Positions 1 to 52,593 of a stretch of DNA of 52,593 nucleotides are shown here, piece after piece. The translations under genes were made by a program, and so were the position numbers. The notes below the pieces were generated by a model that saw only the letters and a program-made list of their open reading frames with translations, was not told the origin of the DNA and ran no database searches. Within the stretch, counting starts at the first letter, position 1. The number at the start of each line of letters is the position of its first letter. The DNA comes from Chloracidobacterium sp. CP2_5A (lineage in GTDB: Bacteria > Acidobacteriota > Blastocatellia > Chloracidobacteriales > Chloracidobacteriaceae). The stretch is taken from positions 1 to 52,593 of the forward strand of contig NKPT01000018.1 in assembly GCA_002254845.1 (NCBI GenBank), written 5' to 3'.

Positions 1-44
1 CATCCGTCCCAGCTTGCCATCCGTCCCAGCTTGCCATCCGTCCC
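1..44. repeat. 17-bp tandem repeat, truncated by window edge
   Basis: Two perfect copies of a 17-bp unit (CATCCGTCCCAGCTTGC) lie at 1-17 and 18-34, followed by the first 10 bases of a third at 35-44. The array starts at the first base of the window, so its full length is unknown. It lies just past the 3' end of the minus-strand zinc-ribbon gene. There is no spacer between units, so it is a minisatellite-like tandem repeat and not CRISPR. Confidence 0.8.
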
Positions 45-70
45 GGCGCGCTCCGGCTTGATTCGGCGGC

Positions 71-649
71 TCATTTTGTCAGCTCAATCGCCCAGGCATT
101 TTGCGGCGACACGGATTTGGCGGCAACGTCCACTTCCCAGATCGCTGTCTGCGGCTCTTGGTTGGTCAGCTTGATGGTATACGAGACGCGGCATTTCGAG
201 CCTTCGCATTCAACGCTCCACCCTTCAACTTGGTCAACTTTTTTCTCCATCGCCATCTGCGAAAGATGAGCCGTGAGGGCCTCGCCAATCGTCCCGCCCT
301 GACTTGCCCGCGCTCGCTCAACCAAGTGTAGCGCGCCAAGCTCGACGGTCGGCGGCGGCGTGCTCCAAAATCGGTACTCGCCAATGCCATAGCCAATCAA
401 GCCAAAGATGACCAGCGCGCCGCCAATAATGGCGATCAGTTGCCAGCGAGATAGGTTGACGTCTGGAACTGTCTTGGCGGCGCCCGCGTTGGCTGCTGTC
501 TTGGAAGGGGCTTTGGGTTGCGGCGGCGCGTACTTGCCAGTAATCCCCGCGCGGGCGCCCAGTTGCTGAACCTTAGGCGTGGCCAGCTTACACTTCGGAC
601 ACTGGTCGGCATTGACTGGAACTTCGTGAAAACAACGCGGACATCTCAT
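71..649 (-). CDS. Zinc-ribbon membrane-anchored protein, function unknown
   Basis: The product is 192 aa, starting at the ATG whose complement ends at 649. The frame stays open further upstream, but the protein makes sense from MRCPRCF onward. Residues 1-20 hold a zinc ribbon with two CxxC pairs (CPRC and CPKC). A Lys/Ala/Pro-rich linker follows, then one strongly hydrophobic helix (about residues 72-90), then a soluble C-terminal domain of about 95 residues containing two further cysteines (VECEGSKCRV). This suggests a cytoplasmic zinc ribbon with the C-terminal domain across the membrane. I do not recognise the C-terminal family. The gene is divergent from the pilin-like gene; an inverted repeat sits between them. 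Function unknown. Confidence 0.75.
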   Translation of the reverse strand: MRCPRCFHEVPVNADQCPKCKLATPKVQQLGARAGITGKYAPPQPKAPSKTAANAGAAKTVPDVNLSRWQLIAIIGGALVIFGLIGYGIGEYRFWSTPPPTVELGALHLVERARASQGGTIGEALTAHLSQMAMEKKVDQVEGWSVECEGSKCRVSYTIKLTNQEPQTAIWEVDVAAKSVSPQNAWAIELTK

Positions 650-1046
650 AGTCGGCGGCCTGAGTCTTTGCCGGTCGCGTAATGACAGGGGGGGACCGTC
701 AAAAGGCGCGGCTGACGACCAGGGAAGCTGACAAAACACGTCAGCTTTCCGTAATGTGGTAACAAAAATCTGTCACTCATCCTGTTCTTGCCAGCGCTTC
801 ACCGGCGCTTCGGATTTCCCGTCCGGCGCTTGTCCGCCTTTGAATAAGCTTCGTTCCACCAGGACCTTAGGGCCTTTTATCAAAGGCGTGACGGAATGTC
901 CGGACGGAGCGCTCCAGGCTTGTGGAGCCAGTTTTGCAAAGCGAGGATGCACACCGACGGGCTTTACAGAAGCAACTTCAGTCCCAAGCCCAAGCTGCCG
1001 GACGCTCGCTTTGGGCGCATTACGGACAAAGGAGGAAGAGCTGGCC
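650..1046. other. Intergenic region between zinc-ribbon and pilin-like genes
   Basis: These 397 bp separate two divergent genes. They contain a perfect 8-bp inverted repeat at 725-747 and a good Shine-Dalgarno (GGAGG, 1031-1035) for the pilin-like gene. The pilin frame is open back to about 756, but the upstream translation is rich in Cys, Pro and Ser, resembles no protein I know, and would bury the prepilin signal. I see no convincing gene here. Confidence 0.6.
725..747. promoter_or_regulatory. Inverted repeat, candidate operator
   Basis: AAGCTGAC at 725-732 and GTCAGCTT at 740-747 are perfect complements around a 7-base AT-rich spacer. The site lies between two divergent genes and has no T-run, so a protein-binding operator is more likely than a terminator. 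No regulator gene is adjacent. Confidence 0.4.
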
Positions 1047-1622
1047 GTGTCAAACAGGCTTTCATCTGGGCTTCGCCGCCGGTTGCCGCTAGGCTGGCAG
1101 CGCGGCTTCACGATGATCGAGTTGATCATCGTGGTGGCAATTCTGGGCATTATCACGGCGATTGCCGTGCCCAACTTAATTGTGGCCCGCGACGCGGCGC
1201 GGCGCGGCTGGTTTCAATCCACGGCGCGCGCCATCGGCTCCTCCCTGGAAGTGTTTGCCCAGGCGAATCGCGGTCGCTATCCGCGCGATGGCTTCAGTTA
1301 TGAAGCGCCGGGCGGCGATCCCGTCAAGTGGGAGCGCGATTCAGGCATGCCCTGGATTGGCTCTTCCAATCCTAGCCAAACCCCGACCTGGTCAATTGAC
1401 TATCAGGTACACAACAGCCCGCTGGCGCCGGGCGCGCGCTACATTGGGTTGTGCTACTCGGGCCTGCGCGGCGCGCCGGCGGATGGCAGCATCACCAACA
1501 ACGCGTCGCTTTGGAACGACTATGGTCTCGGACAGGAGATCCCGGGCGACCGGCGACTCATTTTTATTTTTCACCAAGGCGTTCCAGCCGACCGAATCTG
1601 TCCCAACGCCGCTTGCAACTAG
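1047..1622 (+). CDS. Type IV pilin-like / GspG-like prepilin
   Basis: The product is 191 aa, starting at GTG 1047, preceded by GGAGG at 1031-1035. After a basic leader comes a classic class III prepilin signal: Gly20 before the cleavage site, Phe21 as first mature residue, and Glu25 at mature position 5. The hydrophobic helix (IELIIVVAILGIITAIAVPN) and an ARDAARR segment follow, as in GspG and minor pilins. The C-terminal half has two late cysteines and looks like a small globular pilin head. It would be processed by PilD-type peptidase and assembled into a pilus or type II secretion pseudopilus. No other pilus gene is adjacent, so its assembly system must lie elsewhere. Which subtype it belongs to is not clear from the sequence. 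Confidence 0.82.
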   Translation: MSNRLSSGLRRRLPLGWQRGFTMIELIIVVAILGIITAIAVPNLIVARDAARRGWFQSTARAIGSSLEVFAQANRGRYPRDGFSYEAPGGDPVKWERDSGMPWIGSSNPSQTPTWSIDYQVHNSPLAPGARYIGLCYSGLRGAPADGSITNNASLWNDYGLGQEIPGDRRLIFIFHQGVPADRICPNAACN

Positions 1623-1730
1623 CGTTGGCTAAGCTGGCGCCGGCGGCTAGGCGTTGCGGGTACGAACAAGCGCTTGCGTAGCGCAACGTCTCGGGCGACC
1701 GGGGCGTTTTCGCTTTGGGGGGCAACTGCC

Positions 1731-2042
1731 ATGCCGCGCATAAGAGTGGCCGCTCTGGCCGATGTGCCGCCGGGGCGAATGCTGATGGTGGCGACGGAGC
1801 GGGGGAAGCTGGTTATTTACAATTGCGGCGGAGCGATCTATGCCAGCGAGCAGGGCTGTCCGCACCTGGGCGCGGCGCTAGACGAGGGCGTTTTGGTCGG
1901 CACGGAAGTGACTTGCCCATGGCACCACTGGTCGTTTGACGTGACGACCGGCGAGTGCACGACTAACCCGCTTGCTCCCAAGAGTCTAGCGATTTTTCCA
2001 GTCGCGACGGAGGGCGGCGACATATGGGTTGATACGCCATGA
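1731..2042 (+). CDS. Rieske [2Fe-2S] ferredoxin-like protein
   Basis: The product is 103 aa from ATG 1731. The Rieske cluster motifs are complete: C43-P-H45 with LG following, and C62-P-W-H65. The spacing and small size match NirD-like or dioxygenase-type Rieske ferredoxins, which pass electrons to an oxygenase or reductase. There is no signal peptide, so it should be cytoplasmic. Its stop codon overlaps the start of recD2 (ATGA at 2039-2042), indicating translational coupling, although no functional link between a Rieske protein and a helicase is known to me. The electron-transfer partner is not visible nearby. Confidence 0.88.
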   Translation: MPRIRVAALADVPPGRMLMVATERGKLVIYNCGGAIYASEQGCPHLGAALDEGVLVGTEVTCPWHHWSFDVTTGECTTNPLAPKSLAIFPVATEGGDIWVDTP

Positions 2043-4249
2043 CCGGTCAGCCGCCCGCTCCGGCGGCGCTCGTCGGGACGGTTGAGCGCATCACGTACGC
2101 CAATTCAGAGACGGGCTACGCGGTTCTCCGGTTACGAGTTCCCGACGAGCGCGAAGCCGTGACGGCTGTCGGTTATTTCCCAAGCTTGTCGCCGGGCGTC
2201 ACGCTCCGTTTGACGGGCTTTTGGACAATCCATCGCGCGCATGGGGCGCAGTTCAGGGCTACGGCCCACGAGGTTTGCCAGCCGCCGACGCTGGCCGGCA
2301 TCGAAAAATACCTTGGATCGGGTCTCGTCAAGGGGATTGGCCCGGTCACGGCCCGGCGCATTGTCGCTCATTTCAGGGAAGCGACGCTGGACATCCTCGA
2401 GACCGACATTCAGCGACTCAGCGAAGTGCCGGGCATTGGCGGCAAGCGCGTGACCATGATTGCGCGCGCGTGGGAAGCGCAGCGCGCTGTCAAGGATGTC
2501 ATGCTGTTTTTGCAGTCGCATGGGGTCTCGACGCACTACGCCGCTAAAATCTACAAGCAATACGGCGCGCGGGCGATTCAAACCGTTGTCGAAAATCCCT
2601 ATCAGCTGGCGCGGGACATCTATGGCATCGGCTTCAAAACCGCTGACGCGATTGCGGCCAGCCTTGGCGTCGCGCCTGACGCGGACGCTCGGCTGCGCGC
2701 CGCCTGCGCCCATGCGCTGCGCAAGGCGGCCGACCAAGGGCATTGCTTTTTGCCGGAGGCCAAGCTCGTCGCCGAGCTGCAATCGCTGCTGGGGCTTTCG
2801 GATGCGTCGCGCTTGCTGGTCACGGCAGCCGCCTTGGCGGCGGAGGGCGAGCTCGTCGCCCGGGTCGTTTCATCGCCGGACGGCCTGCCGGAAACGCATT
2901 ATCACCTGCCCTATCTCTTCTATGCCGAGCAGCATATCGCCCGCCTTTCGCGCGGGCTGCGCTCGCGTCCACGCGCTGGGCTCGAGGCGCGCGCCGCCCA
3001 ATGGCTGGACGCCTACATGGCGCGCGAGCGGCTTCAGTTGTCTGAGGAGCAGCGCCAGGCCGCGCTCGCGGCGGCCGCGCAGCGCATCCTCGTGATAACG
3101 GGTGGCCCGGGCTGCGGCAAGACCACGACGCTGCGCGCCATCGTGGCGATGTTCCAAGCGCTGGGGATTCGGGTTGATTTGGCCGCGCCAACCGGGCGCG
3201 CCGCCCAGCGACTTTCTGAAGTCGCTGGCGTCGAAGCGCGCACTTTGCACCGGATGCTGGCCTATGATCCAGGGCGCGGACGGTTCGCGCATGACAGCGA
3301 CTATCCGCTCGATACCGATGCGGTCGTTGTGGATGAAGCCTCGATGCTCGACGCGCCGCTGGCAGCGGCGTTGCTCAAGGCCATTCCGGCGCATGGGCGG
3401 CTTCTGCTCGTGGGCGATGTGGACCAGTTGCCTTCGGTCGGGCCGGGACGAGTGCTGGGCGACATCATCGCGTCGGGGGCTGTGCCAGTTTGCCGCCTGA
3501 CACAAGTCTTCCGCCAAGCGGAAGGCAGCCTGATCATTCAAAACGCCCACCGCATCCGAGCCGGACAGTTTCCCCAACTCATTCAGCCGGACGGGAAAAC
3601 GGCGACTGACTGCTACTTTGTCGCGGCCGAGACGCCGGAAGCCATCCAGGAGCGGCTCGAAAACATCGTGGCGCGTAGCCTGCCCAAGCGGTTTGGCTAC
3701 GACCCGATTGCCGACATTCAGGTTCTCGCCCCAATGAACCGCGGCGAGCTTGGCGCGGCGGAACTCAATCGTCGCTTGCAGATGGCGCTCAACCCGCCAC
3801 GCGCCGGGCGTCCCGAAATCGAGCGGTTGGGACGAGTTTTTCGAGTTGGGGACAAAGTCGTGCAGCGGGTCAACAGCTATGCCCGCGAAGTCTTCAACGG
3901 GGATATTGGGCGGATTGTCGGGATTCAGCTCGAAGACCAAGCCCTAACGGTGGATTATGGCGGGCGGGCGGTGGTCTACGACTGGGCGGACACGCCTGAG
4001 CTGGCCCATGGCTTCGCGCTCTCCGTCCACAAAAGCCAAGGCTCGGAATATCCGGCGGTGGTCATCATCCTGCATCCGCAGGCCTTTCCGGTGTTGAGCC
4101 GAAACCTGGTCTACACCGCTTTGACCCGCGCCAAGCGGACGGCGGTGTTGCTGGGGACGACCCGCGCGATTGGGCTGGCGCTGCGCCGCATTGAGGCGGA
4201 GCGGCGCTATACCTGGCTGACGACCGCGCTGCGCGAGACCGTCATCTAG
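2039..4249 (+). CDS. recD2: RecD2-type ATP-dependent DNA helicase (SF1B)
   Basis: The product is 736 aa, the usual length of stand-alone RecD2 (YrrC/TraA-like) helicases, which act 5'-3' without RecBC in DNA repair and replication-fork maintenance. The N-terminal OB-like domain begins GTVERITYANSETGYAV. A helix-hairpin-helix region follows (VKGIGPVTARRI and VPGIGGKR, about residues 98-145). The helicase core has Walker A GGPGCGKTTT (about 355-364), Walker B VVDEASM (about 430), GDVDQLPSVGPG and QVFRQ. Motif VI is near the C-terminus in VYTALTRAKR. The start overlaps the Rieske stop by 4 bp. All key motifs are intact. Confidence 0.93.
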   Translation: MTGQPPAPAALVGTVERITYANSETGYAVLRLRVPDEREAVTAVGYFPSLSPGVTLRLTGFWTIHRAHGAQFRATAHEVCQPPTLAGIEKYLGSGLVKGIGPVTARRIVAHFREATLDILETDIQRLSEVPGIGGKRVTMIARAWEAQRAVKDVMLFLQSHGVSTHYAAKIYKQYGARAIQTVVENPYQLARDIYGIGFKTADAIAASLGVAPDADARLRAACAHALRKAADQGHCFLPEAKLVAELQSLLGLSDASRLLVTAAALAAEGELVARVVSSPDGLPETHYHLPYLFYAEQHIARLSRGLRSRPRAGLEARAAQWLDAYMARERLQLSEEQRQAALAAAAQRILVITGGPGCGKTTTLRAIVAMFQALGIRVDLAAPTGRAAQRLSEVAGVEARTLHRMLAYDPGRGRFAHDSDYPLDTDAVVVDEASMLDAPLAAALLKAIPAHGRLLLVGDVDQLPSVGPGRVLGDIIASGAVPVCRLTQVFRQAEGSLIIQNAHRIRAGQFPQLIQPDGKTATDCYFVAAETPEAIQERLENIVARSLPKRFGYDPIADIQVLAPMNRGELGAAELNRRLQMALNPPRAGRPEIERLGRVFRVGDKVVQRVNSYAREVFNGDIGRIVGIQLEDQALTVDYGGRAVVYDWADTPELAHGFALSVHKSQGSEYPAVVIILHPQAFPVLSRNLVYTALTRAKRTAVLLGTTRAIGLALRRIEAERRYTWLTTALRETVI

Positions 4250-4294
4250 CGCCGCCAGTCTGCCGCCGAGCATCGCCGCTTTCCGAAGCGTTTC

Positions 4295-4322
4295 TTGACA
4301 GCGACCAGTCAGTCCACATACT
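4295..4322 (+). promoter_or_regulatory. Candidate sigma70 promoter upstream of the CDP-alcohol transferase
   Basis: TTGACA at 4295-4300 and CATACT at 4317-4322 are separated by 16 bp. Transcription would start near 4330, about 65 bp before the next gene at 4395, giving it a promoter independent of recD2. Confidence 0.45.
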
Positions 4323-4394
4323 CTAAGCCGTAATTTTTTAATCGTTTACGGGCTGCCTCGACTGGCCCCAGCGGGAAAGGCTTCCAGCGGCTTC

Positions 4395-5153
4395 ATGCTT
4401 AGCGAGCGCATTGGCAGTGCTGGCAAAAAGGTTCTGGACACGCTGGTTCGAAGCCTCGCTCGAATCTTCCCGAATCCCAACACGCTGACCTTCATCGGGC
4501 TGCTCATCAACATTGGCTGCGCCCTGCTCTACGGCTGGGGTCACTTTTTCATCGCCGGCCTGGTGATGATTTTCGCCAACCTGTTTGACATGCTCGATGG
4601 AAGCGTGGCCCGCCTCACCGGGCGCGTCACGCGGTTCGGGGGCTTTTTTGACTCGGTGCTTGACCGCTATTCCGATGTCATCGTGCTGATTGGGATCATG
4701 GTGTTTTACGCGCGCAATACGCCCCAGCACAGCACGCTGTATGTCACGCTGGCAGGCATTGCCCTGCTTGGCTCGGTGCTGGTCAGCTATACCCGCGCGC
4801 GCGCCGAGAACCTCATCCAACAGTGCAAGGTTGGCTTTCTGGAGCGGCCTGAGCGAGTGGTGCTGATCATTATTGGCTCGCTCACGGAAATCGGCCCTGA
4901 AGACAATCCGTTTTTGCACAAAATGCGAGCCGTGCTATGGGTGCTGGCGGTCCTCTCGCACTGGACGGTGGTGCACCGGATGTATCACACCTACCTTGAG
5001 GCTCGGCGGTTGGATATGGGTGGCGAGCTTGACCAGATTTTGACAAATAAAACGCCCCAGTCGCCCGGCGGGCTTTGGGAGCCGGCGCTGCCCGAGGAAC
5101 AGGCCGCGCTTCCTGGTATCGAGCGACCTAGCCTTGGCTACAAGCCGGGCTGA
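4395..5153 (+). CDS. CDP-alcohol phosphatidyltransferase family enzyme
   Basis: This 252-aa integral membrane protein has the complete family signature D-x2-D-G-x2-A-R-x8-G-x3-D-x3-D, at D65, D68, G69, A72, R73, G82, D86 and D90. The acidic residues bind the divalent metals that transfer a phosphatidyl group from CDP-diacylglycerol to an alcohol. Hydrophobic helices flank the motif. Within the family it resembles PgsA or inositol-phosphate-type synthases more than PssA, but the alcohol substrate cannot be decided from sequence alone. It probably contributes to membrane phospholipid headgroup synthesis. The gene ends 15 bp before the next one and could share its transcript. Confidence 0.88.
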   Translation: MLSERIGSAGKKVLDTLVRSLARIFPNPNTLTFIGLLINIGCALLYGWGHFFIAGLVMIFANLFDMLDGSVARLTGRVTRFGGFFDSVLDRYSDVIVLIGIMVFYARNTPQHSTLYVTLAGIALLGSVLVSYTRARAENLIQQCKVGFLERPERVVLIIIGSLTEIGPEDNPFLHKMRAVLWVLAVLSHWTVVHRMYHTYLEARRLDMGGELDQILTNKTPQSPGGLWEPALPEEQAALPGIERPSLGYKPG

Positions 5154-5168
5154 GGAGGAATCAGCAAG

Positions 5169-5870
5169 ATGCGATGTCCTTGCTGTGGTCGGAAAAATGA
5201 AAACCTGCGACGTGGCTGCGCTTGCGGCGCTCGCGCGATTGCCGCGCCGCAAACGGACGCGATGGTCGAGCTGCCGCGCGTTGGGCAGGCGCTTTTCGGG
5301 CTGGCCGGCGTGATTGCCGGCCTGGGGAGCTTCCTGACGCCGTGGCTGATTGCGCCAGCGCTGCTGGGGGCCTACGCGAGCTTCGTCGCTTACCGGCGGG
5401 CGCGGCGCGAGCCGGCGCGTTTCGGCGGGCTGGGTTTCGCCCGGGCTGGCGTCGCGCTCTCCAGCTTGGCGCTGCCGGGACTGCTGCTGTTTGGCGGCTA
5501 TCAGGCGCATCGCTGGCAGGTTGGCCGTCAGGAAAGCGCGCAGGCGGCAAGTCGCGCGCGCATGCTGGAGCTGTCGCTGGCGATTCAGGCTTATCAAAGG
5601 GAGCGCCGGGCGTTGCCTTCGCCCCAACTGACGGAACTGCGCGCCGCCGGCCTCGCCCATGGTCCCATGACGGATAGCTGGGGCCGGAGCTTGCGCTATC
5701 GTCCAACCGGCGAGCTGGCAGCGGCGAGCCCGTCGGCCGCCCCCCTGCTGACGCAATACAGCATTGTCTCGGCCGGCGCGGACGGGGAGTTTGGCACAGC
5801 GGATGATCTGGTTCTGCGGGACGGCGTTTTTATGCCGGCGCCGCAGGCGTCGGACAAAGAGTTTCACTAA
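5169..5870 (+). CDS. Zinc-ribbon, multi-pass membrane protein with GspG-like C-terminal domain
   Basis: The product is 233 aa, with an AGGAGG-type ribosome site just before ATG 5169. Residues 1-20 form a Cys-rich ribbon (CPCC, then CACG). Two closely spaced hydrophobic segments follow (about 38-75) and a third at about 95-115. The C-terminal third starts after a short helix containing LELSLAIQAYQRERRALP and contains DSWGRSLRY and VSAGADGEFGTADDL, which closely resemble the loop and calcium-binding end of GspG/PulG pseudopilins. There is no class III prepilin signal, so it cannot be a normal pseudopilin. I infer a membrane-anchored protein that borrowed the pseudopilin head. Function unknown. 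Confidence 0.72.
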   Translation: MRCPCCGRKNENLRRGCACGARAIAAPQTDAMVELPRVGQALFGLAGVIAGLGSFLTPWLIAPALLGAYASFVAYRRARREPARFGGLGFARAGVALSSLALPGLLLFGGYQAHRWQVGRQESAQAASRARMLELSLAIQAYQRERRALPSPQLTELRAAGLAHGPMTDSWGRSLRYRPTGELAAASPSAAPLLTQYSIVSAGADGEFGTADDLVLRDGVFMPAPQASDKEFH

Positions 5871-5896
5871 CTTTTCATTTGGCGAGGCGTTATTCC

Positions 5897-6211
5897 ATGG
5901 CGGAAGCGCGCCGCCGCGCCGCCGCCAATGGCCTACGCGCCTGGTGGCGTCGCTTGCTTGGCAAGGAAGACCCGGACGTTGCCCGACGGCGCTGGTTGCG
6001 CGAGTCGGGGCGTATTATCGAGGGCGAAGTGCTGGAAGTCAGCCCGACCGAAACGGGACAGGGCGTCTTGGTTCGCTACCGCTATGAGGTGGCCAACGTC
6101 GAGTATGAATCGCTCGATGTCGTGGACGCGCCGGGCCATCGTCACTGGCCCGGACAGCGAGCCAGCATCCGCTATGACCGGCGGCGTCCGTCAAACTCAA
6201 TCCTTGGCTGA
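5897..6211 (+). CDS. Small DUF3592-like domain protein
   Basis: The product is 104 aa from ATG 5897, which has GCGAGG about nine bases upstream; a TTG at 5879 in the same frame is less likely. After an Arg-rich N-terminus, the segment from GEVLEVSPTETGQGVLVRYRYEV through VEYES and the closing IRYDRRRPSNSIL matches the pattern of DUF3592 domains (a beta-rich module with a Y-D-P-like closing motif). It has no obvious membrane helix. It follows the previous gene by 26 bp and is probably co-transcribed. Its 3' end overlaps the convergent aminopeptidase gene by 15 bp. The role is unknown. Confidence 0.6.
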   Translation: MAEARRRAAANGLRAWWRRLLGKEDPDVARRRWLRESGRIIEGEVLEVSPTETGQGVLVRYRYEVANVEYESLDVVDAPGHRHWPGQRASIRYDRRRPSNSILG

Positions 6212-7597
6212 GCGTGTCCGCCCCGGCGAGCGCCGCGCCCGCTGCATGGCTTGCTCAATGGCTTCCGGGCGCGAGGGAATATCGCCGGAAAGCTTGACCA
6301 GCCCGGTCTCCGTCACAAGGTAGTCGTCCTCGATCCGAATCCCGATGCGCTCTTCCGGGATGTAAATGCCCGGCTCGATCGTGATGACGCTGCCAGGCGG
6401 GAGCGGTTGCGCGTAGTCGCCAACGTCATGAACGTTGAGTCCGATGAAGTGACCGAGGCCATGGATGAAAAAGTTGTCGAGCGTGAGTTGCTTCCCGGCG
6501 CGCAGGGGGCTGGCGCGCATCGCGTCGCGCGCCGCCAGCGTTAGGTCGCTCATCCGACTTTTGCCGGGCGTGAAAGCCTTGACCGCCGCTTCCTGCGCGG
6601 CTAGCGCGACTTCATAAATCGCCCGCTGCCGCGGCGTGAACTGGCCGTTGGCTGGAAACGTGCGCGTGATATCCGCTGTATAGCCCCGGTACTGCGCCCC
6701 GACATCCACCACCACCAAGTCCCCGTCCAGGATTTGGTCGCGGTTTCGGTTGTAATGCAGAATCGTCGCGTTCCGCCCGCCGCCGACGATGCAGGGGTAA
6801 CCCGGACGCTCCGCGCCGTTGCGGTAAAACGTCGCCAGGACGACGGCTTCCAGCTCGTACTCGTAGCAGCCCGCCGCGAGATGCTTGGGAATCTCCTGGA
6901 ACGCCTCGCCCGTGATGCGAACGGCTTTCTTGAGCAGGGCGATTTCAGCGGGCGTCTTGCGCATGCGCATGAGGCTCACGGCCGAGCGGGCATCCTGGAT
7001 GGGCAGCGCCGGCAAGTCGCGTCGCAATCGCTCGACCAGCCGCTGGACAGCCCGATCCCGCGCTTCGTCCGGGTTGGCGACGAGGTGGATTTTGCAGCCA
7101 TCCTTGAAATACGGCGTCGCGCTCAGCTCGCGCAACACTTGCGCCAGCGCATCGGTCGGCAGGGCCTTGTCAACGCCGAAGCTTTGCTCGGCTTCCCGGT
7201 CAGGTCCGGGTTGCGGGCCCGTCCAGCGTTCCGTTTGCGGGTTGCGGCGCGGCAGAAAGAGTATCTGGCGCGCGCCCTGGTAAGGCGTCGGCGTTAGCAG
7301 CAGAACCGCGCCAGGAGCCTCGACGCCGGTCAAGTAGAAGAAGTTTTCGTCCTGAAAAAACTTTTCGCTCACGCCGAGCGATTCCTCAACCCGGCCTGGA
7401 ACGAGCGTGATGCCATCCGTCAGTTGCTTTTGAAGCTGGTCGCGCCGCGCCTTGAAATCCGCCAGCGGCTGCTCGGCCAGCGTTGGCGCAGGGCGCGGCG
7501 TTTCGGCGGCGCGCGGCGCCGTCCAGGCGAAGAGGAACAGGCAGCTGAAAATGGCGATGACCGGCGGACGTGATGCCAAAGGGCGAAACATAGGCAA
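6197..7597 (-). CDS. pepP: Secreted Xaa-Pro aminopeptidase (peptidase family M24B)
   Basis: The product is 466 aa with an N-terminal signal peptide (hydrophobic core AIFSCLFLFAWTA, then a PRAAE-type cleavage region), so it is exported. An aminopeptidase P N-terminal domain spans about residues 45-200. The pita-bread catalytic domain carries the metal ligands in VVVDVGAQY and TADITRTF (two Asp), HGLGHFIGL (His), ITIEPGIYIP (Glu) and RIEDDYLVT (Glu). It should remove N-terminal residues preceding proline from peptides in the periplasm. The symbol follows the family; a periplasmic location differs from the cytoplasmic E. coli PepP. All five dimetal ligands appear intact. Confidence 0.9.
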   Translation of the reverse strand: MPMFRPLASRPPVIAIFSCLFLFAWTAPRAAETPRPAPTLAEQPLADFKARRDQLQKQLTDGITLVPGRVEESLGVSEKFFQDENFFYLTGVEAPGAVLLLTPTPYQGARQILFLPRRNPQTERWTGPQPGPDREAEQSFGVDKALPTDALAQVLRELSATPYFKDGCKIHLVANPDEARDRAVQRLVERLRRDLPALPIQDARSAVSLMRMRKTPAEIALLKKAVRITGEAFQEIPKHLAAGCYEYELEAVVLATFYRNGAERPGYPCIVGGGRNATILHYNRNRDQILDGDLVVVDVGAQYRGYTADITRTFPANGQFTPRQRAIYEVALAAQEAAVKAFTPGKSRMSDLTLAARDAMRASPLRAGKQLTLDNFFIHGLGHFIGLNVHDVGDYAQPLPPGSVITIEPGIYIPEERIGIRIEDDYLVTETGLVKLSGDIPSRPEAIEQAMQRARRSPGRTRSAKD

Positions 7598-7665
7598 GAT
7601 GCGGCGGCGGGCGTCCAGCGCGATGGCGTAGCCGGTAAAAGGAATGAGCGTCAGGCGGGAGGGAG

Positions 7666-7739
<74 letters not shown>

Positions 7740-7751
7740 GCAAGTCGGGCG

Positions 7752-8363
7752 TTATCGAGCGGCCCCCGCCGGCTTGGCCACCGGGTTCGCCTGATTATAG
7801 CGGGCCGCGAAGTCTTCGGTAATATCCATGCCCGGCGCCAGATACACCAGCCCGCCCGCCTCGGCCGCCGTGGCGACATCGAGCAGAATTTGGATGCCGC
7901 GCTCCTTGGCGTAGGCTTCCAGGGCTTTGCTGATTTTCTCGCGCACGGGATTGAGCAAAATGACGGACCGCTTCTCAGCCGCTTCGTTGAAGTCTTCCTG
8001 TCGGCGCTTGAAGTCCTTTTTCTTGCGCTCAAGGTCTTCCGAGCGCTTGAGGCGGATATCCGGGGCCAACTGGTCGGCCAATCGCTGAAGCGCGCCCTCT
8101 TCAGCTTGAATCTCCGCGCCCAAGCGTTGCAGCGTCTCAATCGTCGGGCGGAACTCGGCTTGGAGCGTTGTCACTTGCTGGCGGTATTCATTGATCACCT
8201 CGCCAAACGCTTGAGTGTTGACCACGGCAATGCGCGGCGCTTGTCCAGCCGCGCCCGCCGGCTGCTGCGGCGCCGGCGGCTCGGCGACCGCAACCGCGCG
8301 AGGCGACTCCGCGCCGCCAGCCAGACTCGCCAGGCTCAGGGCAAGGCATGTAAGCGAAATCAT
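7752..8363 (-). CDS. OmpH/Skp-family periplasmic chaperone
   Basis: The product is 203 aa with an N-terminal signal peptide (ISLTCLALSLASLAGGA). A Pro/Ala-rich stretch follows, then the OmpH domain opening with RIAVVNTQAFGEVINEY. The long charged helical middle (about residues 70-145, many Lys/Arg/Glu) forms the tentacle-like coiled coils that hold unfolded outer-membrane proteins. The domain closes with the usual GIQILLDVATAAE strand. A GAGGAC ribosome site precedes the start. It lies 44 bp downstream of bamA on the same strand, the standard bamA-skp pairing, so it should deliver barrels to the BAM complex. Confidence 0.88.
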   Translation of the reverse strand: MISLTCLALSLASLAGGAESPRAVAVAEPPAPQQPAGAAGQAPRIAVVNTQAFGEVINEYRQQVTTLQAEFRPTIETLQRLGAEIQAEEGALQRLADQLAPDIRLKRSEDLERKKKDFKRRQEDFNEAAEKRSVILLNPVREKISKALEAYAKERGIQILLDVATAAEAGGLVYLAPGMDITEDFAARYNQANPVAKPAGAAR

Positions 8364-8407
8364 AAGGCTTTGTCCTCGGAAAACCGCATCCTTGAAAGCG
8401 CTGCGGG

Positions 8408-11389
8408 CTAGAAAGTCCGTCCCACCGTGAAGCGAATAACGCCGCGCTCCTCAACGATGCCAAGCTGGCGCGGGTCAAAAACGTTGGTTTTCGCGCCGGG
8501 GTTGTAAGCAAAGATCAGTCGGAAGGGCACTTGCAGCACCGGCAGGTTGACTTGAATCTCCGCGCCGACTGAGGCTCGGAAGTTGCGCCCGATGCCGCCC
8601 AGCGTTTGGCTTAGGTTCACCTGTGTCCGCGTAGCTTGCTGGGCCTGGACGAATGCGACGCGAAAGCCGTCGGGCAGCGGGCCGCCCGGATTCGGATCGT
8701 TGGGGCGCGTGCCGTCAAGGCGCGTGCCGTCGGGACGCAGAATAATCGGGCCGGGGAGAGGCGAGTCGGGCGTCGAGCCAAGCGTCGCCGGCAGCGCCCG
8801 CGCGCGAATGCTCTGATCGCTGAGCGAGCGAACGTTGAAGGCCGACCCGCCATCCGCGAACAGCGCCAGCGAAAGCGGCCCGACCAGCGGGATGCGGTAC
8901 TCCAGGTTGAGCAGCAACTGCGAATCGCCGCCCACGGGAATAAACTGAAACGACCCCAGCGGCAGCGGAAAGAGCTTGTCCGTGTACGTGTATTCCTGAA
9001 TGACCGTCGGGCTGACTTGCAGGCCCGGCTGCAAAACCTGCCCAGTCAGCCCGTCAATGACGCGCACATCGGTTGTTGTGCGCCGATCCTCGATGGGCGC
9101 GACCGGCGAGATCGTGCGAATCCCGTACCCGCGAATCTCGAATTCGCCCCCCGTGTAAAACCGATTGAACTGCGGCACGCCGCCGATAAACGCCAGCGAG
9201 TTGCTGTCAAAAGGCGTGCCATAGGCGCTCACATGCGCGGCGCGAAACCGCATGCCCAGCACCGCCGGCTTCTCGATGCCCTGACCCAAAAAGCGAAACG
9301 GGCGAAACTCCCGGTATTCAAGCAGCGGCGCCAGGGTTTTTACCTTTCCGCCCAGGCCCGACCACGTAAAGCTGAAGGTCACATTCCGCCCGCTCGTCGG
9401 ATTGATAGGGTTGTTGACCGTGTTGTACACAAACGACGGCGTCAGCGAGCTGATGGTAATGCCCGGCTGGGCGAACGTGATGATGATGTCGTTGTTTGGA
9501 TCGGCATCCCGGTTGACCGGCGGATCGGTAATCCGCGACGCGCTGTAGCTGTAGCTGACCCCAAGGCGCGACACGCGGCTGAGCTTAGGAAACCGATTCG
9601 TGATCACCGCCAGCGGCGAGGAAAATGACAGCGAGGCTCCAGTTGTGTCCTGCGTGAAGAGGTTGCGCTCATCCAGCCCGGTGAAGCTGTTGAAGAAGCC
9701 GCCCGCAATCGCTGCGCCGCTGATCCCGCTCGCGTAGCGGAATCGCTGGCTGAACACCGAGACGCCAAGCCCGATGCGGCGGTCGAGAAAATACGGGTCG
9801 TTGTAGGAAAGCGCGATGTTGCGGAAGAGGTTGCCGGCCTGAATGTCCACCGAGACGCTCTGCCCGTAGCCAAACAGGTTGTTGGTGCTGTAGGTCAAGC
9901 CGATAAACGATCCGCCAATCCCCGAAACGCCGCCGGAGAACTGAATCTGCTGCCGCCCGCGCTCCTTGACCTTGATGACGACGTTGACCGTCTTGCGCCG
10001 CTCGTCGGTCGTCGTCTGAATGTCTTCCTTCTTAATTTCGTCGAAGTAGCCGAGCTGGTTGAGCAGCAGGATGGAATACTCCATGAGTTCCTGGTTGTAA
10101 GGCTCGCCTTCGCTTACGAGCAACTCTCGCCGCAGCACCTTGTCGCGCGTTGTGTTGTTACCTGCAAACTCAATCTGCTCAACGGTGTACACCGAGCCTT
10201 CCTCGACATAAATCGTGAAATCGGCGACGCCTTCCGTCTCGCCTGCGGCCGGCGGCTTGAACTTTGGCTGAACGTTGACATCCGCCTGAATGTAGCCCCG
10301 GCTGCCATAGGCCTTCTTGAGCCGCTCATAGACGCCTTCGCGGATGGTTTTGGCGCTGGCCACGTCGCCCTTGCGCATGCCTGAAATCAAGATGACTTGT
10401 TCCGGCGTGAAAATCGTCGAGCCTTCCGACGTGATCTCGCCAAAGCGGTAGCGGATGCCCTCGTCAATCGGAACGACGATGCGCAAGCCATCGGCTTTCT
10501 TGCTGAGGATGGGGATGCCGCCGCCGACCTTGCCGATGTTCTCAATGCGCGGCGTCCCGATAGTCGGGCGCAGGTAGCCCTTCTCGCGCAAAAACTGCGA
10601 CACCAGTTGCATGTCGGTCTCGAACTTCTCCGGCGAATACACGTCTTTCGAGTTGAAGCGCGTCAGAAAGCTCGACTGTTTGGTGTATTTCATCTGCTTG
10701 CGCAGCAGGCGGCTCGAAAAAACCTGGTTCCCCTCGAACTCAATTTTGGCGACGCGCACCCGGCCGCCTTCGTCCACGTTAAAGATGATGACGACAGAGG
10801 TTTTCGACACATCCTCGATTTCAGCCGTGACGACGGCGTTAGGGCGGCCGCGCTCGCTCAGCATGCTTTTGAGTTCGGTTTCAGCCCGCTTGACCTGCAC
10901 CGGATCGTAGGGCGAGTCCTTGGTGATCGAAATCCGCTTTTCCTTGAAGCGCGTCAGCAAATCGCTCACTTGGATGGACTTCAGCCCCTCGTAAAGAATA
11001 TCTCGCACGACCGGATACTCAGTCAGGTTAAACACGACGATGACGCCGCCGGTATTGCCCGGCTCCAGAATCACATTGCTGCGCAGCGGATCAAAGAAGC
11101 CCTGCGCTAGCACGGCCTGGTAGTCGCGCTGGGCCTGCTCCGCGCTGTAGAGATCGCCCTGCTTCATCGTCACGTAGAGGCGCAGCGTATCGGTCGGAAT
11201 GCGGCGATTGCCCCGAAACTGCACGTCCTCGATCAGTTGTTGCTGAACCGGGTCTTGCGGGTCGCCCGCGCTGATGGGGCCTTGCGCCCGCGGCTCGCCG
11301 CCGAGACAGCCCAGCCATAGCGCGACGAGAAGCGCGCCAACCCAGCGACGGCGCGGATAACAAGCGAGTGACATGAAAGGCGAGTGCAT
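8408..11389 (-). CDS. bamA: Outer membrane protein assembly factor BamA (Omp85)
   Basis: The product is 993 aa. A signal peptide (WVGALLVALWLGCLG) is followed by about five POTRA domains, starting with VQFRGNRRIPTDTLR and including IEFEGNQVFSSRLLRKQ and IEFAGNNTTRDKVLRRE. The C-terminal Omp85 barrel runs from about residue 495 (GGVSGIGGSFIGLTYSTNN) and ends in an aromatic residue (VIRFTVGRTF), as needed for barrel insertion. It is longer than the roughly 810-aa E. coli protein; extra length lies in barrel loops (for example a Pro/Asp/Gly-rich loop near 8660-8770). A downstream ATG six codons in (11374) is an alternative start; neither has a clear ribosome site. It should be the core of the BAM machine. 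Confidence 0.93.
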   Translation of the reverse strand: MHSPFMSLACYPRRRWVGALLVALWLGCLGGEPRAQGPISAGDPQDPVQQQLIEDVQFRGNRRIPTDTLRLYVTMKQGDLYSAEQAQRDYQAVLAQGFFDPLRSNVILEPGNTGGVIVVFNLTEYPVVRDILYEGLKSIQVSDLLTRFKEKRISITKDSPYDPVQVKRAETELKSMLSERGRPNAVVTAEIEDVSKTSVVIIFNVDEGGRVRVAKIEFEGNQVFSSRLLRKQMKYTKQSSFLTRFNSKDVYSPEKFETDMQLVSQFLREKGYLRPTIGTPRIENIGKVGGGIPILSKKADGLRIVVPIDEGIRYRFGEITSEGSTIFTPEQVILISGMRKGDVASAKTIREGVYERLKKAYGSRGYIQADVNVQPKFKPPAAGETEGVADFTIYVEEGSVYTVEQIEFAGNNTTRDKVLRRELLVSEGEPYNQELMEYSILLLNQLGYFDEIKKEDIQTTTDERRKTVNVVIKVKERGRQQIQFSGGVSGIGGSFIGLTYSTNNLFGYGQSVSVDIQAGNLFRNIALSYNDPYFLDRRIGLGVSVFSQRFRYASGISGAAIAGGFFNSFTGLDERNLFTQDTTGASLSFSSPLAVITNRFPKLSRVSRLGVSYSYSASRITDPPVNRDADPNNDIIITFAQPGITISSLTPSFVYNTVNNPINPTSGRNVTFSFTWSGLGGKVKTLAPLLEYREFRPFRFLGQGIEKPAVLGMRFRAAHVSAYGTPFDSNSLAFIGGVPQFNRFYTGGEFEIRGYGIRTISPVAPIEDRRTTTDVRVIDGLTGQVLQPGLQVSPTVIQEYTYTDKLFPLPLGSFQFIPVGGDSQLLLNLEYRIPLVGPLSLALFADGGSAFNVRSLSDQSIRARALPATLGSTPDSPLPGPIILRPDGTRLDGTRPNDPNPGGPLPDGFRVAFVQAQQATRTQVNLSQTLGGIGRNFRASVGAEIQVNLPVLQVPFRLIFAYNPGAKTNVFDPRQLGIVEERGVIRFTVGRTF

Positions 11390-11567
11390 GAAAGGTAACG
11401 CGGAAAAGGAAGGTCACGCCGCCGGGCGAGCGCCGGAGCGGGCGCGTGAATCGGCAAACAAGTCGCGCATCATAGCCAAACCGTGTTCGCAATCAAGGAA
11501 AGTCGCTTCATTGGTAAGGCTCAAGCCGCGTCTCGGTTCAGAATATGGGGTCAGGCTTTCAGACAAG

Positions 11568-13319
11568 TCAAACTTCGACAATGCGCGGCTCCGCGCCGAC
11601 CGCCGGCGCCTCCCGGGGCCGCGACCGTCGAGCGTCGGGTCCGGGAGGCGAAGACCGCTCCGGCTGAGCGAAGAGCGTCGCGTCCATGGACTGGAGGAGC
11701 GGTCCAAGCGTTGCCCGGTCGCGGGCCGCGATCGGGATGGCGCGGTGCAGCGCGCAGCGCGCCGCCACGTCCTCCGCCGGCAGCAGGTCCGTCTTGTTGA
11801 ACACAAGCTGCCGCGGCAGGCGCGATAGCCCCAGTTGCGCCAAAATATCCTCAACCGCCGCGATGCGCCGCTCGTAGTCGGGCGCGGCGATGTCCACGAG
11901 GTGCAGCAGCAGGTCGGACGTTTCGATTTCCTCAAGCGTCGCCTTGAAGGCCGCCATCAGCGTCGGCGGAAGGTCGCGGATGAATCCCACCGTATCGTTG
12001 ATGATGATGTCGCGGTCGCGCGGCAGCCGCAGTCGCCGACTGGTCGGGTCAAGCGTGGCGAACATGCGGCGCTCCGCCAGGACTTCGCTTGAGGTCAGCG
12101 TGTTGAGCAGCGTGGATTTCCCGGCGTTCGTATAGCCCACAATCGAGACCACCGGCATCCGCTGCCGCTCGCGCTGCGCCCGGCGCGTCTGGCGCTGGCC
12201 GCGCAGGCTGACGATAAGCTTCTCCAGGTCGGCGATCCGGTCGCGCGCGCGGCGGCGGTCCGCTTCGAGCTTGGTTTCGCCAGGACCGCGCGCGCCGATG
12301 CCCCCGGCCAGGCGCGACAGGTCGGCCCCGTGTCCGGCCAGGCGCGGCAAGAGGTACTTAAGCTGCGCCAGCTCGACCTGCACCTTGCCCTCGCGACTGC
12401 GGGCGCGCTGAGCGAAAATGTCGAGGATGAGCTGTGTCCGGTCGAGAATTTTCAAGTCCGTCGCGGCCTCAATGGCGCGCACCTGCGCCGGCGACAGGTC
12501 CTGGTCAAACAGCAAAACATCCGCCCCATGCTGAAGGCTGCGAATGATGACTTCCTGAAGCTTGCCCTTGCCGAGCAGCGTTTTCGGATCGAGCTCGCGA
12601 CGGCGTTGAATCAGCTTGTCCGCCACGACGAGGTCGCAGGACTCCGCCAGCTCCGCCAGCTCGTCCATCGCGGCTTCGGCGTCGGCCAGCGCCCCGGTTG
12701 TCACGACCACCAGCATGGCGCGATCGCGGATGTCCCGCGCATCGCGGAGCTTGCGGGTCTGGGCAAACTCGGCTTCAAGATTTTCAATAAGGCTGAGGAA
12801 ATCCGCCCTGAGGCGACTGGGGTGAACTTTGTCGAGATACGCCCACGGCTCGCCGCCGCCGGCCGCCGTGGCGGGAACTAAGTGCGCGGCATGAATCCAG
12901 CTCGGCAGCCCGTCGCCATCCACGCCGATGACGCCCATGAGGTCGAGGCGAAGCAGCGCCAAGTCGTTGAGGTCGTCGCGCGTCAAGCCGTCCCCGGAAA
13001 GCTGCGTATGCAGGCAGCGCAGCCCGCGAAAGCGCCCCTGCCCAACGCGGACGCGCTTGAGGTCGGGAATGACAATCCCGCTGGCGTCGCCTACGATAAC
13101 GCGCTCGACTTGTCCCTGTCGGCTGATCAGAATGCCGATTTGCCGCCGAATTTCGGCTGAAAGCTCGGTCATCTGCCGGGCCAGCTCAGGACTAATGATG
13201 TCGGCGGGCGAAACCCGGCGGGCGAGCAATCGCTCAAGGCGCTTGACCTGACTGGCTTTGAGTCCCTGTGTGTTACCTTCGACCTTCGAAATAGGCGGTT
13301 CCTCGCGTTTCAGCCGCAA
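11568..13319 (-). CDS. hflX: Ribosome-associated GTPase HflX
   Basis: The product is 583 aa, longer than E. coli HflX (426) but like many long bacterial forms with an extra N-terminal domain. That domain starts GNTQGLKASQVKRLERL and contains VIVGDASGIVIPDL. The HflX-specific linker LAGGIGARGPGETKLE precedes the G domain. The GTPase motifs are G1 GYTNAGKST (about 393-401), G3 DTVGFIRDLP (about 437) and G4 NKTD (about 508). HflX splits stalled ribosomes after stress. The frame opens with TTG at 13319; no ATG lies nearby in frame. It lies upstream of bamA by about 180 bp and may have its own transcript. Confidence 0.93.
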   Translation of the reverse strand: MRLKREEPPISKVEGNTQGLKASQVKRLERLLARRVSPADIISPELARQMTELSAEIRRQIGILISRQGQVERVIVGDASGIVIPDLKRVRVGQGRFRGLRCLHTQLSGDGLTRDDLNDLALLRLDLMGVIGVDGDGLPSWIHAAHLVPATAAGGGEPWAYLDKVHPSRLRADFLSLIENLEAEFAQTRKLRDARDIRDRAMLVVVTTGALADAEAAMDELAELAESCDLVVADKLIQRRRELDPKTLLGKGKLQEVIIRSLQHGADVLLFDQDLSPAQVRAIEAATDLKILDRTQLILDIFAQRARSREGKVQVELAQLKYLLPRLAGHGADLSRLAGGIGARGPGETKLEADRRRARDRIADLEKLIVSLRGQRQTRRAQRERQRMPVVSIVGYTNAGKSTLLNTLTSSEVLAERRMFATLDPTSRRLRLPRDRDIIINDTVGFIRDLPPTLMAAFKATLEEIETSDLLLHLVDIAAPDYERRIAAVEDILAQLGLSRLPRQLVFNKTDLLPAEDVAARCALHRAIPIAARDRATLGPLLQSMDATLFAQPERSSPPGPDARRSRPREAPAVGAEPRIVEV

Positions 13320-13395
13320 CGCGACGACCGCGGAAGCGGCAAAAATGTAGCTGTGGCTGCCTTCAGCATATGCCTGACACGGAGGGATGCAAAGC

Positions 13396-14457
13396 GTGAG
13401 TTTCGAGCGCGCCGCTTCCAGCCTAAGCAGCTTAAGCGTCCAGCCCGGCGCCGGGGCGGCGGTTGTGACCTACTCGCGCAGCATCACTTTTATTCCTACC
13501 TATAGCTGCGCTTTCGCCTGCGGTTACTGCGCCTTTGCGCGGCCGACGCCGCTGGCCGCGCTCGCTGAGGCGGAAGCCTGCTTTATCCGCGGCGCGCAGG
13601 CCGGCTGCCGCGAGGCGCTGATCATGAGCGGCGAGGGCGTAACGGCTTTTCCCTTCATCCGGAAGAAGCTCCGTCAATGGGGCTTTCGCGATTATCACGA
13701 CTATCTCATCGCGGTCTGCCGACTGGCTCTGAAGCGCGGCTTGCTGCCGCATGTCAACATCGGCAACCAATCCGAAGACGAGTTTCGCCGCCTGCGCCCC
13801 GTATGCGCCTCGATGGGGATGATGCTGGAGACGACCAGCGCGGCCGCGCTGGAGCAGCCCGCCCACCGGCGCGCGCCCGGCAAGCATCCGCAAGCGCGGC
13901 TCGCGACGCTGGCGGCGGCGGGGCGGGCGCGCGTGCCGTTTACGACGGGACTGCTCATCGGCATTGGCGAGACCTGGGACGACCGGCGGCAGTCGCTGGA
14001 AGCCATCGCCGAGCTGCACCGGCAGTACGGTCACATTCAGGAAGTCATCATCCAGCCGTTCACGCCGCATCCGGGGACGGCGATGGCGACCAGCGTCGGA
14101 CCTGACTTGGCGACGCTGGTCGCTGCCGTCGCCTTGGCGCGCGCCCTGCTGCCAAGCGAGATTGTCGTTCAGATTCCGCCCAATCTCGTTCCGCGGGCGG
14201 AAGGTCGCCGCGCCTTGGTTTTCGCCGGCGCTCGCGACTTCGGCGGCATTTCGCCCGAGCCTGACCACATCAACCCTGACGAGCCGTGGCTGGCGCCCCA
14301 GCGCTATGCCGCCGAGCTGGCTGAGTGGGGCTTTGAATGGCGTCCGCGACTGGCGGCGCATCCGCGCTTTCTGACGCCCGATTGGATCGCGCCGGAGGTG
14401 GAGCGGGCGATATGCGCCATAGGCGGGCGAGGGCTCTCGCCCGCCGGCGAGCCTTGA
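13396..14457 (+). CDS. cofG: 7,8-didemethyl-8-hydroxy-5-deazariboflavin synthase subunit CofG (F420 pathway)
   Basis: The product is 353 aa from GTG 13396, chosen because GGAGGG at 13381-13386 lies 9 bases upstream; an ATG at 13387 abuts that site. The radical SAM cluster motif C38-x3-C42-x2-C45 follows SRSITFIPTYS. Other CofG hallmarks are PFTTGLLIGIGET, YGHIQEVIIQPF and FGGISPEPDHINPDEPW. CofG with CofH makes the F0 chromophore of coenzyme F420 from tyrosine and a pyrimidine. No cofH, cofC, cofD or cofE is in this window. The gene is divergent from hflX. The last codons contain a 10-bp perfect hairpin. The call rests on family motifs; MqnC/MqnE homologs are the nearest alternative and fit less well. 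Confidence 0.87.
   Translation: MSFERAASSLSSLSVQPGAGAAVVTYSRSITFIPTYSCAFACGYCAFARPTPLAALAEAEACFIRGAQAGCREALIMSGEGVTAFPFIRKKLRQWGFRDYHDYLIAVCRLALKRGLLPHVNIGNQSEDEFRRLRPVCASMGMMLETTSAAALEQPAHRRAPGKHPQARLATLAAAGRARVPFTTGLLIGIGETWDDRRQSLEAIAELHRQYGHIQEVIIQPFTPHPGTAMATSVGPDLATLVAAVALARALLPSEIVVQIPPNLVPRAEGRRALVFAGARDFGGISPEPDHINPDEPWLAPQRYAAELAEWGFEWRPRLAAHPRFLTPDWIAPEVERAICAIGGRGLSPAGEP
14422..14445. other. Perfect hairpin inside the 3' end of cofG
   Basis: GGCGGGCGAG (14422-14431) pairs perfectly with CTCGCCCGCC (14436-14445) around a GGCT loop. It ends 10 bases before the last base of the cofG stop and has no T-run. It could protect the mRNA 3' end or help separate the convergent cofG and hisF transcripts. 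Confidence 0.45.
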
Positions 14458-14522
14458 CGGCGGACAAGCGGAAGCGGTCCGCGGCGACCGGCGCTGGGCG
14501 TCGTCCCGCTCAGGCCGCCGGC

Positions 14523-15293
14523 TCAGGCTGGCCGAACGCAGACGCCGCGCGCGCGAAGGTAAGCCTTCGCCTCGCCAATCGTATGTCGCTCGAAGTGGAA
14601 GATGGAAGCCGCCAGCGCCGCGCTCGCGCGGCCGGCGGTCAGCCCGTCGTACAGGTGCTCCAGCGTCCCGACGCCGCCCGACGCGATCACTGGAATGGAA
14701 ACCGCTTCCGCGACCTGCGCGGTGAGTTCAAGGTCATAGCCGTCCTGCGCGCCGTCGCGGTCCATGCTCGTCAGCAGGATTTCGCCCGCGCCCAGCCGCT
14801 CGGCCTTGGCGGCCCAGGCGATGGCGTCCTCGCCGGTCGGCGTCCGCCCGCCGTGCAGAAAAACTTCCCAGCGCGCCGGCTGCGCGCCCGGAACGCGCCG
14901 CGCGTCAATGGCCACGACCACGCATTGGCTGCCGAACTTCCGCGCGCCTTCGGCAATCAGCGCCGGGCGCTCAAAGGCGGCGGTGTTGATGGAAACCTTG
15001 TCGGCGCCGGCCAGGAGAATGGCGCGCATGTCGTCCACCGTTCGGATGCCGCCGCCGACCGTGAAGGGAATCGAAATCTCGTCCGCGACGGCCCGCGCCA
15101 GGCGCGTGACAATGGCGCGCCGGTTGGATGACGCCGTGATGTCGAGGAACGCCAGCTCGTCCGCGCCGTCAGCGTCGTAGCGCCGCGCTTGTTCAACCGG
15201 GTCGCCCGCGTCGATCAAGTCAAGAAAGCGAACGCCCTTGACAACCCGTCCGGCGTCCACGTCAAGGCACGGGATAATGCGCTTGGCCAGCAT
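14523..15293 (-). CDS. hisF: Imidazole glycerol phosphate synthase subunit HisF
   Basis: The product is 256 aa, the standard HisF length. This TIM barrel opens with [23 protein letters not shown], with the catalytic Asp in CLDVD and the second in VVAIDARR. The phosphate-binding segments [21 protein letters not shown] and [10 protein letters not shown] are all present. With HisH it converts PRFAR and glutamine-derived ammonia into IGP and AICAR in histidine synthesis. It starts 6 bp after the M48 peptidase stop, so the two are probably one transcript. No other his gene is in the window, suggesting dispersed his genes. Confidence 0.95.
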
Positions 15294-15299
15294 GGTCGC

Positions 15300-16451
15300 T
15301 CACCCAAGCTGCGTGTTTAGCCCGCAGACTGGGCAAAACACGTCGCTTTTTGAAATCGTCGCGTCGCAGTTAGGGCAGCGCAGGCCGCCGTTCAGCCTAG
15401 GCTGCTCCGGCGCGCGGCGTGGCGGGGCCGGGCGCTCCATCGGATGTCCGCACTGGTAACAGAACCGCGCCTGAGGGTCGGGTTGACCCGCGCCGCAGGC
15501 CGGGCACACCGGCAGCGCCGCCGCGCCAGTCGAGCCATCGCCGCTCGGCGGAGCGGGCGGCGGCGTCCGGCGCCAGCCGAGCGAATCATCGGGGCGCGCC
15601 GGGCGCATCCAATAACTGCCGTCCAGTATCGCCTGATAGTCTCCAGCTTCGGCCCAGCCCTTGATCTCCCTCGCCCGGACGGCTGGAAACGAGTGCGTCC
15701 GCCGATAGACTTGCAAAAACTTATAGACCCGGCTGAGCAAGTCGCGGTCCAGCTCTTCGTAGTCGTCCGCCTGACGCAAAAACTCCTCGGTATTGAGCTG
15801 GTCAAAAACCGCCCGGCTGCCGCCGGCCAGCTTCAGCAGCAGCGTCAGGTAGGTTTCAATGTCCTGCACGACCAGCAGCCCGGCGCGGTCGCACGACAGT
15901 TCCGCCTTGCGGTCCCACTCGTAAAGCGCCAGCAGCAGGCCCGATCCGACCAGCGCGCCGAGTCCGAAGGTGGCTTCGCCAATGCGCTCGATGATGAGCG
16001 ACAGAAAGTTCGCCATCATTTTGTAGAGCACGTGTCCGCACTTGATATGCCCCAGCTCGTGCGCGATGACGCCTAGCAGCTCGTCTTCCGAGAGGAAGTC
16101 CACCAGCCCCGACTGGAGAACGATAAATGGCTGTTCCGTCCCAAACGTGTAGGCGTTCACGATCGGATCCTGATCCAGATACAGCTCCGGCTCGGGCACG
16201 GCGAGAATTGCGCAGGCCTCGCGCAGCAGATCGTGGAGGCGCTTGCACTGGCGCGGCGTGACGCGCACGTTGTCCGCGACGTTCGTGACGCGAAACCAGC
16301 GCTCCCAGCCGTATTCGTTGAGCTTGCGAACGATGAAATCAAGTCCCCGCGCCTGCTTGACGGCATCGAGGGCGGCAATGTCGAGCGGGTGCTGAAAATC
16401 GGACGCCCGCAGCTTCGGCAGGCGAATTCGCTCCTGTCGTGGCGCCGTCAT
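15300..16451 (-). CDS. M48-family metalloprotease with two C-terminal zinc ribbons
   Basis: The product is 383 aa from the ATG ending at 16451; the open frame extends 23 codons further but without protein-like sequence. The catalytic zinc motif HELGH is at residues 131-135, preceded by the family's NAYTFGTEQPFIVLQSGLVD. A hydrophobic segment follows the active site (FGLGALVGSGLLLALY). The third zinc ligand is expected near ELSCDRAGLLV. The last 80 residues hold two CxxC-pair zinc ribbons (CPAC..CYQC and CPNC..CPVC), which are not part of typical HtpX. It is probably a membrane-linked or cytoplasmic protease, perhaps in protein quality control. It is upstream of hisF with a 6-bp gap. Confidence 0.85.
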   Translation of the reverse strand: MTAPRQERIRLPKLRASDFQHPLDIAALDAVKQARGLDFIVRKLNEYGWERWFRVTNVADNVRVTPRQCKRLHDLLREACAILAVPEPELYLDQDPIVNAYTFGTEQPFIVLQSGLVDFLSEDELLGVIAHELGHIKCGHVLYKMMANFLSLIIERIGEATFGLGALVGSGLLLALYEWDRKAELSCDRAGLLVVQDIETYLTLLLKLAGGSRAVFDQLNTEEFLRQADDYEELDRDLLSRVYKFLQVYRRTHSFPAVRAREIKGWAEAGDYQAILDGSYWMRPARPDDSLGWRRTPPPAPPSGDGSTGAAALPVCPACGAGQPDPQARFCYQCGHPMERPAPPRRAPEQPRLNGGLRCPNCDATISKSDVFCPVCGLNTQLG

Positions 16452-16538
16452 GCTGTGCCTCTTCAAAAAAGCTCTTGCCGCTCGGAATGCGCGGCCCGGC
16501 GGGCGGCCATAACCTACCACACGCTCGACTAAAAGCGA

Positions 16539-16571
16539 CGAAGCGCCACCCTGGGCAGGGGCGGCGCTTCG
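16539..16571 (-). terminator. Candidate terminator downstream of the DUF465 gene
   Basis: CGAAGCGCC (16539-16547) pairs with GGCGCTTCG (16563-16571). Read on the minus strand, the stem is followed after a few bases by CTTTTAG. It lies between the DUF465 gene and the M48 peptidase gene, separating their transcripts. The T-run is short. Confidence 0.45.
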
Positions 16572-16611
16572 CGAGCGGCGCGATGCCGCTCAGGCTGGTC
16601 GGGAGCAACCG

Positions 16612-16848
16612 TTAAACCGCCACCTCGACTTGATGGCGGCGCAGGATTTCCTCCATGCGGTCTTTTAGGTAAAGCTTGCGTCGCTTGAGCAGCGCGGACT
16701 CTTCAATTTCGTCAGGCCGCGGGTGGGACAAGGCCAGAATCTCCTGTAAGCGCGCTTCGGCGCGCTGGTGCTCGCGGACGAGACTGCGGTATTCCGCGTG
16801 GGTTTGGAACAACTGCTGCCGGAGCGCTTCCAAAGTTGCCAGACTCAT
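16612..16848 (-). CDS. Small YdcH/DUF465-like coiled-coil protein
   Basis: The product is 78 aa, from the ATG ending at 16848, which has AAGGAG about ten bases upstream. A GTG three codons earlier lies too close to that site. It is almost wholly helical and highly charged, with the typical DUF465 pattern: a first helix with HAEYRSLVREHQRAEARL, a short turn with HPRPDE, then the basic LLKRRKLYLKDRMEEIL helix. Such proteins form small antiparallel helical hairpins of unknown function. It is followed by a candidate terminator, so it is probably monocistronic. Confidence 0.8.
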   Translation of the reverse strand: MSLATLEALRQQLFQTHAEYRSLVREHQRAEARLQEILALSHPRPDEIEESALLKRRKLYLKDRMEEILRRHQVEVAV

Positions 16849-16993
16849 GGGGTACACTCTCCTTGGTTAGGGCCGCGAGAGACCATCGCGGCTGTCATCG
16901 AGACCGAAGGCGGAACACGTATAGGGACGACGGAAGGTTGCGCGAAACGGTGAGAATGGAAATGTATTACGCGGCGCTTTCAAACGCAAGCCG

Positions 16994-18961
16994 ATGCTTG
17001 TGACAAACTTTCTGCGGCGGCGCGGCGGCGCGGTCGCGCTTGGCTTGGCAGCTTTGCTCGTCGCGGGCGGCGGATGGCTCTGGTGGTCGGCGCGGCGCGC
17101 GGCGCGCGAGGCGCGCTTGGCGGCTGAAGCGACGGAGCGGATTGAGACGCGCTCAACCCTCCTGTCGCCCCCGGACATGGACGGCGTGACGCTCTGGCTG
17201 GAGGCCGCTGAAACGCGGGCGCTGGCGGAGTTTCGGGGGCAGCTCTACGCGGCGACGAGCGGGGGGCTGACCGCCCTGGCGGAGAATGGCGCGGCAACTC
17301 GGCGCTTCACCGCCGCGGATGGTCTCCCCGACCATGACTTGACGGCGCTGGCTGTTTTTCGCGATCGGCTCTTTATTGGCACGCGCTCGGCGGGTCTCAT
17401 CGAGTATGACGGCGCGCGCTTCACTCGCCATGAGTTTCGCCAGCCGCCGGCGGCCCACGTCGGCGCGCTGCTCGCTACGCCGGACTTTCTCATCGTCGGG
17501 CTGCTGGACGGCGGGCTGTACGACTACGACGGCAGCCAGTTCGCCCAGCGCTTTCAACCGCCGCGGGCCGCGCCCGTGGTCGGCGTGACGGCGCTCTGCG
17601 CGGTTGGCGCGCGGCTGTTCATCGGCACGCTGGCGCAGGGGCTGTTCGTCTGGCGCGCGGGCGAGCTTAGGCATTTTCCTCCGGCAAGCGGGCTTCCGTC
17701 GCCGCATGTCACGGCTTTCGCCTGGCGCGACGAGGGCCTTTACGTGGCCACTGACGCCGGCATTGCGCGCCTGACGAAAGACGATCAGCTTGAGCTTGTG
17801 TCCCGCCAGCCCAATGTCTGCTCGCTCGCCGCGTATGGCGGGAAGCTGTACGCCGGGCTGATCGTCGGCGGCGTCGCGGAAATCCAGCCGCCGCGCCGCG
17901 CCGCGCCCCGCCCCGCGCGCCTGTCGCTCATTCAGTCCAACCCGGACGCGCCGCAGCGCCAAGTCAAGCTGACGGCTGTCGGCGATCGCTTGCTGGCGCT
18001 GACGCAGAGCGGCATTCAGACGCTGCGTCCCAAAGGCGACGGCCGGTTTGACTGGCAGCGCTTTGATCGGCCGAGCCCAGCCGGCGGGTCGTTGACTTCG
18101 GGCAATGTGACCAGTCTCGCCTTTGACGCGACCGGGCGCTTGTGGGTGGGGACGTTCGAGCGCGGGGTGGACATTCTCGACCCTGACACCGGCGACTTGC
18201 TGCGACACGTCCAGGACGAAGCCCTGCGCGAAGTCAACTGCCTGTGCGCGACATCGCGTCTGGCCCCGATGCTGGCCGGGACTTCAAGCGGGCTGCTGGC
18301 GATCGACGCCGCGGGCAAGGTCGCGCGGCGCTACGACGCGAAGTCGGCCGCGCTGGTTGGCGACGCGGTGTCTCACGCGCGGCCCCTGGAGGTCGGCGGC
18401 GACGCGCAGGCGCTGGCGATCGCCACGGCCAAGGGACTCACCCTTTGGCAAGACGGCATCGGCCGCAGCCTGACCGCCTTTCACGGGCTGCCGAGCAACT
18501 ACCTGTACTGCTGCGAGACGCTCAACGGCAAGCTTTACGTCGGCGCGCTCGGCGGGCTGGCGGAGCTGGACGGCCTGCGCGTCGCGCGCGTCTGGCGGAC
18601 GGACAACGCCGACCTGCCGGCCAACTGGATCAACGCGCTGCTGGCCGTGGATGGCACCCTCTACATCGGCACCTATGGCGGCGGCGTGTGCGCGCTGCGA
18701 CCGACCGGCGACATCCGGCGCTTTCCTGAAACCAAGGGCGTCGAGGTCAACCTCAACGCCCTGGCGACCGACGGCGACCGGCTCTACGTCGGGACGCTTG
18801 ACCGCGGGCTGCTTGTCTATGACCTCCGGCGCCATCAGTGGCGCGTCTGGCGCGACGGCCTGCCGGCCGCCAACGTCACTGCCATCGCCCTGCGACCGGA
18901 CGCGGCTTTCATCGGCACGACCGGCGGCATCGCTCGTATCGAGAAGCGCCGCTTTGAGTGA
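16994..18961 (+). CDS. Membrane-anchored beta-propeller (two-component-regulator-propeller type)
   Basis: The product is 655 aa. A short basic N-terminus is followed by one hydrophobic anchor (AVALGLAALLVAGGGWLWW, about residues 13-32). The rest is a long run of about 40-residue propeller blades recognisable by repeats such as RLFIGTRSAGLIEYDG, RLFIGTLAQGLFVW, RLWVGTFERGVDI and TLYIGTYGGGVCAL. These match the Reg_prop blades of hybrid sensor kinases, but here no kinase, GGDEF or other output domain follows. It is probably a periplasmic sensor or scaffold. The stop lies 13 bp before thpR, so the two genes are likely co-transcribed. Ligand unknown. Confidence 0.8.
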   Translation: MLVTNFLRRRGGAVALGLAALLVAGGGWLWWSARRAAREARLAAEATERIETRSTLLSPPDMDGVTLWLEAAETRALAEFRGQLYAATSGGLTALAENGAATRRFTAADGLPDHDLTALAVFRDRLFIGTRSAGLIEYDGARFTRHEFRQPPAAHVGALLATPDFLIVGLLDGGLYDYDGSQFAQRFQPPRAAPVVGVTALCAVGARLFIGTLAQGLFVWRAGELRHFPPASGLPSPHVTAFAWRDEGLYVATDAGIARLTKDDQLELVSRQPNVCSLAAYGGKLYAGLIVGGVAEIQPPRRAAPRPARLSLIQSNPDAPQRQVKLTAVGDRLLALTQSGIQTLRPKGDGRFDWQRFDRPSPAGGSLTSGNVTSLAFDATGRLWVGTFERGVDILDPDTGDLLRHVQDEALREVNCLCATSRLAPMLAGTSSGLLAIDAAGKVARRYDAKSAALVGDAVSHARPLEVGGDAQALAIATAKGLTLWQDGIGRSLTAFHGLPSNYLYCCETLNGKLYVGALGGLAELDGLRVARVWRTDNADLPANWINALLAVDGTLYIGTYGGGVCALRPTGDIRRFPETKGVEVNLNALATDGDRLYVGTLDRGLLVYDLRRHQWRVWRDGLPAANVTAIALRPDAAFIGTTGGIARIEKRRFE

Positions 18962-18974
18962 GGCGGAGGCGAGC

Positions 18975-19547
18975 ATGCGCGCATTCCTAGCCCTTGACCC
19001 CGACCCAAGCGCGCGCGCCGCGCTCTGTCGTTACCGACGGCGGCTGTTGCAAGCGCCGTGGTCTCGTCACGTGAAGTGGGTGGCGGAAGCGAGCCTGCAC
19101 CTGACGATTCGCTTTCTGGGCGAGGTTGACGCCGCCGCCCTGACGGCGCTGACGGCGCGGCTCGAAGCCGCCCTTGAGCAACCCGCCGCGCTGGGAGCCG
19201 TGGAGCTGAGCCTGACCGAGCCGCGCTTTTTTCCTTCCGCCCGGCAGCCACGCGCGATTGCCTGTCTGGTCGCCGCGCCGCCGGCGCTCCTGGCGCTGGC
19301 CGCGCTCGCTGAAGCCGCCGCGCGGGCGGCCGGGCTTGCCGCGCGCGACCGGCCGTTTCACGGCCACGTCACGCTGGGACGGACGCGCCCCGCCTGGCCG
19401 TCCGGGACGCGACTTGGCTTCCCTCCGGAGCAAACGGCTTGGCGAGCGGACGCGCTGACGCTCTACCGAAGCGACTTGCTGCCTGACGGGCCGCGTTACG
19501 CCGAGCTGCGGCGGTTTCCGCTGACGAGCGGGACTTGCCCGCGTTAG
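18975..19547 (+). CDS. thpR: RNA 2',3'-cyclic phosphodiesterase ThpR (LigT family)
   Basis: The product is 190 aa from ATG 18975, which follows a GGCGGAGG-type ribosome site. The two catalytic HxT motifs of the 2H phosphoesterase superfamily are present: H42-L-T44 and H131-V-T133 (HVTLGRTR). The start MRAFLALDPD and the WVAEASLHLTIRFLGEV context are typical of ThpR. It opens 2',3'-cyclic phosphates on RNA or related nucleotides. The frame is open far upstream, overlapping the propeller gene, but that part is a shadow. It converges on the Bax-inhibitor gene. Confidence 0.92.
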   Translation: MRAFLALDPDPSARAALCRYRRRLLQAPWSRHVKWVAEASLHLTIRFLGEVDAAALTALTARLEAALEQPAALGAVELSLTEPRFFPSARQPRAIACLVAAPPALLALAALAEAAARAAGLAARDRPFHGHVTLGRTRPAWPSGTRLGFPPEQTAWRADALTLYRSDLLPDGPRYAELRRFPLTSGTCPR

Positions 19548-19660
19548 CCCTCCTTTTTTGTAACGGCGGTTGTAATGGCGCGGCGCTCTTCCAGGTCGTC
19601 GAGGACGGCGGACTCCCTCCCGGCCCCCCCCCCAGGGGCGCGCCGCCCCCAAGCGGCTGA

Positions 19661-19695
19661 AACAAAAAACCGGGGAAGCCGCTTGGCTTCCCCGG
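19661..19695 (-). terminator. Intrinsic terminator of the Bax-inhibitor-1 gene
   Basis: An 11-bp perfect stem (CCGGGGAAGCC at 19670-19680 with GGCTTCCCCGG at 19685-19695, loop GCTT) is followed on the minus strand by TTTTTTGTT (19669-19661). It lies 30 bp past the BI-1 stop. This is a textbook Rho-independent terminator. Confidence 0.9.
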
Positions 19696-19724
19696 GTCGC
19701 AATGCTTTGGCAAAGCGTCAAAGG

Positions 19725-20447
19725 CTATTCATCGCCGCCCAGAATATTCAGAATGTTGAGCAGGTGGATAAACAGCCCGAAGAAATCCAGAAACAGACTC
19801 AGCGCGCCGGCCACGTACTCGTCGGTCGGCAGATCGCGCATGATGCTTGACGTGTCGTAGAGCGCATAGCCAGCGAACAACAGCACTGCCGCCGAGGAAA
19901 TCGCCAGCGACAGCGCGCTCGACCCAACGAAAATCCCAATCAGCGAGGCGACCAATATCACAATCAGCCCGGTGAACAAAAAGCCGCTCAGAAAGCTGAA
20001 ATCCTTGCGCGTAATGAATACGTAAGCCGTCAGCCCGCCGAACGTCGCCACCGTCAGCCCGCCCGCGGCCAGGAGCGACAACGGGTTTTTCCCGAGGGCA
20101 AACAGCGCGAGCGGCGAAATGAGCAGCCCTTCAAGGAAGGTGAAGGCGAAGAGCGCCGCTAGGTTGACGCCCTTGACGCGGCGCACCGCGTTCACCGCGA
20201 TGACCGAGCCAATCAGCAGCAATAGCGCCAGCCAGTAGTACTGGACGACCGCCATATACAATCCGGTAACAATGCTTGTGGCGACGCCCGCTACGGCGCA
20301 GAGGATGCCGATGAGAAACAGCGCGTATACCTTGCGGATGAAGCCCATCCGCGCGGACAAGGACGCATCGGCCGCGGTCAGCCCGCCGTCCCATCCGTAA
20401 GCTGACGGCGACTGACGGTTCAGTTGATCATAGCGATAATCGTTCAT
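19725..20447 (-). CDS. Bax inhibitor-1 / YccA family membrane protein
   Basis: The product is 240 aa from the ATG ending at 20447, with GGGAGGG just upstream. After a soluble N-terminus of about 45 residues come seven hydrophobic helices, beginning FIRKVYALFLIGILCAVAGVA. The last ones include the family sequence LYDTSSIMRDLPTDEYVAGALSLFLDFFGLF, with the conserved Asp pair of the pH-sensing BsYetJ-like proteins. Family members are calcium-leak channels or FtsH-linked stress proteins; the role here is not fixed by sequence. The gene is divergent from the RlmI-type gene and ends in a strong terminator. Confidence 0.9.
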   Translation of the reverse strand: MNDYRYDQLNRQSPSAYGWDGGLTAADASLSARMGFIRKVYALFLIGILCAVAGVATSIVTGLYMAVVQYYWLALLLLIGSVIAVNAVRRVKGVNLAALFAFTFLEGLLISPLALFALGKNPLSLLAAGGLTVATFGGLTAYVFITRKDFSFLSGFLFTGLIVILVASLIGIFVGSSALSLAISSAAVLLFAGYALYDTSSIMRDLPTDEYVAGALSLFLDFFGLFIHLLNILNILGGDE

Positions 20448-20593
20448 GCATTGCCCTCCCAACAGATGCGCTTCGATTGACCTCACGGCTCGCTGGTAGC
20501 CATCGCGCTGGCCTTTCCGCAAGGCGTGACAGCTTGAGTATGCTAACCGAGAAACGCGCCGACTCGCTACAAGTTCTCGTGGAGAGCCGCCCA

Positions 20594-21793
20594 ATGCCGA
20601 AAGTCAGCCGACCACTCCCGCGCCCTGTCGTCAGGCTTCGCCCCGGACGGGAAAAGTCCGTTTTCCACCGTCACCCGTGGATTTTTTCCGGAGCTGTCGC
20701 GGCCTGGCCCGACGGGCTTGAAGACGGCGAGCTGGCTGCTGTCGCGGCCGCCGACGGGCGCCATCTTGGGTACGCCTACGTCAATCGCCGCTGCTCGATC
20801 GCCGCCCGCCTGGTGGCTTTTGGCGAGACCGATCCGCGCGCGGCGATTCGGGAAAGCCTCGCTCGCGCCGTGGCGCTCCGCCGGGCGCTCTTCGACCCGC
20901 GGCGGACAAACGCCGTTCGACTCGTCAACGGCGAAGGCGACGCCCTGCCCGGTCTCGTCGCGGATCAGTACGCCGACACGCTGGCGCTTCAGATTTCGAC
21001 GCTCGGGATGGAGCGGCTCAAGCCGCTCGTTCTGGAAACGCTGGTCGAGCTGACTCAGCCCCGCGCCATCTATGAGAAATCGGATGTCGCCGCTCGCTAC
21101 GAGGAGGGGCTGACGGATTTTGTCGGGCTGCTTTACGGCCGCGACTTCGGCCCGCTGGTCATCATCGAGAATGGGCTGCGCTTTCACGCGGACATCAAGC
21201 GCGGGCAGAAAACCGGGCTCTTTCTTGACCAGCGCGACATGCGCGCGCTCGTGGAAGAGCTGTCCGCCGGGCGGCGCGTCCTCAACGGCTTCGCGTACAC
21301 GGGCGGCTTTTCGGTCTATGCCAAGCGGGGCGGCGCAGCGCGGGTCGTCTCGGCGGATAGCTCGGGCGGCGCGCTCCAGCTGGCGCGGGGCAACTGCGCC
21401 CTCAACGGCTTCCCCGTCGCGGAAGAGGACTTTATCGAAGCCGATATGTTCGCTTATCTGCGGGCGATAGAGGCCGCGGCGTTCGACTTTATCATCCTCG
21501 ACCCGCCGGCTTTTGCCCGCAAGAGAGAGGATGCGCTGCGCGCCGGACGCGCCTATAAGGACCTCAACCGCCTGGCGCTGGCCAAAATCGCGCCAGGCGG
21601 GCTGATCCTAACCTGCTCCTGCTCGCATTTCGTGGACGAAAAGCTCTTTGGGCAGGTTGTGTTTCAAGCGGCCGCCGAAGCGGGGCGGAACGTCCGCATT
21701 CTGCACCGCCACCGTCAGGCGCTGGATCATCCGGTGAGCGTTTTCCACCCGGAAGGCGGCTACTTGAAAAGCCTGCTGCTTAGCGTGGATTGA
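20594..21793 (+). CDS. rlmI: RlmI-type 23S rRNA (cytosine-5) methyltransferase with PUA domain
   Basis: The product is 399 aa from ATG 20594, close to the 396 aa of E. coli RlmI, with GGAGAG about ten bases upstream. The N-terminal PUA domain is marked by RLRPGREKSVFHRHPWIFSG. An EEHEE-like middle includes LVNGEGDALPGLVADQY. The Rossmann methyltransferase domain has NGFAYTGGFSVYA (SAM binding), FDFIILDPPAFAR (motif IV) and LTCSCSHFVDE with the expected catalytic Cys. RlmI methylates C1962 of 23S rRNA in E. coli. RlmK-like or other class I enzymes of this family are alternatives. Confidence 0.88.
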   Translation: MPKVSRPLPRPVVRLRPGREKSVFHRHPWIFSGAVAAWPDGLEDGELAAVAAADGRHLGYAYVNRRCSIAARLVAFGETDPRAAIRESLARAVALRRALFDPRRTNAVRLVNGEGDALPGLVADQYADTLALQISTLGMERLKPLVLETLVELTQPRAIYEKSDVAARYEEGLTDFVGLLYGRDFGPLVIIENGLRFHADIKRGQKTGLFLDQRDMRALVEELSAGRRVLNGFAYTGGFSVYAKRGGAARVVSADSSGGALQLARGNCALNGFPVAEEDFIEADMFAYLRAIEAAAFDFIILDPPAFARKREDALRAGRAYKDLNRLALAKIAPGGLILTCSCSHFVDEKLFGQVVFQAAAEAGRNVRILHRHRQALDHPVSVFHPEGGYLKSLLLSVD

Positions 21794-21804
21794 GCGAGCG
21801 CTCC

Positions 21805-21840
21805 CGCCGCCCCGCGGCGCGATGGCGCCGCGGGGCGGCG
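21805..21840. terminator. 16-bp perfect hairpin between convergent rlmI and dnaN
   Basis: The 16 bases at 21805-21820 are fully complementary to 21825-21840 around a GATG loop. The stem is almost all G/C and touches the dnaN stop on the other strand. There is no T-run on either side, so it is a bidirectional stem without the classic tail. Its position between two convergent genes supports a terminator or mRNA-end role. Confidence 0.6.
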
Positions 21841-22989
21841 TCAGGCGCGCATCGGCATGACGACGTAGCGGTAATCGTAGCCATCGCCTTCGGTCGGGCG
21901 GAGCTGGATTTGCGAGATTTCATCCTTGAACTCGAAGCTCACCTGCGCGGCGTGAACCGCGCTAAGGAAATCCATCAGGTAGCCCACATTGAACGTGATC
22001 GTCACGGACGGGCCTGGATAGTCCACGCCCAGCGTCTCGCCCGCCTCGCCTGACTCCGGCGACTGCGCCGTAATCTCGACCCGCCCCTCGCTCGCATGCA
22101 GCTTGACGGCGCGGGTCATTTCGTCCGCGATGACGCCGACCCGCCTGAACGCCGCCACGAGTCGCTCGGTTTCAAACGCGATGGTCTTGTCGTTGTTCTT
22201 GGGCATGACCATCTCGTAGTTGGGGAACTGTCCCGCCAGCAACCGCGAGACGAACGTTCGGGTCCCGACGCGGAAGAACGCATGGCGGTCGTCTTGTCCG
22301 AAGGCGATGTCGCCGTCAGCGGCGTCCGCCGCCAGCCGGGCGATTTCGGCCATAGTCTTTTTGGGGATCAGGAGGTTGATGGGCTTGCCAAGCGCGCCCC
22401 CGGCAACGCACTCCGGCTTCTCGATGAACGCCAGCCGGTGGCCGTCCGTGGCGACCATGCGGAGCAGCCGGCGCTTCGACTCGCTCGCCGCGCCGCCGCC
22501 GACCACCATTTGCACCCCGTTGAGTTGATAGCGCGATTCCTCCTGCGAGGTGGCGAAGAGGATGCGCGGAATCATCGCCCGCACAATGGCGGCCGGCACG
22601 GAAAGCGGCAGCTCCGGCAGCTCCGGCAGCGACGGGTAGTTTTCCGGGGCTGGGCTAAAGAGCCGAAAGCGCGATCCTTCGCAGGTCAGATTCATGTTGC
22701 CGTTGCCGTCGCTTTTGAAGCGGATGTCGGCGTCGGGCAGGTTGCGGGCGATGTCAAAGAGCCGGCGAGCGGGCAGGAGCGCCGTGCCGCTGTGCTTGAT
22801 GGTCGCCGCGCATGAGGTTTTGAGCGTGGCGTCCAGGTCCGTGCCGGCCAGCGTGAGCGCGCCGCCTGGGCCAGCCTCTCCCGTCAGCAGCAGATTGGAT
22901 AAAATCGGAATGGTCGTCTTTTTCTCGACAACGTTGTTGAGAAACGTCAGCTCCTTGAGCAAATCCGCTTTAGCGACTGAGAATTCCAC
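21841..22989 (-). CDS. dnaN: DNA polymerase III sliding clamp subunit DnaN
   Basis: The product is 382 aa from GTG ending at 22989. GCGAGG lies nine bases upstream, and the resulting start (M-E-F-S-V-A-K-A-D-L-L) matches the family N-terminus. An ATG seven codons further up (23010) has no ribosome site. Hallmarks include VVEKKTTIPILSNLLL, RFRLFSPAPENYPSLP and RLLAGQFPNYEMVMP. The C-terminus ends YVVMPMRA, the usual hydrophobic-pocket tail. It forms the ring that tethers polymerase to DNA. dnaA, recF and gyrB are not adjacent, so dnaN is detached from the usual origin cluster. It is divergent from nadC. Confidence 0.95.
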   Translation of the reverse strand: MEFSVAKADLLKELTFLNNVVEKKTTIPILSNLLLTGEAGPGGALTLAGTDLDATLKTSCAATIKHSGTALLPARRLFDIARNLPDADIRFKSDGNGNMNLTCEGSRFRLFSPAPENYPSLPELPELPLSVPAAIVRAMIPRILFATSQEESRYQLNGVQMVVGGGAASESKRRLLRMVATDGHRLAFIEKPECVAGGALGKPINLLIPKKTMAEIARLAADAADGDIAFGQDDRHAFFRVGTRTFVSRLLAGQFPNYEMVMPKNNDKTIAFETERLVAAFRRVGVIADEMTRAVKLHASEGRVEITAQSPESGEAGETLGVDYPGPSVTITFNVGYLMDFLSAVHAAQVSFEFKDEISQIQLRPTEGDGYDYRYVVMPMRA

Positions 22990-23105
22990 GGCGCGCAGCC
23001 TCGCTTCCATTTGATTTTTGTATCAAGTGCGCAATTATGCGTGGCCACGGCGCGGCAAAGCAACCGCCGGCCTTATTCCCGTTCCAAAAACGACGCGCAG
23101 ACGCC

Positions 23106-23963
23106 ATGAGACTTGACCCGGTTGCCATTGAAAATCTCATCGCCCAGTTTATCGCTGAGGATATGGGCCGCGGCGACGTGACCACCGACGCCATTCTGAC
23201 TCAGGAAGTCAAAGCGCGCGGGCGCTTTCTTGCCAAGCAAGAGCTGATGCTGGCGGGGCTCGAAGTCGCTGAAATGGTCTTTCAGTGGTTTGACCCGTCG
23301 ATACAAATTCAAACCTTCTATCTGGACGGCGACGCCGTGCCGGCCGGCAAGGAAATCGCCCGCATCACGGGACCGGGGCATATGCTGCTGGCCGGCGAGC
23401 GGGTGGCGCTCAACCTGCTCCAGCGCATGTCGGGCATCGCCACGCTCACCCGCGCCTTCGCGCAGGCGATTGAGGGCACCGGGGCGGTCATCGCCGATAC
23501 GCGCAAGACCGCCCCGGGGCTGCGGTTGCTCGACAAATACGCTGTTCGCATTGGCGGCGGCCACAACCACCGCTTCGGGCTCGATGATGGCCTTCTTATT
23601 AAGGATAACCACATCGCCTTGGTCGGCGGCATCGGCCCGGCGCTCCGCGCCGCTAAGAAAAACGCTTCGCACCTGCTCAAGATCGAAATCGAGGTTAGCT
23701 CGCCGGAGCAGGTCCGCGAGGCCGTCGCGGAAGGGGCCGACGCGCTCCTGCTCGATAACATGACGCCGGAGCAGGCGCGCGAGTGCGTGGCGCTCGCCCG
23801 CGAGCTGGAGCCGCCAGGACGCCAGACGCTCATCGAGGTCTCCGGCAATATAACCCTGGATACCGCGCGCGCTTATGCCGAAGCCGGGGCGAATCTCATT
23901 TCCGTCGGGGCTTTGACGCACAGCGTCAAAGCCGCCGACATCAGCCTCAAGCTGTCTCTGTAA
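23106..23963 (+). CDS. nadC: Nicotinate-nucleotide pyrophosphorylase (carboxylating)
   Basis: The product is 285 aa from ATG 23106. Type II phosphoribosyltransferase hallmarks are all present: [13 protein letters not shown] at the N-terminus, [53 protein letters not shown] and [10 protein letters not shown]. It makes nicotinate mononucleotide from quinolinate and PRPP in NAD synthesis. No nadA or nadB is adjacent. The last 17 bp overlap the convergent purQ gene. The start was set by family length; the frame is open upstream without protein-like sequence. Confidence 0.95.
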
Positions 23964-24678
23964 CCGCTGCGCGCCGCCGCCGCTCGGCGTCGCGCAGCGT
24001 GAGCATCAGCGATTGGAAGAAGCGCAGCCCGTCGCCGCTGCCGAGCGATTCCTCGCAGGCGCGCTCCGGGTGGGGCATCAGGCCCAGCACGTTGCCTTCC
24101 GCATTGAGGATGCCGGCGATGTTGTTGAGCGACCCGTTGGGATTCGCCTCTGGAGTCGGCTCGCCGTCCGCGTCGACGTAGCGGAACAGCACCCGTCCGG
24201 CGGCTTCCAGGCGGGCCAGGTCGTCCGGCGCGCAGTAGTAGTTGCCCTCGCCATGCGCGATGGGCAGGGTGATGACCTCGCCCGGCGCGTAGGCGCGGGT
24301 AAATGGCGTGTCGGCGCGCTCCACCCGAACGCGTATCAGATCGCAGCAAAAGCGCAGGCCCTCGTTGCGCAGGAGCGCGCCCGGCAAGAGACCGGCTTCG
24401 CACAGAATCTGAAAGCCGTTGCAGATCCCGATGACATAACCGCCGTTGGCGGCATGCGCGCGGACGGCGCGCATCACTGGCGAGCAGCCGGCAATCGCTC
24501 CGCACCGCAAATAGTCGCCGTAGGAAAAGCCGCCCGGCAACACCACCGCGTCGCAGTCGGCGACCGAGGTTTCCGCGTGCCAGACAAAGCGCACCGGCTG
24601 CCCGATGAGCTTGCTGATGACGTGATAGGCGTCGTGATCGCAGTTTGAGCCGGGGAAAACGACAACGCCGAACTTCAT
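23947..24678 (-). CDS. purQ: Phosphoribosylformylglycinamidine synthase subunit PurQ
   Basis: The product is 243 aa, starting [14 protein letters not shown] as in stand-alone PurQ. The class I glutamine amidotransferase triad is visible: Cys86 in GICNGFQ, and His203 and Glu205 in MPHPER. PurQ hydrolyses glutamine and passes ammonia to PurL in the fourth step of purine synthesis. purL and purS are not in the window. It converges on nadC with a 17-bp overlap. The upstream neighbour on the same strand is the CrtISO-like gene, 67 bp away; co-transcription is possible but unproven. Confidence 0.95.
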
Positions 24679-24745
24679 GGGGCAGGACTCTCCTGGAAGC
24701 CAACTTCAAAGCGCGCGCCTTTCGCCGCGCCCGCAGGATGCGGTC

Positions 24746-26287
24746 TCACCACGCCCGCAGGATGCGGTCGGCGCAACTGAGGCCCGACGCGGCGACCGAC
24801 GGCACGCCCTGGCCTGGAAAGCAGCTATCGCCGGCGCAGTATAGACCCCGAATCAGCGAGCCGCCCTGCGGCTTGAGCAGCACGTCCGGTCCCCGCCGCA
24901 GGAGCGGCCCATACGTGCCGCGCGTTCGCGCCAAGTAACGCTCGTTTGTCAGGGGCGTTCCGACCGAGACGACCTGCACGGCTTCGGAAGCGTCGGGGAT
25001 GACCCGCTCAAGCAGGCTGAGCATGCGCCGCGCGGCGGCTTCCTTGGCGGCCCGGTAGCCCGGCGTCCGGCGCGCGCCGCCGCCGGTCGCCGCTCGCTGC
25101 GTCAGCGCCGCCCAATCGTCATAGCGATCCACCATGAACGCATGGACGTTGTGATAGCCCGGCGGGGCCAGGCTCGCGTCGTGCAGCGAGGGCAGGGAAA
25201 CGAACAGCATGCCGCGCGGCTTGTCGTAGGCGTCCCAGTCGTTGACGACAATGTGGTGAACGACCGTTTCCGCCGGCAGGCGCTCAACGGCGACGCCGCC
25301 GAAGAGGCTGGTAAAGCTGTCCGCTTGGGCATAGCGCAAGGACTGCTCCCGCAACGCCACGCCCGCCAGCGGATGCTCTTTGAACAGCCGCCCGTAGGTG
25401 TCCCAGGCCGTCGCGTTCGAGACCACGGCGCGGGCCGTGATGGTCTCGCCGGAAGCCAGCTTCACGCCCCGCGCCCGTCCCCGGTCAAGCAGCCCCGCCA
25501 GGACGCGACTGCCGTAGCGGATGCGCCCGCCAAGGCGCTCGATGCCGGCCGCCAGCTTTTCCGCGATGACGCTGCACCCGCCCAGCGGATAGCGAACGCC
25601 GTTCACGTGGCGGTCGCCGAAGACCAGCGCCGCGTTGACGAGCGGCGTCGCATCGGCCCCGGTCAGCGCCCAGCAGAAGGTCTCGATGTCGATGAAGCGG
25701 CGCAGGCGGGCGTCCCGAATGTGGCGCCGCGCCAGGTCGCCGAGCGTCGTCAGCGCCGCTTGGCTCATGCGCAGCGCGTCAAGCGGCGCGGTCGCCACCC
25801 CGCGCATCAGGCCGGCTATATCGTCCAGCGCGATGAGCGGGACGCGCGCCAGGACGCGGTAGGCCGCCATTGCCGCGTCGTAGAATGCGCGGATGCCAGC
25901 CCGCTCGCTTGGGAAGTGGCGAATCAGCTCTTCGAGAAACCGCTCGCGGTCATAGTGCGTCCGAATCTCCAGACCATCCGGCAAGTGGTAGTGAATCTGG
26001 ACCTCGTCGCGGCGCGTCTCGACCGCCTCGCCGACTTCAGCCAGCGCCTCGGCGACGAAATTAATCGTGCCTTCCGTGCCCAGCCCGTACAGCAGCGACG
26101 CCCCGACATCAAACCGATACCCGGCGCGCGCGAAATGCGACGCGCTGCCGCCCGGCACGCTGTGCTGTTCCAGCGCCAGCACGCGCGCGCCGTGACGAGC
26201 GAGCCGCGCCGCCGTCGCCAGCCCGCCAATGCCGGAGCCAATCACAATGACTTCCGGCTGCCAGCTATCCGATCGCGGCGCGGTCAT
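24746..26287 (-). CDS. CrtISO/CrtI-type FAD-dependent carotenoid isomerase or desaturase
   Basis: The product is 513 aa from the ATG ending at 26287. The N-terminal FAD-binding dinucleotide fold reads VIVIGSGIGGLATAARLARHGARVLALEQHSVPGG. The C-terminal motif LYCAGDSCFPGQGVPSVAASG and the segment TPLTNERYLARTRGTYG are typical of prolycopene cis-trans isomerases (CrtH/CRTISO) and their plant and cyanobacterial relatives. A phytoene-desaturase-type or a retinol-saturase-like enzyme is the alternative. It starts on an ATGA overlap with the upstream small membrane-protein gene, so the two are translationally coupled. hemF is divergent next door. Substrate is inferred, not shown. Confidence 0.8.
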   Translation of the reverse strand: MTAPRSDSWQPEVIVIGSGIGGLATAARLARHGARVLALEQHSVPGGSASHFARAGYRFDVGASLLYGLGTEGTINFVAEALAEVGEAVETRRDEVQIHYHLPDGLEIRTHYDRERFLEELIRHFPSERAGIRAFYDAAMAAYRVLARVPLIALDDIAGLMRGVATAPLDALRMSQAALTTLGDLARRHIRDARLRRFIDIETFCWALTGADATPLVNAALVFGDRHVNGVRYPLGGCSVIAEKLAAGIERLGGRIRYGSRVLAGLLDRGRARGVKLASGETITARAVVSNATAWDTYGRLFKEHPLAGVALREQSLRYAQADSFTSLFGGVAVERLPAETVVHHIVVNDWDAYDKPRGMLFVSLPSLHDASLAPPGYHNVHAFMVDRYDDWAALTQRAATGGGARRTPGYRAAKEAAARRMLSLLERVIPDASEAVQVVSVGTPLTNERYLARTRGTYGPLLRRGPDVLLKPQGGSLIRGLYCAGDSCFPGQGVPSVAASGLSCADRILRAW

Positions 26288-26811
26288 GGCTGGGCGAAGC
26301 GCAGGCCGCTGACGACGCAAAAAAAGTCGCGGACCTCGCTTTCCGGCGTCTTGACGCCGGTCAGCGTCGGGCGCGCCGTGATGGATTGGCCCGGCGCGAG
26401 CTGTCTGAGGTTTTGAGCCGCGAGCGGGTAGGAGCGTTTTTCCACGATGGCTTTTTCTTCCATATCAACTAAATAGACGCGCAGCTCGATGCCGGTCAGC
26501 GGTCGGTCGCCGCGGTTCTCGATGCGGCAGACATATTCATACCGGTCGCTGGTCTCGCCATTGACCACGAGGCGGTCAATGGTGGCGAGACGGACGCCCT
26601 CGCGCTTGAGATAAGCGTCGAACTCCGGGTCGCCCGCTCGGAGCAAGCCTTCCGTCAGGCTGACGGCGGCCGCTTCGCGACTCCGCTTTTCCCACCACGC
26701 GACGATGCCGACGGCGATGGAAGCCAAAACGAAGGTTGCCGCCAAGATGATAAACAGTCTTCGGCGCGAGCTGGTCGGCGGGGCGGCGGAATGAGTTTCA
26801 AGGTCAAGCAT
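26284..26811 (-). CDS. Single-pass membrane protein, FxLYD/DUF2393-like, function unknown
   Basis: The product is 175 aa from the ATG ending at 26811; a very long open frame continues upstream but runs antisense to hemF and is a shadow. A short cytoplasmic segment precedes one transmembrane helix (LFIILAATFVLASIAVGIVAWW, about residues 20-41). The remaining 130 residues form a beta-rich domain with YEYVCRIENRGDRPLTGIELRVYLVD, the pattern of immunoglobulin-like domains of extracytoplasmic proteins. Its stop overlaps the start of the carotenoid-enzyme gene by 4 bp. Its role is unknown; coupling suggests a link to that enzyme. Confidence 0.72.
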   Translation of the reverse strand: MLDLETHSAAPPTSSRRRLFIILAATFVLASIAVGIVAWWEKRSREAAAVSLTEGLLRAGDPEFDAYLKREGVRLATIDRLVVNGETSDRYEYVCRIENRGDRPLTGIELRVYLVDMEEKAIVEKRSYPLAAQNLRQLAPGQSITARPTLTGVKTPESEVRDFFCVVSGLRFAQP

Positions 26812-26928
26812 AGCGTGAGCGCGGGGACGCCCGCGGGGCGCGTGAAATTCATCTGCCGTAAGCGTAGCGCGTGGTGTAGCTTGGCAAAAGAAGGAGTTGC
26901 ACCTCACACGGAAAGGACTGGCTTGGGC

Positions 26929-27885
26929 ATGACAGCCACCGAGATGAAGCCAAGTGAAGCGCCGGCCGCGGAAGGCGCGCCGCTGCGGGAGCGGGCTGAG
27001 ATGTTTTTCAAAACGCTCCAGGATGAAATCTGCGCCGCCCTCGAGCAGCTTGACGGCGCGGCCCGCTTTCAGGAAGACCTCTGGGAGCGCGAAGGCGGCG
27101 GCGGCGGGCGCACGCGCGTCATCGCCGAGGGCGCCATCTTCGAGAAAGGCGGCGTGAACTTTTCCTCCGTTCACGGATTGATGTCCGAAAAGCTGGCCGC
27201 GCGCATGATGCCCGGCGAGGAGCGGACGTTTTACGCCACCGGCGTTTCGCTGGTCATCCATCCGCGCAACCCGATGACGCCGACTGTCCATGCCAACTTC
27301 CGCTACCTTGAGCAGGGCGGCAGCGCTTGGTTTGGCGGCGGCGCCGACTTGACGCCCTACTACCCCTACCGGGAAGACGCCGTCCACTTTCACCAGACGC
27401 TCAAGGACGCCTGCGACCGGCATCATCCCGACTACTACCCGCGCTTCAAGCAGTGGTGCGACGAGTATTTTTTTCTGCCGCACCGCAATGAGACGCGCGG
27501 CGTGAGCGGAATTTTCTTCGACTACCTCAAGGCGGACGAAAGCGCCGACCTGGAAGCCATTTTCGCCTTTGTCCAAACGGCTGGCCGCGCCTTTTTGCCG
27601 GCTTACGTTCCGATTGTCGAGCGCCGGCGGCATGAGCCGTATGGCGCCGCCGAGCGCGAATTTCAGCTGATTCGGCGCGGGCGGTACGTTGAGTTCAACC
27701 TGGTCTATGACCGGGGCACGGTCTTTGGGCTTGAAACCCGCGGGCGGACGGAGTCCATCCTGATGTCGCTCCCGCCGCTGGCGAAGTGGGTCTATAACTA
27801 TTGCCCGGCGCCGGGGACGCGCGAGGCCGAGGCGATGACATTTTTCACGCCGCAGGATTGGCTGGGGCTGGCGCCGTCGGCTTGA
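26929..27885 (+). CDS. hemF: Oxygen-dependent coproporphyrinogen III oxidase HemF
   Basis: The product is 318 aa from ATG 26929, with GAAAGGA about ten bases upstream. Family sequences are complete: EGAIFEKGGVNFSSVHG, PTVHANFRYLEQG (catalytic His region), FGGGADLTPYYPY, DEYFFLPHRNETRGVSGIFFDYL and EFNLVYDRGTVFGL. It oxidises coproporphyrinogen III to protoporphyrinogen IX using O2 in haem (and chlorophyll) synthesis, so the organism lives with oxygen at least some of the time. The divergent gene pair on its left makes a carotenoid-type enzyme, which fits a pigment context but does not prove one. Confidence 0.96.
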   Translation: MTATEMKPSEAPAAEGAPLRERAEMFFKTLQDEICAALEQLDGAARFQEDLWEREGGGGGRTRVIAEGAIFEKGGVNFSSVHGLMSEKLAARMMPGEERTFYATGVSLVIHPRNPMTPTVHANFRYLEQGGSAWFGGGADLTPYYPYREDAVHFHQTLKDACDRHHPDYYPRFKQWCDEYFFLPHRNETRGVSGIFFDYLKADESADLEAIFAFVQTAGRAFLPAYVPIVERRRHEPYGAAEREFQLIRRGRYVEFNLVYDRGTVFGLETRGRTESILMSLPPLAKWVYNYCPAPGTREAEAMTFFTPQDWLGLAPSA

Positions 27886-28002
27886 GCGTTTCAGCCAGAA
27901 GCTTTGCAGGCGCGATCAGGCTGGTAGCGCCACGCCGGCGGCGGATATCGCGCGTCCTGCGTAGCGTCCCTGCGCGAGCGCGCCGGGAGGATCAGGAGCG
28001 CC

Positions 28003-29079
28003 ATGCCATTGCCTTCAATCAGCGAGTTTTTGAAAAGCGCGGCCTGCCGGCTTGAGCCGCTCTGGCGAGCGACGCTCGACGACCATGCGCTAGCGCTCCG
28101 CTGGTCGCCCGATGGGGCGTGGCTGGCGGCGCTGTCCGCCGCCGGAACGCTTGCGGTCTTTGACGCCGCGTCCGGCGCGCCGCGCTGGACGCAGTCCGCG
28201 CACCGCGTGGGCGGCATGACGCTGGACGGCTCGCCGGATGGAGAGCTACTGGCGACAGGCGGACAGGACGGGCGCGTCAGGCTGTGGCGAGCGGCGAGCG
28301 GCGAGCCGGTGGCGGATGTGCCGGCCGGGGCAAGCTGGGTCGAGCGGGTGGCGTGGAGTCCGGCGCGCGCCGACGGCCAGCCGGCGCTGCTGGCGTCGGC
28401 GGCCGGCAAGACGTTGCGCTTCTGGACGCCGACCGGCGCGCTGGTCAGCGAGCACGCGCGGCATACGAGCACGATTGCTGACATCCAATGGCATCCGACG
28501 CGGCGGGCGCTCGTGACGGCAAGCTATGGGATGCTCACGCTTTGGGTTCCGGGCGCGGATATTCCAGCGGAAGTTTTCGCCTGGAAAGGATCGCATTTGG
28601 CGGCGGCGTGGCGGCCGGATGGCAAGTACTTGGTGGTTGGCGACCAGGATGCCACGATCCACGCTTGGGACACGACGACCGGCGAGGACTTGATGATGTC
28701 GGGCTACCAGACGAAGGTGCGCGAGCTGGCCTGGCATCCGCGCGGGCGGTTTCTGGCGACGGGCGGCGGAATGGTCATCACGATCTGGGACTTTTCCGGG
28801 CGCGGGCCGGCCGGCTCGACGCCGGTCGCGCTAGAGGGCCACGCCGGGCTGGTGACGGCGCTGTCCTATCGTCCCGATGGCCGCGTGTTGGCGTCGGGCG
28901 GCGAAGATGGGCTGTTGCTGTGGCGTCCGCCAGAGAAGCCGGGGCGTCCGGCGTCGCCGGCGGGGCGGCGCGACATAGAGGGCGGCGTGTCGGTTCTGGC
29001 GTGGCGCGGAGATGGGGCGCGGATCGCCGTCGGTAATCCGCAAGGCGACGTGGCGGTCTTGCCTGGCGAGTCGGCGTAG
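28003..29079 (+). CDS. WD40-repeat protein
   Basis: The product is 358 aa with GGAGGATCAGGAG just before ATG 28003. About seven WD40 blades can be seen, for example LRWSPDGAWLAALSAAGTLAVFD, GSPDGELLATGGQDGRVRLW, WHPTRRALVTASYGMLTLW, WRPDGKYLVVGDQDATIHAW, WHPRGRFLATGGGMVITIW and YRPDGRVLASGGEDGLLLW. That is enough for one closed seven-bladed propeller. There is no signal peptide or anchor, so it should be a cytoplasmic interaction scaffold. It lies 117 bp past hemF on the same strand. Binding partner unknown. Confidence 0.88.
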   Translation: MPLPSISEFLKSAACRLEPLWRATLDDHALALRWSPDGAWLAALSAAGTLAVFDAASGAPRWTQSAHRVGGMTLDGSPDGELLATGGQDGRVRLWRAASGEPVADVPAGASWVERVAWSPARADGQPALLASAAGKTLRFWTPTGALVSEHARHTSTIADIQWHPTRRALVTASYGMLTLWVPGADIPAEVFAWKGSHLAAAWRPDGKYLVVGDQDATIHAWDTTTGEDLMMSGYQTKVRELAWHPRGRFLATGGGMVITIWDFSGRGPAGSTPVALEGHAGLVTALSYRPDGRVLASGGEDGLLLWRPPEKPGRPASPAGRRDIEGGVSVLAWRGDGARIAVGNPQGDVAVLPGESA

Positions 29080-29230
29080 CGGGCGACGGTCGCTCGCTTC
29101 AGCGGCGCGCGCTTCAAGCGCGGCTTGCTCTTGCTAAAGTCGCCGTCGCGGCAACCCGCTAGGCGGCGCGCCGCCGCATTCCGCGCCGCCGCCGGACTTT
29201 ACGTCGACGTAACGGGTCGCGAGAAATCTT

Positions 29231-29259
29231 TTGACAACCAGTCCCTGCCTGCATATGAT
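29231..29259 (+). promoter_or_regulatory. Near-consensus sigma70 promoter with no gene directly downstream
   Basis: TTGACA (29231-29236) and TATGAT (29254-29259) are separated by exactly 17 bp. The match is 11 of 12 to the sigma70 consensus, the best in the window. Transcription would begin near 29266 on the plus strand. The next confident gene starts 750 bp later and has its own promoter, so this promoter probably serves an RNA. Confidence 0.65.
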
Positions 29260-29265
29260 GGACTG

Positions 29266-29440
29266 CGGAGTCATTCTAAAAATCGTGCAGCAGCGTCTCC
29301 ACATCTTGGCAGTCGACGCTTGCGCGTGAAAGTGCAGCCAGGTTGGGATCAAGCCGGGTTGTACCTTACCCGGCGCTTGCTCAAGGCTGTATGCCGTGAC
29401 GTCTTACTCAGTCTCAGTAATGTTTTCTGCCTTTATTTTT
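29266..29440 (+). ncRNA. Candidate structured small RNA
   Basis: This segment starts where the promoter at 29231 would initiate. At 29335-29389 it folds into an imperfect hairpin. The outer stem pairs CAGCC (29335-29339) and TTG (29343-29345) with CAAGGCTG (29382-29389). Inside a 7x7 internal loop, a perfect stem pairs GCCGGGT (29353-29359) with ACCCGGC (29368-29374). A T-rich stretch at 29423-29441 could mark the 3' end but has only a weak stem before it. A length near 175 nt recalls 6S RNA, but I cannot match a known family. The ends are estimates. Confidence 0.35.
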
Positions 29441-29933
29441 TCGGCAGCCTCCCGCAAATACCGGCACAAGGCGAACGTCGGCGTTTCCGCCCAATCGGCG
29501 CGCGATTTGGGAGCGGCTCCTCGTGCGCTCGTAAGCGGCGGGAGGCTGTCGGCCTTAGAAATCAGGCCTGAAAAATCAAGCCTAGTTTTGCCAAGGCGCC
29601 CGCGCTTTTCTCCGCGCGCCTCTCCGCTCAGCTCGGCGGCATGCAGTAAACGCTCCGCGTTTTTTGACCGAACGCTGGTCGGCGGCGTCTCCGCGAGCCG
29701 CGCGCGCAAGGACGGCGACGTCCGCCCGACCGCTGATCACGGGGTAGAAATCTTCGAGGAGGTGAGAGGCCGTATGAGTTCGGCGAAGAGGGCATGACGC
29801 TCCGAAGCGGCCACGCGATCAGCATGGCGTCCGGCTTGACTTGCTAAAGTCGAAAGCGCTAGCGTCGGCGAAAGTTTACATGCCAGTTGCTAACAATGCG
29901 CGATTTCAAACTGGTATTACAGCAAACCGTTGG

Positions 29934-29961
29934 TTGACACGCGCTTGCGACGTGGTATCTT
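29934..29961 (+). promoter_or_regulatory. sigma70 promoter of the 1644-aa secreted protein gene
   Basis: TTGACA (29934-29939) and TATCTT (29956-29961) are 16 bp apart. Transcription would start near 29968, giving a 45-base leader that contains the GAGGAGG ribosome site at 30001-30007 just before ATG 30013. Confidence 0.65.
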
Positions 29962-30012
29962 CCGCGCGCAATCTGTTTGTCAGCTAGTAGAAGTTTTCTT
30001 GAGGAGGACACA

Positions 30013-33000
30013 ATGATCTCTCATCGTCATGTCCGGCTGTCATCGTTCCGATGGCTGCTTGCATGGGCGGTCATCCTGTGCTTTGGCGCAGGCGGGACCG
30101 CGTTTGGTCAGGCTTGCCCAGGTCCGCTGGGTCCGCCCCCTGTCTCTGGCTTGGGCGCCGGTCCTGGCAGCGCCGACCGCACGTTTGGGTACGGCTCGGG
30201 CGGAAGCGGAGCGCTCGACGGCTCTATGGAGTCCTTGCTGCTAAAAATCGGCAATATCATCCCGGCGCCGGGCGAAGTTCGAGCGATTGCCGTTCAGCGT
30301 CTCGCCCCCAATGCCAACAAATTCATTGTCGCGGGCAATTTTGCATACCGCGTGCCGGGCACGACTACGGTGTACCGCAATATCATGCGGTTGAACGCCA
30401 ACGGCTCGATAGATACAACTTTCTCGTCGGCTTTTACTTTTAACGCTCCCATCAATGCCTTGGCGGTGGATTCGTTTGACCGCATCATTGTTGGCGGCGA
30501 GTTTACGACGACGCCCCCAACGCGGTCGCGCTTGCTCCGCCTGTCTTCGGGTGGCTTGTTGGATGGGACGTTTAATCCGCCGGTTCCAACGGCGGCGGTC
30601 TTGGCTCTTGAAGTCGACCCCTCCGACAACGTTTACGTTGGTCTCAATGGCGGCACGATCGGTGGCCGCCCCAACTTCACGCGCTTGCAGCCTAACGGGG
30701 TTCTCGATCCGGCGGCCTTTTGGAATCCCGGCGCGGTTATTTCGCCGGCGTTTCCGACTTCGGTGAATGGCCCGGTGCGCGCCATCAAGTATGCCGCCAA
30801 TTTGTTTGGCAGTGGCTCTCCCGGCGTTGTGGTAGGCGGAACCTTCACGCAGGCCACTGGCGGCACGTCGCAGAACGTCGGTAACGTCGCGCTGTTTGAC
30901 TTAACCGGTCAAGTCGATTTCTTCTTTCCGACGACCGGCGGCGGCGCGAATGGGACCATTAATGCGCTCGCTGTGGCCGAGCCACCCCCCGGCGTGGCTT
31001 CGCAGATTTTCGCCGGCGGCGAGTTTTCGCAGTTTAACCTGGTGAGCCGGGCGCGAGTGGCGAAGTTCACAGCCTTTGGTCTTGATCTGACGTTCAATCC
31101 TCCCGCTGGCGCTATCCCCAATCCGGTTCGCGCCTTGGCTTTTACGATTGGCTCTCCATTCACGCAGCCGCCGCCTTTCAATGTGCTTCACGTCGGCGGG
31201 CAGGAAACGGCTACAGCCTTTGCCGATGTAGCTCTAAGTCCCGTCAGCGGCGCTCCTCTCGGTTCATTGGGAACGACTTCGCCGTTCTTCCAGGCGAATC
31301 CCGCCGTGGTGCAGGCGATTGCGGCCAATGCGACGACGGGCGCGCTTTTTGGCGGCGTATTCCTCAATGGGCAAGCCGAGAAGCTCGTCGCGACTTTCAA
31401 TTCGAGCTATAACCCGCCGACGGCAAGTGGCTTGCCCTCGTTCGTCGAGGTTGGCCCGACGCAGTTCTACGCCTCGGCGCTGGCGCCAAATGGCGACTTG
31501 CTGATTGCCGGCGACGTGGGTATTCCAAGCACTGACACAACATCGCCAGATGGCGGACACATCGTTGAGCTTTACCGGATTACGCCTTGCGGCGCGGTGA
31601 GCGTGGTAGCGACGTTCAGAAATATCGGTGGCTACCTGGTTCGCAACGAGCTCGATAATGGAGCTTTTGTGTCGCCTCCGAACAACATCAATGAAACGCC
31701 CGGTCAGGGCTTCCGGCGCGTTGACATCGTCTCGCCTGCTTCAATCCGAGCGCTGGCGGTTGATTCGCAGGGGCGAATTTACGTAGGCGGCCAATTCAAT
31801 CGCGTCGGCGACGTGCCGTGGAACAACTTTGTCCGATTGCTACCCTCCGGGGCTATTGACCCGCTCTTCCAGGTTGGCACCGACGACTTGCCGCCGGTTG
31901 TTGGCACTACGGCCATTCGCCGCGGCGGTCCGACCGGCTTTGGCGCTTCCGGGAGCGGCTTGACGACTGTTGATCCGGAAACGGCGTTCCCGGTTTGGAA
32001 TGGGGCGAGCTTTGTTGATCCGAGGACAGTTTTTGTCAACGTTGGCGAGAAGTACAACCCAGATGCTGGTCGCGTAAACGCCATCGTTCTCGATGAAGAA
32101 AACGGCCATGTTTACATTGGCGGCTTCTTCAAGTGCTACAACGAGGTGCCGCGCGGCGGCATCGCGCGCGTCCTCGCCATCAATGGTCAGCTTGACATGA
32201 CGTTTGGCGACTCATCGTTCTCGTTGCCAGGCGCTGGCGACTACCTTGCGATTCAGCCGGTGACGATTACCCCGTCGCCATTGATCAACGAATCCATTCG
32301 CGCCTACCTGGATCGCGTGTCCGCTTTTGCGCCGCTGCGCTACTTCCGGGCTCGCGTCAACGCGATTTTGCTTGAAGGTCCGCCTGCGGCGCGTCTCGTG
32401 GTCACGGCTGGTCTCTTTGAGCAGGCTAATAACGTGCCGCGCTACAACATCGCTCGGTACTTCGCTAACGGCACGCTCGACACGAGCTTCTCTACTGGCC
32501 CATCGGGCGCTGTCTTCCCGACCGGCACGTCTGGCCTGGGAGCTACATACACAGCGGCGAGTGGCGCGACGGTTGCGAACTCCGGTTCAAACTCCAACGG
32601 TCGCTTCGGCGAGATCTTCGCGCTTGGTCGCCAGACCCTTGGTAACAACGCTGGACGAATTCTCGTTGGCGGCAGCTTTACCCGCATCCTCAACCAAGCT
32701 GGCGCCGCCAGCAATTTGGTTCGCACTGCCTTTACGCGGTTTGAGTCGACTGGTCGCCACGATGGGTCATTCGGCCAGCTGCCTTTCACCGCATCGCCAG
32801 TGGTGCGCGCGATTGCCGTCAAGGCGGATGATCGCCCAATCATCGGCGGCCCGTTCCTCATTGGTCCGCGTGACTTTGGTCCGGGGGATGGAATCGGGTA
32901 TATCAACAACACGACGCGCGCGCGCGTGCATCGCGCCGGCGTCAACGGCACCTTTACGGATGATGTAGATCCGTTCAATGTGCCGCGCTCAACCTGGATG

Positions 33001-34947
33001 ACGGTGCCGCCAGGCACGGGTCAGAACCCGAACGCCCCGCTTGTCTTCCAGCCCGGTCCATACGCGGTGCCAGTCGGGTCGGTCGCCTCGGTTTTCAACA
33101 GTACCACCGGCACGGAGCTTAGCTACTACCCGAACTTGCCGTTCAACACAACGCCGCCGTTTGGCAGCCGATTCCTGGATGGGAGAATGACGGTCAACAC
33201 CATCACGCTTGATCCGGACCGGCGGCGCGCCTACATCGGCGGTCTCTTCAATGCGTTCGAGTCAGTGCGCGCTGACTTCCAAAACGATTCGGCAGCCGGA
33301 CCGAACGGTCTTGGCCTCAGGATTAATTGGCCAGGGGTTGCCGCGCTTCAGAACGGCTCCGGCTGCTCGTATGGGCTTGTCCTCCCAAGCTTCCCGCCAT
33401 TCCAGCCGATTCCGGCTGGCGGAAGCTTCAACCTTGGGGCGATGAACCCAGCCGGCGGTCAGATGACGATTGCCACAATGACCCGCAGCGCGGTGTCGCT
33501 GTGCAATCTCTTGCCGACGATTTCGACGAACTCGCCCTTTGTCACAGTTGTTGGCGCTGTGCCTCGCGCGACGAACCCGGGCTTTGTAGACATCATCGTC
33601 AGCCTTTCGTCGAACGGCACGGGCACGCTTCGCAACGGCTCGGTGACGGTGACGCTGCCGAGCGAAATTGGCGCGCCTACGCCGACGACCTTCACTTTTA
33701 GCCAGGGACCGGCTTCAGGCTGTTCCTTCTCATCCGTGGCTGTGCCGTCCAGCTTCTCAACCGCAGGCGGCTCAGGCCAGTTCCAGATTACGACGTCGCC
33801 AGGATGTAGCTGGACGATCACGGGTCTCCCGACCTGGATTTCAGCCAGCCCGCTGAGCGGCTCGGGTAGCAGCGCAGTGAGCTTCACGGTGGCGTCCAAC
33901 GCTGGCGCGCCGCGCTCGGCGACGGTGAACGTAGCCGGCCAGAGCATTGCCATCACGCAGGATGGCACTTGCACTCTGACGCTCGGCGCGCCAACCGGCA
34001 CGTCGCAGCCGGTCGCTGGCGGCACGGGCAGCTTCGCGGTGACAACCTCCTCGGGCTGCACCTACACGGCGACGAGCAGCGCGCCATGGCTCGTCATCAC
34101 CGCCGGCGCGACTGGCGGGCCGACTGGCACCGTCAGCTTCTCGGTCGGCCGCAACAGCGGCGCGGCGCGACAGGCGACTATTACGGTGACGGCTCAAGGC
34201 GCTCCGTCGCAGTCGGTCACGGTATCGCAGGCGCCTGACAGCGGCGCGGACACCATCGGCATGTTCCGCCCGTCGGATGGCTTCTTCTACCTGCGCAACA
34301 GCAACACGTCAGGCTTTGCCGATAATTCGTTCTTCTATGGTCAGGCGGCTGATGTTCCGCTCTCCGGCGACTGGAACGGCGATGGCATCACGACCATCGG
34401 CGTTTTCCGCGGCGGCCAGTTCTTGCTGCGCAACAGCAACACGGCTGGCGTAGCGGATGTGCCGGCCTTCTCCATCACTGGCACGCAACCGGGTGACATC
34501 CCGCTTGCGGGCGACTGGGATGGCAATGGCACGACGACGGTGGGCTTGTTCCGCGGCGGGGTCTTCCTCCTGCGCAACTCGAACACTTCCGGCCCGGCGG
34601 ACATCACCATCAACTACGGTTTGCCGACCGATACGCCGATTGTTGGCGACTGGGACGGCGATGGCGTAACGACCATCGGCGCCTTCCGCAGCTCGATTGC
34701 GTTCTTCTTCCTGCGCAACTCGAACACGGCGGGTAACGCTGATATCCAAGTCTTCTTCGGTAACGCGGGCGACTCGCCGATTGCAGGCGACTGGGATGGC
34801 AATGGCTCTACAACCATTGGCGTCTTCCGTGCCTCGCCGTTCCCGGCGTTCTTCCTCCGCAACTCCAACACCAGCGGTCCGGCGGACATCACCGCCAATT
34901 ACGGTAACCCGAACGACCGACCGGTGGTTGGCAAGTGGGTTCCGTAG
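30013..34947 (+). CDS. Large secreted protein: delta-60 repeats, BACON-like domains and five C-terminal DWDGDG repeats
   Basis: The product is 1644 aa from ATG 30013 (GAGGAGG upstream). A signal peptide (WLLAWAVILCFGAGGTAFGQA) directs export. Residues about 60-1110 are delta-60-type repeats, with units such as IMRLNANGSIDTTF followed by DRIIVGGEF and RLLRLSSGGLLDGTF. About 1115-1410 are three BACON-like beta domains, the last two opening CSFSSVAVP and CTLTLGAPTG and closing with an SVTVSQ-type strand. The last 230 residues are five repeats of about 46 residues with TxGVFR, FLLRNSNTSG, AD, YG, D-x-P and a GDWDGDG loop that may bind calcium. The same module ends the convergent gene at 35460. 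No LPxTG or PEP-CTERM signal is seen. It is followed by a strong terminator. Role unknown; a surface or matrix protein is likely. Confidence 0.85.
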   Translation: MISHRHVRLSSFRWLLAWAVILCFGAGGTAFGQACPGPLGPPPVSGLGAGPGSADRTFGYGSGGSGALDGSMESLLLKIGNIIPAPGEVRAIAVQRLAPNANKFIVAGNFAYRVPGTTTVYRNIMRLNANGSIDTTFSSAFTFNAPINALAVDSFDRIIVGGEFTTTPPTRSRLLRLSSGGLLDGTFNPPVPTAAVLALEVDPSDNVYVGLNGGTIGGRPNFTRLQPNGVLDPAAFWNPGAVISPAFPTSVNGPVRAIKYAANLFGSGSPGVVVGGTFTQATGGTSQNVGNVALFDLTGQVDFFFPTTGGGANGTINALAVAEPPPGVASQIFAGGEFSQFNLVSRARVAKFTAFGLDLTFNPPAGAIPNPVRALAFTIGSPFTQPPPFNVLHVGGQETATAFADVALSPVSGAPLGSLGTTSPFFQANPAVVQAIAANATTGALFGGVFLNGQAEKLVATFNSSYNPPTASGLPSFVEVGPTQFYASALAPNGDLLIAGDVGIPSTDTTSPDGGHIVELYRITPCGAVSVVATFRNIGGYLVRNELDNGAFVSPPNNINETPGQGFRRVDIVSPASIRALAVDSQGRIYVGGQFNRVGDVPWNNFVRLLPSGAIDPLFQVGTDDLPPVVGTTAIRRGGPTGFGASGSGLTTVDPETAFPVWNGASFVDPRTVFVNVGEKYNPDAGRVNAIVLDEENGHVYIGGFFKCYNEVPRGGIARVLAINGQLDMTFGDSSFSLPGAGDYLAIQPVTITPSPLINESIRAYLDRVSAFAPLRYFRARVNAILLEGPPAARLVVTAGLFEQANNVPRYNIARYFANGTLDTSFSTGPSGAVFPTGTSGLGATYTAASGATVANSGSNSNGRFGEIFALGRQTLGNNAGRILVGGSFTRILNQAGAASNLVRTAFTRFESTGRHDGSFGQLPFTASPVVRAIAVKADDRPIIGGPFLIGPRDFGPGDGIGYINNTTRARVHRAGVNGTFTDDVDPFNVPRSTWMTVPPGTGQNPNAPLVFQPGPYAVPVGSVASVFNSTTGTELSYYPNLPFNTTPPFGSRFLDGRMTVNTITLDPDRRRAYIGGLFNAFESVRADFQNDSAAGPNGLGLRINWPGVAALQNGSGCSYGLVLPSFPPFQPIPAGGSFNLGAMNPAGGQMTIATMTRSAVSLCNLLPTISTNSPFVTVVGAVPRATNPGFVDIIVSLSSNGTGTLRNGSVTVTLPSEIGAPTPTTFTFSQGPASGCSFSSVAVPSSFSTAGGSGQFQITTSPGCSWTITGLPTWISASPLSGSGSSAVSFTVASNAGAPRSATVNVAGQSIAITQDGTCTLTLGAPTGTSQPVAGGTGSFAVTTSSGCTYTATSSAPWLVITAGATGGPTGTVSFSVGRNSGAARQATITVTAQGAPSQSVTVSQAPDSGADTIGMFRPSDGFFYLRNSNTSGFADNSFFYGQAADVPLSGDWNGDGITTIGVFRGGQFLLRNSNTAGVADVPAFSITGTQPGDIPLAGDWDGNGTTTVGLFRGGVFLLRNSNTSGPADITINYGLPTDTPIVGDWDGDGVTTIGAFRSSIAFFFLRNSNTAGNADIQVFFGNAGDSPIAGDWDGNGSTTIGVFRASPFPAFFLRNSNTSGPADITANYGNPNDRPVVGKWVP
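34256..34947 (+). repeat. Coding repeat: five units of about 46 codons
   Basis: This segment encodes the five C-terminal repeats of the 1644-aa protein. Each contains FR, LRNSNT(S/A)G, AD and GDW(D/N)G(D/N)G, except that the last ends GKWVP. Repeats are similar in protein but diverged in DNA, so they are old, not a recent slippage array. Confidence 0.8.
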
Positions 34948-35015
34948 TCAGCCTTTCCTAAGCCACGGGCAGTGGCGGTCAGCCGCCGTCGCTGCCTCGC
35001 TGGCAGGCATCTTTC

Positions 35016-35059
35016 CCGCCGGAGCGTTCCTTGGAACGCCTCCGGCGGTTTTATTTTTT
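35016..35059 (+). terminator. Intrinsic terminator of the 1644-aa gene
   Basis: CCGCCGGAGCGTTCC (35016-35030) pairs with GGAACGCCTCCGGCGG (35033-35048) with a single bulged base. It is followed by TTTTATTTTTTG (35049-35060). It lies about 70 bp past the stop codon and has the full Rho-independent form. Confidence 0.9.
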
Positions 35060-35162
35060 GGCCCGCCGATTCGGTTTGACTTATTGATTCCGGGAGAGAT
35101 GCCGCGAATGTCTCCGCCAGCGGGCTTCCCGCAACAGCGTCGCGCAAGCCGCAGACCGCCAA

Positions 35163-35339
35163 ATGGCGGGCTCGCCTGAAGCGAAAAAGGCGAAGCCCGA
35201 AGGGGCGCAGGGGGTTGGGCTTGGCTCTGGGCGTCTGAATGTAGCGGCGTATTTTGAGGTTACTGAGGATATGGCGGCCCTTGCGAAGCGCTACGCCAGC
35301 GCGAATATCGCCGCGAGCGGGAAGCGAGCGGACTTTTGA
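35163..35339 (+). CDS. Possible 58-aa small ORF
   Basis: ATG 35163 opens 58 codons ending in TGA at 35337. The translation starts MAGSPEAKKAKPEGAQG and ends with a helical basic stretch (LAKRYASANIAASGKRADF). Codon choice is similar to neighbouring genes. No clear ribosome site or promoter precedes it, and it lies between two terminators. It may be chance. Confidence 0.18.
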   Translation: MAGSPEAKKAKPEGAQGVGLGSGRLNVAAYFEVTEDMAALAKRYASANIAASGKRADF

Positions 35340-35390
35340 GCGCGACTTCTTGCTGAATATCGCCCATTCCGTTAGGACTTCTTTCGGTTG

Positions 35391-35427
35391 AAAAAGAAGC
35401 GGGCGGGAGCCGCAGCTCCCGCCCGCT
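35391..35427 (-). terminator. Intrinsic terminator of the 834-aa gene
   Basis: A 13-bp perfect stem (AGCGGGCGGGAGC at 35398-35410 with GCTCCCGCCCGCT at 35415-35427, loop CGCA) is followed on the minus strand by TTCTTTTT. It lies 33 bp past the stop of the minus-strand gene. Confidence 0.9.
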
Positions 35428-35459
35428 GGATGGGCGATTGCCCTGAAGGGGCGCGCAAA

Positions 35460-36150
35460 TCAGCGAAACTCGCCGTTCCAATTGCCTACGATGGGGCGGT
35501 CGCCAGCGCTTCCAAAGTTGATGGAAATATCTGGCGTTCCGCTGGAGTTGGCGTTGCGCAGCAGAAACTGACCGTTGCGGAAGACGCCAACCGAATCAAA
35601 GCCCTTGCCCGTCCAATCGCCTGCCACCGGGCGGTCGCCTGCCTGACCAAAGGCGAACGAGGCGTCCGGCGCTCCGCTCGCGTTGTTGTTGCGGAGCAAA
35701 AATATCCCGTCGCGGAAGACGCCAACGCTGGTTTTTCCGTCGCCGTTCCAGTCGCCCGCAATGGGCAGATCAGAGGCTTGCCCAAAGGCCACAGCGCGGT
35801 CAGCGAAGCCAGCAGTGTTGCTGTCCTTCAAGAAAAAGACGCCGTTACGGAACACGCCGACGGAGTCAAAGCCCTTGCCCGTCCAATCGCCCGCCAGCGG
35901 AATATCGCCAGGCGCGCCATAGTTGAAGGCGGTGTCGGCAAAGCCGGCGGTGTTGGCGTTCTTGAGGAAGAATTGCGCGGTAGCGGGGCGAAAGACGCCT
36001 AGCGTATCCACGCCGTCGCCATCCCAGTCGCCGACGATGGGAATATCGCCTGGCAGCCCGTAGGCGAAGACGGCGTCGGCCATGCCGGTCGAATTGGCAT
36101 GGCGCGTGAACGCCGTCGCCGCCGAGCTATAGACGCCGATCTTGGTCACA
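35460..36150 (-). repeat. Coding repeat: five units of about 46 codons
   Basis: This segment encodes the five C-terminal repeats of the 834-aa protein, with GVFR, (L/K)(R/K)(N/D)(A/S/N)N and GDW(D/T/N)G(D/K)G in each. Units 3 and 5 are the most alike (both open DSVGVFRNG), which suggests local duplication within the tail. Confidence 0.8.
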
Positions 36151-37964
36151 TCCGTCACGAGGCGGCTGGCCAGCGAGCCGCCGGAGAGACCGGTGACGCC
36201 GGCCGAGGAAACCTCCGCCAGTTGGGTGGCGCGTCCAGTGACCAGATCGAGGCTAAAAATCTGGCTGACGCCGCCCGAGCCGGCGAAAAGCAGTGCGCGC
36301 CCGCCGCGGACGGGCGCATTGCTGGTCTGCGCGCGAACGTTAGGCGAGATGTCAAAGCCGTTGACCGTGTCAATCGACAGCGGCGCGCCGTTGAGCGTGA
36401 TGTTGGCGACAAAGATTTGCGTGCCGGAGTTGGGCGGGCTCTGAATGTAGAGCGCGCGTCCAGCGGAGTCTATCGTGTACTGCGTTGTCGCAGTGGCCCC
36501 GCCAAAGGCGTTGGTATAGGCCGTCGCCGCCACGCCCGTTAAACCCATCGGCAACCCGTTGATGTTGCCATCCGTCTGGGTGCCGGGCGCGTTCGCGTTT
36601 CCATCCAGCGGCTGTCCGTCGTTGGGATTGATGCGGAAATTGAGACCGCTGGCCGTTGTCACGCGCAAGCGGTCAACGACCGGATTGAAATCCAGTCCGT
36701 AGCCTCCGGGCGGGAGCGTCACTTGCGCTGCCCCGTCAGCCTGCACATAGGCGATGGCGGAAGGCGCAAGCGGGCTGCAGGCGCCGATTTTGGGGTCAAC
36801 CAAATACAGCGTGCCGTTGGACGCGAAAACGTCAATCCCCAGGCCGTAGAACTGCCCCGTCGCCGGACGGAAGTCAACGCCGACGAGTCGCTCATTGGCG
36901 GCAACGCCAGTGACGGCGACCTCAGTCGTGGCGAGCGCGCCGAGACTGATCTGCACAAGGCGCGTTCCATTTTGGTTGAGCGCGACGCCGAACTCGCCGC
37001 CAACCGGGCGCGTTTGGATGGCGAGACCCTGCACGGGCGTCGCGCCGTCGCCGACCGGGCCGACAAGTTGCGCCGCGCCGGTGGAAAGTTCTATCGCATA
37101 GAGTCCGTTGACGTTGTTGACTTGCAAGACGGCAAAGGCCGCGCCAGACGCGACCGGCGCGCCCGACGATGGAGCATTGACGCCATCCGCGACATCGAAG
37201 CCGCCAACCTGCGTGAAGTTGAGCGGGTTGCCGCCGGCTGTCACCGGCAAGCCATTGACTTGCGTCCCGTTGTTGGGCGGATTTTGGACAAAGAGTCGTC
37301 GGCTGCCAGCATCCAGCGTGTACTGCGTGGTGATGGCGGCGAGGGCGTTGTTATTGGTGTAGAGCGTGGAATCCACGCGCGTCGTGCCGCCGCTGATGTT
37401 GGCGTCCGGCTGGACGCCCGGGGCGCTGGCGTTGCCGTCAATGAGCAACCCCGTATTGGGGTTCATGCGGAAGTTGAGTCCGGCGCTCGTCACAATGCGC
37501 AGGCGGTCAACCGCCGGATTGAAATCGATCCCGACCGTCCCCGTCACTGGGATGGGCGTCGTCCCGTCGGCGGCGACCAGCCCCTGGGCGGTGGCCGTGA
37601 GCGGCGTGGCCGTTCCGTTCTGATGGCTAATGCAGTAGAGCCGCACCTGCCCCATGGCATTGCGAGCCAGTCCATACATCAGCCCGTTCATTGGGCGAAA
37701 ATCGATGTCAACCAGCGTTTCGCCGGCGACGACGCCGGTCAGGGCGATGGGCAGGCTGGGATTGGATGGGTTTTCCAGGCTGTGCGGAATCAGGCGGTTG
37801 TTGGAGAGGGCGAAGACGCCCTGAAGTCCGGTGACGTTGAAGCTGGCGGCCGAGACCGTTGATCTGGCGGGGCTTGCTCCCTCGATGATAAAGCGCGGCG
37901 CGAGCGCCCAACCCAGCAGCGCAAGCGCGCCAACTGCGAGAAACAATTTGGAATTCCAACGCAT
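35460..37964 (-). CDS. Secreted protein with two DUF4394 domains and five C-terminal DWDGDG repeats
   Basis: The product is 834 aa, starting MRWNSKLFLAVGALALLGWALA (signal peptide) with CAGGAGATAG just upstream. Two tandem DUF4394-like domains fill about residues 40-600: the pair VGIDFNPAVDRLRIVTSAG and GLDFNPVVDRLRVTTASG show an internal duplication. The last 230 residues (about 605-834) are five repeats of about 46 residues with GVFR, FFLKNANTAG, AD, YG, GD-x-P and GDWxGxG. This tail matches that of the convergent 1644-aa protein, although the remaining domains differ. No sorting signal is seen. It has its own terminator. It is probably extracellular or surface-bound; the function of DUF4394 is not established to my knowledge. 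Confidence 0.85.
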   Translation of the reverse strand: MRWNSKLFLAVGALALLGWALAPRFIIEGASPARSTVSAASFNVTGLQGVFALSNNRLIPHSLENPSNPSLPIALTGVVAGETLVDIDFRPMNGLMYGLARNAMGQVRLYCISHQNGTATPLTATAQGLVAADGTTPIPVTGTVGIDFNPAVDRLRIVTSAGLNFRMNPNTGLLIDGNASAPGVQPDANISGGTTRVDSTLYTNNNALAAITTQYTLDAGSRRLFVQNPPNNGTQVNGLPVTAGGNPLNFTQVGGFDVADGVNAPSSGAPVASGAAFAVLQVNNVNGLYAIELSTGAAQLVGPVGDGATPVQGLAIQTRPVGGEFGVALNQNGTRLVQISLGALATTEVAVTGVAANERLVGVDFRPATGQFYGLGIDVFASNGTLYLVDPKIGACSPLAPSAIAYVQADGAAQVTLPPGGYGLDFNPVVDRLRVTTASGLNFRINPNDGQPLDGNANAPGTQTDGNINGLPMGLTGVAATAYTNAFGGATATTQYTIDSAGRALYIQSPPNSGTQIFVANITLNGAPLSIDTVNGFDISPNVRAQTSNAPVRGGRALLFAGSGGVSQIFSLDLVTGRATQLAEVSSAGVTGLSGGSLASRLVTDVTKIGVYSSAATAFTRHANSTGMADAVFAYGLPGDIPIVGDWDGDGVDTLGVFRPATAQFFLKNANTAGFADTAFNYGAPGDIPLAGDWTGKGFDSVGVFRNGVFFLKDSNTAGFADRAVAFGQASDLPIAGDWNGDGKTSVGVFRDGIFLLRNNNASGAPDASFAFGQAGDRPVAGDWTGKGFDSVGVFRNGQFLLRNANSSGTPDISINFGSAGDRPIVGNWNGEFR

Positions 37965-38252
37965 AGGCTATCTCCTGGAAATGATAAGCGCAGATGCTTT
38001 GCGTAGCGCGCAAGCGCTGCGGACATCAGTTGTCTCAAGCTGAATCATGTGAATATACGCGGGGCAGTCGCGCTCCGATGAGTTTGCTTTCGCCCAACGC
38101 GGAAGAAGCAAACCGATTGATAGGCGACTGTTCATTTGTCGCCCTCGTTTTCAAGCTGGAAGAAAGCCGCCCGCCGCTCGAGTGGAGATTTTCTAGGCTT
38201 GCGCACGCCGCTTTGGAAGCCGCCAAGGCGGCGACAGCCGCAATGCCGGCGA

Positions 38253-39089
38253 CTAAACGCCAATGATGGTTAGGCTGCGCTGATTCGCTAGGGCGACCGC
38301 TGCCGCGCGGTCGAAGACCAGCGTTTTGCCGGCCGTGACAGCTAGCGCCGTCGCCCCGGCGGCAATCATCGTTTCGATGGTCGGAAGGCCCACCACTGGC
38401 ACGTCGAAGCGCATATCTTGGTTTGGCTTAGCGACTTTGACGACGGTCAGCTCCCGGCGTCGGGCCAACTCGCCGGCGCGCAAGATGGCGGCATCCGTGC
38501 CTTCCATGGCCTCGACTGCCACGACAGCTCGGTTGCGGACGACAATGGTTTGCCCCAGGTCCAGCCCGGCAATCGCCTGCGCCACCTCCAGCCCGTAGTC
38601 AATGTCGGCTTGCTCGCGGGCGGCGGGGCGGCGCTTGGTCAGGACGCCGCGCGGAGCGAGCAGGTCCGGGACGAACAGCGTGGAATCCGCGAGCTCGATG
38701 CCATCCGCGGCAAGCTCCGCGACGACCGCGCCCAGCAGGGAGTCGGTATTGTTGCGAGTCAGCTTGACGAGCATTTTGGCCATGCGCCAATCGGGAAGCG
38801 CCCCGCTAAAAATCTGCCGATGCTTGACTTGTCCGGCCATGATGGCCCGCCGGACGCCCTCGCGCTTGAAGAAGCGAATCATCTTGCCAAGCTGACCGAT
38901 GCCGCACCATTCGACTTTGACTCCGGCGCGGGCGATGTCAGGCGAGGCTTCTTCTCGAATAGCCGCCACGACCATGCGCGCGCCCGCGGCGCGCGCGCCG
39001 TCCAGCACATAAAAAGGAAACCGCCCGTTGCCGGCGATGAGGCCGTAGGTCTCCGCGCCGACAATGGGCGAGGCGGGGGCGTCCGACAT
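38253..39089 (-). CDS. lpxI: UDP-2,3-diacylglucosamine pyrophosphatase LpxI
   Basis: The product is 278 aa, the usual LpxI (formerly DUF1009) length. The N-terminal domain opens YGLIAGNGRFPFYVLDGAR and includes the QLGKMIRFFKREGVRRAIMAGQVKH segment. The catalytic C-terminal domain carries DIDYGLEVAQAIAGLDLGQTIVVRN and VVAVEAMEGTDAAILRAGEL, and ends with the KPNQDMRFDVPVVGLPTIE strand. LpxI cleaves UDP-diacylglucosamine to lipid X in lipid A synthesis, replacing LpxH, and shows that the organism makes lipid A. It starts 18 bp after the SurA-like gene and is likely in the same transcript. Other lpx genes are elsewhere. Confidence 0.93.
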   Translation of the reverse strand: MSDAPASPIVGAETYGLIAGNGRFPFYVLDGARAAGARMVVAAIREEASPDIARAGVKVEWCGIGQLGKMIRFFKREGVRRAIMAGQVKHRQIFSGALPDWRMAKMLVKLTRNNTDSLLGAVVAELAADGIELADSTLFVPDLLAPRGVLTKRRPAAREQADIDYGLEVAQAIAGLDLGQTIVVRNRAVVAVEAMEGTDAAILRAGELARRRELTVVKVAKPNQDMRFDVPVVGLPTIETMIAAGATALAVTAGKTLVFDRAAAVALANQRSLTIIGV

Positions 39090-39107
39090 GGCGATGGGCG
39101 GAGACTG

Positions 39108-40313
39108 TCAGCGGCTGCCTTCGGCCGGCTTGGCTTCGGCCGGCTTGGCTTCGGCCGGCTTGGCTTCGGCCGGCTTGGCTTCGGCCGGCTTGGCTTCGGC
39201 CGGCGCTTCGGCCTTCGGCAGCAGCGCCGAGCCGGCTGGGCGAGCCGAGCCAAAGTTGACTGGATTATCGAGCATGCGCTGGGCAAGGTAGTTTTCAATC
39301 CGGGCGTCGTTCGTCGCCGAGGCCTGGAGCGCCGCCACCAGAATTTGCTCGCGCTGCTGGCGAATGAGGTCCACGATTCGCTTCCGAATTTCAGGGTTGT
39401 CGAGCTTTGGCTCAATGGCCTCGGTGCGCTTGCCGGTCAGCTTGAAAACATAGAGCCGCCCGTTCGAGCCAGGAATCGGCTCGGTGATTTGCCCCTCGGT
39501 CATGCTGAAGAAGCGTTTCGCCAGCGCTTCGCCGAAGGTTTGCCGGAGAACGTCTTCGGAGAAGAAGCCGGCGTCGCCGCTGTTCTGAGCGGTTTGAATG
39601 TCTTCCGAGACGGCGCGGGCGACGGTGGCGAAATCATCGCCGGCCTTAAGGCGCTCCGCGATCTTGGCGATTTTCTCCTTGGCTTGGGCCTCGCCGATGG
39701 CGTCGTTCTTCAAGCCGTTGTCAGCCGGATCCACCGCGATGATGCCCAGCGAAACGCCTCGGTCGAGGCGGAACTGCTCTTTGTTCTGGCTGAAGAACTC
39801 TTCAATTTCCTTGTCAGACGGCGCTGGAACCTTCGCCTTGAGCTTTTCCTGGAGCTTGCTGACGAGCAGCGCCTGGCGCGCCTCGACACGGAACTCTTCC
39901 TCGGTCAGCCCGGCTTCCTTGAGCTTTTTGCGGTAGTCCTCCTCCGACAGCCCCTCATCGGCAATCTGCCGCTTGACGGCTTGCTCAACTTCCGCCTCCG
40001 TAACCTGGATTTGCTCGCGTTGCGCGCGCTGGAGCAGGATTTCTTCCGCGATCAGCGCGTCAAGCGCCTTGAGCTGCGCCGCCGCCAGCTCGATAGGGCT
40101 GAGATCGCTGAGCTTAGCATTGGGCTGCTGCTGCTTGATGCCCTGCTCGATGCGGCGGTTGACTTTGGCCAGCGGAATGACAACGGCGTTAACTTTGGCG
40201 GCGATCTCGGCCGTGCCGCCGGTCGCGCCATCGGTTTTGTCGCACCCGGCCAGGAGCCCGGCGCTGCCGCCGGCTAGCGCCAGGGCGAGAGTAAATGATG
40301 CTAAACGCTTCAC
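39108..40313 (-). CDS. SurA/PpiC-type peptidyl-prolyl isomerase lipoprotein
   Basis: The product is 401 aa from GTG ending at 40313, with AAGGAG six bases upstream; upstream ATGs in frame lack such a site. The signal peptide ends in the lipobox LLAGC. A SurA-like N-terminal helical domain (about 35-180) precedes one PpiC rotamase-like domain (about 195-300, including DDFATVARAVSEDIQTAQNSGDAGFF). The C-terminus (about 365-400) is low-complexity, built of PAEAK units encoded by a 15-bp tandem repeat. It should help fold periplasmic and outer-membrane proteins. It is upstream of lpxI, so both genes serve the envelope. EpsD-like isomerases are the closest alternative. Confidence 0.85.
   Translation of the reverse strand: MKRLASFTLALALAGGSAGLLAGCDKTDGATGGTAEIAAKVNAVVIPLAKVNRRIEQGIKQQQPNAKLSDLSPIELAAAQLKALDALIAEEILLQRAQREQIQVTEAEVEQAVKRQIADEGLSEEDYRKKLKEAGLTEEEFRVEARQALLVSKLQEKLKAKVPAPSDKEIEEFFSQNKEQFRLDRGVSLGIIAVDPADNGLKNDAIGEAQAKEKIAKIAERLKAGDDFATVARAVSEDIQTAQNSGDAGFFSEDVLRQTFGEALAKRFFSMTEGQITEPIPGSNGRLYVFKLTGKRTEAIEPKLDNPEIRKRIVDLIRQQREQILVAALQASATNDARIENYLAQRMLDNPVNFGSARPAGSALLPKAEAPAEAKPAEAKPAEAKPAEAKPAEAKPAEGSR
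39121..39195 (-). repeat. 15-bp tandem repeat coding for PAEAK units
   Basis: Five perfect copies of the 15-bp unit TCGGCCGGCTTGGCT (plus-strand sequence) run from 39121 to 39195, with a partial sixth after. They encode repeated A-E-A-K-P at the C-terminus of the SurA-like lipoprotein. The copies are identical in DNA, so the array is young and prone to slippage in steps of five residues. Confidence 0.92.
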
Positions 40314-40341
40314 GGATGACTCCTTGGAAAGCAAGACAGGT

Positions 40342-40371
40342 TTGACTCGCATGACTCGATTCTGATACAAA
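40342..40371 (+). promoter_or_regulatory. Candidate promoter for rpsO
   Basis: TTGACT (40342-40347) and TACAAA (40366-40371) are 18 bp apart. A short inverted repeat, ATGCGA/TCGCAT (40371-40385), follows immediately. The arrangement is about 100 bp upstream of rpsO. The -10 match is modest. Confidence 0.35.
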
Positions 40372-40474
40372 TGCGAGTTTCGCATACTAAAGGAAGACGA
40401 AATGAAGAGCAATCCACCAGCCATCGCGGCGCTCCCGTTCGTTTTGCCGGCATTGTTTTGGAGGGGACATCTTC

Positions 40475-40744
40475 GTGGCACTCAGCGTAGAAACCAAAAG
40501 CGCCATTTTGCAGGAGTATGGCCGCCATGCAACCGATACCGGGTCATCGGAGGTGCAAATCGCTCTGTTGACCAAGCGGATTGAAGAGTTGACGTTGCAT
40601 TTCAAGACTCATGTCAAGGATAATCACTCGCGGCGCGGCTTGCTCAAGCTCGTTAGTCAGCGGCGGCGATTGCTCAACTACCTCAAGCGTCAGGACGCCG
40701 AGCGTTACCAGCAGGTCATAGCCAAGCTTGGCATTCGGAAGTAG
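40475..40744 (+). CDS. rpsO: 30S ribosomal protein S15
   Basis: The product is 89 aa, the standard length, starting at GTG 40475 with GGAGGGG upstream. S15 hallmarks are [40 protein letters not shown] and [16 protein letters not shown]. It binds 16S rRNA at the central domain early in small-subunit assembly. pnp follows on the same strand, the usual bacterial rpsO-pnp order. In E. coli S15 also represses its own translation; no equivalent could be judged here. Confidence 0.97.
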
Positions 40745-40812
40745 GCGCGCAGGCTTCCTCCGGCCGGCAGCCCGCCGCCAGCCGCGGGAGGCAAAGTCCA
40801 AGGGGCGCTTCC

Positions 40813-40869
40813 AGCCCAGCCCGTCGCCCGCCGCGCGAAAAACGCGCGGCGCAGGCGGCGGGCTGGGCT
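40813..40869 (+). promoter_or_regulatory. Long hairpin in the rpsO-pnp intergenic region
   Basis: AGCCCAGCC (40813-40821) pairs with GGCTGGGCT (40861-40869). Inside, CGCC pairs with GGCG, and a GCCGCGCG/CGCGCGGC stem caps an AAAAA loop. The near-continuous stem is about 25 bp. There is no T-run. In E. coli a long stem at the same place is cut by RNase III and lets PNPase control its own mRNA; position suggests the same here. Confidence 0.65.
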
Positions 40870-40871
40870 CA

Positions 40872-40905
40872 ATTACGCGCAAAACTAGATTACACGCAAA
40901 ACTAG
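40872..40905. repeat. Tandem pair of 17-bp repeats in the pnp leader
   Basis: ATTACGCGCAAAACTAG (40872-40888) is directly followed by ATTACACGCAAAACTAG (40889-40905), differing at one base. The pair lies between the long hairpin and pnp and is the only AT-richer patch there. It may bind a protein or PNPase, or be chance. Confidence 0.6.
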
Positions 40906-41019
40906 GCGCGACGCGCGCGCGCGCGGCGTCGGTCGGAGCGAGCGCGGCTCTGGCTCTAAACAATATTCAAGAAGATACGATAGTTCAGGCTTTCTCACGG
41001 ACGAAGGAGATAAAACGCT

Positions 41020-43197
41020 ATGCATGTCAAGCAAGCCATTCAGATTGGCGGACGCGAGCTGTCGCTCGAAACTGGAAAAATTGCCAAGCAAGCCGATGGG
41101 GCGGTGATGGTCACATGCGGCGAGACGGTGGTGTTGGTCACGGCGGTCGCGGCCAAGGAGGCCAGCTCGCGCGGCTTCTTTCCGCTGACGGTGGATTATC
41201 GAGAATACGGCTACGCTTCCGGTCGCATTCCGGGCGGCTATTTCAAGCGCGAAGGTCGTCCGACCGAGCGCGAAATTTTGACCTGTCGGCTCATTGATCG
41301 CCCGCTCCGCCCGTTGTTCACGGATGGCTATGACAGCGAAACGCAGGTCATCGCCTTGGTGATGTCCGCCGACAAGCAAAACGACCCGGACGTGTTGGCG
41401 ATTACCGGCGCATCCGCGGCGCTCTACATTTCAGATATCCCTTTTGAGACGCCGATTGCGGGCGTCCGGGTGGGGCTGGTGGACGGCAAGCTGGCGATTA
41501 ATCCGACCTACCAGGAGATGCGCGCGTCGAGCCTGAATCTGACCATTGCCGGCAGCGAGGAAGCGATCGTCATGGTTGAGGCCGGCGCGAAGGAAGTGAG
41601 CGAAGAAGTGATGGTTGAGGCGCTGCTCTTCGGTCACAACGAGATCAAGCGGCTATGCGCGCTTCAGCGCGAGTTGCGCGCCAAGGTCGGCAAGCCGAAG
41701 CGGGCCGTGGCGCCGGTGGTCTTGGACGAGGTCATCCTACAGGCCGTGACCGCCGATTACACGGAGCGCCTGCGGGCGGCGCTAGATGTGCGCGGGCGCA
41801 ATAAGCTGGTCAGCTACGCCGAGGTGGACGCGCTTGAAAAGGAAGTTGTCGAGCGCTACCCGGCCGACGCTCCCGACCAGCGCGCCATGGCCAAGCGCGT
41901 CTTTGAGTATCTGAAGGAGAAAGTCTTCCGGGACGATATTCTGCTCAATCGGCGGCGTCCTGACGGGCGCAAGTTTTCAGAAATTCGCCCAATCGAGATT
42001 GAGGTGGGCGTGCTGCCGCGCGCCCACGGGAGCGCCCTCTTCACGCGCGGCGAAACGCAGGCCATTGTCACCGCGACGCTTGGCACGAGCCAGGACGTGC
42101 AGTATCTCGATGACTTGGAAGCCGGCGAGGTCAAGCGCGACTTTATGCTCAACTACAACTTCCTGCCGTTCAGCGTGGGCGAAATCGGGCGCATGGGCAG
42201 CCCGGGTCGCCGGGAGGTCGGTCACGGCGCGCTAGCGCATCGGGCGTTACAGGCGGTGCTGCCGACGGAAGACTTTCCTTATGTGACGCGCGTCGTGTCG
42301 GATATTACGGAATCCAACGGGTCATCCTCGATGGCGACGGTGTGCGGCGGCGCGCTAGCGCTGATGGATGCCGGCGTGCCGATCAAGGCCCCCGTAGCCG
42401 GCGTCGCCATGGGGCTGGTGATGAGCGATAAGCGCTACGCGGTTTTGACCGACATTGCCGGCGCGGAAGACCACTACGGCGATATGGACTTCAAGGTGGC
42501 CGGCACGCGCCATGGCATCACCGCCCTGCAGATGGATATCAAGGTCAAGGGCCTCAACGCGCAAATCCTCGCCGACGCGCTTCAGCAAGCCAAGCAGGGC
42601 AGGCTCTACATTCTGGAAAAAATGCAGGCGGCGCTCCCCGCGCCGCGCCCGCAGATCAACGCGCTCGCCCCGCGGATTCTGACCATCCAAATTCCGGTGG
42701 CCAAGATTCGGGATGTCATCGGCAGCGGCGGCAAGGTGGTGCGCGGCATTGTCGAGAAGACTGGCTGCAAGATTGACATCGAGGATTCGGGGCGCGTCAT
42801 TATTGCCGCCTCGGATCAGGAGGCCGGTCAGCGCGCGCGGGCGATGATCGAGGCGATTATCGAGGAGGCCGAGCCGGGCAAGACCTATCTTGGCACGGTA
42901 ACGCGCATTGCCGATTTCGGCGCGTTTGTCGAGATTTTCCCCGGAACGGAAGGACTGCTGCACATTTCAGAGATCGCCAATTACCGGGTGCGCTCGGTAG
43001 CCGACGAGCTGAAGGAAGGCCAGCAACTCATGGTGAAGTGCCTCAGCGCGGATCCGAGCGGCAAGATTCGGCTCAGCCGGCGCGCCTTGCTTGAGGAGTC
43101 CGCGCCAAGCAACGGCGATGCCGAGCGGTCAGCGCCGTCGGAGCGGTCGCTCTCGCCAGAGCGGGGGGACAACGACCGCCGGCCGCGGCGCCGCTGA
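41020..43197 (+). CDS. pnp: Polyribonucleotide nucleotidyltransferase (PNPase)
   Basis: The product is 725 aa with AAGGAGAT before ATG 41020. Two RNase PH domains are present: the first includes YREYGYASGRIPGGYFKREGRPTE, the second RPDGRKFSEIRPIEIEVGVLPRAHGSALFTRGETQ with the catalytic Asp region AGAEDHYGDMDFKVAG. A KH domain (about 555-615, IGSGGKVVRGIVEKTG) and an S1 domain (about 620-690, TVTRIADFGAFVEIFPGTEGLLH) follow. It degrades RNA 3'-5' by phosphorolysis and can add tails. The C-terminus is Ser/Arg-rich. It lies after rpsO as in most bacteria. Confidence 0.97.
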   Translation: MHVKQAIQIGGRELSLETGKIAKQADGAVMVTCGETVVLVTAVAAKEASSRGFFPLTVDYREYGYASGRIPGGYFKREGRPTEREILTCRLIDRPLRPLFTDGYDSETQVIALVMSADKQNDPDVLAITGASAALYISDIPFETPIAGVRVGLVDGKLAINPTYQEMRASSLNLTIAGSEEAIVMVEAGAKEVSEEVMVEALLFGHNEIKRLCALQRELRAKVGKPKRAVAPVVLDEVILQAVTADYTERLRAALDVRGRNKLVSYAEVDALEKEVVERYPADAPDQRAMAKRVFEYLKEKVFRDDILLNRRRPDGRKFSEIRPIEIEVGVLPRAHGSALFTRGETQAIVTATLGTSQDVQYLDDLEAGEVKRDFMLNYNFLPFSVGEIGRMGSPGRREVGHGALAHRALQAVLPTEDFPYVTRVVSDITESNGSSSMATVCGGALALMDAGVPIKAPVAGVAMGLVMSDKRYAVLTDIAGAEDHYGDMDFKVAGTRHGITALQMDIKVKGLNAQILADALQQAKQGRLYILEKMQAALPAPRPQINALAPRILTIQIPVAKIRDVIGSGGKVVRGIVEKTGCKIDIEDSGRVIIAASDQEAGQRARAMIEAIIEEAEPGKTYLGTVTRIADFGAFVEIFPGTEGLLHISEIANYRVRSVADELKEGQQLMVKCLSADPSGKIRLSRRALLEESAPSNGDAERSAPSERSLSPERGDNDRRPRRR

Positions 43198-43373
43198 CCG
43201 CGCCAAGCGCCAAGTCGGGCGCGCGGAAGTCGGGTTTTTTCTGTAAACTAAACGTTCTGGAAGACTTGCCGAACTTCCGCGACTCTGGTAGCGTTCAGCC
43301 TATCAAGCTTGCGTTCTGAACCGTTTCATCCACAGCGTTGACCCTGGCGTTCAAGGCTGGACGAGGCTGAACC

Positions 43374-43667
43374 ATGACGAAAGCCGAACTGGTGGAAGCG
43401 GTGGCGCGCGCCGCCGATTTGACGAAAAAGGATGCCGAAGTCGTTGTGGACGAGGTCTTCGCGGCTATTATCGAGTCCCTGAACCGCGGCGAGAAAATCG
43501 AGTTGCGCGGCTTTGGCTCGTTTCGCATTCGGCAGCGCAACTCGCGGCGCGGGCGCAATCCGAAAACCGGCGACGCGGTGGACATCCCGGCCAAGTCCGT
43601 TCCGTATTTCAAGCCCGGCAAGGAGCTGCGGGAGCTGATCAACCAGGATGAGTTGCGCTCATCCTGA
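43374..43667 (+). CDS. HU/IHF-family DNA-binding protein
   Basis: The product is 97 aa with GAGG six bases before ATG 43374. It starts MTKAELVEAVARAADLTKKDAE, the usual helical dimer body, and has the core GEKIELRGFGSFRIRQRNSRRGRNPKTGDAVDIPAKSVPYFKPGKELR, where RNPKTG marks the DNA-bending arm with its proline at the tip. The family bends and packages DNA. Sequence alone cannot separate HU from IHF-like function. It lies between pnp and the HIT gene, 64 bp before the latter. Confidence 0.95.
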   Translation: MTKAELVEAVARAADLTKKDAEVVVDEVFAAIIESLNRGEKIELRGFGSFRIRQRNSRRGRNPKTGDAVDIPAKSVPYFKPGKELRELINQDELRSS

Positions 43668-43731
43668 GCCATCGCCCGTGACGCCGCGCTTCCCATCGCT
43701 CCCGGTCGGGGCTTCTTCAAGGAGGCATCCT

Positions 43732-44256
43732 GTGGACGTGTTATGGAGCCCGTGGCGCTACCGTTACATTGCCGGCTTAGAGCGTCAGGACGATGGCGCG
43801 ACGACGGGCTGCCCCTTTTGCCGCATTCCAGCCGAGGCGCGCGACCCGGAGAATTTCGTTCTCTATCGGGGGCGGCACAACTTTGTCATTCTCAACATCC
43901 ACCCTTACATCAATGGCCATGTGATGATTGTGCCCTACGCCCACGTGGCGACGCTGGCGGCGCTGCCTGCCGAGGCCGGTTACGAGATGTTTGATCTGAC
44001 GCGCCGCCTGACGGAAATTTTGGCTCAGGAGTATCGCGCCATGGGCTGCAATGTTGGCATGAATCTGGGGCAGGCGGCCGGGGCCGGCATCGCCGACCAC
44101 CTGCATATGCACATCATGCCGCGCTGGTTTGGCGACGTGAACTTCATCACGACCATTGCTGAAACGCGCGTGCTGCCGGAAGACCTTCCGACGACTTACG
44201 CTCGTCTTTGCCCATACTTTGACCAGTTCCCGTTGGCTGGTCAGTCGCCGGCGTGA
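43732..44256 (+). CDS. HIT-family nucleotide hydrolase or phosphorylase
   Basis: The product is 174 aa from GTG 43732, with AAGGAGG at 43719-43725. The catalytic histidine triad is H123, H125 and H127 (DHLHMHIMPRW), and the fold markers NIHPYINGHVMIVPYAH and NVGMNLGQAAGAGIADH precede it. The start LWSPWRYRYI plus the CPFC pair match the AP4A-phosphorylase-like branch found in actinobacteria and acidobacteria. It probably splits dinucleoside polyphosphates or adenylyl conjugates. The next gene starts 52 bp later. Substrate is inferred from family. Confidence 0.9.
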   Translation: MDVLWSPWRYRYIAGLERQDDGATTGCPFCRIPAEARDPENFVLYRGRHNFVILNIHPYINGHVMIVPYAHVATLAALPAEAGYEMFDLTRRLTEILAQEYRAMGCNVGMNLGQAAGAGIADHLHMHIMPRWFGDVNFITTIAETRVLPEDLPTTYARLCPYFDQFPLAGQSPA

Positions 44257-44308
44257 GGGATCGCCGGCGCTCGGCGACGCTGTGAAAAGCCTTCTGAGTT
44301 TAGCCGCC

Positions 44309-47300
44309 ATGCGCGAGATTCTCGAACCTATCGCTCATCGACTCCAAAGCCCGCAGGACCTCGATCAAGTGTTGTCGGCCGTGGCGCAGCGAGCGGCTGA
44401 GGGCGTCACGGCCGTCTGCGCGCGGCTGTGGCTCATTCGACGCGGCGATCTGTGCCAGACCTGTCGGTGGGCTGAAGCTTGCCCGGATAAGCGCCGGTGC
44501 CTGCACCTCAAGGCCAACTTTGGCATTCCAGTGGAAGCGTCCTATCGGCGCGCGCCGCTGGCGGCGCTTTCATCCGAGCAGTTGGCGCGGGGCGGCGTTG
44601 TCGCTTGGTCGCCGCCGCCCTCCGCCGGGGCCATGCTGCTTGATCCCCAGCTCGCTGACGAGCAAGGCGTAGTGTCGTTTATCGCGCATCCGCTGCGAGT
44701 TGAGAATCGCGTGCTCGGACTCCTCGCGGTGTTTGGCGCGCGAATGTTCACCGCGGCCGACTTTGAAGACTGCGCGGCGCAGGCCGCTGCCGCCTCGGCC
44801 GCCATTCGAGTGGCGGAGTTGGCGAACCGCGTGCAGCGGGCCGATGCCGCCGCGCGCGACAAATCGCGCGAGGCGGAGCAGCAATCCCGACTGCTGACCG
44901 CCATCCTCACGCATTCAGCGGACCGCGCCATCGTCGTGGAGGATTTGGAAGGCAACATTCTGGCCTTCAACGAGGGCGCGCGCCGCGCCTACGGCTATGC
45001 GCCCGAGGAAGTGATTGGGCGGGCGATGGCGGATAAGCTGCATGCGCCCGATGATTGGCGCAGCGGAAAGGTCTCGACCATCTATCAGCAGGCGCTTGAG
45101 CAAGGGGCCTATGCCGGGGAAATGCGCCGGCAGCGCCAGGACGGGCAAGTGTTCGCCGAATATGCGACGTTGAATCCCCTGCGCGATGAGGAAGGCGATC
45201 CGGCTGGCTTTATCGCAATTGCTCCTGTCGCGCCGGAGTCGTCGCTCGCCGGCCCGGCCGAGACTATCCTTGCCGCGCTGGAGGAGTTAGCCGGGGTTCG
45301 GCGGCTGGAAGATTTCGCGCCGGAGACGCTGACGCAGATGTGTCGGATGAGCGGCGCGGTCGGGGCGGCGCTGCTGACGCTGGATGGCGACGCGCTATCC
45401 GTTCGCGCCATCCAGGGCGAGGCCGCTTTCGCGGCGGGACTGTCCGACCAAAAGTTTTGGCTTGGCGACGCGCCGGAACTGTTTCGGGCGCTGGAGCATG
45501 GTCAGGTCGAGCCGTTGAGCGGGAGCGCGGCCAAGTGGCTGACCGACGCCGCAGCCGGCGGGCTGATCGTGCCTATGCTCCGCCAGCCAGTGCAGTCAGT
45601 GGCGATTCTAGCCGCGCCGCGGCGGACGGATGGGGCGGCGCTGCTTCGGCTGGCCCGAATCGCGGCGGCGTTGCTCAAGTGGCAGCTTCTTTACCAGCAT
45701 CTTGAAGGGCGCGAGCAGGCGCTGGCAAGCGAGGAAGCTGCGCGTCAGTCCCAGCGCGAGCAACTTGCCCGCGAGCATGAGGCGGCCGTGGCGAAAGCGG
45801 TCGAGCTTGAGCGACAGCTAGCGTCCGCCGGCGATGCCGCCCGGCAGTCCGCTGAGGCGCGACAGGCGGCTGAGGCGCAGGCGGCTGGGCTTGCATCCAA
45901 GCTGGAAGCGCTTGAGGCGGAGCGCGCGCGCCTAGCGGAAGTGAGCCGGCAGTCGGAGGCGGACGCCGAGCAGGCCCGCCGGGCGATGGCCGAAGCGGCG
46001 GCGCGCTGCGAGTCGCTCAGTCAAGGGCAGGCGGCGGCCCTCCGGGAGCGCGACCTCTTCAAGGCGCGGGTCGAGCTGCTTGAGGCGGACTTGCGCCAAA
46101 CTCGCCAGCGGGCCGACCGCTCCGCCCATCAGTACGCCGAAGCGCTCGCCCGCTTGCACGAGCTTGAAGGAAGGGTGACCTCAGCCGAGCAAGCGCGCGC
46201 CGCGGCGGAACAAGATTTGGCCGAAGCCCAGCGGCGTTATGAAGCTTCTCACCGGCATCTGCTGGAGCGGTCCCTTCAGCTTGAAACCCTGCTCGCCAAA
46301 TCGCAAGAGACGCAAGTCGCGCAAGAAGCGGAAATCGAGCGTCTCGCGGCGCAGCTGACCGCTCTGGCCGAGGAGACGGCGAAAGCCCATCAGTCGCGGC
46401 TTGACGCGCAGCGCCTGGCTGAGGCGGTGCGCCAAGATCTGGAGGCCGCCCAGGCGTTGCTGACGGAAGCGATTGCCCGCAGCCAGACGGCTGAGCGGAA
46501 GGCGGCGGAAATTGAGGAGCGCGCCGCGAAGCTATTGTCCGAAGTGATTGCTTCACAAGAGGACCAAGCGCGGCTCATCAAGGATTATGAGCGACTGGAA
46601 GCCGAGCTGGCGGTCGCCGGAGAGGCCGCCGCCCGCCAGTCCCAGACCGTGGCGCTGCTTGAAGCGCACATTGACAAGCTGGAGCAATCCGTTGCGGCAA
46701 GCGAAGTCTCCCGCGCAGCGCTGGCGCAGCGCCTGGAAGCTCTGCTGGAAGAGCGAGCCGCTTGGCGCGAAACCATCGATCGCCTAGAGGCGCGACTGGC
46801 TGACAGCCGCGTGACGGCGGCGACCGGGTCAGTCGCTTCGCCAGGGGAGACCGAGGCGACGATCGCCAAGCTTCAAGCGGCGCTGGCGCAACGCGAGAAG
46901 GAAGCCGCCTCGCTGCGTCAGCGGGTGTCCATCTTGCAAGGCGCCTATCGAGACACGGTCGCGGCCCTCCAGTCGCGGCTCGATGACCTCGCGAAGCTCA
47001 ACGCCATCACCGGCGCGCATCGCAAGCTGGAGGATGTGTTGCTTAGCGCGCCGGCGGCTGAAACATCGCCGGCGGTCATCGTGGCTTGCGATGATGACGG
47101 CTTTCGCGCAACGCTCGCCGAGTGGTGCCAGCAGTCCGGCTACCAAGTCAGCCAGGCGGGCGATGGCGACGCGACGCTCGCCGCGCTGCTGCTTGATCCG
47201 CCGCGCGGCATCGTGCTGGCTGGAACGCCGGCGCACATTGGCGAGACCTACCGGCGGGTGCGCCGCAACCCAGATTGGCGCGCCCTGCCGGTGGTGGTCG

Positions 47301-47416
47301 TGACGCCGGAATCATTCGCCGGCGTATCGGCGTCTCCCGCGACCGTGATCCTGGCGCAGCGCGCCGCCGCGCCAGCCGCCCTGCGGCAGGCATTGCTCGC
47401 TTGGTCGGCGAGCTGA
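44309..47416 (+). CDS. GAF-PAS-GAF coiled-coil protein with degenerate receiver domain
   Basis: The product is 1035 aa from ATG 44309; GTG 44282 is an alternative start and neither has a strong ribosome site. A first GAF-like domain (about 1-175) carries a cysteine cluster C49-x2-C52-x5-C58-x5-C64. A PAS domain follows (about 195-305, FNEGARRAYGYAPEEVIG), then a second GAF-like region (about 310-455). About 440 residues of Ala/Glu/Arg/Gln-rich coiled coil lead to a C-terminal receiver-like domain (about 920-1035). In that domain the acidic pocket is partly kept (ACDDDGF), but the phospho-acceptor Asp position reads GIVLAGTP, so it cannot be phosphorylated in the normal way. There is no kinase, cyclase or DNA-binding output. 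Probably a sensory scaffold. It converges on a pseudogene. Confidence 0.8.
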   Translation: MREILEPIAHRLQSPQDLDQVLSAVAQRAAEGVTAVCARLWLIRRGDLCQTCRWAEACPDKRRCLHLKANFGIPVEASYRRAPLAALSSEQLARGGVVAWSPPPSAGAMLLDPQLADEQGVVSFIAHPLRVENRVLGLLAVFGARMFTAADFEDCAAQAAAASAAIRVAELANRVQRADAAARDKSREAEQQSRLLTAILTHSADRAIVVEDLEGNILAFNEGARRAYGYAPEEVIGRAMADKLHAPDDWRSGKVSTIYQQALEQGAYAGEMRRQRQDGQVFAEYATLNPLRDEEGDPAGFIAIAPVAPESSLAGPAETILAALEELAGVRRLEDFAPETLTQMCRMSGAVGAALLTLDGDALSVRAIQGEAAFAAGLSDQKFWLGDAPELFRALEHGQVEPLSGSAAKWLTDAAAGGLIVPMLRQPVQSVAILAAPRRTDGAALLRLARIAAALLKWQLLYQHLEGREQALASEEAARQSQREQLAREHEAAVAKAVELERQLASAGDAARQSAEARQAAEAQAAGLASKLEALEAERARLAEVSRQSEADAEQARRAMAEAAARCESLSQGQAAALRERDLFKARVELLEADLRQTRQRADRSAHQYAEALARLHELEGRVTSAEQARAAAEQDLAEAQRRYEASHRHLLERSLQLETLLAKSQETQVAQEAEIERLAAQLTALAEETAKAHQSRLDAQRLAEAVRQDLEAAQALLTEAIARSQTAERKAAEIEERAAKLLSEVIASQEDQARLIKDYERLEAELAVAGEAAARQSQTVALLEAHIDKLEQSVAASEVSRAALAQRLEALLEERAAWRETIDRLEARLADSRVTAATGSVASPGETEATIAKLQAALAQREKEAASLRQRVSILQGAYRDTVAALQSRLDDLAKLNAITGAHRKLEDVLLSAPAAETSPAVIVACDDDGFRATLAEWCQQSGYQVSQAGDGDATLAALLLDPPRGIVLAGTPAHIGETYRRVRRNPDWRALPVVVVTPESFAGVSASPATVILAQRAAAPAALRQALLAWSAS

Positions 47417-47440
47417 AGGCGCGCCTTCAGGGGCAAACGC

Positions 47441-48654
47441 TCAGTGACTGGCCGTCCCGATGGCGCGCGCCAGGCGGAAAGCCAGCGCCGGACGGATGCC
47501 GTTGGCGAAGCCGCGTTCAGCGCCAAAGCCCATCTGAAAAGCCCATCTGAAATGAATGCCGTCGCCATTCAACCTGGGCCTGCGGCAGCAGCGTCCAGTC
47601 GACCCGGCGCTTTGAGCCAATGGCCAGGTTGGTTTCAAGTCCGAGCGCCAGGCGCTCTGAAAACTCCCGAAAAAGGGTCGGATTGAACACGCCCTTGACC
47701 GCGCTCCCCCGCTCGTCGCGCACCTACGGCGCGCCTTGCATGATCAACGCCGACCAGCGTTGGCCCACTCGACGCCCTGCCAGATGCAGCGCGTCGAGCT
47801 GAAGCCTCCTGCGCCCGCGCGCGCGTTCAATCAACGCCTGCCAGCCATGAGTGGAGCGATTTTGGCGAAATGCGCCGAGGGTTCCCTGGAACCCAAGCTT
47901 GAACGCTTCCAAGCGCCCGCCCTCAAACGGGAGTTCAATTTCCACGGTGTGTCCGGGAGCAACGGCGAATTCGACTTCCGGCGCCCAAGTCGCGCCTTGC
48001 CCGCCAATAGACGGGCGGACAAGCGCATTCGCCTCAAGCTCGCCACGCTCCGCCCCAAGCGGGCGCATAAAATCAAACAGCATTGGCTCTAGGGTCAGAG
48101 GCGGGCGGCGCGTCTTCGGCTGATCGCCCGCTAGGACCGTCTCCGGCAAGCCGGCAGGCGGATCCTTCTTGTCGTCGTGGTCGCTGCGCGACGGGCAAAG
48201 GCCGCCCGGCAACGCCTGTCTTTCCAGTCGCGGGCCGCTGGATTCAACGTTCAGCTCAGGGCTGCCGACAATCGGCGGGCGCTGGCTGTCGCTGATGGAT
48301 GAAAGCAAACATAGCGCGAGCAGGTCGGCGATATTGTCCGCATTGACATCCTGAACGGCAAAGCCAACGCCCTTGGTCTTGATGGCGGTCCGGCTTGGCC
48401 GACCGCTCAGGTAAATTTCGATCAGGTAGCGCCCGCCGGCGATCGCTCGCCCCGTCACATAGTCGAGCAAATGGTCGCCGTCGAGGCGCGCCGCGACACG
48501 CCCCTGCGGTCCAGCCGCGACGGGCGCTTTCAGCGGCGGATGGGAAGCGGCGGTTGCGGCTGCCGACTCGAAAGCCGGCAGCCACAGCCCGACCCAGTTG
48601 GCCAGGATCAAGGCGCAGAGCTAAAACCGGCGACCATCGGCGGATCAAGACCAT
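47441..48654 (-). pseudogene. Degraded secreted/outer-membrane-barrel-like protein gene (three lesions)
   Basis: The minus-strand ATG at 48654 has GAGGG seven bases upstream and opens MVLIRRWSPVLAL, which stops making sense near 48615. One base over, the frame continues CALILANWVGLWLPAFES, completing a signal peptide, so one extra base (or two missing) breaks it. That frame runs to an in-frame TAG at 47726-47724, after which the same frame goes on with RDERGSAVKGVFNPTLFREF. At 47552-47525 a 13-bp tandem duplication shifts the frame once more; removing one copy joins HSFQMGF to GAERGFANGIRPALAF and runs to TGA at 47443-47441. The rebuilt protein is about 400 aa with alternating beta-strand-like segments. 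Family unknown; a transporter or porin-like barrel is my guess. The longest remaining frame is 47724-48611. Confidence 0.8.
47525..47552. repeat. 13-bp tandem duplication causing a frameshift
   Basis: AAAGCCCATCTGA occurs at 47525-47537 and again at 47538-47550, followed by two matching bases. Thirteen is not a multiple of three. With one copy removed, the upstream frame of the minus-strand pseudogene joins the downstream one. Confidence 0.9.
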
Positions 48655-48813
48655 TGCTTACCCTCAGCTGCTTACACCTCAGCGCGCGGGATCGCGGAGC
48701 ATACGTCCTAAGCTTTGATTTTGTGACTTTCAGGACAAGCCGGACGCGGCGGTCTCTTGCAGCGACGGCCGAGCGAAAGCCAGGCACGGGCGACCGCGGC
48801 TTCTCAAAATCGC

Positions 48814-48841
48814 TTGCCGATTCGCTCGGTTGCGCTATGCT
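48814..48841 (+). promoter_or_regulatory. Candidate promoter for secD-secF
   Basis: TTGCCG (48814-48819) and TATGCT (48836-48841) are 16 bp apart, each 4 of 6 to consensus. Transcription would start near 48848, leaving a leader of about 37 bases before secD. Confidence 0.35.
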
Positions 48842-48884
48842 TGAAACTTTTCCAAATACCGCAGTGCATTGGAAGCTTTCAAAC

Positions 48885-50573
48885 ATGCGCGAAAACGTTC
48901 TCCAACGGGCTATTGTGATTTTGGCTGTGACGCTGGGATGCTTGTACATCATCCTGATCGGCTGGCGCTCTCCGCGTCTCGATGACTTCAAGTCGCTTGA
49001 TCAGATCAAGAAAAATCTTGCCGCGAACATCAAGCTCGGTCTCGACCTCAAAGGCGGGTCGCACCTCGTTATGCAGGTCATGGCGGACGAGGCGATTCAG
49101 AAGATGACCGACGACAACGCCGAAAAAGCCAAGGCGATTCTGGAAGGCATCGGGATTTCAGTCAAGGAGTCGAAAAGGCTCTCCGCGACGCAGCTCGCCG
49201 TCACGATCGCCGACGCCGGGCGCGTCGGCGAGGCCCGCGACAAGGTTCTAGAAGATTTTGGAAAATCGGAGTGGACGGCGAGCGTCAGCGGCGACACGCT
49301 GACCTTTACGCTGACGGAGCGCGTAGCGCAGGAGTATCGACGCCGCGCCGTCGAGCAGGCCATGCTCATCATTGAAAACCGCATCAACGCCTTTGGCGTC
49401 GCTGAGCCGACGCTCCAGCGCTATGGCGCAGAGCAAAGCCACCAAATCTTGCTGCAACTGCCAGGGGTGGACGATCCGGAGCGCGTCAAGAAGACGCTCG
49501 TGCTGGAGTCGAACCTGGAGCTGCGCCCGGTGGATGGCGCGTACCGAACGTACGCGACGCTTGATGAAGCCCGTCTAGCCATCGGCAGTCGGACGGATGT
49601 CGAGCCGCTGCCGCTTGATGAGCGCGACGATGACGAGACGCTGGACGAGGACGGCAACCCCGTCGCCAAGCGCCGGGCGCAGCCCAAGCCCGACGCGCCG
49701 ACGCAGTTTCTCCTCGTTTCCAAAACGCCCATTGTGGTTGGAAAGGACCTGCGCGACGCCTTCGCCGCGGCGGGGAGCGCGGATGGCGAGGGCGATTACC
49801 GGATTATCTTCAAGCTCAAGGATGAAGGCGCGAAGAAGTTCAGCGACTGGACCGGGCAAAACATCGGCAAGGGGCTGGCGATTGTTCTAAACGGGCGGGT
49901 CAAGTCCGCGCCAACCATCCGCGGGCAGATTCGAGAAACCGGCGAAATTACGGGCAACTTCACCAAGGCTTCCGCCGAGGATTTGGCGCTGGTGCTGCGC
50001 TCCGGCGCGCTGCCGGCGCGCATTGTCTACCTTGAGGAGCGAACGGTCGGCCCCTCGCTAGGGGCGGACTCGATTCGGCAGGGCGTGGCCGCCTCGCTAG
50101 CCGGACTCCTGTTCATCCTTCTCTTCATGGTGGCGTACTACCGGCTGTCAGGCATCAACGCCATCATTTCCCTCATTCTCAACTTGGTCATGCTCCTGGC
50201 CGTCATGGTGATGTTTGGCGCGGTGCTGACGCTGCCGGGCATTGCCGGCGTCATTTTGACCATCGGCATGGCAGTGGACTCCAACGTGCTTATTTTCGAG
50301 CGTATCCGCGAAGAGCTAAAGGCGGGCAAGCCGGTGCTCAACGCTGTCGAGCTGGGCTTTGAAAAGGCGTTTGTGACCATCCTGGATACCCACGTGACAA
50401 CGGTGGTGTCATCGCTCATCCTGTTTGTCTTCGGCACGGGACCCATTCGCGGCTTCGCCGTCACGCTCCTCGCCGGGCTGCTGGCGAACATCTTTACCGC
50501 CACGTTCGTGTCAAAAACCATGTTTGGCTACACGCTGTCGCGCTCGGAGCGTCCCTCGGCGTTGAGTATCTAG
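48885..50573 (+). CDS. secD: Protein translocase subunit SecD
   Basis: The product is 562 aa from ATG 48885, with GGAAG nine bases upstream; a longer frame upstream is not protein-like. One N-terminal transmembrane helix precedes NIKLGLDLKGGSHLVMQV (SecD signature). The large periplasmic part includes ENRINAFGVAEPTLQRYG and LPGVDDPERVKKTL, plus an acidic linker (residues about 245-265, DERDDDETLDEDGN). Five C-terminal helices start near GVAASLAGLLFILLFMVAYY and hold GMAVDSNVLIFERIREEL. With SecF it uses the proton gradient to finish protein export. secF follows after 73 bp, which contain a palindrome. Confidence 0.95.
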   Translation: MRENVLQRAIVILAVTLGCLYIILIGWRSPRLDDFKSLDQIKKNLAANIKLGLDLKGGSHLVMQVMADEAIQKMTDDNAEKAKAILEGIGISVKESKRLSATQLAVTIADAGRVGEARDKVLEDFGKSEWTASVSGDTLTFTLTERVAQEYRRRAVEQAMLIIENRINAFGVAEPTLQRYGAEQSHQILLQLPGVDDPERVKKTLVLESNLELRPVDGAYRTYATLDEARLAIGSRTDVEPLPLDERDDDETLDEDGNPVAKRRAQPKPDAPTQFLLVSKTPIVVGKDLRDAFAAAGSADGEGDYRIIFKLKDEGAKKFSDWTGQNIGKGLAIVLNGRVKSAPTIRGQIRETGEITGNFTKASAEDLALVLRSGALPARIVYLEERTVGPSLGADSIRQGVAASLAGLLFILLFMVAYYRLSGINAIISLILNLVMLLAVMVMFGAVLTLPGIAGVILTIGMAVDSNVLIFERIREELKAGKPVLNAVELGFEKAFVTILDTHVTTVVSSLILFVFGTGPIRGFAVTLLAGLLANIFTATFVSKTMFGYTLSRSERPSALSI

Positions 50574-50587
50574 TCTGAGTCGAGCCT

Positions 50588-50611
50588 CCCGCCCGCCGCG
50601 CGGCGGGCGGG
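50588..50611. other. GC palindrome between secD and secF
   Basis: CCCGCCCGCCGC (50588-50599) is directly followed by its exact complement GCGGCGGGCGGG (50600-50611), 24 bp without spacer. No T-run follows. In the secD-secF transcript it would fold as a tight stem, which could set the SecD:SecF ratio or protect the secD end. Confidence 0.6.
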
Positions 50612-50646
50612 CTAACCCTATCCGCGGTCTTTCGTGAAGCGTCACC

Positions 50647-51918
50647 ATGATTGAACTCTTTCGGAACCCTAACTACGACTTCCTCGGCAAGGCGAAGTAC
50701 TTAATCGCCTTTTCCGCGATAGTGCTGGCAGCCGGCTGTATCTCGATGATCGCGCGCGGCTTCAACCTAGGCGTGGACTTTGCCGGAGGCACCAAGCTGA
50801 CGGTCCGCTTTGTCTCGCCGCCGGATGAGCGTCAGATTCGCGAGGCGCTACGCAAGGGCGGTTATGCGCCGGACAAAATCGTCATTCAGCGAACCGGCAA
50901 GCAGCTCAGTCAGTCCGACCGCAACGAGGTCTTTATCAATACGCCGCAAACCGAAGCGGATGTGGACGGCGACAAGCGCAAAATCACGCTGGCGCTCCAG
51001 GAGCATTACGGCGCGCCGATGCCGGCCAATAAGCTCGACATCAATCTTGTCGGGGCGTCCACGCTCGCGGAGCGTCTCGCCGAGCAGGACGCCCTGGGTC
51101 TGAAGAAGACGCTGCCGCCGGGCGAGGCCGAAAAGGAGTACCGTCGGTTTGCCGACCATGTCATGCAGGTTCGCGACGCGGCGGGCGGGACGCTGTCCGA
51201 CCTGAAAGCGATTCCTCTGACCGGCTTTGATCCCAAGCTTGGGGAGGCGCTTGAGCAGGCGGCGGCGGCGGGCGCGTTCAACGTCGTCAGCGCCGAGATC
51301 GTCGGCCCGCAAGTGGGCAAGGACCTGCGCAACCGCGCCATTGTCGTCACCATTGTGGCCTGTATCGGGATGCTGTTCTTCATCGCGTTTCGGTTCGAGT
51401 GGATTTACGGCGTGGCGGCGGTGGTTGCCGTTATTCATGACGTGCTGATCACCCTTGGGCTTTTCTCGCTGTTTCAGTGGGAAATCTCGCTGACGTTCAT
51501 CGCCGCCATGCTGACGCTGGTTGGCTATTCGATGAACGACACGATCGTGATCTTTGATCGCATCCGCGAACAGCTTGCTGAGCGGCGGCGGGATGATCTG
51601 GCAGCCATCGCCAACGACGCCATCAATCAGACGCTGTCGCGCACGATTATCACGTCGGGGCTGACCTTGCTTTCCGTTGTCGCCCTCGTGCTGTTTGGCG
51701 GGGAGGTTTTGAAGAGCTTCTCGCTGGCCTTACTGGTGGGCATTCTCTTTGGCACTTATTCATCCGTCGCCATCGCCAGTCCGGTTATGCTGTGGTGGAA
51801 GCGATACCTCGAGCGGCGGCAGCCGGTGACCGCAGCTGCCGCGGAAGCGCCGGCCGCGCCGCGCGCCGGCGGCGAGAAGCGCGCCGGGCAGCGGGCCAAG
51901 TCAGCGCCGACTCGCTAG
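50647..51918 (+). CDS. secF: Protein translocase subunit SecF
   Basis: The product is 423 aa, about 100 longer than E. coli SecF. The first helix (YLIAFSAIVLAAGCISMIA) is followed by FNLGVDFAGGTKLTVRF, the SecF signature. An enlarged periplasmic domain of about 190 residues accounts for the extra length. Five C-terminal helices begin RNRAIVVTIVACIGMLFFIAFRF, with VGYSMNDTIVIFDRIREQL and the final LLVGILFGTYSSVAIASPVMLWW. A basic Ala/Arg-rich cytoplasmic tail ends the protein. It forms the SecDF complex with the gene upstream. A strong hairpin follows its stop. Confidence 0.95.
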   Translation: MIELFRNPNYDFLGKAKYLIAFSAIVLAAGCISMIARGFNLGVDFAGGTKLTVRFVSPPDERQIREALRKGGYAPDKIVIQRTGKQLSQSDRNEVFINTPQTEADVDGDKRKITLALQEHYGAPMPANKLDINLVGASTLAERLAEQDALGLKKTLPPGEAEKEYRRFADHVMQVRDAAGGTLSDLKAIPLTGFDPKLGEALEQAAAAGAFNVVSAEIVGPQVGKDLRNRAIVVTIVACIGMLFFIAFRFEWIYGVAAVVAVIHDVLITLGLFSLFQWEISLTFIAAMLTLVGYSMNDTIVIFDRIREQLAERRRDDLAAIANDAINQTLSRTIITSGLTLLSVVALVLFGGEVLKSFSLALLVGILFGTYSSVAIASPVMLWWKRYLERRQPVTAAAAEAPAAPRAGGEKRAGQRAKSAPTR

Positions 51919-51937
51919 GCAAGCGCGGCTTCCTAAT

Positions 51938-51973
51938 CGGGAAAGTTCCGGCGCCCGCGCCGGAACTTTCCCG
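51938..51973 (+). terminator. Strong hairpin after secF
   Basis: CGGGAAAGTTCCGGCG (51938-51953) pairs perfectly with its complement ending at 51973, giving about 16 bp around a tiny loop. It begins 20 bp past the secF stop. The tail is TCCCCC and not a T-run, so it may need Rho or act as an mRNA end stabiliser. Confidence 0.65.
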
Positions 51974-52121
51974 TCCCCCGCGTGTCAAAGGCAAGCAGGT
52001 AGGAGGCTGGGACGACAAAGCTGGCTCAATCGCGTTGTCGCCGTTGAGCGGCTCTTTATCGTCTCGGATGGTCTCGGCTGGAAAGCGGGCAACGGCGGCT
52101 CCAGTCCGGCAGCGAAAAGTC

Positions 52122-52151
52122 TTGACATGACGCCCGGCCCGGAAGTAACGT
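52122..52151 (+). promoter_or_regulatory. Candidate promoter of the tonB-like gene
   Basis: A perfect TTGACA (52122-52127) is followed 18 bp later by TAACGT (52146-52151), a weak -10. It would give a long leader of about 240 bases that includes the inverted repeat at 52217-52243. Confidence 0.3.
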
Positions 52152-52216
52152 CTGGCGCACTCATTACACGCCAGAGCGATGTGACGATACTGTTAGCAGG
52201 CTCGCTATTAGCTTAG

Positions 52217-52243
52217 GCATTTCAGGATTCAACGGTGAAATGC
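52217..52243 (+). promoter_or_regulatory. Inverted repeat in the tonB-like leader
   Basis: GCATTTCA (52217-52224) and TGAAATGC (52236-52243) are perfect complements 11 bases apart. It could be an operator for a metal or energy regulator, or an RNA stem in the leader. The sequence does not match a Fur box closely. Confidence 0.35.
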
Positions 52244-52400
52244 TGGAGCTGAGGCAATGTGACGGGGTTGTTTCACACGCCCGATATTTAGATCGCGCAA
52301 CCCTATCATGCTTTACGGCCGACTCTGTCATTTGGGGGGGCGCCGCCCGTCCGCAGGATGGCTGCACTGGCCCGTTGCCTGTGAGAGATGAGGTAAGCAT

Positions 52401-52593
52401 ATGTTTGACACCATGGTTGAGTCCACTTCGCAAGCCAAGGACGCCGGCCGGCGCTCAGCCTTCATGGCCGTTACCTTCGTGATCTGGGTGGTCGGCTTTA
52501 CTGGGTTGGTGATCTGGCAAGTATGGACGGCTGCGGCCGAGCTAAGTCAGTCAGCGAACGACGTGACGCTCCTCGCGCCCCCGCCCCCGCCCC
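52401..52593 (+). CDS. TonB-family energy transducer, N-terminal part (cut by window edge)
   Basis: Sixty-four complete codons are visible from ATG 52401, with a GATGAGG ribosome site upstream. A cytoplasmic N-terminus (MFDTMVESTSQAKDAGRRS) is followed by one transmembrane helix (AFMAVTFVIWVVGFTGLVIWQVW, about residues 20-42). A short linker then enters a proline run that continues past the window. This layout is that of TonB-like proteins, which span the periplasm with a Pro-rich arm and drive outer-membrane receptors. The C-terminal domain that would confirm it is outside the window, so other Pro-rich anchored proteins remain possible. Confidence 0.65.
   Translation, partial: MFDTMVESTSQAKDAGRRSAFMAVTFVIWVVGFTGLVIWQVWTAAAELSQSANDVTLLAPPPPP

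What the first reader, a model, noticed from the sequence alone, without database searches (positions are those of the whole stretch)
34256..36150. Two convergent secreted proteins share the same five-fold C-terminal repeat tail
The 1644-aa and 834-aa products have unrelated N-terminal parts (delta-60/BACON and DUF4394 pairs) but both end in exactly five units of about 46 residues built on GVFR, LRNSNTSG, AD, YG and GDWDGDG. The genes face each other, both have signal peptides, and each has its own strong terminator. A shared tail on different bodies suggests a common sorting, surface-attachment or calcium-binding module, or a cargo tag for a secretion system. The GDWDGDG loop resembles FG-GAP/VCBS-type calcium loops.
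Basis: partly seen in the sequence, partly recalled or inferred. Interest (0 to 1): 0.62.

Follow-up and report, generated by a model that had tools for sequence, protein, structure and literature searches.

The report
Swappable five-bladed propeller on secreted proteins
Two neighbouring secreted proteins with unrelated bodies end in the same ring-shaped five-bladed domain, which turns out to be an unnamed module shared by very many kinds of secreted bacterial and archaeal proteins, most likely to hold them onto surface sugars.

Summary
Residues 1409-1644 of the + strand protein and 603-834 of the - strand protein are five repeats of 45-48 aa each, 52% identical, while the bodies are unrelated. 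The tail matches no Pfam or NCBIfam family at cut-off. AlphaFold2 models of both tails are confident (pLDDT 97) five-bladed beta-propellers; the strand order B-C-D-A, ending just after strand A, fits a 'velcro' ring closure. Nearest solved structures: the five-bladed tachylectin-type propeller (fold) and UmbA4, a surface-glycan-binding propeller lectin of Streptomyces (sequence profile, E 4e-5). The tail is on nine proteins of this genome and in at least eight phyla including archaea; every complete copy checked has five units (152/152), mostly C-terminal and on exported enzymes. Near-identical tails sit on unrelated bodies, so it is a shuffled module. It belongs to the VCBS/FG-GAP propeller supercluster but is a five-bladed variant without the canonical ninth-position Asp. 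Most likely function, by homology only: an extracellular glycan-binding attachment domain. A secretion tag is unlikely, since monoderm bacteria and archaea carry it. The facing gene pair is accidental: the orthologues lie about 350 kb apart in a related species.

The parts
30013..34947 (+). 1644-aa secreted protein: signal peptide, delta-60/DUF5122 propeller repeats, two BACON domains, five-unit tail
34237..34944 (+). tail 1 (residues 1409-1644), predicted five-bladed propeller
34249..34389 (+). tail 1 unit 1 (47 aa)
34390..34533 (+). tail 1 unit 2 (48 aa)
34534..34668 (+). tail 1 unit 3 (45 aa)
34669..34809 (+). tail 1 unit 4 (47 aa)
34810..34944 (+). tail 1 unit 5 (45 aa), ends after strand A (PVVGKWVP), closing the ring
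35016..35059 (+). intrinsic terminator of the + gene (9-bp outer stem, then TTTTATTTTTT)
35398..35427 (-). intrinsic terminator of the - gene (13-bp perfect stem, 4-nt loop, T-rich tail)
35460..37964 (-). 834-aa secreted protein: signal peptide, two DUF4394 domains, five-unit tail
35463..36158 (-). tail 2 (residues 603-834), predicted five-bladed propeller; units at 36146-36009, 36008-35868, 35867-35733, 35732-35598, 35597-35463

Best explanation
The tail is one compact domain: a closed five-bladed beta-propeller of the VCBS/FG-GAP supercluster. Each 46-residue unit gives strands B (TIGVFR), C (FxLRN), D (ADxxFxYG) and A (PxxGDW); the GDWDGDG stretch is loop AB. The sequence begins with B and ends with A, so the last strand completes the first blade and closes the ring (shown: sequence, unit counts, confident models; the closure itself is inferred). 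Evolution uses it as an interchangeable domain, mostly C-terminal, on exported proteases, phosphatases, peptidoglycan-lytic enzymes and large propeller proteins (shown). Its likely job is to bind a surface or matrix glycan (own envelope, extracellular polysaccharide or substrate) and so hold the attached protein at the cell surface or on its substrate (inferred from homology to UmbA4 and PVL lectins; no ligand tested). The DGDG loops probably stabilise the blades, perhaps with a metal ion (inferred).
For: Five units in all complete copies: 149/158 frames by profile, three more by eye, the other six being four cut ends, one frameshifted gene and one deleted gene; 20/20 in a further set of Acidobacteriota loci. 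AF2 pLDDT 97.6 and 97.3, pTM 0.92 for both; tail 2 shows 20 strands. Best structural match to both: 5c2m, five-bladed tachylectin type, Z 13.2 over 200-203 residues. Foldseek top hits: GlcNAc-binding fungal lectins of the PVL type. Profile versus PDB: UmbA4 9oee E 4.4e-5, the only significant hit, then integrin alpha-V at 0.08; UmbA4 also Z 11.4 over 223 residues. UmbA4's propeller binds wall teichuronic acid, and single changes in its sugar sites impair targeting (PMC13274773). Bodies: 104 body segments match about 100 Pfam families (62 and 51 in two batches), the commonest (S8 protease) only eight times. Signal-like N termini 67/95 versus 59/245 controls. Same tail on different bodies: 99% identical in Streptomyces L090, 89% in Nonomuraea L043, 87% over 416 aa in the G006 subtilase versus reprolysin.
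Against: No ligand is known for any close relative. The GW motif of loop DA', which helps form the sugar pocket in tachylectin-2 and PVL (PMC8023676), is absent from the window tails (0/10) and its genus (0/90), though present in 12/91 units of other Acidobacteriota. UmbA4 has six blades, and its profile match is low-scoring with high composition bias. Propellers of this supercluster also serve protein-protein contacts. The signal-peptide rule is home-made.
Confidence: 0.6

Rival explanations
1. The tail is a C-terminal sorting signal read by a dedicated secretion system (like the T9SS C-terminal domain or a T2SS cargo feature).
For: Usually C-terminal (within 20 aa of the end in 116/158 frames) and on signal-peptide proteins; the genome has secretins.
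Against: Present in monoderm actinobacteria and in archaea, which share no outer-membrane secretion system; N-terminal or internal in a minority; no T9SS tail in the genome; the conservation is that of a whole folded domain.
Confidence: 0.1
2. A stabilising or protein-protein scaffold: the propeller binds another envelope protein (or itself) rather than a sugar, perhaps with calcium.
For: Loop AB keeps Asp/Asn at positions 1, 3 and 5 in 75-91% of units; integrin alpha-V is the second profile hit, though not significant; no GW sugar-pocket motif in the window.
Against: The ninth-position Asp of the canonical FG-GAP calcium loop is Thr/Ser; a conserved protein partner in archaea, actinobacteria and acidobacteria alike is hard to picture.
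Confidence: 0.25
3. The two window genes are a functional pair joined by their tails.
For: They face each other with 512 bp between them.
Against: In G001 the orthologues lie about 350 kb apart on one strand, the DUF4394 gene keeping its neighbours on that side; seven other tail genes of this genome lie on other contigs.
Confidence: 0.03

Closest known systems
UmbA lectin propellers of Streptomyces umbrella particles (UmbA4, PDB 9oee; 5-, 6- and 7-bladed families; PMC13274773)
   Same: Secreted proteins with a C-terminal propeller bearing metal-type loops, exchanged between relatives; best PDB profile hit; one tail protein of this genome also has a trypsin-like body.
   Different: UmbA4 has six blades and GDFNGDGRDD-type loops; window bodies are not trypsin-like; other umbrella particle parts were not looked for. 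Whether the tail equals one of the 12 five-bladed UmbA families could not be checked.
VCBS/FG-GAP propellers (PF13517, PF01839; PMC8023676, PMC9218822)
   Same: DxDxDG loop AB, blade length, secreted prokaryotic proteins, recent blade amplification; weak Pfam hits in 64 of 80 tails.
   Different: Always five blades, where highly repetitive VCBS-like propellers vary with a median of six and PVL/integrin have seven; loop position 9 is Thr/Ser; window tails are below the Pfam cut-off.
Tachylectin-2 (five-bladed GlcNAc lectin; 1TL2, 5c2m; PMC4735018)
   Same: Five blades of about 47 residues, 236-237 residues in all; best structural match.
   Different: About 5% identity; tachylectin-like propellers lack DxDxDG and have GW in loop DA', the reverse of the window tails.
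Psathyrella velutina lectin type (2bwr, 4tqj)
   Same: Top Foldseek hits; DxDxDG loops.
   Different: Seven blades; eukaryotic; GW sugar pocket.

Membership tests
VCBS supercluster of beta-propellers | propeller fold of four-stranded blades | tested here: met
   predicted models
VCBS supercluster of beta-propellers | DxDxDG-type loop AB | tested here: met
   6 of 8 loops in the window, about 90% in relatives outside the genus
PF13517 FG-GAP_3 | Pfam gathering score of 26.9 bits | tested here: not met
   tail 1 14.0 bits, tail 2 no hit; some relatives reach E 2.7e-8
Canonical FG-GAP calcium loop | Asp at position 9 (DxDxDGxxD) | tested here: not met
   Thr/Ser in all eight window loops and in most relatives
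Tachylectin-2 family | five blades of about 47 residues | tested here: met
Tachylectin-2 family | GW motif in loop DA' and no DxDxDG | tested here: not met
   0/10 GW in the window; DxDxDG present
UmbA proteins | N-terminal trypsin-like domain | tested here: not met
   window bodies are delta-60/BACON and DUF4394
UmbA proteins | C-terminal glycan-binding propeller | not testable with these tools
   homology E 4.4e-5; binding needs an experiment
T9SS cargo | Por_Secre_tail type C-terminal domain | tested here: not met
   no TIGR04183 match in the genome nor in the two proteins

The most novel reading that the evidence does not exclude
An unnamed, strictly five-bladed VCBS propeller is a cross-domain 'address' module: archaea, monoderm and diderm bacteria fit it onto unrelated exported enzymes to hold them on envelope or matrix glycans, and copies are exchanged between bodies by recombination.
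Probability: 0.35. Interest if true: 0.65.

Novelty: new variant of a known kind. Interest (0 to 1): 0.5.

Why it matters
The domain is carried by many secreted enzymes of soil, hot-spring and animal-associated microbes and no Pfam or NCBIfam model names it at cut-off in the window. Naming it would label many 'hypothetical' protein ends, and if it is a lectin it says where these proteases, phosphatases and lytic enzymes work. The fixed count of five inside a supercluster known for variable blade number is also a clean case for asking how blade number is fixed.

Tried and rejected
Secretion tag (monoderm and archaeal hosts). Functional convergent pair (orthologues far apart). Chance or low-complexity similarity. 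The first profile count of 97/107 five-unit proteins had nine 'four' and one 'three'; a better profile and reading by eye showed five in all complete ones. A PDB search with the seven-row own-genome profile found nothing; the 80-row profile found UmbA4. No tails in phage records and only distant ones on three plasmids, so no sign of carriage by mobile elements. Blades keep only weak position identity between proteins (55.7% same index versus 50.6% different index in the genus). Literature: no paper found by the motif, by five-bladed FG-GAP in bacteria or for Chloracidobacterium.

Full report
Observation. The two convergent genes code for 1644 and 834 aa proteins. Their last 236 and 232 residues are five repeats of 45-48 aa, 52% identical to each other with E 6e-73, while the bodies share nothing. 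Shuffled units never exceed 13% identity against 53% observed. Bodies carry DUF5122/delta-60 and BACON, or DUF4394. Each gene has a strong terminator.

What it is. Neither Pfam nor NCBIfam names the tail; FG-GAP_3 gives 14 bits against a cut-off of 26.9 for tail 1. Across 80 relatives FG-GAP_3 is the commonest weak hit (64 members, best 2.7e-8). AlphaFold2 on alignments of relatives gives pLDDT 97.6 and 97.3 and pTM 0.92 for the two tails, with about four strands per unit. The closest fold for both is the five-bladed tachylectin-type propeller 5c2m (Z 13.2); Foldseek puts PVL-type GlcNAc lectins first. A profile of 80 tails finds one significant PDB sequence, UmbA4 (9oee, E 4.4e-5), with integrin alpha-V next at 0.08. 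PVL, integrins, tachylectins and VCBS propellers form one supercluster in PMC8023676; UmbA4 is not discussed there, and I place it there by its loops. The strand order B-C-D-A and the end of the protein just after strand A fit a velcro closure, leaving four DGDG loops for five blades.

Always five. In the window's genome there are nine tail genes on eight contigs; seven have a complete tail of five units, one is cut by a contig end, one has a deletion. In the genus, 7 of 7 genomes have 4-11 matches. Over all loci fetched, 149 of 158 frames have five units, three further ones are five by eye, and the other six are cut or damaged; a few loci are counted twice because two searches reached the same contig. 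A second Blastocatellia genome gave only five-unit, C-terminal tails in the 17 loci read. The query was a five-unit tail, which can miss shorter arrays, but it would have found longer ones and none appeared.

Module on many bodies. In this genome the tails sit on a trypsin-like/PPC protein, a beta-lactamase-fold enzyme, a Kelch protein, a PA-domain metalloprotease, a TIG-type Ig-like protein with downstream FG-GAP repeats, a reprolysin (deleted copy) and the two window proteins. Elsewhere 104 body segments match about 100 Pfam families: subtilases, amidases, SpoIID, L,D-transpeptidases, transglycosylases, phosphatases, sulfatase, GH6, GH44, sialidase-like repeats and others. 71% have a signal-like N terminus against 24% of control ORFs. 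Hosts span Acidobacteriota, Actinomycetota, Chloroflexota, Pseudomonadota, Myxococcota, Planctomycetota, Bacillota and methanogen-related archaea; many are metagenome bins, but isolates such as Georgenia, Bifidobacterium, Actinotignum, Streptomyces and Thiobaca are among them. In the genus, tails group by body, so most attachments are old (75-97% between orthologues, 55% mean between paralogues), but subtilase, reprolysin and PA-protease share one tail type with up to 97% identity, and neighbouring genes in Streptomyces and Nonomuraea share 99% and 89% identical tails on unrelated bodies. So the module is copied between genes.

How it works. The best-supported reading is an extracellular binding domain, probably for glycans. 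This rests on homology with UmbA4, whose propeller binds wall teichuronic acid and steers its particle, on the PVL and tachylectin folds, and on the many cell-wall and polysaccharide-active bodies. Against it: the GW sugar-pocket motif is missing in the window and its genus, though seen in some units of other Acidobacteriota. The DGDG loops keep Asp/Asn at 1, 3 and 5 but have Thr/Ser at 9, so calcium is possible but unproven. A secretion tag is unlikely because hosts without an outer membrane carry it.

The gene pair. In G001, whose replicon sizes match Chloracidobacterium thermophilum B (my knowledge), the delta-60 gene and the DUF4394 gene lie about 350 kb apart on one strand, each with its own neighbours. 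The facing arrangement here is a rearrangement without sign of function.

Verdict. Real, widespread and unnamed in the libraries searched; a new five-bladed variant within a known supercluster. Function inferred, not shown.

Noticed in passing
L142 (own genome contig C288, 55500-58200), compared with L141: A reprolysin gene has lost about 1.45 kb in frame between the DADGD-coding part of an Ig-like domain and the DGDG-coding part of its last tail unit, leaving one unit; the relative's gene has five units. It could be recombination at short homology or an assembly error.
   Followed up: partly
L103, L104 (G001): Tandem duplicate genes with TIG-like domains, the five-unit tail and a downstream FG-GAP propeller, so the module can be internal.
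   Followed up: partly
L111 (G001): A tail gene split over two frames, apparently a pseudogene.
   Followed up: no
L090:3715-6669: Neighbouring Streptomyces genes for an NlpC/P60-like enzyme and a transglycosylase carry 99% identical tails.
   Followed up: partly
L019 (own genome contig C381): A second tail of the PA-protease type at a contig end, so this genome has a further, incomplete tail gene.
   Followed up: no
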